Both the position numbers and the translations under genes were made by a program. The notes below the pieces were generated by a model. That model saw nothing but the letters and a program-made list of their open reading frames with translations. It was not told where the DNA came from and made no database searches. 31,225 nucleotides of DNA. Source: a virus. Location: positions 1 through 31,225 of IMG/VR virus record IMGVR_UViG_3300030101_001678, one strand, 5' to 3'. Positions within the stretch are counted from its first letter, which is position 1, and each line of letters starts with the position of its first letter. This document shows positions 1 to 31,225 of the stretch, in pieces.

Positions 1-56
1 CTAGCACCACCAGCCTGACCAGCCGCTGCTTTTAATAATTTCGTTGATATGTTCAT
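1..56 (-). CDS. Tail protein, N-terminal fragment (cut by window edge)
   Basis: An open frame begins with ATG at 56 and runs off the left edge. Its first 18 residues are MNISTKLLKAAAGQAGGA. The ATG shares its A with the TAA stop of the upstream fibre gene (TAATG), the same coupled start used repeatedly in this late operon, which is why I accept so short a fragment. Ala/Gly-rich N termini of this kind are common on tail or fibre proteins of marine phages. That is a family resemblance only; nothing functional can be read from 18 residues. Confidence 0.55.
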   Translation of the reverse strand, partial: MNISTKLLKAAAGQAGGA

Positions 57-748
57 TACTTAATATCCTGACCAGCCACCAACAGATTGTAGATTGTGCC
101 ACCGTCTGTCGTAAAAATCACAAACGTATCAATTCCATTTGCTGTTGCCGTAAGTGTAGGTGCAGTACCACCCACAAAGTCTACACTTGCTGGAAAAGTC
201 ACTGTGTAACCACTGGCAGACGCATCCTGTTTTATCTTTAATACAAAGCTAGATACCTTGCCCGATGCCGCTGGATTGCTAAACGTGTAGGTTACATTCT
301 CAGTAAGCGTATGCTCAAACACATTACCATCACGCAAGTTTAGCGTTGCAGCATTACTGCTAGACGTTACTGATGTGCTTTCCTCAATTGTGCCGTTGTC
401 AAAAGTCGTAACGCCGTTAGCATCGGCTGTAACAGCCTTGGAAGCTTGGGTTGTTCCTAAAGTTGCAATATCTAAATAGTTAAGCTCTGTTGCCGTAGCT
501 GTTACTCCATCAAGGATATTAAGTTCAGCCGCTGTAGACGTTATTGAAACTCCACCAACCTTAAATGCTGTGAAGTCTGGGCTAGTTAGCGCAACTGTAC
601 CCGCGTCCACGTCTTTCAGATCAGCCATAAGCTCCCTGATTGCGTTATTTATACCGGATGGGGCGCAACCCTCGTCTATGTCCACCGATTGAATATCAGT
701 ATTGTTTGCCGCTGTAGCATCAAACTGAGTAATGTTATTCTTAGCCAT
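56..748 (-). CDS. Tail fibre-like protein, 230 aa
   Basis: Probable receptor-facing tail fibre or tail appendage protein. The N-terminal part is a short helical segment around residues 1-45. It is followed by low-complexity Ala/Thr/Ser sequence containing the fibre-type repeat 'ELN-LDGVTATATELNYLD' around residues 74-92, a motif seen in many phage fibres. The C-terminal half is predicted beta-rich. There is no enzymatic motif. The gene follows the 881-aa injection-type protein with a one-base start/stop overlap at 748 and is itself coupled to the next tail gene at 56. Position at the distal end of the late operon fits a fibre. It could instead be an adaptor between tail and a longer fibre encoded just outside the window. 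Confidence 0.7.
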   Translation of the reverse strand: MAKNNITQFDATAANNTDIQSVDIDEGCAPSGINNAIRELMADLKDVDAGTVALTSPDFTAFKVGGVSITSTAAELNILDGVTATATELNYLDIATLGTTQASKAVTADANGVTTFDNGTIEESTSVTSSSNAATLNLRDGNVFEHTLTENVTYTFSNPAASGKVSSFVLKIKQDASASGYTVTFPASVDFVGGTAPTLTATANGIDTFVIFTTDGGTIYNLLVAGQDIK

Positions 749-3393
749 TATTCAAATTCCTCTTCTAGTAATTCCGAACCGTCAAATATTCCCGCTTGCA
801 CCAGAACAGCGTTTAGCCTTTTATTTCGTGCAGCTTTCAGTTTCGCAGTAGTGGGTCTTTCCAATAAATCAGCCATTAACTTTGGATCTTTTATTGCTTC
901 AGCGAGAATGGTTTTAACTCTTAACTTTGGCATTTTTTCAAAAGCGTTTTTCGCAGTACGAACCCCTGCTCCTGCCAATACCAGTGGAGCACCCGCCGCC
1001 TGTCCTAGCGCACTAGAACCGCCTAAGTTTGCACCACCTATTCTTAATAAAAGATCAAAGAATATATCTTCTTTACCCAACAGGTTTTCGAACTGATCTG
1101 TGTTCGCCAATGCGCTTTCGAACTCTTTTGTCTTAGCTATCAAACGGTCAAGATTTTTCATTTGCTGTGAATTAAACAAACCATTGACCATCAATGTTTG
1201 TCTTACAGTCTGATTACCTGTTTTTGCGTTTAACAACTGATCAAGTCTAGTACCGGAAATCATGCCACTTGAAGTTGTTGCATTGTCTAATAGTGTTTCA
1301 TAAACGCCATAACGCAACCCATCCAACACACTTGGATCACCTGATTTCTTAGCAAGTCTAGATACGTCTTTAATGCCACCCGCAACATCACCAGAACGTA
1401 AAACTCTATTTATAAACTCATTTACATTGTTTGTGCCTAATACCTTGGCTGTAGTAGACTTTGTTCTTGCAAACTTAGTACCTTGTAAAGCCTGATCCGC
1501 TACTCTTTCAGCTAATCTTGCCGCTTGCTCAGTGTTAGTAAAAGTATCTGTTAATCCTAAATCTTGTATTGTCTGAGCGTTGGATCTAATAAAGTTATCA
1601 AGTTTTTGCGGGTTTACGGACCCATCATAGTTTGTAGCGTCACTCGCAAAAGATTGTAAAAATCTTTGCTGCAACTGCATCATATCACCAGATTGATCAC
1701 CCGCTGCACTTCGTAACGCTTGTAGATTAAGTAAAGTTTGCTGATCTTGCCCACTTCTCGCAACGTCTAGCGTTCTAGTAGGGTCAACAGTTATACCCCC
1801 ATCACGATCAAAACCTAGTGTTTTTCCTACAAAACCCTGAGTAAACTTTTTGTTTAATTCTCTTGAAAACTCTCTTGCTGTTTTAGCTATATCACCAGTA
1901 ACAGGGTCTAAGTCTTTCAACATTGCATCGGCAACTTGGGAATACATCCTTGCGTCACCAAATTTGTTTTGCGCCCTAGCTTCTCTAGCAAGTTCTAGAT
2001 AACGACTTCTAGTCCTTAACAGGTTGCCAGTTGTCGTTTCACCCTTACCAAGCTTTTTCTTTTTCTGATCTTTCTTTATGTCTTTTATAACTGCTTTAAG
2101 TGGTGCGGGTAACTCCTCACCAGAAGCAAGAGAAGCTTTTACGTCATTAAATGCACTCAGCGTATTATCAGCTTGCACAACTAAATCACGTTTTACGCCT
2201 GACCAAAGTTGATTTTCAGTTTTTCTTGCTGTGACAAGTGCGCTTTCTACTATGTCTCTAGCTTGCTTGTTTATCTGAGCACGATCAACATTAGGCATAT
2301 TTGTTGACTGTAAATCTTGCGCCCTTTTTGCAGCGGTTTTTACACGCTCATCCAAGGATTGTACTAAGTAGTCTTGTCTAGCCTGTGCAGCTAGTCTCAC
2401 TAACTCCGGATCACCACTTGTGATTGCTGCGCGATACGCATCATTAAATTCACTAATCGCAAGCTGCGTTTGTTTTTTTATGTCCTCACTTATTTGACCA
2501 CCAGACCTGACAAGCTCATTTTCAATTGCCAGAAAGCCTTGATTGCCTGTGACCTGTCCGGCTGTACCGCTGCCTTTTGCTTCTCTTAACTTTTTAGCCT
2601 CATCTGCCAGATTTGCACCGCGCTTTAATTGATCTGTCTGGACTAACTTGGCGGCTTCTCTTTCCCTACCACTTGGCGTCAAAGTGCCTAATGCTCTTGT
2701 AAGGTTGGCTGTAAGAGTTGGCAGTACAGTTGATAAAACAACAGGAGAAAACGCCCCTGCTAACTCGCCATACATTCTAGTTGTCGGATCTCCTGGCCTT
2801 GCTTGTTCTGCTAACCCTGCACCAACTGAAGGCGCAAGTGCTAAACCTGTTTCTACCGCCGCTGTTGTTCCTGGGTTTGCCGCTGTTGTTTTCACTATAT
2901 CGTCAACAGTTTGCGATACTATATTTGACTTCGGTGCAGCCTTAACAGTTGCGTCTAACGCCGATACATTTCTTGCCGCGCCAAAAACAGGAAGTATCGT
3001 CCCGACTGTTTGACCAAAAACCTCACCGCCTTGAGCAAATGGCCTTTGATCTTTTGGCAAGTCCTGAATGTCTTGGTAACCCAAATCAAACAGGTTTGTC
3101 ATTGCATTTCTGATAGATTGAGAGCCGCCTACTGGACTTTCTGTTATAGGGCCAAAACCTTGCTCACCAGGAAGTAAATTTAATAACCTTGGTAACTGAT
3201 TTATTGCGTCAACAGGAGCACCAAGAACATCAGCCAAACCGACATTGACCCCTCTTCCGGCCCCTTCGATTTTTTCTGACGCTGTAGATGGTCTAACCTC
3301 AAGGTATGCTTTTTTAACAGTCTCAAAATCGGGCGTACCTTTTTTGTCTTGGTTATCAACTAACCACTGAGCGTATTGTTCCGCTGTAGCCAT
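748..3393 (-). CDS. Large injection/internal virion-type protein, 881 aa
   Basis: Largest protein in the window. It has no recognised enzymatic motif. The N-terminal ~40 residues resemble a short head seen on many phage internal proteins (AEQYAQWLVDNQ). Glycine/alanine-rich, weakly hydrophobic stretches follow around residues 45-210, then a long charged, helix-rich middle (about 230-650) and an Ala/Gly-rich hydrophobic patch near 790-820. This architecture, its size and its place between other tail genes are typical of podovirus ejection proteins that leave the virion with the DNA and form a conduit across the envelope. Start ATG overlaps the upstream stop (TAATG at 3393). The role is inferred from composition and position. 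Confidence 0.6.
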   Translation of the reverse strand: MATAEQYAQWLVDNQDKKGTPDFETVKKAYLEVRPSTASEKIEGAGRGVNVGLADVLGAPVDAINQLPRLLNLLPGEQGFGPITESPVGGSQSIRNAMTNLFDLGYQDIQDLPKDQRPFAQGGEVFGQTVGTILPVFGAARNVSALDATVKAAPKSNIVSQTVDDIVKTTAANPGTTAAVETGLALAPSVGAGLAEQARPGDPTTRMYGELAGAFSPVVLSTVLPTLTANLTRALGTLTPSGREREAAKLVQTDQLKRGANLADEAKKLREAKGSGTAGQVTGNQGFLAIENELVRSGGQISEDIKKQTQLAISEFNDAYRAAITSGDPELVRLAAQARQDYLVQSLDERVKTAAKRAQDLQSTNMPNVDRAQINKQARDIVESALVTARKTENQLWSGVKRDLVVQADNTLSAFNDVKASLASGEELPAPLKAVIKDIKKDQKKKKLGKGETTTGNLLRTRSRYLELAREARAQNKFGDARMYSQVADAMLKDLDPVTGDIAKTAREFSRELNKKFTQGFVGKTLGFDRDGGITVDPTRTLDVARSGQDQQTLLNLQALRSAAGDQSGDMMQLQQRFLQSFASDATNYDGSVNPQKLDNFIRSNAQTIQDLGLTDTFTNTEQAARLAERVADQALQGTKFARTKSTTAKVLGTNNVNEFINRVLRSGDVAGGIKDVSRLAKKSGDPSVLDGLRYGVYETLLDNATTSSGMISGTRLDQLLNAKTGNQTVRQTLMVNGLFNSQQMKNLDRLIAKTKEFESALANTDQFENLLGKEDIFFDLLLRIGGANLGGSSALGQAAGAPLVLAGAGVRTAKNAFEKMPKLRVKTILAEAIKDPKLMADLLERPTTAKLKAARNKRLNAVLVQAGIFDGSELLEEEFE

Positions 3394-4874
3394 TAGTCAA
3401 CTCCTAATATTTTGTCAGCCGCTGTTTGGGCAGCGGTTTTGCTACCGCCTGTGTTCTTGCGATAAACTGCGATTGCCCTTTCCATGTTGGCTTTGTAATT
3501 AATTAACTGCCTTGCTTCCTCTTTGGCTATGATACGTTCACCTTCAGATTTCTCTGTATCAACAGATTCAGCGGCAAGTTGTTTAATTGCTATATCAAGT
3601 CGCGGCTTGAGCGCCTCAAATCTTGACATGAATGTTTGATTTGTATTGTTGGGTAGCGGTAAAATGCTGTCTACCTGTTCAATTGCAAATTTAGACCCTG
3701 CCCTGTTAAGAGCTTTTACCAAAGGAACTTTGATAGTGTTATTTGCCTCATTTATAAGAGCTACTTGATCAGCTCTATTAGGGCTAAATGTTCCAGTAAA
3801 CGCACCGAAAACAGTATTTGCAAGGTCAGTAACAACACCAGGAATATCCCCTCCGGCGGCGGTTCCAACATCTACGTTCAGTGATGTATTTTTAGTTGTA
3901 TCTTCTAACTCTTTTACAACCTTATCTACTTCGGAAGTATCGACTGTAGGCGCTTTTACCTCTTCGATTTTTTGCGGGGCTACAAATGCGCCTTGGCTTC
4001 TTGCTTCCTTAATCAAGGCTTGTTCAGAGTTTTTATCAAATGCAAACCGCTGATTAGCAGGGTATGTAACTCCATCGACAGTGACATCTGTTCTGGATAT
4101 TAAGTTCACTAAACTTGCTGATTTGGTCTGTGGATCATCTATAACTTCAACAAGATTTTCACCCTCTTGTCGGTAAATTTTATCATTTAAAGTTATGAAT
4201 TTGTTTTTATCGTCACCTTTTTGAGCAAGGCTTAGACCATCTTTAGTTACTTTGTACAAATCACCGTCAAATTCTTTAAATTTTGGTTGTGAATCATCGA
4301 TAACCTCAACAAGATTTTCACCGTCTTGTCGGTAAACTTTATTACCTAGCGTAATAAATTTGTTTTCATCATCACCCTCTTTCAGCAAGTCAAGTTTGCC
4401 ATCAGTCACTTTGTATAAATCACCGTCAAATTCTTTTAACGTTGGTTTTGCCTTTGCTGTAGGTTTTGTAAGCACATTTACCTGACCACTTGTGTCATTA
4501 ATCTGCGCTACTGTTCCTTCCGGAAACCCTCTAGCAGCTAACTCATCAGAAGTAAGATTTCTAAACTTAGCCGTTGGTTTTCTTTTTTGCATTTCTAAAT
4601 TAGCAATCAAACCGACTGCCGCTTCAGGGTTAGCATTTATTAGTTGCTGCATCCTTGGGTCATTACCGTATTGTTCAGTCAACTTTAACAAAGCCGCCTT
4701 ACGCCGCCGATCCTCTTCCATATCCTGAAAGCTGCCATATGTGCCTATCCCGGCTTGTATGGCTTGCAAAGGGTTTTGACCATCTAATAGTCCGATACCA
4801 GTTGTAAGCAGCCCAAGGTTTGCAGGCATACCAAACTGACCAAATTTGTTATTAAAGTTGCCAAAAATACTCAT
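3393..4874 (-). CDS. Internal virion/ejection-type protein with tandem 53-aa repeat, 493 aa
   Basis: Begins with a Gly/Leu-rich segment (residues 1-50), then a charged helical region. Two near-identical copies of a 53-residue unit follow, recognisable by EFDGDLYKVT, FITL-(G/N)-K-YRQ and GENLVEVIDD. The C-terminal half is helical. No catalytic motif is visible. The gene is coupled to both neighbours by TAATG overlaps and lies between two other injection-type proteins, so I infer a virion protein ejected with DNA. The repeat may be a small beta-type binding module copied in tandem. Alternatives are a minor tail protein or a chaperone for the 881-aa product. Confidence 0.55.
   Translation of the reverse strand: MSIFGNFNNKFGQFGMPANLGLLTTGIGLLDGQNPLQAIQAGIGTYGSFQDMEEDRRRKAALLKLTEQYGNDPRMQQLINANPEAAVGLIANLEMQKRKPTAKFRNLTSDELAARGFPEGTVAQINDTSGQVNVLTKPTAKAKPTLKEFDGDLYKVTDGKLDLLKEGDDENKFITLGNKVYRQDGENLVEVIDDSQPKFKEFDGDLYKVTKDGLSLAQKGDDKNKFITLNDKIYRQEGENLVEVIDDPQTKSASLVNLISRTDVTVDGVTYPANQRFAFDKNSEQALIKEARSQGAFVAPQKIEEVKAPTVDTSEVDKVVKELEDTTKNTSLNVDVGTAAGGDIPGVVTDLANTVFGAFTGTFSPNRADQVALINEANNTIKVPLVKALNRAGSKFAIEQVDSILPLPNNTNQTFMSRFEALKPRLDIAIKQLAAESVDTEKSEGERIIAKEEARQLINYKANMERAIAVYRKNTGGSKTAAQTAADKILGVD
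4129..4446 (-). repeat. Tandem duplication, 2 x 159 bp, in-frame
   Basis: Two copies with exact 159-bp register (unit starts at 4129 and 4288) encode the 53-residue repeat of the 493-aa protein. The copies differ mostly at third codon positions and a few conservative substitutions, so the duplication is not very recent and both copies have been kept as protein. Confidence 0.85.
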
Positions 4875-6871
4875 TATATCACCCCCATCACTTCATTGCT
4901 TAATGCTGCATAATCAAGCATCAAGTAGCCAGTTGGGTGTCTGTAGACGTGTTCTGGGTAAAGTTTCTGAGCCTCTTGCGCCATAAATCCTTCAGTTGGA
5001 TAAGTCTCAAAACGGTTCTTTCTAGCTGTTTCATTCCACTTCCAACGGTACACATTCAATCCGTTAGGGTGCTTACCAAGCAACTCTACGTCTTCCTTCA
5101 GCCTAGTATCTGAGGCAAGCAATCCTAGAAGCCCACCGCCTATAGCGCCCATAGCAGGGGTAAGACCAAGACCCATTGGGCCTAATGTGTTCACCAAACT
5201 AGCACCCGCTAGAGCACCGCCTAAACCAGACTGTAACCCGCTAGGCCCACCGCCTGTTTGCGTGGTAGTCGTGCCAAACATTCCTTGGCCCATTCCTGAA
5301 GCAGATAGTAAAGCGTTAATTCTGTTCTGATCTGCAACATTCTGTGCGTTAATTCTTTGTATCTGAGCGTCAATCGCCGCTTGCGCCGGAGCTTGCTGCA
5401 TCGCACCAAGATCTTGTAATGTACCAATTCTACTTTGTTCAGCCGCCAATAATCCTGGCAATCTATTTGCCGCGTCAAGCTGTGCAGCCGCTGAAGCCTG
5501 TGAAGCTGATAATTGATTTCCGGCGAGAGTGTTTGCAGCTTGTAACTGCCTTGATAAATCTTGTGCAGCGATACTCGCGTTAGCCTGTGAAGCATCTATT
5601 TGACGCCCTGATAAAGTGCTTAATAAATCAGCTTGACGCGCTAGATCTTGTTGCTCTAATCCTGCATTTCTGTCTGACGCGGTAAGCTGATTAGACGCAA
5701 GTTGATTAATTGCTTGTAGCTGTCGCGCTAAGTCTTGCTGTTCTAAATCTGCATTTGCCTGAGAACTTGTAATTTGATTACGAGCCAAAGACTCAGCCGC
5801 GCCTAACTGTCGAGCTAAATCAGCTTGGTTTGCACTAATTAGATTACTTGCAATATCAGTATTTTGCCCAAGGTTCTGACCAAATGCAGCCGATAATGCC
5901 CTTGTTGCATCAACCTGATTTGCTAAATTAGTTTGTCCCGCGCCCACGATATTCTGACCAAGATTAGCCTCTCTAGAAAGATCATCGGATGAAACATTAC
6001 CTAAAGCTTGTGCAGCCGCTAAACGATTAGCACGATCTTGCTGTAGATTTTGCGCCAATATTGGTGCAGCGGCATTGGATATACCCGCGCCTAACGCTCC
6101 CGCAAATGAGTCAGAACCCAATCTACCACCTAGCGCATACTGTGACGTGGCTTTATCTACTGCGCCAGAAATGGCACTATCTAGCTGTTGTTGCAAAAAT
6201 GGATTAGTACCTGGACTTATTGCCATTGAACCAAGCAATCCAGTTGCGAGATTTTCTCTGTTTTGCTGTGCAGTAAGCGGATCTAACGCTGTTGTTTGTT
6301 GGGATAGGTTCTGAAGCTGTGCAATCGCCGGATCTGTGCTGCCAAACAATCCTTCAAGGCGAGACATATCCACAACTTGATTTGATAGTCGATTTAAGTT
6401 TGCATCATCAAATCCAACACGCTCCGTACCACGAGCCGTTGACATACGTTGCAGCCCACTTGGATCAAAACCTACAACACTTTGACCTGTTTGACCTAGA
6501 GCCGTATCAAACCTTGATTGATCAAAACCAACCGTGTTTGGATTTGCTGCATTGACCATTCTTTGCAGATTAGCGTCATCAAAACCAATCCCTGTGTTGC
6601 CTTGTGCAAAATCAGTAAATGTCCTTTCAGCCTGATCTAAATATGCCGGACGGTCTACAAGGTTTCCCGCGTTTGAAAGTGCTGCATTTTGCAATGCAGA
6701 AAACTCAGCCATTGTTGGCCCATCATAGACTTGTGGATTAAACGCACCAATAGCATCAAAAGTCTTTTGAAATGGATTAAAACCTTCGTAAGCCTCAGTT
6801 AAAGCCTTTTCAATAGGTTCTGGAAGCGCCTGAACATTAGTGACTGTAGAATTTCGGCTACCCTTACTCAT
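4874..6871 (-). CDS. Gln/Ala-rich tail/injection protein with C-terminal S74-type chaperone domain, 665 aa
   Basis: The first ~190 residues hold three to four copies of a GFD-(D/P/Q)-(A/S)-x-L-R motif. Residues ~280-530 are a long helical region of degenerate repeats around 'LARQLQAAN-LA-NQLSASQAN', rich in Gln and Ala and probably rod-like or coiled coil. Then comes a Gly-rich hydrophobic linker (~545-585). The last ~78 residues match the peptidase S74 intramolecular chaperone: SDTRLKEDV at 587-595 has the Ser and Lys expected of its self-cleavage dyad, followed by YRWKWNE and a C-terminal LDYAALSNEV. Such domains usually trimerise fibres or spikes and cut themselves off. The start overlaps the upstream stop by 8 bp. 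Confidence 0.7.
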   Translation of the reverse strand: MSKGSRNSTVTNVQALPEPIEKALTEAYEGFNPFQKTFDAIGAFNPQVYDGPTMAEFSALQNAALSNAGNLVDRPAYLDQAERTFTDFAQGNTGIGFDDANLQRMVNAANPNTVGFDQSRFDTALGQTGQSVVGFDPSGLQRMSTARGTERVGFDDANLNRLSNQVVDMSRLEGLFGSTDPAIAQLQNLSQQTTALDPLTAQQNRENLATGLLGSMAISPGTNPFLQQQLDSAISGAVDKATSQYALGGRLGSDSFAGALGAGISNAAAPILAQNLQQDRANRLAAAQALGNVSSDDLSREANLGQNIVGAGQTNLANQVDATRALSAAFGQNLGQNTDIASNLISANQADLARQLGAAESLARNQITSSQANADLEQQDLARQLQAINQLASNQLTASDRNAGLEQQDLARQADLLSTLSGRQIDASQANASIAAQDLSRQLQAANTLAGNQLSASQASAAAQLDAANRLPGLLAAEQSRIGTLQDLGAMQQAPAQAAIDAQIQRINAQNVADQNRINALLSASGMGQGMFGTTTTQTGGGPSGLQSGLGGALAGASLVNTLGPMGLGLTPAMGAIGGGLLGLLASDTRLKEDVELLGKHPNGLNVYRWKWNETARKNRFETYPTEGFMAQEAQKLYPEHVYRHPTGYLMLDYAALSNEVMGVI

Positions 6872-7289
6872 TCGTCAAATCCTTCTTAAAAGTTATATAG
6901 GCTTGTTCCCAATCAAGAGGCGCTAAGTATTTTGACCATGCTCTACGTCCATATGCCTCTAAATGAGAGCAACCATTACGCTTTGCATGTTCCTCAACTG
7001 CCTCTTGTGCCATTCCTAACCATTCCTTCATTCTTGAGCCGCCCACAAAATCCATTGCGAGAGCTTTCCTTCTCGGATAATCAATTATTCGTGTGGAAAT
7101 AACGCCGACAAACTCACCGCTGTCCTCATCAAGCGCTACCCAAACGACATAAACGCCTTTCAAACAGGCCTCATAAACATCATTTATTCGTATTAATTCT
7201 GGTGAAAGGCGTACTGCCTTATTCAACAATGGGGCCACATGCTGCCAGACTTTAGGCAGTAACGGAGCACCAATTGGTACTATTTTCAT
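6864..7289 (-). CDS. GNAT-fold-like phage structural-module protein, 141 aa
   Basis: The order of elements is N-terminal helices, a beta pair around VYVVWVALDEDSGEFVGV, a basic turn at YPRRKAL, a helix with EWLGMAQEAVEEHAKRNGC, then LEAYGRRAWSKYL. This resembles the acetyltransferase-like (GNAT) proteins frequently found in podovirus head-tail modules. The classical acetyl-CoA loop Q/R-x-x-G-x-G/A is not clear, so activity is doubtful. It follows the 107-aa gene after two bases and overlaps the S74 protein gene. A structural or assembly role is as likely as an enzyme. Confidence 0.55.
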   Translation of the reverse strand: MKIVPIGAPLLPKVWQHVAPLLNKAVRLSPELIRINDVYEACLKGVYVVWVALDEDSGEFVGVISTRIIDYPRRKALAMDFVGGSRMKEWLGMAQEAVEEHAKRNGCSHLEAYGRRAWSKYLAPLDWEQAYITFKKDLTNE

Positions 7290-7291
7290 TT

Positions 7292-7615
7292 TTATCCAAT
7301 GACTATGTATATAAACGTTCTGTCCGTCTGTGAGTTGTTAGCGTGAGTTATCGTAAAACTCTGCTTTGCCCTCGCTGATAGGAACATTGTGCCGCCGCCT
7401 TGTTCAGCCGCCGCATTTGCTGTTGTCGGGGTAAAAACAATAACGCTCTCACCACCCACTCTATAATCTGTAACTGTTGTACTTGTTGCACTCGCACCAA
7501 GCGTAACTGAACCCGCTGCATTAATTTTTCCATCCACCACAAGATTAACAACATTTGCTGTTTCTCTAGGTGAGCCACCGCTTGCCGGAAGCTTTACATA
7601 ATTTATCTCGGTCAT
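7292..7615 (-). CDS. Small virion-module protein, 107 aa, unknown function
   Basis: Begins MTEINYVKLPASGGSPRETA, then alternates short beta strands (GSVTLGASATSTTV, ESVIVFTP) and ends with FTITHANNSQTDRTFIYIVIG. The pattern suggests a compact all-beta protein. I recognise it as a type often seen next to P22 gp10-like genes in marine phages, but know no function for it. The start ATG overlaps the TGA of the upstream tail gene (ATGA at 7612-7615), so it is translationally coupled. Possible roles are a capsid decoration or head-tail plug component. Confidence 0.6.
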   Translation of the reverse strand: MTEINYVKLPASGGSPRETANVVNLVVDGKINAAGSVTLGASATSTTVTDYRVGGESVIVFTPTTANAAAEQGGGTMFLSARAKQSFTITHANNSQTDRTFIYIVIG

Positions 7616-9072
7616 CTTCTACCAAGCGTCACCGCGTCAACATCAACGCCAAGAGCATATCTCCAAGTGCCACTCGCGTTTACTCTAACCCTGTGGTAGC
7701 GCCCATGTGTTCTTACTGGACAACTGTTGTCATCATTTAAGGATGCAGCCGTGGTAAAACTTGTTTGATCTATCTGTCTGCTTCTAGAGCCAACCTGTAC
7801 GTTTAATGTAGGTGCTACATCCCTTGAAGTCACATAAGGTGTAACGCCTTTGATTAATGATTGCCTCATTGGAGAAACCTCAAACTCTGAGGTCTCTAAA
7901 ACCGCGTCTAGTTGAGCACCAGTTAAAGTTTGAAGCTTTTTATCTTTACTAACCGAAAGTTGAAAAAAACCACCTGTGTAAAATTTTGAGTCTAAACTTG
8001 CCGTTAAAGCGTCTAAGCTTGTACTTAAAGTATCTAAACCCTCAACCGTCATATTTGGCGTTAATGATGCACCTAAAAACTCATGGTCTAAATGAATTAT
8101 AGACCATTTTTGAACTGCATAATTGTAAACTAATATTCTATTTGGCTCTCCTGTGCTGTTTCTATCAGCATAAGACCACATTACAATTTGGTTTTCAGGA
8201 TCAATAGTAGAGCTTAAACGATCTGAAAATTTAAAATTAAAACTATCAAAGAAAAACTTATCTACTTTTTCCGCACCAATAGGAATTGACTTAGAACCAT
8301 CAAAAAAGAAAAACCCATCATCAGCTAAGTAGAATACTTGGCTTGGGCCTAATGAAGTTACAGAGTTTGGATAATTACAACCATGCCCTGTTTCTACTTT
8401 TTCAAAAGTGAAGATAAGAGGCGAACCAACATATTGCATACGAGCAATCGCTTTTTCTAATAAAACAACGCCAAATTCACCACCGACCAATCCGGTTATA
8501 TGACCTGCATCAGCAATGTCCTGAAAATCAGCTTGTGCCGTTCCTAACGTCCAAGAATTTGAGTCATTAATTTGTGACCAACGCACCCTTGAACGATATG
8601 TAGCTGAAGAATAGGTCACATTCGCCGTGACAACAAAATCTCTTACAACAGCTAAATGCTTTGCCGCCGGAGCGCCAGAAATAGCTGAAAATGTTGAGCT
8701 TGTACCGATTGTAAACTTTTGCAAAACATCATCATCACTTCCGCAAGCAATCACATCATTCCCAAAACGCACAAAACGCCATTGCTCATCACCGGAAAGC
8801 GTATATGCGCCGCTTTTAACATCTGCTAATGCAAATGTGCCGTTATTCATTTTGTAAAGCTTGCCGGAGTCTCCGACAAATATAAAAATTGTATTATTGT
8901 TATCTTTAGTAGCGTAAATGCCTCTAATTCTGTTATCAGCCGCTTGGCTAACTTCAGCCAATCCAAAGAACGGCCTATAACCTCTAGCAGCGGGTATAAC
9001 ATTTGTGGCAACTGTAGACCCAGGATTTTGAAAATCCGACTGATCAGGTAGCCACTCACCGAAAGGTATCAT
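7612..9072 (-). CDS. Tail protein, P22 gp10-like (packaged DNA stabilisation), 486 aa
   Basis: Begins MIPFGEWLPDQSDFQNPGST and continues as a beta-rich protein with repeated blades such as 'VGDSGKLYKMNNGTF', 'YLADDGFFFFDGSK' and 'ENQIVMWSYADRN'. This is the signature of the P22 gp10-type tail hub/nozzle proteins that close the portal and hold packaged DNA. I use ATG 9072, not the GTG four codons upstream. The ATG overlaps the previous TGA (ATGA) and has AGGTGG about ten bases before it. Its place after the adaptor and fibre-like genes and before the injection proteins fits. Confidence is good for a tail hub component, moderate for exact gp10 orthology. Confidence 0.7.
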   Translation of the reverse strand: MIPFGEWLPDQSDFQNPGSTVATNVIPAARGYRPFFGLAEVSQAADNRIRGIYATKDNNNTIFIFVGDSGKLYKMNNGTFALADVKSGAYTLSGDEQWRFVRFGNDVIACGSDDDVLQKFTIGTSSTFSAISGAPAAKHLAVVRDFVVTANVTYSSATYRSRVRWSQINDSNSWTLGTAQADFQDIADAGHITGLVGGEFGVVLLEKAIARMQYVGSPLIFTFEKVETGHGCNYPNSVTSLGPSQVFYLADDGFFFFDGSKSIPIGAEKVDKFFFDSFNFKFSDRLSSTIDPENQIVMWSYADRNSTGEPNRILVYNYAVQKWSIIHLDHEFLGASLTPNMTVEGLDTLSTSLDALTASLDSKFYTGGFFQLSVSKDKKLQTLTGAQLDAVLETSEFEVSPMRQSLIKGVTPYVTSRDVAPTLNVQVGSRSRQIDQTSFTTAASLNDDNSCPVRTHGRYHRVRVNASGTWRYALGVDVDAVTLGRR

Positions 9073-9983
9073 TGATTTAACCACCTATCTGTACCCGCTG
9101 TGCGAGTGTTAAATACCGCTGTAGCCGGAACTATATCAGTCCAAGCCTCACCCATTTCTTCCGCAATCGCCACACCCTCTATACTAAGATTAACAGACGC
9201 TGCACACGCGGCTTTGTAATTTACACCAGTAGTAGTGCTTCCGGTTATTGCGATTGTGTCAGCCGCCGCTAATGCAAATGTTCCCAAAACATTGCCTGTG
9301 GCTGTTATAGCAATATTTGTAGTTCCGGACGTTTCCACAACTCGTGTAGACGCAACCGCCGTACCAGTAATTGTTATTGTTGCTGATGCCGCAAAAGACT
9401 TAATTAAACCAAAGTCAAAAGAGGAAATAGTAGCCTCTCCACCCATTCCTGAGTGGTTTGTACAATAATAATGTAATGTGCTTGGCGTACTAGCAGAAAC
9501 AGTTATCTCAGTATAAGCGTTAGCCGTTCCTGGTGTTCCTGTTGTAGTAACACCTGTTGTATACTCAGAACCACCGCCATGAGAACCGTTGGCCGTTGTA
9601 GAAAAACGTAGTGGGTGGCCTGAATTACTACTGTCCGACTGATCAAACCTATAGGTACTGCCAACTACAAGCTCTAATGTAGGACTCGCACCAGATAAAC
9701 CCGCAATATAGTATTTATTACCTGACCCATAAGAGTTCGTACCAGACGCAACGGTTACATCATAAACAACAGTGGTTGCCGCGTTTATCGTAATTAATGC
9801 AGTTGCAGATACCGCCGCCTTAAAGTTAGCACTACCTGTGCCAGTAACAGCAATGCTTTCAGCCGCCGCAACCTCAAATAAATTGATAGTATCAAGATAT
9901 TCTAACGTGCCGTAAGCGTCTAAGCTATCAAGCGTACCCCAAGTATCTAGCTGATCTAGAGTGGGGCCAATAATTTCAGCCAT
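9069..9983 (-). CDS. Virion protein with beta repeats and a cupredoxin-like insert, 304 aa
   Basis: Residues 9-32 have a Leu/Asp-rich repeat (LDTWGTLDSLDAYGTLEYLD). Ser/Ala/Thr-rich beta repeats of the form 'A-(A/S)-xx-I-(A/T)-ITGT' occur at about 39-70 and 195-275. Between them, residues ~75-190 form a module with SGHPLRF (His123) and HYYCTNHSGM (Cys174, His177, Met180). These are the His-Cys-His-Met residues that ligate copper in type 1 cupredoxins, though the His-Met spacing is shorter than in plastocyanin. Similar modules occur in marine phage structural proteins. It is probably a surface or tail decoration; copper binding is an inference. A 4-bp overlap couples it to the tail hub gene. 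Confidence 0.65.
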   Translation of the reverse strand: MAEIIGPTLDQLDTWGTLDSLDAYGTLEYLDTINLFEVAAAESIAVTGTGSANFKAAVSATALITINAATTVVYDVTVASGTNSYGSGNKYYIAGLSGASPTLELVVGSTYRFDQSDSSNSGHPLRFSTTANGSHGGGSEYTTGVTTTGTPGTANAYTEITVSASTPSTLHYYCTNHSGMGGEATISSFDFGLIKSFAASATITITGTAVASTRVVETSGTTNIAITATGNVLGTFALAAADTIAITGSTTTGVNYKAACAASVNLSIEGVAIAEEMGEAWTDIVPATAVFNTRTAGTDRWLNQ

Positions 9984-9984
9984 A

Positions 9985-10371
9985 TTAAGCCGCCGTGATG
10001 TCTAAATCGCCAGTTGCAACCCTTACAATATCTCCTGTCGCTATCGTTTTAGCGGCACTAAACGTACCATGTATTAATAAGTTCCCAGAACTTGAAGCAT
10101 CAAATAAAGCCCAATGGCTTACCGTTCCCCAAGCACCAGTAGCCGCACTAAACTCAATTGTAGAGTCATTGCTTGTTGTACCACTTGCTGCACTTGCAAA
10201 AGTAATTACTTTTCTTGAATAGTTATTACCTGTCAACTCTGTTCCTGAGTTATCATCACCAAATGACCCAGTTGATAAACCCAAATACACCGCTGAAGGT
10301 TTTGTATAAGCCGTTGTTCCTAAAACGTGATCTAATACCTTTAGCTCAAGGTAGTCTGACATTGCACTCAT
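9985..10371 (-). CDS. Small fibre/neck-type structural protein, 128 aa
   Basis: Starts MSAMSDYLELKVLDHVLGTT, followed by 'AVYLGLSTG' and a beta-rich remainder with 'WALFDASSSGNLLIHGTF'. This pattern (DYLE-KLLDHVL near the N terminus, then VY-LSTG) is common in short phage fibre or head-fibre proteins of roughly this length. Start choice is supported by GGAGCG five bases before the ATG, within the upstream gene's end. It sits between the adaptor and the cupredoxin-containing protein, so a head-tail or capsid surface component is likely. Confidence 0.6.
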   Translation of the reverse strand: MSAMSDYLELKVLDHVLGTTAYTKPSAVYLGLSTGSFGDDNSGTELTGNNYSRKVITFASAASGTTSNDSTIEFSAATGAWGTVSHWALFDASSSGNLLIHGTFSAAKTIATGDIVRVATGDLDITAA

Positions 10372-10373
10372 TT

Positions 10374-10997
10374 TTACGCTCCTAAATAATCAGATTTCAT
10401 TGAAAGCGAACCCGCAAAGAACGCTTTATCATTATCCTTGTTGATCTCTTCTATTGCTCTTGAGAAAAGTGTGTCGTACTGCGCGGCCCTAGCCTCATCC
10501 ATTAAAAAGATATGTGCAGCGGATAATGAACCATATAAATATACGTCTGGGTGACGTGTTAAAACTGTGTTAGTAAGGTTAGCATCTGATAATGCTAATA
10601 TGTCCTCACCGTAAATAATCTCTATCGTATACGCACTATCTGGAATAGGACGCATAGCAATCTCAGCACCAATAATCGTGTAAAGCTTCGGTCTACCGCC
10701 ACCAGAGGAAGCATACTTTTCATAGTAATCCTTTGGTGTTGCATAATCTAAAACTTCAACTGTGCTTGTGTTATTCTTAACAAGCCTAATACGGCGTAAA
10801 TCGGTTGGCAGTGATATAAACTCATCACCGGAAGTCGTTAAGGCTGTCGCACGTTTTTCCTGTGACCGCGTTTCTAGCTCCCTACTCATTCTTGACTCAG
10901 CAAGAGATATAAATTCAGGAATACGATCAGTTAAATCGGAACGAGCCAAAAAGTTAGCAATAGCTGTTTTTAGCTCTGTGTACGTTGTAATCGCCAT
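10374..10997 (-). CDS. Head-tail adaptor protein, 207 aa
   Basis: Begins MAITTYTELKTAIANFLARS and continues RIPEFISLAESRMSREL, then 'LPTDLRRIRLVKNN', 'YYEKYASSGGGRPKLYTIIG' and a closing helical bundle (LSAAHIFLMDEARAAQYDTLFSRAIEE). This is the recognisable pattern of phage adaptor proteins (SU10/P22 gp4-like position) that dock under the portal after packaging. Length matches the usual ~200 residues. The start overlaps the upstream TAA (TAATG at 10997). Order capsid - small protein - adaptor - tail is standard. Confidence 0.75.
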   Translation of the reverse strand: MAITTYTELKTAIANFLARSDLTDRIPEFISLAESRMSRELETRSQEKRATALTTSGDEFISLPTDLRRIRLVKNNTSTVEVLDYATPKDYYEKYASSGGGRPKLYTIIGAEIAMRPIPDSAYTIEIIYGEDILALSDANLTNTVLTRHPDVYLYGSLSAAHIFLMDEARAAQYDTLFSRAIEEINKDNDKAFFAGSLSMKSDYLGA

Positions 10998-11314
10998 TAG
11001 ATAAGCCTACCGCCTGTTGCCTTAAAACCCTTGTTTTCTTCAAGCCACTGCATCCAAGCTTTCGGATTGTCCTTTGGTTGCCCAAACCTTTCCACCAAAT
11101 GATGATAAAGTATGGCAGGGATTTCACCGACTTTGTGCTTATGCTTTTGAGTATTGCCAATCATATCACCGTAGCGATAATCATTGGCACTCTCTTTCGC
11201 TAAATCCTTCACCGGATCAACATTCACAGTTGTTGTAACCCTGTGACCATCAGCGCCACTTTCAAAGACTGTGCGCTTCCCTGTGATTGGATCTAAATTC
11301 AGTAGCTTTTTCAT
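10997..11314 (-). CDS. Small conserved-looking head-module protein, 105 aa
   Basis: First gene after the terminator that follows the capsid gene. It has its own good ribosome site (GAGG, five bases before ATG 11314). The sequence is charged, with 'DPITGKRTVFES' near the N terminus and 'ILYHHLVERFGQPKDNPKAWMQWLEEN' near the C terminus. It has no membrane segment or known catalytic motif. Because it lies between the capsid and adaptor genes, it may be a head completion or decoration factor. I do not recognise a named family. Confidence 0.6.
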   Translation of the reverse strand: MKKLLNLDPITGKRTVFESGADGHRVTTTVNVDPVKDLAKESANDYRYGDMIGNTQKHKHKVGEIPAILYHHLVERFGQPKDNPKAWMQWLEENKGFKATGGRLI

Positions 11315-11327
11315 TTAAACCTCAAAT

Positions 11328-11353
11328 AAAAAAAGGGGCGAACTAGCCGCCCC
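11328..11353 (-). terminator. Rho-independent terminator after the capsid gene
   Basis: On the minus strand a GC-only stem (GGGGCG/CGCCCC, 6 bp) with a 7-nt loop is followed directly by seven T residues. It lies 22 bp after the capsid stop. As the operon continues, it probably acts as a partial terminator that makes capsid mRNA more abundant than downstream tail mRNA. Confidence 0.85.
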
Positions 11354-11374
11354 CAAGTTGTGAATGGAGAAAAA

Positions 11375-12540
11375 TTAACTTCCACTTAAACCAATAACCG
11401 CCGCATGTGCCTTGGGCGCTTTGACGATTAAAGTATATTCGCTAACTATAGCGAATTTTGTGGCGTCACCAGTGGCGGCAACGTCACTTACGCTAAACAT
11501 ACGGCCTGGGAGGGAGCCTATGCAAACGTAATCAGTATCAATCAGATATACCTCTGAATTGTTAGCCTGACGGTCAATCGTTACAGCCAACTCACCAAAA
11601 TCACTCAAATAAAGTGATACTGAGCCGACGATAGCAATATCGCGTGGTGCAGTGTAGTTTAACTGCGCTGAAGCAACTGAGCCTGATGATAGATCAGAAA
11701 AGTTCTGCTTATTTGTTGGTGACATAAGCAACATATTCGGGCTTCCACCGTCATTATATGCAGCCAACATAGCAGCATCTATTTGAGCCAAAGTTAAAGC
11801 TCTGGCAGTTCCTGTCAAATCGGCCACATCTGACCCATCACCAGTAGCAAATGCCATATCACTAGGCGCATCACCATTGGTAATCCAAGTGATAAGCTTC
11901 GCGCATTTACGCGGATCTGAGCCTGAACGAGCTTCATTGGCGAACAAGGATTTCTCTATATCGCGCCGTTGCTCAATTCCTTTGAGCACCTTAACGTATG
12001 CAGTTTCCTTATCACGCCCCGCTTTGTCAACAACATCCAAAGTATTGGATACTGAAGCCGCTTGGACCGAGATTTGGTGGTGATTCCCGAATCTTGTCGT
12101 GACAGCGGGATTGACGTAGGAATAATCAGCTCCTTCATTGGCGTGATTGTTCGCTGCAGCGCTAGCGAGCTCTTGAACTTGCCATTCGTGAAAGATACCT
12201 TTTGTGGTTTCTTTCTGTGAGTTTGAAACTAGTGGAGTTTCATCGGGATCGCATCCCCTCTCACCTTTCGATGAGGATTGGACTATATCATAACTATAAC
12301 GCAAATGTAGCTATAGTTCTGGGCGCTCTAGCCTGTTATTAAGAGGTCTAACCTCTCAGGTAGTCTCTGAACCTTCTACCGCTGTGTAGGTAGCTTGGAT
12401 GCTGATTGCCATATCATTTCTGACTTAGGGTTCCAGCAGTTCACCCAGTTTATACCGCACCGATCTTAGTTAATGCGGTAGATCACATCGCTGAGATCTT
12501 CGCGCTCTCCAATAGCTGTAGAGCTTGTGTAAGTTGCCAT
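11375..12540 (-). CDS. Major capsid protein, SU10/DUF5309 type, two exons, 314 aa
   Basis: Forms the icosahedral shell. The gene is split: exon 1 is 12540-12473 (68 nt), exon 2 is 12251-11375 (877 nt), joined across a group I intron. The joined frame is 945 nt. It begins MATYTSSTAIGEREDLSDVI and continues YRIDPDETPLVSN, the expected N terminus of this capsid family. Exon 2 continues with GIFHEWQVQELA and later RDIAIVGSVSLYLSDFGELAV, typical of SU10-like capsid proteins. Unspliced RNA stops after 24 codons (TAA just inside the intron). Start ATG 12540 has GGAGG seven bases upstream. An ORF caller would start a 309-residue protein inside the intron and lose the true N terminus. It lies between scaffold and a terminator. 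Confidence 0.9.
12252..12472 (-). ncRNA. Group I self-splicing intron in the capsid gene, 221 nt, no endonuclease
   Basis: Numbering i1 = 12472. Exon 1 ends UACCGCAU; i13-i20 (GUGCGGUA) pairs with all eight bases, including the obligate U.G at the 5' splice site (P1). Just before it, i8-i12 (GAUCG) pairs with exon 2's first five bases CGAUC (P10). The intron ends in G. Other group I elements: the P4-P6 segment GGCAAUCAGCAUCCAAGC (i63-i80); P6 hairpin CUACC/GGUAG; P7 from GUUCAGAGACUA (i101-i112) with UAGUC (i188-i192); hairpins between these strands resembling P7.1/P7.2, suggesting subgroup IA; and a 6-bp P9 with GAAA loop near the 3' end. No ORF large enough for a homing endonuclease. Splicing restores the family-typical N terminus in frame. 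Confidence 0.93.
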
Positions 12541-12557
12541 TATTGGCCTCCTTTAGA

Positions 12558-13508
12558 TTAACGAGTTAAAAGATATTGAACAGCCGCATCACGGCTATTT
12601 GTTTTCTTCAGGTTTTCAAAAGCCTTACGCTTCCGATCACTTGCAGAGTCAGCCTTAGATTTCGGTTGACCACTCTTAACCATCTTAGGTGCGGCCTTGA
12701 CTTTCTTCTTTGCAATGGGTTTGCCCGACTGCAAATTGTCATAAAGGTACGCTTTACGCATTAACTCGATGTAGCGACTATCAACTGTGCTTGCTAGCTC
12801 TTGATCTGTCCAACCACGCTCTTTAGCGTAGCTCACCAAAGCAGATTTTTCTTTAGCTTCCACCTCAGAATTTTTCCACTCCGGTATCATTTCAAGTAAT
12901 TTAGCTTGCTCGCGTTGAAGGTTCTCTTGCTGTAAACGCAACTGTTCTGATTGAACGGCTTGCATTTTGGCTTGATTGTCGCGCTCAGTATCGCGCTGCC
13001 TAACGTATTCAAGTGGATCACTCTCATACAAACTATCCCAATACGCCTGATCTTTTGGTTGATTAGACGTTTGTAATTGTTGCTGCATAAGACCTAAAGC
13101 CTGTTCGTATTGTGTACGAACTTGCTCAGTTTGTGCTTTTTCAGCATCCAAAGCTTTACGCTCTTCAGACGCTTTCATAAGCCTTTTTTGAGCAGTTTGC
13201 TCAAGCTGATAGTTTTTGATCAACTCATCCTGAGTTACATCATATTCATCACCATCAACCTTGACGCGATAAGTGTCTACGAGTTCTTCGTATTCCTCAT
13301 CACTTTCCTCAGTTTCTACCTCTTCGGCTTCAGCTTGGCTTTCTTCAGCGGCTTCAGCTTCTACGGTTTCCTCTTCGGTTGCCTCTACTTCAGTTTCGGC
13401 ACTAGGCTCTTGAACTTCCTCGCTTGCCTCTTCAGGGGCTTGGGTGTCCAAAAGTAAATTTACAGCATCATGCTGCGAAAGACTGGATTCAGATTGAGTA
13501 CCAGACAT
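12558..13508 (-). CDS. Scaffolding protein, 316 aa
   Basis: Residues ~22-80 are extremely acidic (runs of Glu/Ala/Thr). Then comes a short ordered segment (TYRVKVDGDEYDVTQDELIK) and a long Gln/Glu/Arg coiled-coil-like region (~105-235). The basic C terminus has 'KKKVKAAPKMVKSGQPKSK' and ends near AVQYLLTR. A highly charged helical protein with a basic tail, immediately upstream of the capsid gene, is the classic profile of a phage scaffold that guides procapsid assembly and then leaves. Start ATG 13508 has GGAG upstream. No protease domain is seen. Confidence 0.8.
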   Translation of the reverse strand: MSGTQSESSLSQHDAVNLLLDTQAPEEASEEVQEPSAETEVEATEEETVEAEAAEESQAEAEEVETEESDEEYEELVDTYRVKVDGDEYDVTQDELIKNYQLEQTAQKRLMKASEERKALDAEKAQTEQVRTQYEQALGLMQQQLQTSNQPKDQAYWDSLYESDPLEYVRQRDTERDNQAKMQAVQSEQLRLQQENLQREQAKLLEMIPEWKNSEVEAKEKSALVSYAKERGWTDQELASTVDSRYIELMRKAYLYDNLQSGKPIAKKKVKAAPKMVKSGQPKSKADSASDRKRKAFENLKKTNSRDAAVQYLLTR

Positions 13509-13531
13509 ATAAAAATCTCCAAATTGTTAAG

Positions 13532-13789
13532 TTACCTTCGCAATTCTTCCATTTGTTGAGAGGCCATCTTTCCAGTTGTTACAACACTTTCAAAATGCCC
13601 CTCGAAAGCTTCAAGCGCTTTCAACAAGTGGAAACATTGCTCACGAAAAGCGGTATCTTGAGGATCACTACCTGACCAACCTAAGACATACGTTTTTCGT
13701 AATTCTTCAAATGCTTCTACAACTAATGGGTTTCGCAAAACATCAGCGGCCTTTGCGCCCCTGTCTTGCTCACTAATAAAATCTGTCAT
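13532..13789 (-). CDS. Small phage protein between portal and scaffold, 85 aa
   Basis: Helical, charged protein: 'RGAKAADVLRNPLVVEAFEELRKTYV' then 'DPQDTAFREQCFHLLKALEAFEGHFESVV'. This pattern is common for small genes between portal and scaffold in podoviruses. The function is not known to me. ATG overlaps the portal stop (ATGA at 13786-13789), so it is coupled to portal translation. A gap of 23 bp separates it from the scaffold gene. It may be a minor head-assembly factor. Confidence 0.65.
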   Translation of the reverse strand: MTDFISEQDRGAKAADVLRNPLVVEAFEELRKTYVLGWSGSDPQDTAFREQCFHLLKALEAFEGHFESVVTTGKMASQQMEELRR

Positions 13790-15780
13790 GCTCTTGGTAA
13801 ATTATCCGATACCTGACCACCAAAGGCCAATTTCTGTTGACGTAACTGAAGTTCAGCTTGTAGCTCTTGCCTACGCAACTCAATCTCAGCTTGCATTTTC
13901 TCACGCTCTAGCTGCAACTCAGCTTGCATTTTCTCACGTTTCAACTGCAATTCAGCTTCAGCTTTTGCTTGTTCCGGACTTGGACCTTCCTGTTGACCCA
14001 TCTGAGCAACCATCTGATCAACTTGCTCACCAGAGTTAAAGAACTGTTCTGTGTCCTTAAATCCCGCCATTTCTGCGATTTTCTTCAACGTATTCACATA
14101 TTGGCTTGGCTTCACAACAGGATTATTCGGCCCTAACTGTTGTAACAACTGTTCTTGCTTGCCAAGTATCTGTAGCATCATAGCCATTTTCTCATCCTCA
14201 CGCCCATTACCAAGACCAACCTCAATGGATAAATCAAAGTTGTTTTCCATTGCGGAAGGATCAATCGCTACAAAATCACCACGCATACGAATAGTACGCT
14301 TTTTATCTTGGTGCTTTTGTAAAACCGTAAATACACCTTTAGCCAAATCACGGCATCCGGTTTCAGAAAACACACGAGCAATCATCTCTATCTTTAGCTG
14401 TGCGCCTTGTATAGTAGCGTTTACGGCGCTTGCAGTGGTAGACTGCAAAGTAGATGGATCAAGCCCCATAGAAGCCTTAGAAAAGCCTGTGCGCTGATCT
14501 CTGACCTGATCAACATACTCCAACATATTAAAACCAGTTGAACCGATCTGTGGAACAGGTAAAGCCTGTACCATTCCTGGTGCTCTTGTACGCACAACGC
14601 CACCAGGACGTGACGATAACAAGTCAGAAAAGTTCACCTGACCCTCAACCGCTGCAACCCTGCTATTATTAGTCAAATACAGATTATCCAACATTTGACG
14701 CAAAATAGTGGATTTTATCATCTGTAAATCCATCACCATTTCAGCAACAGATCTACCAACCATTCTATGCGGCATTAAAATTGGCGATAATAACGCAAAT
14801 GGCACATGGTCAAACGGCTCATTCTCAAGGATCTCTACACCATCACCCAACGCCACAACACGCCGTAACTCCGGTATATTATCACCATCATAATCTGCAC
14901 GAATATACGCCTCAGTCACCAAGACCTCACGCATAGCCGGATCATGGCTTTCATGACGATCACCAGATTCTAACTCTTCAAAACGTGCCTGACGTTCCGC
15001 TTCATCATCAAGATCATCATATCCGGCATAGTTTAACACCACATCAGCGTCATAACCTTGCTCAATCAAGTCTCCCGCACGAACCTGAGTACGGTGGGCT
15101 ATAAATGCACAATCCTCTAATGAAGTAGCCCTACGAGAAAAGATCAACTCTTCAGGGGGTACATTGTCTATCTTAACCTTACCGGATTTAGTCTTGCGCT
15201 TAATCTCAACGCTGAAGCTTACCTCTTGCGGTACTTCCTGACCTGTGGCTTCATCAACAATACCAACCTCAGTCACATCCTGAGAAACAATCTCAACGCT
15301 TGGATCTTGCACCAAAAAGGTCAACTCATCCTCAGTCAAACCCTCCAAGGTTTCATTCTCAACCGTGTCAGTCTCTTCCCAATAAAACTTCACACAACCT
15401 TGCTTAAATAACAAAGCGTCTTTGAACCAATTGTGTAAAACGGCAAAACCACGATTATCATTATTGATAGAAAAGTTAACTAAATCAGAGGCTTGTTCGG
15501 CTGCCTTAACGTCCTCTGGACCTCTTGCGTGAAAACGTGCGAACTCCGGTGAGGATGCAAACATCTTCATCAAAGATGGCATAATATATTCAATCGTATC
15601 TGAGACCTCGGTTGCGATAACCTGAGAACGATTTTCTACCTCGTTTCCAAATGGCTCACCAAGATAATAGCTAAGTATATCTGTACGATCTTGTGAAAAC
15701 TCACTGTCGTAATAGTTTACCGCGCTTTGTATCTCATGCTGTAAGGCACTGCGAAAACGCTCATCATCCATTTTAGGCAT
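13786..15780 (-). CDS. Portal protein, P22-like, 664 aa
   Basis: Dodecameric ring at the capsid vertex for DNA entry and exit. Features typical of P22-type portals: N-terminal 'YYDSEFSQDRTDILSYYLGEPFGNEVENRSQVIATEVSDTIEYI' region, 'FKDALLFKQGCVKFYWEE', 'NVPPEELIFSRRA', 'GRSVAEMVMDLQMIKSTILRQMLDN' around residues 345-370, and the tunnel-region 'RPGGVVRTRAPG'. The C terminus is a Gln/Glu/Lys repeat helix ('ELQLEREKMQAE' copies, ~600-650), resembling the long helical barrel of P22 portal. The start overlaps the stop of the 15-residue gene (TAATG). Size agrees with the family (~600-730 aa). Confidence 0.88.
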   Translation of the reverse strand: MPKMDDERFRSALQHEIQSAVNYYDSEFSQDRTDILSYYLGEPFGNEVENRSQVIATEVSDTIEYIMPSLMKMFASSPEFARFHARGPEDVKAAEQASDLVNFSINNDNRGFAVLHNWFKDALLFKQGCVKFYWEETDTVENETLEGLTEDELTFLVQDPSVEIVSQDVTEVGIVDEATGQEVPQEVSFSVEIKRKTKSGKVKIDNVPPEELIFSRRATSLEDCAFIAHRTQVRAGDLIEQGYDADVVLNYAGYDDLDDEAERQARFEELESGDRHESHDPAMREVLVTEAYIRADYDGDNIPELRRVVALGDGVEILENEPFDHVPFALLSPILMPHRMVGRSVAEMVMDLQMIKSTILRQMLDNLYLTNNSRVAAVEGQVNFSDLLSSRPGGVVRTRAPGMVQALPVPQIGSTGFNMLEYVDQVRDQRTGFSKASMGLDPSTLQSTTASAVNATIQGAQLKIEMIARVFSETGCRDLAKGVFTVLQKHQDKKRTIRMRGDFVAIDPSAMENNFDLSIEVGLGNGREDEKMAMMLQILGKQEQLLQQLGPNNPVVKPSQYVNTLKKIAEMAGFKDTEQFFNSGEQVDQMVAQMGQQEGPSPEQAKAEAELQLKREKMQAELQLEREKMQAEIELRRQELQAELQLRQQKLAFGGQVSDNLPRA

Positions 15781-15827
15781 TACTTTTTCTTGCCGCCCTT
15801 TTTCTTACCTTTATGATATCCTGGCAT
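15780..15827 (-). CDS. 15-residue Lys/Gly-rich peptide
   Basis: ATG at 15827 opens MPGYHKGKKKGGKKK, and its TAA shares the A of the portal ATG. GGAAATGTG upstream gives a modest ribosome site. The lysine-rich composition (8 Lys of 15) and one-base coupling to portal argue it is translated. Small peptides of the MPGY-plus-lysine type occur before portal genes in other marine phages to my recollection. Possible roles are DNA neutralisation or merely coupling translation into portal. Confidence 0.5.
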   Translation of the reverse strand: MPGYHKGKKKGGKKK

Positions 15828-15839
15828 CACATTTCCTTT

Positions 15840-16046
15840 CTAAACATCCCAACTAATTCTAGTAGAACTTGTCTTACGTTTTGCAGCCTTTTTAGCCTTG
15901 GCTGTCCTTGCTTTACTCGCGGGTCTACACGCCGGATAAGGACGCCCCTTATCCTTCTTACCGCTGCGTCCACACGGCTTACCTGTCTTTACATCACGCC
16001 AATCTTCCGCAAACCATTTGGTTAAACCGCCGCGATATTTAGCCAT
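15840..16046 (-). CDS. Small basic Cys-containing protein, 68 aa
   Basis: MAKYRGGLTKWFAEDWRDV, then 'GKPCGRSGKKDKGRPYPACRPASKA' and a Lys/Arg tail. The segment LTKWF-E-W-D followed by PCGRS and YP-C-P is a recognisable small-protein type of bacteriophages, carrying two conserved cysteines. It is strongly positive. ATG 16046 overlaps the previous TAA. Together with its neighbours it forms a group of five small basic proteins between terminase and portal. DNA binding or packaging assistance is inferred only from charge and place. Confidence 0.65.
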   Translation of the reverse strand: MAKYRGGLTKWFAEDWRDVKTGKPCGRSGKKDKGRPYPACRPASKARTAKAKKAAKRKTSSTRISWDV

Positions 16047-16213
16047 TAAGCGTATGTGCCCCCACGCTTCTTATACTCACGCACCAACCACGCATTTGCA
16101 TAAGCACTAGGGTATACATCAAATTTTCTCTTAGCCGCCGCCTTAACACGAGCGTACAAAGCCTTATTCTTCGGAACAGGAGCTTTCTTGCGAACAGGTG
16201 CTTTCTTAGGCAT
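16046..16213 (-). CDS. Small basic protein, 55 aa
   Basis: MPKKAPVRKKAPVPKNKALY and then 'VKAAAKRKFDVYPSAYANAWLVREYKKRGGTY'. The YPSAYAN-W-V-EYK-RGG pattern is common in small phage and environmental ORFs. I chose ATG 16213; the open frame extends upstream to 16321, but that part overlaps the better-supported 59-aa gene and reads as out-of-frame sequence. The start overlaps the upstream stop by 8 bp. The function is unknown; the N-terminal Lys/Pro repeats resemble histone-like tails. Confidence 0.6.
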   Translation of the reverse strand: MPKKAPVRKKAPVPKNKALYARVKAAAKRKFDVYPSAYANAWLVREYKKRGGTYA

Positions 16214-16385
16214 CAGACGAATACTTTCCTGTCTGCGTTCCCGCCATACGAGCCTTATACGAAGGTCTGCGCTTCTTAGGTGACTTCTTAGCGGTCTTAA
16301 CTTCATCCACCATAGCGTCAACTGCGTCTGCTACTTCCTTCATTTTATTAACTTTTGGCCTACTATACATCTTCATATATTGCAT
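16206..16385 (-). CDS. Small basic protein, 59 aa
   Basis: Read directly from the sequence: ATG 16385 (MQYMKMYSRPKVNKMKEV...) to TAA 16206, ending KYSSDA. It has a strong ribosome site (GAGGTG, six bases before ATG). It is helical and charged, with 'KTAKKSPKKRRPSYKARMAG' in the C-terminal half. It fills the gap between the 97-aa and 55-aa genes and overlaps the latter by 8 bp, consistent with the operon's coupling pattern. No family recognised. Confidence 0.6.
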   Translation of the reverse strand: MQYMKMYSRPKVNKMKEVADAVDAMVDEVKTAKKSPKKRRPSYKARMAGTQTGKYSSDA

Positions 16386-16394
16386 GTTTTCACC

Positions 16395-16688
16395 TCAACA
16401 ATCCCACATTCTGCGTGACCAATAATTTGCAGAAAATTTATCGTCCTTACCCTTAATTCCACCAGAACGAGCACAATAACTCGCCTTGTTAGATTTGTTC
16501 CCTTTTTTAATGCTCATATTAGGATCGCCAAAGGTAACTTTCTTAACGTTTGGCCCCTTCTTGGCTAATACCTTGAACTTCTTAGATCCTCCTGGGGTAC
16601 GCTGAACCTTGTTAAACCCAGGAAATGTCTCGCCGTTGTACTGCAAACGCCCACTTGAAAGCCTCTTAACCCTACTCGCTAATGCCAT
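16395..16688 (-). CDS. Small basic protein, 97 aa
   Basis: MALASRVKRLSSGRLQYNGE, then a Gly/Lys-rich middle with 'VKKVTFGDPNMSIKKGNKSNKASYCARSGG' and the end 'KFSANYWSRRMWDC'. The FGDPNM-I-K ... C-AR ... A-YWS-(R/K)-W pattern recurs in marine phage small proteins between terminase and portal. ATG 16688 is used, overlapping the terminase TAA (TAATG), not the TTG four codons earlier. Cys and Trp at the C terminus may form a metal- or DNA-binding knuckle; that is a guess. Confidence 0.65.
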   Translation of the reverse strand: MALASRVKRLSSGRLQYNGETFPGFNKVQRTPGGSKKFKVLAKKGPNVKKVTFGDPNMSIKKGNKSNKASYCARSGGIKGKDDKFSANYWSRRMWDC

Positions 16689-18091
16689 TACACAATCCAA
16701 TTACTGTTGCCGTAGTCCAAATCACCAGAAAAACTATAATGATCTACCGAACCCGCCGCCTTCATCGCTTGGCTTGCAAACGTCAATATAAACGCATCAG
16801 CTAAGTCAGGAGAGCGTAAACCACGCCTTTTCATCTCATCCTTACCTTCAGCTTTAAACTTACCAGAGGACAAAATCTTAAAGCGTAACGATGTTAGCTC
16901 ATTGATTAACTCTTCCTGATCCGGCATCGAGCAATCTCGCGCCTCAAACCACTCACGACACTTAAACCATAACTCATCACGTAAACGCTGATACCGTGCG
17001 CCCAAACTAGGACTCTCAGCAACGTTAATCGCCCTCGCAGGTAATCCAAGCTCCTGAAGCCTAGAACATACCCCCGCCCCTATCCCTATGCTGTCTACAC
17101 AGATCTCAACCGGACGCTCCATAAAACTCGTGGCCTCATAGTCCGTCAGAACAAAACCTACAGTCTCCATAAGGTCTTTACCCTGCCAAGACTTAACAGG
17201 CTCCAACAAGACGTTTCCCTGCCTCTTAGCAAGCCCACAGCGGTCATTCCCATACTGAGCTACATCCAAACCCCAAATGGGCGAGATATTCATAGCATCA
17301 ACCTCACGCGAAATCGCAGACTCCACAATATGCCTACTAATTAACGTGTCGTTACTGTCCTCACCAAACTCACCAAGAGCACGTATGCGGAAAATATTGC
17401 TATCCTCACCATATTGAGCCTTCATTTCCTCAATAAAATCATCACTCACATACGGACTGTCATAACAACTCACCGTCATCTTATTCCAACGATGAGCGTT
17501 TTTATGAAAAGCATCATAAAAATAGCCAGTATTACGTGTGGGATTGCCCACCATAAGGATCTTAGAACCCTTCGTAGACAATGCACCCTGCGCTACCTCA
17601 AAGATTACATCATCCACACCAGAACACTCATCAATACAGAATAAAATCCTCTCATGGTGAAAACCTTGCAAAGCTTCTGGGTTTTCCTTCCGGCTTACCC
17701 TCGCATGACAGCTTGAATCTACACCCTTTACCGTGATCTTATCACTGGTGATCTCAAGTTGGTTCTGTAAACCCTTGGGCATCTTTCTGGCCCACTTCTG
17801 GATCTCAGCCCATAACACTTGGTTCAACTGATTAGCAGAGTTAGCAGTGCACACAATCCGGCAAGACCGTGTGATCATGTACCACAAGATAACCCAACTC
17901 AGCAAAGCAGACTTACCTACGCCGTGTGAAGACTTCACAGCAACGCGAGGATCATCCCTAACAGCGTTTAAGGCTCGCTTCTGCCACTCTTGCGGCTCCG
18001 CACCAAGACAAGACTGAACAAAAAGCACAGGATCACCATGAAGCTGAAGCAAAATGTCGGACGTGGATTTAACAGAATTTTTTTGGTGCAT
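16688..18091 (-). CDS. Large terminase subunit (ATPase/nuclease), 467 aa
   Basis: Motor that cuts and packages DNA into proheads. The N-terminal ATPase has Walker A SSHGVGKS at 54-61, Walker B ILFCIDE at 149-155 with the catalytic Glu, and a coupling motif MVGNPTR at ~180-186. The C-terminal RNase H-fold nuclease shows acidic residues in IWGLDVAQYG (Asp276), EICVDSIGIGAG and SPDLADAFIL. Length is normal for the family. Start ATG 18091 has no good ribosome site, and a 291-bp gap separates it from terS. Its TAA overlaps the next ATG. Confidence 0.93.
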   Translation of the reverse strand: MHQKNSVKSTSDILLQLHGDPVLFVQSCLGAEPQEWQKRALNAVRDDPRVAVKSSHGVGKSALLSWVILWYMITRSCRIVCTANSANQLNQVLWAEIQKWARKMPKGLQNQLEITSDKITVKGVDSSCHARVSRKENPEALQGFHHERILFCIDECSGVDDVIFEVAQGALSTKGSKILMVGNPTRNTGYFYDAFHKNAHRWNKMTVSCYDSPYVSDDFIEEMKAQYGEDSNIFRIRALGEFGEDSNDTLISRHIVESAISREVDAMNISPIWGLDVAQYGNDRCGLAKRQGNVLLEPVKSWQGKDLMETVGFVLTDYEATSFMERPVEICVDSIGIGAGVCSRLQELGLPARAINVAESPSLGARYQRLRDELWFKCREWFEARDCSMPDQEELINELTSLRFKILSSGKFKAEGKDEMKRRGLRSPDLADAFILTFASQAMKAAGSVDHYSFSGDLDYGNSNWIV

Positions 18092-18382
18092 ACGGTACTT
18101 TACGTTGAAATCGCCACCAAGGGGGGGGTGGTGGAAAAATAAACCCCCGCAAAACAGGTGTGGATCTGTCTCACAGGGGCCACGAGCAGTACCAAGTATT
18201 CGTCAAAATAGGAAAGGTACAAGCATCTGAAATAAACCTATCACTAATGGGTAATAACCCATTGTATATTCATCTAGCAGTTATGAAGGCTTCTGTCAAT
18301 ATGCCTTTGTGAATATATTAGTCGAGTATGTATGGGGGTATATACATATATACACGCCACCGCGATTTTTTGCAGGGAGGGG
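18092..18382. other. terS-terL intergenic region, possible packaging site
   Basis: I find no convincing gene here; the short minus frame over part of it is a terS shadow. It holds an 8-G run (18121-18128) flanked by CCACCA/TGGTGG inverted arms (18114-18134), a perfect 7-bp inverted repeat AATGGGT/ACCCATT with a 4-nt loop (18246-18263), and alternating TATA-type sequence at 18330-18355. No T-run follows either hairpin. Long non-coding DNA inside an otherwise overlapping operon, between the two terminase genes, suggests a cos/pac site or RNA control of terL translation. Confidence 0.4.
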
Positions 18383-18838
18383 TCAACGCGATTTTGATAA
18401 AAATTTCGGTGGTCTGCCTGGTTTTTTCTTAGGTTTTGGAACATTTTCTTCCATTGGTTCCGAAGTAAAATTAAAATGCTCAATAATATCAGCATCTTGC
18501 ACGTCTTGACCTTTACCCTGCTCAGGTAAATGTATTTCTTTAGCATCTAAAATGCGGTTTGCCTCAGTTATACGAGAGGCTACATCTTGCAACGCTAATG
18601 CGAACTCAGAACCCGCGCCAGTTACATTGACATCTTGCGGTAAAAGCTTTGATAGCTTGGATATTGTGCCACTTGCGTCCTTTTCCAACTGATCAGCAAT
18701 GAGTATGTCAACAGGTTTGCCGCGTTTTTCTGTAATATGTAGCGCGGAATAGATCTCTTTTCGCAATCTTGCGGTTATTTGCTGACCTGTTCCGCTACCT
18801 TTTGGACGCCCAGAACTATTCTTAATCTCGTTAACCAA
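18383..18838 (-). CDS. Small terminase subunit-like DNA-binding protein, 151 aa
   Basis: Presumed TerS, which recognises the packaging site and hands DNA to the large subunit. It starts with a basic segment (GRPKGSGTGQQITARLRKEI), has a helical middle (~35-110, probable oligomerisation), an acidic stretch and a basic AT-hook-like tail (KPKKKPGRPPKF). It precedes terL in the same orientation, the usual order. The start is TTG at 18838 with GAGG eight bases before; no ATG or GTG is available in frame. Identity as TerS rests mainly on position, size and DNA-binding features. It is transcribed divergently from the plus-strand operon. Confidence 0.6.
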   Translation of the reverse strand: MVNEIKNSSGRPKGSGTGQQITARLRKEIYSALHITEKRGKPVDILIADQLEKDASGTISKLSKLLPQDVNVTGAGSEFALALQDVASRITEANRILDAKEIHLPEQGKGQDVQDADIIEHFNFTSEPMEENVPKPKKKPGRPPKFLSKSR

Positions 18839-18887
18839 CTGATTTACCTCACTATTTATTTTTTATTCTCTTTATTTATAGTTAAAT

Positions 18888-18956
18888 GAATAAAATATTC
18901 AATTAGTATGTTGACTTTTATATTCTATTGCTATTATATTATTCATATCTGAATAA
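18888..18956 (+). promoter_or_regulatory. Divergent promoter region with operator for the plus-strand operon
   Basis: TTGACT (18911-18916) and TATATT (18935-18940), spaced 18 bp, form a good plus-strand promoter. A perfect inverted repeat TTATTC-ATATCT-GAATAA at 18939-18956 overlaps the start-site side. A second palindrome GAATA-AAA-TATTC lies at 18888-18900, inside a weaker minus-strand promoter candidate (TTGAAT, 16 bp, TATAAA) for terS. The operator half-sites match those at the repressor, cro and integrase promoters, so control by the phage repressor is inferred. Confidence 0.65.
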
Positions 18957-18977
18957 ATTAAGTGTGGAGATAAACAG

Positions 18978-19292
18978 ATGAATTTATATAAAGAAGCAAC
19001 AGAAATTGCCAAAGAAGCTTATGAAGATACAAAGTGCTTTGATGAAGCTTGCGACAGAATACACGAAATATGTGACGGTCATGAAATCAGCATTTATTAC
19101 GGCAAGGCAATACAATTCTGCGCTGAACACCCTACCCATAGAGGTGAAGAATACCTAGAAGATTGTGGCGGCATTGCTCAAGATGGTGACACATTTGGCT
19201 CTATTGCTTGCCGCATTGCATATGCAACGCTTTTTGTATCAGCACAAGACGCTCTTTCAGAATTACAAGATGAAATTGAAGAGGTGTCATAA
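18978..19292 (+). CDS. Acidic protein preceding ArdC, 104 aa
   Basis: First gene of the plus-strand operon, with ribosome site GGAG before ATG 18978. About 24 of 104 residues are Asp or Glu against about seven Lys/Arg, so the protein is strongly negative. It has five Cys, and is largely helical. I recognise no family. Its TAA shares a base with the next ATG (TAATG), coupling it to the ArdC-like gene. The charge and neighbour allow a DNA-mimic antirestriction role, but that is inference only. Confidence 0.65.
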   Translation: MNLYKEATEIAKEAYEDTKCFDEACDRIHEICDGHEISIYYGKAIQFCAEHPTHRGEEYLEDCGGIAQDGDTFGSIACRIAYATLFVSAQDALSELQDEIEEVS

Positions 19293-20182
19293 TGTCAAAA
19301 ACAAATGAAGCATTAAATGCAATAGCTCAAACTGTCATTGGTATGATGAATGAGCATGGCACAAACTGGACAAAGCCCTGGAAAGATGCAGTTAGAGCTC
19401 ATGGCCAACCAGTAAGTGCAAGGAAAAGACCTTACACTGGTATCAACAGAATTAGCCTGGGATTATCAATAGCACTTCAGGGTCACACCTCACCAGTATT
19501 CGGAACTTTTAAACAATGGAAATCTTTAGGTGCTAATGTCAAAAAAGGCTCTAAAGGTTACAAAGTGATATTTTATACAACAGTAGTTGTAAAAGATAAG
19601 GATACAGACAAAGACAAAGCTTTACCATGCGCTAAGGTTTATACTGTCTTTAATAGTGACCAAGTGGAAAATTGGGATGGTTCTTGGTTAGAAGAGGACA
19701 TTGAAGAGTTCGATCAACAATGGAACGATATTAAAGATGTTGACCGGTTCATCAATTCCATTGGCGCTGACATTACTTTAGATAATTCAAACAGTGCATT
19801 TTATAGACCGTCAACTGACTCCATCCATATGCCAAACAAAGCACAATTTAATGATGCACAAGGTTATTATGGGACATTGTTTCATGAGCTTGTGCACTGG
19901 ACAGGCCACGAGACAAGAGAAGATAGAAAGCTTAATACTCGTTTTGGTTCTGATAAATACGCATTTGAGGAATTAGTAGCCGAATTAGGTGGTGCCATGC
20001 TTAGTGGCATCACTGGCGTTGAAGCTACACCAAGAGAAGACCATGCAATCTATCTTAATAATTGGATGCAGTGTTTAAAAGATGAACCAAAAGCTATCCA
20101 GAAAGCTTGCAGTCTAGCTGAGAAAGCTTCTCAATTTATTCTTAACAGTTCGTCAACAATAGTAATGAAAGAGGCCGCATAA
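19292..20182 (+). CDS. ardC: ArdC-like antirestriction protein (ssDNA-binding + zincin), 296 aa
   Basis: Residues ~8-120 match the ArdC N-terminal domain: GTNWTKPWKD, 'RPYTGINRISL', 'FGTFKQWKSLGANVKKGSKGYKVIFYT'. It binds single-stranded DNA in plasmid ArdC. Residues ~165-240 form a zincin metallopeptidase with HELVHWTGH (His198, Glu199, His202) and downstream FEELVAELGG, whose Glu can supply the third zinc ligand. ArdC proteins protect incoming DNA from host restriction. The length of ~300 aa is normal. The gene lies second in a repressor-controllable operon of unknown small genes. The symbol is by family likeness. Confidence 0.82.
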   Translation: MSKTNEALNAIAQTVIGMMNEHGTNWTKPWKDAVRAHGQPVSARKRPYTGINRISLGLSIALQGHTSPVFGTFKQWKSLGANVKKGSKGYKVIFYTTVVVKDKDTDKDKALPCAKVYTVFNSDQVENWDGSWLEEDIEEFDQQWNDIKDVDRFINSIGADITLDNSNSAFYRPSTDSIHMPNKAQFNDAQGYYGTLFHELVHWTGHETREDRKLNTRFGSDKYAFEELVAELGGAMLSGITGVEATPREDHAIYLNNWMQCLKDEPKAIQKACSLAEKASQFILNSSSTIVMKEAA

Positions 20183-20293
20183 ATGCCTCTCTCTGAACTC
20201 ATAAGCATAATCAAACAAACTGCGCTCACTGAATGGGTGAGTGCAATCCTAATATTTGCAGCGTTCTTTGTTGCAATCTCAATTTTAACGTAG
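20183..20293 (+). CDS. 36-residue single-pass membrane peptide
   Basis: Read directly: ATG 20183 immediately after the ArdC stop, TAG ending at 20293. It has a short polar N terminus (MPLSELISIIKQTALTEW) and a hydrophobic segment AILIFAAFFVAISIL, long enough for one membrane span. GAGGCCGC lies just before the start. No function known. It could be a superinfection or membrane-associated factor, or a coupling peptide. Confidence 0.5.
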   Translation: MPLSELISIIKQTALTEWVSAILIFAAFFVAISILT

Positions 20294-20301
20294 GTGACAA
20301 G

Positions 20302-20568
20302 ATGAAAACAGGAATAAACATTATTAACAAAAAGTACCAACATATTATAGACGATATTATGGACGAGCCATATTGCATTGGCGTATATCTAAAACGTCCT
20401 TACATCTTTAGTGTATCGGAAGCATCGTGCACATTCTTTGACTTGGATAGCAGTGATTACGAACACCTATCACCAAGTAAAAAACGCAATGCTGCAATCA
20501 AAGATTTAAACGCTTGTATTCGTGATGAGGCTACCAAAATAGATCCCGACGAATGGGACAAGGGTTAA
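20302..20568 (+). CDS. Hypothetical protein, 88 aa
   Basis: ATG 20302 follows AGGTGACAAG, a good ribosome site, so I prefer it to the further-upstream frame start at 20233 that overlaps the membrane peptide. The protein begins MKTGINIINKKYQHIIDDIM, has 'EPYCIGVYLKRPYIFSVSEAS' and ends in an acidic region (DPDEWDKG). It has a mixed helix/strand pattern and no motif that I recognise. It belongs to the plus-strand operon downstream of ArdC. Confidence 0.6.
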   Translation: MKTGINIINKKYQHIIDDIMDEPYCIGVYLKRPYIFSVSEASCTFFDLDSSDYEHLSPSKKRNAAIKDLNACIRDEATKIDPDEWDKG

Positions 20569-20571
20569 ACA

Positions 20572-20790
20572 ATGATCCACTTTCGTAGACCTAAAGCGTT
20601 ATATGTAAGGCCATATACAGCGCCAATCATATTGTTAGAACGTGCAGCAAGAGCCTTACCTAGTTCGATGGTGTGCAAGATTTTATATAGCGTATTAGCA
20701 GACAATGATCGTATCCAGGCTGTTGATCTAGACACATTAGCCAACAAGCTAGGACGCATTGCACATGAGAGATCGAGAAAATGCAAGTAA
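20572..20790 (+). CDS. Hypothetical small protein, 72 aa
   Basis: ATG 20572 lies three bases after the preceding stop, with AAGGG upstream. The sequence is basic and hydrophobic ('YTAPIILLERAARALPSSMVCKILYSVLADND') with a positive C terminus (HERSRKCK). No family recognised. The predicted helices and the end 'DLDTLANKLGRIAHE' might form a small DNA-binding fold, but there is no clear helix-turn-helix. It overlaps the next gene by 10 bp. Confidence 0.5.
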   Translation: MIHFRRPKALYVRPYTAPIILLERAARALPSSMVCKILYSVLADNDRIQAVDLDTLANKLGRIAHERSRKCK

Positions 20791-20957
20791 GCATTAACAG
20801 ACTAACTAGCTTTGCCTCAGACCTTGAGCAAGAACTACCAAAGTTGTCACGCGATATAATGGACGCGGCAACAAGAATTGAAAAATTAACGTTTCAAGTT
20901 GCAGCGTTAAAAACTGAAGTGACTATTTTACAAAAAAAGAAGGAAAATAAACTATGA
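20781..20957 (+). CDS. Small coiled-coil protein, 58 aa
   Basis: Read directly: ATG 20781 to TGA 20957. It begins MQVSINRLTSFASDLEQELP; residues ~28-50 (ATRIEKLTFQVAALKTEVTILQ) form heptads of Ile/Leu/Val typical of a short coiled coil, and it ends with a lysine cluster. ATGA overlap with the next gene at 20954 supports translation. It is probably an oligomerising accessory factor; function unknown. Confidence 0.55.
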   Translation: MQVSINRLTSFASDLEQELPKLSRDIMDAATRIEKLTFQVAALKTEVTILQKKKENKL

Positions 20958-21199
20958 AGTTAGAAAATTCAAATTTTGTTAAATTATATACAGAACTTGC
21001 ACATGCTATGTTGGAAGAAAGTTTCTACGGAGAAATTAATTCACTTTATGAAACTGATGAAAACGGTGACGATAAAACTGATGAAAGCGGTGACGAAAGA
21101 TATACCGAAGAGGCTCAAGAGTTGTTTGATGATTATCGTAGCCGTGTCTTAAAAGTTCTTGAGAGAAACGGAGTAAAACAAAAGGAAAATAAGGTATGA
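20954..21199 (+). CDS. Acidic hypothetical protein, 81 aa
   Basis: Helical ends flank a central internal repeat of the type ETDENGDDKTDESGDE. The repeat has high Asp/Glu density and could bind divalent cations or mimic nucleic acid. AGGAAAAT lies just upstream of ATG 20954; it is coupled by ATGA to the gene before and again to the gene after (21196). I recognise no family. Confidence 0.55.
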   Translation: MKLENSNFVKLYTELAHAMLEESFYGEINSLYETDENGDDKTDESGDERYTEEAQELFDDYRSRVLKVLERNGVKQKENKV

Positions 21200-21471
21200 A
21201 TAAATACGAAACAGTAGTACCTTCAGACTTTGATGCAGATAAAAGCTTTATGAAAGCTATGAATATGATGCAGAAGTTTTTACAGAAAAACGAAGCAGAC
21301 GGTAAAATGGCGATGGTCAGTTTAGCTAGGGCCATAGGCGGTACACTTATGCTTACGACAGAGAAAGAACAGAGAGATATGGCGCTTGCTACGGTAATAA
21401 CGCAAATGTGCCAGACCTTTGCGGATTTCTTGCAAATGGAAGAACAAGAAAAAAGAGATAACAAGCTATGA
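21196..21471 (+). CDS. Hypothetical protein, 91 aa
   Basis: Met-rich helical protein: 'SFMKAMNMMQKFLQKNEADGKMAMVSLARAIGG' then 'DMALATVITQMCQTFADFLQMEEQE'. Twelve methionines in 91 residues is unusual. Ribosome site AAGGAA upstream of ATG 21196; overlaps both neighbours by 4 bp (ATGA). No membrane span and no recognised family. Confidence 0.6.
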   Translation: MNKYETVVPSDFDADKSFMKAMNMMQKFLQKNEADGKMAMVSLARAIGGTLMLTTEKEQRDMALATVITQMCQTFADFLQMEEQEKRDNKL

Positions 21472-21833
21472 CTAATAACGAAAAAAAAGAACTTGATAGG
21501 TTACGTGACATTATAGGCTCTTTGATGATTAGGCAATTTGGACTTTGTGAAGGCTATAGCCAAGAAAAATATAGGGAAGCAATCAATTTAATTTTTCATG
21601 AGTGGACGAAAGAAAAAACTATTGAAATGGATAAAAGAAATACATTGGCGATTGAACTTGGTGAAAGAACTGGTTTGGACATTGAGGGTAGTGAAGTAAT
21701 GGAAGATGACAAGTATGTTTATTATCATAATCCAGAATATCCTGATGAAGTAGAGCGTTATCAAAAACCGTTACCGATGCTTGCAGAGCCGTGGGATGAT
21801 ATACCGTATGAGAAAAGCCCTTTTAACCTCTAG
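21468..21833 (+). CDS. Hypothetical protein, 121 aa, last gene of plus-strand operon
   Basis: Charged protein beginning MTNNEKKELDRLRDIIGSLM, with 'EGYSQEKYREAINLIFHEWTKEK' and an acidic C terminus ('YYHNPEYPDEVERYQ'). No catalytic motif recognised. It ends convergently, overlapping the minus-strand 167-aa gene by 11 bp. No obvious T-run terminator lies at this junction, so opposing transcription from the two early operons may collide here. Confidence 0.6.
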   Translation: MTNNEKKELDRLRDIIGSLMIRQFGLCEGYSQEKYREAINLIFHEWTKEKTIEMDKRNTLAIELGERTGLDIEGSEVMEDDKYVYYHNPEYPDEVERYQKPLPMLAEPWDDIPYEKSPFNL

Positions 21834-22326
21834 GCATCCCGAATACATCACCAAGCGCATCTAAGCACAAACGCAAGGCTACGATTCCGCCCTTTGGATC
21901 GTGGCCTTGTTGTTTTGCCCAATCGTTAGCACTAGCTCCTTCGACGACCACCCATTGAGCCACGTCTGACAGATCCTTACCTATTGTCCTCAGTGCAGCA
22001 AGATAATCTGAAAACGCATCATGTCCTTGTTCATCGTTTCCGCGTGTCCCATCCACAATGTTTGCATCGTATGACGCTGTCAGCTTTTGCGCTCTCCCTG
22101 CTTTACGCCACAAAGCATAAAGCTTCATTCCGGCCTCAAACTGGCGTCTGTTGATCTGTTCCCGCGAGTAATACCTATCGAGAGGCGTTTGAACGGTCAC
22201 ACGCATCCTCTTAGGGCTTCCCAGACGCTTATCCACGTTTTCGTATGCAATACCTTCCGTATGCTGCAAACGCTCGCGTGTGCCGAAATCAGACGGTGTG
22301 TGGATCGGTTTCTTGCTCTTCGACAT
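21823..22326 (-). CDS. Last gene of replication operon, DUF6456-like, 167 aa
   Basis: The N-terminal half is basic (SPKRMRVTVQTPLDRYYSRE). Then comes 'FEAGMKLYALWRKAGRAQKL' and a C-terminal region 'ANDWAKQQGHDPKGGIVALRLCLDALGDVFG'. The last segment resembles the DUF6456-type end found in alphaproteobacterial and phage regulatory proteins (G-P--GK--LRLALD-LA-hYG). A regulatory role is possible but unproven. GAGG seven bases before ATG 22326 supports this start despite a 38-bp overlap with the previous gene. Confidence 0.55.
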   Translation of the reverse strand: MSKSKKPIHTPSDFGTRERLQHTEGIAYENVDKRLGSPKRMRVTVQTPLDRYYSREQINRRQFEAGMKLYALWRKAGRAQKLTASYDANIVDGTRGNDEQGHDAFSDYLAALRTIGKDLSDVAQWVVVEGASANDWAKQQGHDPKGGIVALRLCLDALGDVFGMPRG

Positions 22327-22588
22327 TCTCTGTCCTCAATGCTAATGCTAATGCTAGATAATTGATCGCATCCAAAATATTGTCCTCGCGCCAGTTCAGA
22401 TCGTTTCTGCCAAGCTTGAACTCTACCATATCCATTGAGACTTCACTTGGCGTAACTCTTACGCCGCGCCTGATAGATGATCTTATTGCTAACTGCTTAA
22501 ACAATTCTTCAGCCTCGCCATGCTCTCCACCACGCTCTACTATTAATTGTTTACATTTATCCAAAACTTGTAATGCTGCCTCACTCAT
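22289..22588 (-). CDS. DUF6378-like phage protein, 99 aa
   Basis: Pattern: N-terminal helix 'LDKCKQLIVERGGEHGEAEELFKQLA', then 'RVTPSEVSMDMVEFKLGRND' and 'REDNILDAINYLALALAL'. This matches the small helical DUF6378 type found next to phage replication genes (H-Y/G--E----RIA ... P-DV--MM--LK-AR ... D---D--GY-AL). Its function is unknown; the helix pattern superficially resembles MazG-like nucleotide hydrolases, but metal-binding Glu pairs are not evident. Start overlaps the upstream stop by 8 bp (ATGAGTGA). Confidence 0.6.
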   Translation of the reverse strand: MSEAALQVLDKCKQLIVERGGEHGEAEELFKQLAIRSSIRRGVRVTPSEVSMDMVEFKLGRNDLNWREDNILDAINYLALALALRTENVEEQETDPHTV

Positions 22589-23015
22589 TTTCTAACTCCC
22601 ATTTTCTCCGTTTAATCATTTCTATTTGCCATGCCTTATATTTCGCCAGATTAGGTGCGTTTAAAATTTTTCTCCGATTAGCAATTCCCTCCAACATTCC
22701 TAGACATTGAATTTCATTCACCGTAGCCAAAAAATCCTTTTCTTTTAATTCAGCAAAATCAGACGATTTTCGGGTCAAGGTTTCGGGACAGGACATGACA
22801 GTATATAAATACTGTCCTGTTGTCCTGAGATGTCCCAAAATAACCTCACCTTGTCCTAGCCGTGTCCTAGCCGTGTCCCCGAGCATGCTAAGTATATTGT
22901 TTTTATTGACTTTTTTCAGGACACCATCTGGGACATCAGGACACAGCCATTTTAACTTCAAAATTCTCGTGTCCTGAGCGTGTCCCAGCCCAATTTCGAA
23001 CGGATATTCGCCCAT
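22581..23015 (-). CDS. Hypothetical protein overlying repeat cluster, 144 aa
   Basis: The frame is uninterrupted from ATG 23015 (overlapping the primase-helicase TGA as TGATG) to 22581. The N-terminal two-thirds coincide with the TGTCC/GGACA cluster, so the amino-acid sequence there (QDTRILKLKW, CPDVPDGVLKK, GDTARTRLGQGEV, GHLRTTGQ) is constrained by DNA repeats. The C-terminal third is helical ('MLEGIANRRKILNAPNLAKYKAWQIEMIKRRKWELENE'). No family recognised. It may act on the element it contains, as lambda O does on its own origin; that is inference. Confidence 0.55.
   Translation of the reverse strand: MGEYPFEIGLGHAQDTRILKLKWLCPDVPDGVLKKVNKNNILSMLGDTARTRLGQGEVILGHLRTTGQYLYTVMSCPETLTRKSSDFAELKEKDFLATVNEIQCLGMLEGIANRRKILNAPNLAKYKAWQIEMIKRRKWELENE
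22786..22985. repeat. Cluster of 13 TGTCC/GGACA sites around an AT-rich core (candidate replication origin)
   Basis: GGACA starts at 22786, 22791, 22919, 22931 and 22939. TGTCC starts at 22813, 22821, 22831, 22852, 22863, 22874, 22970 and 22981. Spacings of exactly 11 bp occur at 22852/22863/22874 and 22970/22981. Between the two groups, 22888-22917 is AT-rich (TAAGTATATTG, TTTTTATTGACTTTTTT). Iterons flanking an unwinding-type core next to a primase-helicase fit a phage origin; transcription-factor binding or another function remains possible. Confidence 0.6.
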
Positions 23016-24781
23016 CACCCAAAAGCCTCCAAAATGACCCCTTTTTTAAGCTTAAATACGCCCTGGTCGATCATCCTTTTTATGTGTCTATTTGCTGTTC
23101 TTTGAGAACATTCTAGCTCCAATGCAACCGCTTCTTTGAGGTCAGATCTGCTTACCTCACCAAAGTCATTCATCCTATCAAATTGCTCTTTAACCACCTG
23201 TTCTGCGTAGTCTGGTGATTTTTTGTCCAGTGGTTTATCTGGTGTCATTTCGAGCACCAGTGAACTTGTGTCTTGACCATCTGCGTCCACCAAAGACACT
23301 GACAACTTCATGAACGCCAGTGGTTCGCTTTTCTCTTCATCTTTCATCTTGGTGGGTGTGAGTAATATCTTAAAATCACCCCATTGTTCGACGCGATATT
23401 CCGAGTCTAAAGAGCCATGCAAAGCGTACCCACCACGCCCTCTATCTTTGTTCTGGTGTCCTATGTGGTGGACAATCATCACAGTGGCTTGGTAGCGGTC
23501 CTTTAGCCTGTCACAGACTTGAACATACGCCATCATGTTTTGGTTATTTTCCTCTCCATCCATTGTTCTGCTGAGTGTATCAAGCACAATAAGATTGAGC
23601 TTGCCTACTTGCTCCTGAAGTGCGTCTAGCTCATTACACAAATGAAGTTCACTGTCTGGATCGTTGAGGATAACGCTACGATTGCTTTTGGCGAATGGTA
23701 CACCTGTTAGGTCTTGTTTAAAGTTCTTGCACCAAGCCGCGACACGTTTGGCGAACCCTGCATGACCCTCTCCGGCAATATAAGCAACGCTACCTTGCTG
23801 CACCTCAAGTTCGTGGTAGGGTTTGCCTGTGGCGATACACAGTGCCATATCAAGGGCTACAAAGGTTTTACCAGATCCGGCTGCACCAAATATCATGGTA
23901 AGTGAGTTATCTTCTATAACGTCTTTGATCATCCACTTGGTAGCGGTCATTCGTAAATCGCTCACCAAAGTAAAAAGTGTGTCTGGTTTTTTAACTGAGG
24001 TAAGGCTTTTATAGACTGCTTTGATGCCTAATTCTTGGTGAAGGTCGTTAAAATCTTGTCCTTTTTTGGGTGGGACAACGTAGGGTAGCTTTGTTTTCTT
24101 TGCTGCTTCGATACCTTTTTCATCGTTATCAGCCGCTACAATGAGTTCAAACTGAGGAAATGCCGTTTGTAGCTTACTGCATAGTAACGGTAGGTTTCCA
24201 GAGTCTAATCCAAATATACACGCACATTCAGGATGGGACATGGCTATACTTGCTGAAGTTGCCCATCCCTCCGCTACGTAGGTGCGCCCTTTGGTAAGCT
24301 TGCCACACACACCGAAAACACCTTCTGCCTTATTTAAGCCAGTGCTAAACAGCTTCTTCCCATTTGGTGAAATTGTTTGCTCACCCACACGTTTTCTATG
24401 TATGTTAAACAGTGGAATGACTACGTCGTTACCTTCAAGCTTTGCACCTAGCAGATCAACGCCTTTTTTCTCGTGATATGGCCTAGTATCTTCCACGTTA
24501 AATTCTTCTTTAGGTTGGAATGTTAAAACGTTGTCTTTGATAGGATCGAGTGAGCACCACAAACCGCGTTTAGCGAGTTCGCTTTGGATTGCTTGAAAAT
24601 CCCGACATTGGCGGCAATGAGTCTTGATTATGCCTTGGTGGTTGGTAATCCAGAACCTGTCTGTACCTCCACAGTTTACACAAGACCCATGCCATTCGCC
24701 CTTTGCGGTTTGCTTGAGGTCTAAACCATCTATGATGCTTTGGGCGTACTCACTCCAATAAGGTTGTTCATAGTCAGGCAT
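23015..24781 (-). CDS. Primase-helicase: zinc ribbon, TOPRIM and RecA/RepA-like ATPase, 588 aa
   Basis: Replication initiation/unwinding and priming. The N-terminal zinc ribbon has Cys34-x2-Cys37 and Cys56-x2-Cys59. The TOPRIM-type region has TYVAEGWATS (Glu171) and LIVAADNDEKG (Asp218, Asp220). The ATPase has Walker A GAAGSGKT at 299-306, IAGEGHAGFAKR ~345-356, Walker B LNLIVLD at 395-401 and 'MIVHHIGHQNKDRGRG' ~434-449, as in RepA/RSF1010-type hexameric helicases. A C-terminal winged-helix-like segment (SRSDLKEAVALELECSQRTANRHIKRM) could bind DNA. The gene starts three bases after the ssDNA-binding gene. The repeat cluster lies immediately downstream. Confidence 0.88.
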   Translation of the reverse strand: MPDYEQPYWSEYAQSIIDGLDLKQTAKGEWHGSCVNCGGTDRFWITNHQGIIKTHCRQCRDFQAIQSELAKRGLWCSLDPIKDNVLTFQPKEEFNVEDTRPYHEKKGVDLLGAKLEGNDVVIPLFNIHRKRVGEQTISPNGKKLFSTGLNKAEGVFGVCGKLTKGRTYVAEGWATSASIAMSHPECACIFGLDSGNLPLLCSKLQTAFPQFELIVAADNDEKGIEAAKKTKLPYVVPPKKGQDFNDLHQELGIKAVYKSLTSVKKPDTLFTLVSDLRMTATKWMIKDVIEDNSLTMIFGAAGSGKTFVALDMALCIATGKPYHELEVQQGSVAYIAGEGHAGFAKRVAAWCKNFKQDLTGVPFAKSNRSVILNDPDSELHLCNELDALQEQVGKLNLIVLDTLSRTMDGEENNQNMMAYVQVCDRLKDRYQATVMIVHHIGHQNKDRGRGGYALHGSLDSEYRVEQWGDFKILLTPTKMKDEEKSEPLAFMKLSVSLVDADGQDTSSLVLEMTPDKPLDKKSPDYAEQVVKEQFDRMNDFGEVSRSDLKEAVALELECSQRTANRHIKRMIDQGVFKLKKGVILEAFG

Positions 24782-24784
24782 TGG

Positions 24785-25468
24785 TTAAAATGGAATTTCA
24801 TCGTCCATATCATTTGACGTTGCCGCCTGTTCCTGACCTTCTATTTCTAGATCAAAAGATGGTGTGTTTGGTGCGGGTTGCTTATCGGGTTGCTTGTCTT
24901 CTGGAATACCAAATGGGTCTACTTCATCACCACCATTATCCACCGCATCAAAATCGTCTGATTGATCAGCATACTTAGCCTCTATGACTTGCACGGCGCT
25001 TAGTAATAACTTGATACCCCATTGTTCTTGCTTTGGGTTAAAGGTGGGCAACATGGATACTTTCAGGTTTCCTGTTGAGCCACTCCATATGGACAAGTCA
25101 GCAAGTGGTTGCTTTGCTGCATCTATGACTTTTATAGGCTGTGATGGAGAACCTTTTTTAGTTATACAGCTTTTTCTTGCTGTAAATTGCACCGTACCAT
25201 CGTCTAGTTTCTTCATGGCGTGGATTGTGCCAAACTTACCTAATTTGCTGTTGATTTTCTTACACTCGTTAAAGTGAGCTATGGCTTGTTTCCATATATC
25301 TTGGCCCTCTTCATGCGATACTATGAAGGAAATTGACCATTCCGCACCTGGAGTGCTTGTCGTAACCTTTTCTGATTTATTTTCGGTGCTATTAAATACA
25401 TAGCCACTATCTAATCTGGGCCATTGGAAGATAACATTGCGTATTAATACGTCTTTAAACTCTGACAT
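24785..25468 (-). CDS. Phage ssDNA-binding protein, DUF2815/gp2.5-like, 227 aa
   Basis: Begins MSEFKDVLIRNVIFQWPRLD, with 'GAEWSISFIVSHEEGQDIW', 'FTARKSCITKKGSP' and 'GSTGNLKVSMLPTFNPKQEQWGIKLLLSAVQVIEA'. That is an OB-fold arrangement like the DUF2815-type single-strand binding proteins. The C-terminal 60 residues are acidic and disordered, ending NDMDDEIPF. An acidic tail with terminal Phe is typical for proteins of this class that recruit partners. GGAG seven bases before ATG 25468. Neighbours are RecE-like exonuclease and primase-helicase, which use such a protein. Confidence 0.78.
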   Translation of the reverse strand: MSEFKDVLIRNVIFQWPRLDSGYVFNSTENKSEKVTTSTPGAEWSISFIVSHEEGQDIWKQAIAHFNECKKINSKLGKFGTIHAMKKLDDGTVQFTARKSCITKKGSPSQPIKVIDAAKQPLADLSIWSGSTGNLKVSMLPTFNPKQEQWGIKLLLSAVQVIEAKYADQSDDFDAVDNGGDEVDPFGIPEDKQPDKQPAPNTPSFDLEIEGQEQAATSNDMDDEIPF

Positions 25469-25480
25469 TATTTTTCTCCA

Positions 25481-26287
25481 TTATAGTTGATTTTCCATCC
25501 ATTCGGCGGGATGGAGCATTGTAAAAGAGGGCCAACCAGTGCTGTAATCGCCTGTTTTTTCGGCCTCTTTTATTTCTTCCAACACATCATCAAGGCGCTC
25601 TGAGTAAATTCGCATTAGCTCTTGAGACATGAGAAATAAATTTACGCTATATGGTGCTTTCTTTTCCACTACAGCGAAAGCAAAATAAATACATTGGATA
25701 CCTTCTTGCTCACAGACTTTTTTGTAAAATGCGGCCTGATAGCCGTATGCAAGATCAATAAACTGTCGAAAGAAGTTTCTTTCTGTTGGGATTTTACCAA
25801 ATGTTTTGACATCCATTATGATGCCTTTGTCTGTGGTGTATAGATCTGGACGTGCCTTTAATAATAAGCCTGTCTTTTTATCTATAGTGTAAACACTGGC
25901 TTCTTTAACGGCGGTTTCGTTTCGGGCGATTTTACGAATATCTTTATGCTTCCACAAAGCTTTGGTCATTTGCAGTGCTTTGGCGTATTCACCCTCCGGC
26001 AAGAGCACAACACCATCTTCTTTAGCTTGCTGATAATCTTCAGCCCACGCTTTCCCTGCCCTTGTTTTATGTTTACCTATGACGTTTTGTTTTCGGTTTT
26101 TGCCCTCAAACATAGCATGCACACCAGAGCCAATATCCACCACGCTTGGGCTTAGATCTTCACTAGGCTGGCTTGCGTGATATGGCGTAGTGGTTAGCCA
26201 TTTTTTAACAAAGCTTGAGGATATTCCTTCGCTATCGTGATATTGCTTGTTGGTAAGGTTGTGAAATATGCCTGTCTTTTGCATCAT
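25481..26287 (-). CDS. RecE-like PD-(D/E)XK exonuclease, 268 aa
   Basis: Putative 5'-3' dsDNA exonuclease for phage recombination. Motifs: 'SPSVVDIGSGVHAMFEGKN' (~45-63) with the active-site His, 'GLLLKARPDLYTTDKGIIMDVKT' (~140-162), whose Asp147 and Asp-x-Lys form the PD-(D/E)XK core, and 'FIDLAYGYQAAFYKKV' (~180-195), the Gln/Tyr motif. The arrangement fits the exodeoxyribonuclease VIII/DUF3799 family. ATG overlaps the upstream TGA. No annealing protein of the Beta/RecT type is visible next to it; the ssDNA-binding protein may serve. Confidence 0.78.
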   Translation of the reverse strand: MMQKTGIFHNLTNKQYHDSEGISSSFVKKWLTTTPYHASQPSEDLSPSVVDIGSGVHAMFEGKNRKQNVIGKHKTRAGKAWAEDYQQAKEDGVVLLPEGEYAKALQMTKALWKHKDIRKIARNETAVKEASVYTIDKKTGLLLKARPDLYTTDKGIIMDVKTFGKIPTERNFFRQFIDLAYGYQAAFYKKVCEQEGIQCIYFAFAVVEKKAPYSVNLFLMSQELMRIYSERLDDVLEEIKEAEKTGDYSTGWPSFTMLHPAEWMENQL

Positions 26288-26886
26288 TCATCCTCATCTT
26301 CTGGATAAATTTTGCCGTGTCCGTCACATATATCGCATACTACTTCATCATTACCTTTACTGCCGTTTGGAAAAATATCTAAGTATTCAGTTGTTGGGTG
26401 GCGTTTAAGCACACCATAACCGTTACACTCACGACAATGTATTGGTTTAACCTTAACAATTGGTGTTGTGTTTTTAAGAGGTGTGATTGCTAAAAGTTCT
26501 CTTGCGATTGAACAAAAAGCGTCAACAGTCATACTTACTAAATCTGTGTTTTCATCCCAAGAGCCACCGACTGCCCTTGCAAACGCATTTATTCTTATGA
26601 CTGCTATGCTTGGTTGGCGGTCAAATCGATATATCACACAAGGAAATTTGCCTATTCTATCTGCCGAACGTTGTGCTTGTTCCATCCAGGTATGACTAAA
26701 ACTACCTGATATTCTGCGTTTACATTCGATGACAAATGGAAAGTTTTCTACTTCACATATCAAATCGCCATGATCGGCTTCTCTATATTGATTTAGTTCA
26801 CGTTTGAATACTATGCCAAGGTTATCAAATAACGCTTTTTTAATTTCTGACTCGTAGCTTGCACCCTTTTTGCGACTATTCACCAT
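26284..26886 (-). CDS. PD-(D/E)XK endonuclease (resolvase-like) with CxxCxGxG zinc module, 200 aa
   Basis: The N terminus 'KKGASYESEIKKALFDN' supplies the first Glu; 'HGDLICEVENFPFVIECKRR' (~45-64) is the D...E-x-K core of Holliday-junction-resolvase-like nucleases. Residues ~150-190 hold two DnaJ-type motifs, CRECNGYG and CDICDGHG, predicted to bind zinc. I use ATG 26886, which has GAGGTGAGG 9 bp upstream, rather than the GTG at 26901. It is the first gene after cro and probably resolves branched DNA during replication or packaging. Confidence 0.7.
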   Translation of the reverse strand: MVNSRKKGASYESEIKKALFDNLGIVFKRELNQYREADHGDLICEVENFPFVIECKRRISGSFSHTWMEQAQRSADRIGKFPCVIYRFDRQPSIAVIRINAFARAVGGSWDENTDLVSMTVDAFCSIARELLAITPLKNTTPIVKVKPIHCRECNGYGVLKRHPTTEYLDIFPNGSKGNDEVVCDICDGHGKIYPEDEDE

Positions 26887-27139
26887 CAATAAAAACCTCA
26901 CCTCGCTGGGCGGCTTGATAGTAACGTCTTATTGCGTTCTCTAAATCTACTTTGACAGTAAGCCACGCTTCGACTGGCACGTTACCTTTTGTAACCTTTT
27001 GAATTTCCAAAGCAGTCACAACATTTGGTATAACGTCACCAGAAATATAACGAGATAAGGTAGGTTGACTAACGCCGATTCTCTTGGCGAGTGATGCCTG
27101 TGATAACTCTTCGGTGATCATGTACTCAAATAACTGCAA
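26876..27139 (-). CDS. Cro-like helix-turn-helix regulator, 87 aa (start may be 27121)
   Basis: Residues ~10-45 form an HTH: 'EELSQASLAKRIGVSQPTLSRYISGDVIPN', similar to Cro/CI-type repressors. A C-terminal helix follows (LENAIRRYYQAAQRGE). It is the first gene of the minus-strand early operon and divergent from the repressor. The frame opens with TTG at 27139; ATG at 27121 is an alternative giving 81 residues, and neither has a strong ribosome site. TATAAT at 27142-27147 could be a -10 just ahead of the shorter start. Confidence 0.75.
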   Translation of the reverse strand: MQLFEYMITEELSQASLAKRIGVSQPTLSRYISGDVIPNVVTALEIQKVTKGNVPVEAWLTVKVDLENAIRRYYQAAQRGEVFIDGE

Positions 27140-27452
27140 GATTATAGCCTAAATTTTGTCGATTTATTTTATTCATAATTGTGAAATATGAATAATGTCA
27201 ACTATAATATAGGTAAAATATTCTTATATTAGTCTAATCATGATACTAAAACATTGTTTTTATGATATTTTATTTAATCACGTAATGTTATAATATAATC
27301 ATTTTTATAATTTTGTATTTTTTGAATTGACAGATCTATTCATAATCGAATAAAATACCTTAGTGTTTATTGAATGAAAAATAAATATTAGTAAACAAAA
27401 ATTAATTTAGGCACAGCGGTCTTGTGTAGATTGCTCACCAAGAGGAGAAATT
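27140..27452. promoter_or_regulatory. Divergent cro/repressor control region
   Basis: Very AT-rich 313-bp gap. Plus strand: TTGACA (27327-27332), 18 bp, TAAAAT (27351-27356) drives the repressor; the inverted repeat CTATTC-ATAATC-GAATAA at 27336-27353 lies between and over these boxes. Minus strand: TTGACA (27196-27201) drives cro, with TTATTCATA (27169-27177) and TATGAATAA (27187-27195) inverted arms in the spacer, i.e. two overlapping, imperfect copies of the same operator. GAGGAG precedes the repressor start. Nothing else coding is seen. Confidence 0.75.
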
Positions 27453-28103
27453 GTGTTTACAAAAATATACGATGTTAGAACTAAGTTAAAAGTAAAACAG
27501 GACGAATTAGCAAAATTGTCCGGCGTGAGTCAAAGTCAGATAAGCAAATATGAGAAAGGTGAAGTAACCAATCCAAGTTTTGACAAACTCGTTAGAATAG
27601 CGGAAGCACTTGGAGTAACCGTAGACGATCTTAAATCTAAGATTGATGATCAATATTTTTCGCCAGTACGACAGACAACATCAGCCGTGTTCGTTCCATT
27701 TTATCAAGGAAAAACAGTAGTGAGAGAATTGAACGATGCCCTTGCAGCCCGACTAGGATTTAATAGGTTAGCTCACCAACAAATACGCAAACCAAGCTTT
27801 TTAGAATATTCTGATACTGCTTACGCCATGACGGTGTATGGAACAGCTATGCAGCCGCGATTTAAAGAGGGTGATATAATCTATGCAGACCCACAATTAA
27901 CACCACAAAATGAGGACGATGTAGTACTGTCTTTTAAATTTGATAGCTCTTTTGTTGGTGTAGTCAGAGAATTAGTAAATATTAACGCCACTAATATTAC
28001 ATTCAAAGACTTGGAAACAGGAGAAACCAAGATGTTCTCTCTTAATGATCTATACGCTGTGCATGTGGTAGTCGGATCACAAAAATACCGCGCAAATCAA
28101 TAA
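27453..28103 (+). CDS. Lysogeny repressor, HTH plus S24-like domain without catalytic dyad, 216 aa
   Basis: Residues ~5-60 are an XRE-type HTH (KVKQDELAKLSGVSQSQISKYEKGEV). Residues ~115-212 resemble the LexA/CI S24 dimerisation domain. Where active proteins have G-(N/D)-S-M, this has YGTAMQP with Ala132 in place of the nucleophile. The expected lysine is replaced by Arg172 in GVVRELV. The protein is therefore predicted not to self-cleave with RecA. GTG start at 27453 with AGGAG five bases upstream. It probably represses cro, the plus-strand operon, the integrase and itself. Confidence 0.82.
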   Translation: MFTKIYDVRTKLKVKQDELAKLSGVSQSQISKYEKGEVTNPSFDKLVRIAEALGVTVDDLKSKIDDQYFSPVRQTTSAVFVPFYQGKTVVRELNDALAARLGFNRLAHQQIRKPSFLEYSDTAYAMTVYGTAMQPRFKEGDIIYADPQLTPQNEDDVVLSFKFDSSFVGVVRELVNINATNITFKDLETGETKMFSLNDLYAVHVVVGSQKYRANQ

Positions 28104-28116
28104 AATATAATTGTTT

Positions 28117-28154
28117 AACTGGCCTGGAAATGTTAGTGTTTTCTGAGGCCAGTT
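28117..28154. terminator. Convergent terminator-like hairpin between repressor and integrase
   Basis: Perfect 9-bp inverted repeat AACTGGCCT / AGGCCAGTT with a 20-nt loop. It lies 14 bp after the repressor stop and 26 bp before the integrase stop. T-runs are short on both sides (TTTAC on the plus strand, TTAAACAATTATATTTT on the minus), so it is a plausible but weak bidirectional terminator. Confidence 0.5.
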
Positions 28155-28179
28155 TACACAAACTAGCCTCACGAAAACC

Positions 28180-29292
28180 TCAGTGTAAAGTTATGATGTA
28201 TTCGTCACCATACACTTCTTCAGGGCGTATATGGCGATAATGTTTATCAGTCACATCAGAGCCAACTTTATGCCCCACAAGCACCTGAACGTGATCTTTG
28301 CTTCTACCTTCATTTAATTGCTTGTTTATGTAAAACCGCCGTAATCCATGAAAACCAAATTTCTGCACATTTGCAATAGTGCAAGCTCTATATAAAACAG
28401 ACCTCACCACATCACTTGCTGTAAATAGATTGCCTTTAGCATTGGTAAAAAGCCATTCACCTTCGCTTACCGCTTTAAGCTGTGTTAAATCATCTTTAAG
28501 CTCTTGACTTATTCTAACGGTGCGATTGCTTCCTGCGGTCTTAGTATCTCCAATTTCACCCCTATCTGTACTCAATCTAATGTGGATTTTATCACCGTTA
28601 ATTGCGTCCCACCGTAAAGCAAGGATTTCGCTGATCCTCATTCCGTTGGCGGCGGCAAGCTTGATCATCACTTTCTTCCAGTGGACCGAAGTAGCCTCTA
28701 GGATTGCTAACACCTCGCTTTTGGTTGGTGTGTAACGCTCTGGGGATTCCCGCGTTTCTAAAGGATCAAGTTGCACACAAGGATTATATTGCACCAAGTT
28801 TTCTTGAATATAAAACTTAAATACTCTACGCAAAGTTCCAACAATTGTGTTGGCGTACTGAGGTGACATTTTCTTCTCTAGTTCTTTTTGAAACTTCATT
28901 ACGTTTTGTGTGGTAATGTCCTCTAGCTCCATCTTGCCGAAAAAAGGCAAAATATGTTTATTAATATGCACCAAAAGAGTTGTTCGTCTTTTTGGTCTTA
29001 GTCTACGCCCATATTTTGAGTTGGTTTTAAAATTATTAACTCGCTCATCGATCTCAATTTTATAAAGATATATTAAGTCTCCCAATAGAGTTGATTGTTT
29101 TGGCGTTAAAGTTCCATTGTGTTTTAACTTCAGGTCTTGCTTCATAGCCCATGTCAAAGGGTCTATATCGTCACGGCACAATTTTCTTTTTTCTCTGCCA
29201 GTTTGTTGATCATCCCATCGAATAAAAAAGTGAGCCTTATCGCGTTTCTTGCCGTGATATAATCTGACTATTTCACCTTCCCATAAAAGCAT
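28180..29292 (-). CDS. int: Tyrosine site-specific integrase, 370 aa
   Basis: Integrates phage DNA at attB. The N-terminal arm/core-binding region includes 'LRPKRRTTLLVHINKHILPFFGKMELEDIT'. Catalytic residues, numbered from the chosen ATG: Arg219 (GMRISE), Lys251 (GDTKTAG), His315 and Arg318 (FHGLRRF), His341 (VGHKVGSD), Tyr352 (DKHYRHI). All are present. I select ATG 29292 because GGAG sits six bases upstream; ATG 29304 lacks a ribosome site. It ends convergently to the repressor. Its promoter carries an operator of the repressor type, and attP lies about 190 bp upstream. Confidence 0.92.
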   Translation of the reverse strand: MLLWEGEIVRLYHGKKRDKAHFFIRWDDQQTGREKRKLCRDDIDPLTWAMKQDLKLKHNGTLTPKQSTLLGDLIYLYKIEIDERVNNFKTNSKYGRRLRPKRRTTLLVHINKHILPFFGKMELEDITTQNVMKFQKELEKKMSPQYANTIVGTLRRVFKFYIQENLVQYNPCVQLDPLETRESPERYTPTKSEVLAILEATSVHWKKVMIKLAAANGMRISEILALRWDAINGDKIHIRLSTDRGEIGDTKTAGSNRTVRISQELKDDLTQLKAVSEGEWLFTNAKGNLFTASDVVRSVLYRACTIANVQKFGFHGLRRFYINKQLNEGRSKDHVQVLVGHKVGSDVTDKHYRHIRPEEVYGDEYIITLH

Positions 29293-29350
29293 ATTTTTCT
29301 CCATTCATATTTGTATTGGGTAAAGGATAATTTACCCTTATTATTTAGCC

Positions 29351-29381
29351 ATTTTATTCGTATATGAATGATAATGTCCAT
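29351..29381 (-). promoter_or_regulatory. Integrase promoter with operator
   Basis: On the minus strand, TGGACA (29380-29375 region) and TAAAAT are spaced about 18 bp. Their spacer and -10 carry the inverted repeat TTATTC-GTATAT-GAATGA (plus-strand 29354-29371). The same boxes and the same operator position occur at the repressor promoter, so the two genes are probably co-regulated. Confidence 0.6.
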
Positions 29382-29415
29382 AAAAAAAGAGGTGCGACCC
29401 TATCAGATCACACCT
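29382..29415 (-). terminator. Rho-independent terminator upstream of integrase
   Basis: On the minus strand AGGTGTGATC / GGTCGCACCT form a 10-bp stem (two G.U pairs) with a 6-nt loop, followed by C and seven T residues. It would stop lysis-operon transcription after attP and before the integrase promoter, keeping int off during the late phase. Confidence 0.85.
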
Positions 29416-29479
29416 AACTTATTGTTTTATATATAAATTATTTTTTAGTCAGATTGTATTCATTTAGCGGTACACTTAC

Positions 29480-29522
29480 TTAGTTACGGTAAATGTCGTG
29501 AGTTCGAATCTCATCGCTCTCT
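29480..29522 (+). other. Candidate attP core: 3' end of a tRNA gene
   Basis: GTGAG-TTCGAAT-CTCAT (29498-29514) is a perfect T-arm with a 7-nt T-loop. CGCTCTC follows where the 3' acceptor strand would be. The preceding TTACGGTAAATGTC may be part of a long variable arm, as in Leu or Ser tRNAs. No D-arm or anticodon arm is present upstream, so this is a fragment, as expected for a phage attachment core that rebuilds the host tRNA on integration. It lies between integrase and lysis genes. Confidence 0.65.
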
Positions 29523-29596
29523 TTAATATTTTTATTTATTATCAAATACTTACGTGTATTCAAATCAGCATATTAAGAAGGTGAGATATTCATTTT

Positions 29597-29646
29597 CGGG
29601 ACCAAACTTAAAATGGTCCCGGCGGGTAAGTGTAATTTCGGGACCA
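29597..29646. repeat. Triple CGGGACCA/TGGTCCCG inverted-repeat element
   Basis: CGGGACCA at 29597-29604, TGGTCCCG at 29614-29621 and CGGGACCA at 29639-29646. The middle arm can pair with either outer arm as a perfect 8-bp stem, giving two exclusive hairpins. It lies directly after the endolysin stop. No T-run follows on the minus strand, so it is not a standard terminator. It could bind integrase arms or shape lysis mRNA ends. Confidence 0.6.
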
Positions 29647-30285
29647 CTACCTCAACCAATCATAGATTCGGAAGGTTTGTTCTATGCGTTCATTTAAATG
29701 ATTATACCCACCGTTTACCTTTTTGGTGACTCGGGTGCATGTATCTTCGCTAACACCTTCATCACATATTTTCCATAAACCTCTGCGATTGTTAAAATAC
29801 CATAAGGCGCTCTCCATAGGGTAATGCGTAGCAATCAGGTGTGGCTCATCCATGACTTCCGGCAAGCGCATATCACTGGCAAACTTACGCACATTTGCAC
29901 GCCCTGTTATTTGGCAAAATCCGCGCCCACGAAATGCCCATCCATCGCCAGGTCGGGTGTTCCCGAGTTGGGATTTTTTACTACGGTTTTTGTCCATATA
30001 AACATAGTTCGCTAGTGCTTGTGGGTTTCTTGAATATGGCTTTGCATCTGCCGGAGTTTCGAAATATCTGCCAAAAACTTTCATCAAAGCATCGACTGAG
30101 TAGTTTAAGTTTTCCTCAACAGCTTGAAAGTTCATGCTCTCAATGCAAATTTGCCCTAAGAAGTGTGCCGCCCTCTCAGGTGACATTTCATAATATTTCA
30201 TAATTCCTTTTGCTGTTTTGGGACCAAACTGCCCATCGCTCATACATCCAACCTTAGTTTGTAGGTTTCTGAATCCTTCATTCAT
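29647..30285 (-). CDS. Endolysin, glycoside hydrolase family 19 (chitinase-like), 212 aa
   Basis: Cuts the glycan strands of peptidoglycan for host lysis. The protein starts MNEGFRNLQTKVGCMSDGQF, a short wall-binding-like segment, then 'ERAAHFLGQICIESMNF' with catalytic Glu49 and 'VEENLNY' with Glu58. 'GWAFRGRGFCQITGRANVRKFA' (~110-131) is the GH19 signature loop. No signal peptide, so it needs a holin. I use ATG 30285 (GGAGAC upstream, 8-bp overlap with previous gene) rather than the frame's earlier start at 30375, which lies deep in the spanin-like gene. Confidence 0.88.
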   Translation of the reverse strand: MNEGFRNLQTKVGCMSDGQFGPKTAKGIMKYYEMSPERAAHFLGQICIESMNFQAVEENLNYSVDALMKVFGRYFETPADAKPYSRNPQALANYVYMDKNRSKKSQLGNTRPGDGWAFRGRGFCQITGRANVRKFASDMRLPEVMDEPHLIATHYPMESALWYFNNRRGLWKICDEGVSEDTCTRVTKKVNGGYNHLNERIEQTFRIYDWLR

Positions 30286-30550
30286 TATCTGTCTCCACTG
30301 GTTTGCGCCCCCACTGTCTCGTGTATCCAAATTCTTCATAGCTTTTGGCCCACCTATTCTCGGTGAATGTTGCAAACCGAATTAGCATTTCGTTCTCTGT
30401 GTAAAGTTGGTCAATCCACTCAGAATTATCTTCAACCTGAGTTTCTAGATGTTCGATCCGGTGAGCCTGTTTACTTACCCACCAAACGCCACCAACCAAC
30501 TGCACCAACATGGCAAGCACAAGGCCAAGAGGAAGCTTTAAATCGCTCAC
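30278..30550 (-). CDS. Membrane-anchored coiled-coil protein, spanin-like, 90 aa
   Basis: GTG start (overlapping the preceding TGA as GTGA). Residues 5-25 form one membrane span (LPLGLVLAMLVQLVGGVWWV), followed by a charged coiled-coil-like helix (HRIEHLETQVEDNSEWIDQLYTENEML) and a basic C terminus. This is the profile of an Rz-type inner-membrane spanin. No obvious outer-membrane lipoprotein partner is encoded inside it. It lies directly before the endolysin with an 8-bp overlap. A holin-like accessory role is the alternative. Confidence 0.6.
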   Translation of the reverse strand: MSDLKLPLGLVLAMLVQLVGGVWWVSKQAHRIEHLETQVEDNSEWIDQLYTENEMLIRFATFTENRWAKSYEEFGYTRQWGRKPVETDNE

Positions 30551-30639
30551 CTTTTGCTTTCCAAATAAAGTCTTAATAAATTAACGAGAGTGTTCAGCGA
30601 CACCGCACTAAACAACATAATCCATTGCCACATTTCCAT
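30547..30639 (-). CDS. 30-residue membrane peptide in lysis cassette
   Basis: Read directly: ATG 30639 immediately follows the holin TAG, with AAAAGGAGA seven bases upstream, to TGA 30547. The sequence starts MEMWQWIMLFSAVSLNTLVN, one hydrophobic helix, and ends in a basic LRLYLESKR. The strong ribosome site and abutting genes argue it is translated. Possibly a small holin partner, antiholin or lysis regulator; unproven. Confidence 0.6.
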   Translation of the reverse strand: MEMWQWIMLFSAVSLNTLVNLLRLYLESKR

Positions 30640-31026
30640 CTATTGTCTCCTTTTGAAAAAGGCTGTTGCTCCACGCACACCAAAAGACGCTGAAATCGCA
30701 ATTCCAAGGCTGTAAAAATACCAATCGGGTGCTTTAGAGAGTTGCTCAAAGCCTCTTTCAACCCAACCTTCTGCTCCTGGAATCCAACATAAAATTAATG
30801 GCAAACTTAGAATTATTACGAACCATTCGTCCTTCCAAGAAGACTGAGAACCTTGTGCCATAATCTTTTCCCAATCGGCAATTGAGGTTTCTTTTGAGAT
30901 AAGGATTTTTGCTTTGGCTTCGGCTTCGGTGAGCTTGAGTTTTGCGTTTGCTTGTTGTGCTTGCGTTTTGGCATTTAACCAACCTCCTGCTAATTCAGTA
31001 ATCGGCCCGATTATTGCTTGGAGCAT
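30640..31026 (-). CDS. Holin of the 3-TM type, 128 aa
   Basis: An N-terminal hydrophobic patch (MLQAIIGPITELAGGWLNA), a charged Ala/Lys/Glu helix (~20-50), then two membrane spans: EWFVIILSLPLILCWIP (~68-84) and YFYSLGIAISASFGVRGATAFF (~102-123), ending KRRQ. This resembles the 3-TM holin family associated with gene-transfer-agent and phage lysis. It has GGTGAG ahead of ATG 31026 and sits first among the complete lysis genes. It overlaps the upstream membrane protein gene by 32 bp. Confidence 0.75.
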   Translation of the reverse strand: MLQAIIGPITELAGGWLNAKTQAQQANAKLKLTEAEAKAKILISKETSIADWEKIMAQGSQSSWKDEWFVIILSLPLILCWIPGAEGWVERGFEQLSKAPDWYFYSLGIAISASFGVRGATAFFKRRQ

Positions 31027-31225
31027 GTGCGCTCACCCCTCTATCTGTTTTTGCTTCTTTTCCCAACCACACCGCAAAACAAGCTGAGAAACAGCCAAAT
31101 ATCACGCTGCAAAATCCTGATTGATTAAGTGTTGGATCTTCTAAACTGATCATCCAGTTTGTGACTTGAAAGCACATAATTGTAATAGCTAACATCATTA
31201 ACCTGGGTAGTATTTTAAGCTCGTC
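30995..31225 (-). CDS. Small membrane protein, N terminus at or beyond window edge
   Basis: An open frame runs in from the right edge without a stop (DELKILPRLMMLAITIMCFQ...), so the start is probably just outside; ATG 31198 is an internal alternative. Two hydrophobic segments (MMLAITIMCFQVTNWMI and FCSVIFGCFSACFAVWLG) flank a short polar loop (SLEDPTLNQSG), followed by a basic tail. It heads the lysis cassette and may be a holin or antiholin. Confidence 0.6.
   Translation of the reverse strand, partial: DELKILPRLMMLAITIMCFQVTNWMISLEDPTLNQSGFCSVIFGCFSACFAVWLGKEAKTDRGVSAHAPSNNRADY

Follow-up and report, generated by a model that had tools for sequence, protein, structure and literature searches.

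Genome context and features of the locus

The window (the whole stretch of viral DNA that was analysed) is a record of 31,225 bp. It carries an integrase, a CI-like repressor, recombination genes and its own portal, scaffold, capsid and terminase genes, so it most likely comes from a temperate tailed phage. An AT-rich control region at 27140-27450, between a Cro-like HTH gene (26876-27139, minus strand) and a CI/S24-type repressor (27453-28103, plus strand), is likely the lysogeny switch. A group I intron (Rfam RF00028, 77 bits; 12259-12494, minus strand) appears to interrupt the SU10-type major capsid gene, which consists of a short first exon with its ATG at 12540, the intron and then an ORF at 11375-12304. 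An ArdC-like anti-restriction protein with a zincin-like metallopeptidase domain is encoded at 19292-20182 (plus strand), in a small plus-strand block among mostly minus-strand genes.

The locus under study contains a primase-helicase gene, a cluster of short repeats behind it and a small gene that overlaps the cluster:

23015-24781, minus strand: primase-helicase, 588 aa, with an N-terminal Toprim primase, a RepA-like RecA-fold helicase (AAA_25, residues 269-444) and a C-terminal winged helix
23018-23209, minus strand: predicted winged helix-turn-helix, residues 525-588, the putative iteron reader
23066-23104, minus strand: recognition helix, residues 560-572, within the predicted winged helix
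22919-22985, no strand: iteron array A, 5 GGACA sites (22919, 22931 and 22939 in one direction, 22970 and 22981 in the opposite one), kept in 16 close relatives
22879-22918, no strand: AT-rich spacer between the arrays, 30% GC, candidate melting site
22786-22878, no strand: iteron array B, 8 GGACA sites, 3 of them exactly 11 bp apart
22797-22816, no strand: palindrome GACAGTATATAAATACTGTC, 20 bp, inside array B, at the same position as the CT..AG-apex palindromes of relatives
22773-22777, no strand: degenerate 14th site GGTCA, an intact GGACA in L002, L003 and L013
22581-23018, minus strand: small gene, 144-145 aa, whose 5' half overlaps the putative origin in the window clade and whose ATG at 23015 overlaps the primase stop (TGATG)

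In Pfam, the primase-helicase matches Toprim_3 (2.8e-8) and AAA_25 (3e-37), and its AlphaFold model has a pLDDT of 83.9. The best Foldseek match of the full-length model is T7 gp4, and the helicase part matches RSF1010 RepA (1nlf/1olo) with a TM (target) of 0.67-0.68; T7 gp4, RadA and RSF1010 RepA are the RecA-fold neighbours of this helicase. The last 64 residues have an H-E-H-H-E-E topology in two predictions, with good local confidence. When the winged helix is predicted alone the pTM is 0.72, and Foldseek pairs it with CRP/IclR winged helices at a probability of about 0.99 but with an E of only 0.015. Its HTH match in Pfam is sub-threshold, and a PDB search by sequence gave no significant match.

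A cluster of GGACA iterons behind the primase-helicase gene

The pentamer GGACA/TGTCC occurs exactly 13 times in 22786-22985, as the earlier note on this DNA had counted, and the Poisson chance of such a cluster is about 10^-16 (uncorrected for the number of pentamers and positions scanned). The whole window holds 55 copies against 44.5 ± 6.3 expected, so the pentamer density outside the cluster is ordinary. Outside the cluster, the maximum is 3 copies per 200 bp and any other pentamer reaches at most 7. The motif-density scan that had been proposed as a check thus leaves the cluster unique, and the equal density elsewhere that was to count against an origin is absent within the window.

The 11-bp phasing is exact for a triple (22852/22863/22874) and a pair (22970/22981). 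Read on the coding strand, there are 2 sites, 3 inverted sites, the 40-bp spacer, 3 sites at 11 bp, 3 more sites, the 20-bp palindrome and 2 inverted sites (>> <<< spacer >>> >>> palindrome <<), which agrees with the earlier description of divergent groups flanking an AT-rich stretch. The spacer has 30% GC, yet it is not the lowest-GC 40-mer in the vicinity. A minimum of the cumulative GC skew had been expected near 22.9 kb and none was seen; the skew of this small genome seems to be set by the orientation of its genes, which makes the absent minimum uninformative.

As close relatives we took 16 viral contigs with a primase-helicase 93-97% identical to that of the window. All 16 keep 11-14 pentamers. 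Where close relatives retain the ORF, the cluster is retained too, whereas loss of the cluster in such relatives had been named as a sign against the origin. In an alignment of 12 sequences, 5 of 57 iteron columns are variable, compared with 40 of 138 other columns (p 0.002).

The small gene overlapping the cluster

For the frame of the small gene, the synonymous share in 12 sequences is 0.66 vs 0.28 for neutral change, and 0.32 and 0.09 in the shifted frames. Codon position 3 shows a modest bias (23 of 46 variable columns, p 0.014), and part of the coding-like signal may stem from constraint on the repeats. A similar frame is annotated in CRP-406; the small gene itself has no match in Pfam or PHROG. 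Judged by this conservation, the small ORF looks real in the window clade. A start at Met74, after the putative origin, was considered from L016-like relatives and dropped for the window clade: L006, L008 and L014 are without that Met and the upstream frame is conserved.

At the homologous place in L016, L018, L028 and L123 there are stops in every frame, which argues that the putative origin, not the ORF, is conserved. The earlier description of an origin hidden in an ORF therefore suits the window clade, with its coding-like conservation, but not these loci, which are closed by stops. The origin probably also codes in the window clade and need not do so across the family. It is hardly credible that the repeats are merely a repetitive segment of a protein. 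The ORF is indeed open and its frame is conserved in the window clade, but copies of the pentamer fall in several frames and on either strand, and in L016, L028 and L123 the homologous arrays lie where no frame is free of stops.

Homologous loci keep the layout and change the repeat

We compared 136 non-redundant loci from viral contigs, named phages and bacterial genomes, and scored a cluster where at least 6 copies of one hexamer fell within 220 bp. Such a cluster is found at the end of the primase-helicase gene in 74% of the 136 loci, compared with 0.8% of 1606 other tiles and 0 of 680 shuffled regions. About a quarter of the homologous loci are without a strong cluster under this hexamer measure.

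The repeat itself changes from lineage to lineage. In L016-L021 (40% identity) GGACA is gone and CGACA/TGTCG repeats stand at the same place. Other loci carry GGTTCA (Alteromonas PB15 and XX1924), GGTACA (Idiomarinaceae 1N2-2), GCTGGA (Roseobacter CRP-406), ATACCA (L026), CTACAAA (CRP-811 and CRP-823) or CGTGACA (Rhizobium 16-3). The 58 hexamers fall into 26-30 groups (cross-occurrence thresholds 0.4-0.5), with some merging via chaining, and the largest group is GGACA-like.

The spacing of same-strand iterons peaks at 9-11 bp across loci, and in most arrays two or more groups are set apart by a larger gap, often of low GC. In the 67 loci with a largest inner gap of 25-80 bp, this gap has 39% GC vs 51% for the locus, and it is the lower of the two in 57. 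In most loci, the stretch of lowest GC within the array does not stand out (median percentile 0.26), so among the measures of AT-richness only the comparison of spacer and locus is clear. DnaA boxes are rare and not a general feature (0.10 per origin region vs 0.02 in controls). On the level of sequence comparison, the position at the gene end, the structure of the array and its spacing are established as common properties of these loci.

Among more distant RepA-like helicases (N15, Caulobacter GB2A, Nocardia NBR1 and Corynebacterium phi674), no cluster was found at that place. N15, a known RepA phage, was considered as an experimental anchor and dropped, there being no such cluster at its repA. 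Some strong hexamer clusters lie away from the helicase gene, at distances from the helicase stop of +950 (L069), -2458 (L109), +3350 (L152), +1550 (L206) and -4640 (L269); they may be tandem repeats or other origins.

Packaging (pac) and partition (centromere-like) sites can be repeat arrays near AT-rich DNA too, and the cluster might be read as one of these. We regard this as extremely unlikely: the cluster is tied to the primase-helicase gene across widely different genomes, no partition genes are present among the window genes scanned, and the large terminase gene is about 5 kb away.

A palindrome beside the iterons

Perfect palindromes whose apex is CT..AG, in many cases ACACYCCTATAGGRGTGT, are present in 66% of origin regions vs 6.8% of control tiles. 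The window's own palindrome, GACAGTATATAAATACTGTC, is without the CT..AG apex, and a different palindrome replaces it at the same place in L006, L008, L011 and L014. ACACYCCTATAGGRGTGT recurs across hosts (e.g. L040, L217, L234 and L245) though the adjacent iterons differ.

Iteron arrays often double as operators, and the small gene begins at the cluster. The cluster could accordingly be an autoregulatory operator, through which the primase-helicase winged helix or another regulator controls transcription of the replication operon. This explanation is improbable, as the primase-helicase gene has the cluster at its 3' end and not at its promoter, and 13 sites in two groups with a low-GC spacer and a palindrome exceed the needs of an operator. 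Moreover, the genes beyond the cluster vary among lineages.

The winged helix of the primase-helicase as the likely reader

Close pairs of loci show which part of the protein follows the repeat. When the helicase cores are at least 97% identical, the identity of the winged helix is 98.7% in pairs with matching iterons (81 pairs) and 70.3% in pairs with differing iterons (12 pairs from 15 loci, pairs of loci not being independent), while the N-termini are about 95% identical in both classes. Between L127 and L125, for example, 3 residues of the N-terminus, 2 of the core and 14 of the C-terminus are different, and all 11 iterons are one base apart, with GTAACA in one locus and GTACCA in the other. 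Two further pairs, L098/L101 and L255/L258, give a similar picture. Where relatives have GGACA iterons, their recognition helices follow a common pattern like SQRTANRxIKxMID. Over all 4186 pairs, the correlation between iteron and C-terminal similarity is weak (0.15; partial 0.06): distant pairs have neither iterons nor C-terminus in common, so that only close pairs are informative.

The covariation of iterons and winged helix, which the comparison of close pairs brings out, argues that the primase-helicase's own winged helix is likely the reader of the iterons. As far as these sequences go, repeat and reader change together between lineages. The earlier note's origin beside the primase-helicase gene is strongly supported by comparison (74% of loci vs 0.8% of tiles), but its mechanism has to be changed, the winged helix of the primase-helicase now being the likely reader.

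An apparent exchange of a cassette is seen between L016 and L026 (L120). Their DNA is about 90% identical in the 5' half of the primase, about 50% through the helicase, the C-terminus and the repeats, and then 76-96% in the next genes. From this profile, the helicase, the C-terminus and the origin seem to have been swapped together as a single unit that left out the small downstream protein. The 144-aa protein, which the note had suggested as a binder, is therefore unlikely in that role, for L016 and L026 have it in near-identical form although they differ in the helicase half and the iterons. The same observation bears on the idea of an origin whose reader is another phage protein, be it Cro-like or the product of the small downstream gene. 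This idea has a basis in Alteromonas, Salicola and Idiomarinaceae phages, where the primase gene is directly preceded by a small gene with a transcriptional-regulator annotation; the window, however, is without a regulator gene there, and the iteron switches track the C-terminus of the primase. A reader other than the primase-helicase is thus distinctly improbable.

A putative replication origin and its mechanism

Taken together, 22786-22985 is very probably the replication origin of the phage, with its GGACA iterons presumably bound by the winged helix of the primase-helicase. The C-terminal winged helix would bind both iteron groups and assemble the protein on either side of the spacer. The spacer would then melt, the RepA-like ring would be loaded at the melted DNA, and the protein's own Toprim domain would lay primers, perhaps at the nearby palindrome. 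The physical binding, the melting, the ring loading, the direction of the fork and any role of the palindrome are what we infer here.

With somewhat less than even confidence, we extend this to a large group of tailed phages. In such phages, a single polypeptide of Toprim, RecA-fold ring and winged helix would recognise its own origin and deliver a RepA/DnaB-like ring to double-stranded DNA without a separate initiator. The iterons and the winged helix would make up a matched code that changes fast, with the constant CCTWWAGG palindrome as a dedicated site for priming or loading. The open-licence literature searched gave no account of such an origin in phages, although one may exist elsewhere.

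If the reading is true, sequence would allow the origin to be predicted in a large group of marine phages and bacterial prophages, since it would lie where the RepA-like helicase gene ends. The recognition code of the initiator would be directly testable with the many natural iteron switches, some of which change a single base per copy alongside few protein changes. The reading would also raise the question of how a fused domain places a RepA/DnaB-like ring at the origin, given that rings of this kind normally depend on a separate initiator or loader.

Comparison with known replication systems

The origin of lambda lies inside gene O, with iterons and AT-rich DNA within the coding frame. The earlier note drew a parallel with lambda O/P. 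However, the window iterons come after the primase-helicase gene instead of inside an initiator gene, and this gene brings its own helicase; lambda O and host DnaB are separate proteins, while the helicase and presumed reader of the window are one protein, and the SaPI/PICI rep-ori fits better. T7 gp4 resembles the window protein in joining a Toprim primase to a RecA-fold helicase, but it is not known to have a C-terminal winged helix or to read an iteron origin. The helicase of P4 alpha belongs to a different superfamily, and SaPI Rep is an AAA+ (SF3/MCM-like) helicase.

In P4 alpha, a Toprim-type primase, a helicase and a winged helix that binds the origin repeats are combined in one protein (PMC4234260). 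The window protein also joins a Toprim primase, a helicase and a (predicted) winged helix, but P4 is a satellite phage and its origin repeats are unlike those of the window. RSF1010 oriV works with a RepA-fold hexameric helicase, iterons and priming at the hairpins ssiA and ssiB (PMC4234260, PMC4434180). The window helicase is of the RepA fold as well (1nlf/1olo, TM (target) 0.67-0.68), whereas RepA, RepB' and RepC of RSF1010 are separate proteins, RepC and not the helicase reads the iterons, and RepB' is not a Toprim primase. No match to RepC was found among the window genes scanned.

The closest likeness is to SaPI/PICI elements, in which functional tests show that the initiator-helicase reads iterons just 3' of its own gene and the region 3' of the initiator gene was tested as an origin in plasmids (PMC6092414, PMC7581432). 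In their rep-ori, a C-terminal domain reads short iterons, two sets of iterons flank an AT-rich stretch, and a primase is sometimes fused (Ubeda et al. 2007 as cited in PMC7581432; PMC6092414). The window agrees in position and repeats, with iterons just 3' of the primase-helicase gene, and in having two iteron sets around an AT-rich spacer of 30% GC; its putative C-terminal reader is a predicted winged helix that covaries with the iterons. In contrast, its helicase is not AAA+ (SF3/D5-like) but RecA-fold and RepA-like (AAA_25), fused to Toprim, and its own portal, scaffold, capsid and terminase genes do not fit the lifestyle of a satellite. The window locus would resemble a SaPI/PICI rep-ori in the way it works, but it does not belong to that type, since the helicase fold and the lifestyle differ. 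These loci appear to represent a second instance of the SaPI/PICI origin layout, built on a different helicase, and if this is true, an origin layout reported as peculiar to PICIs would extend to ordinary phages.
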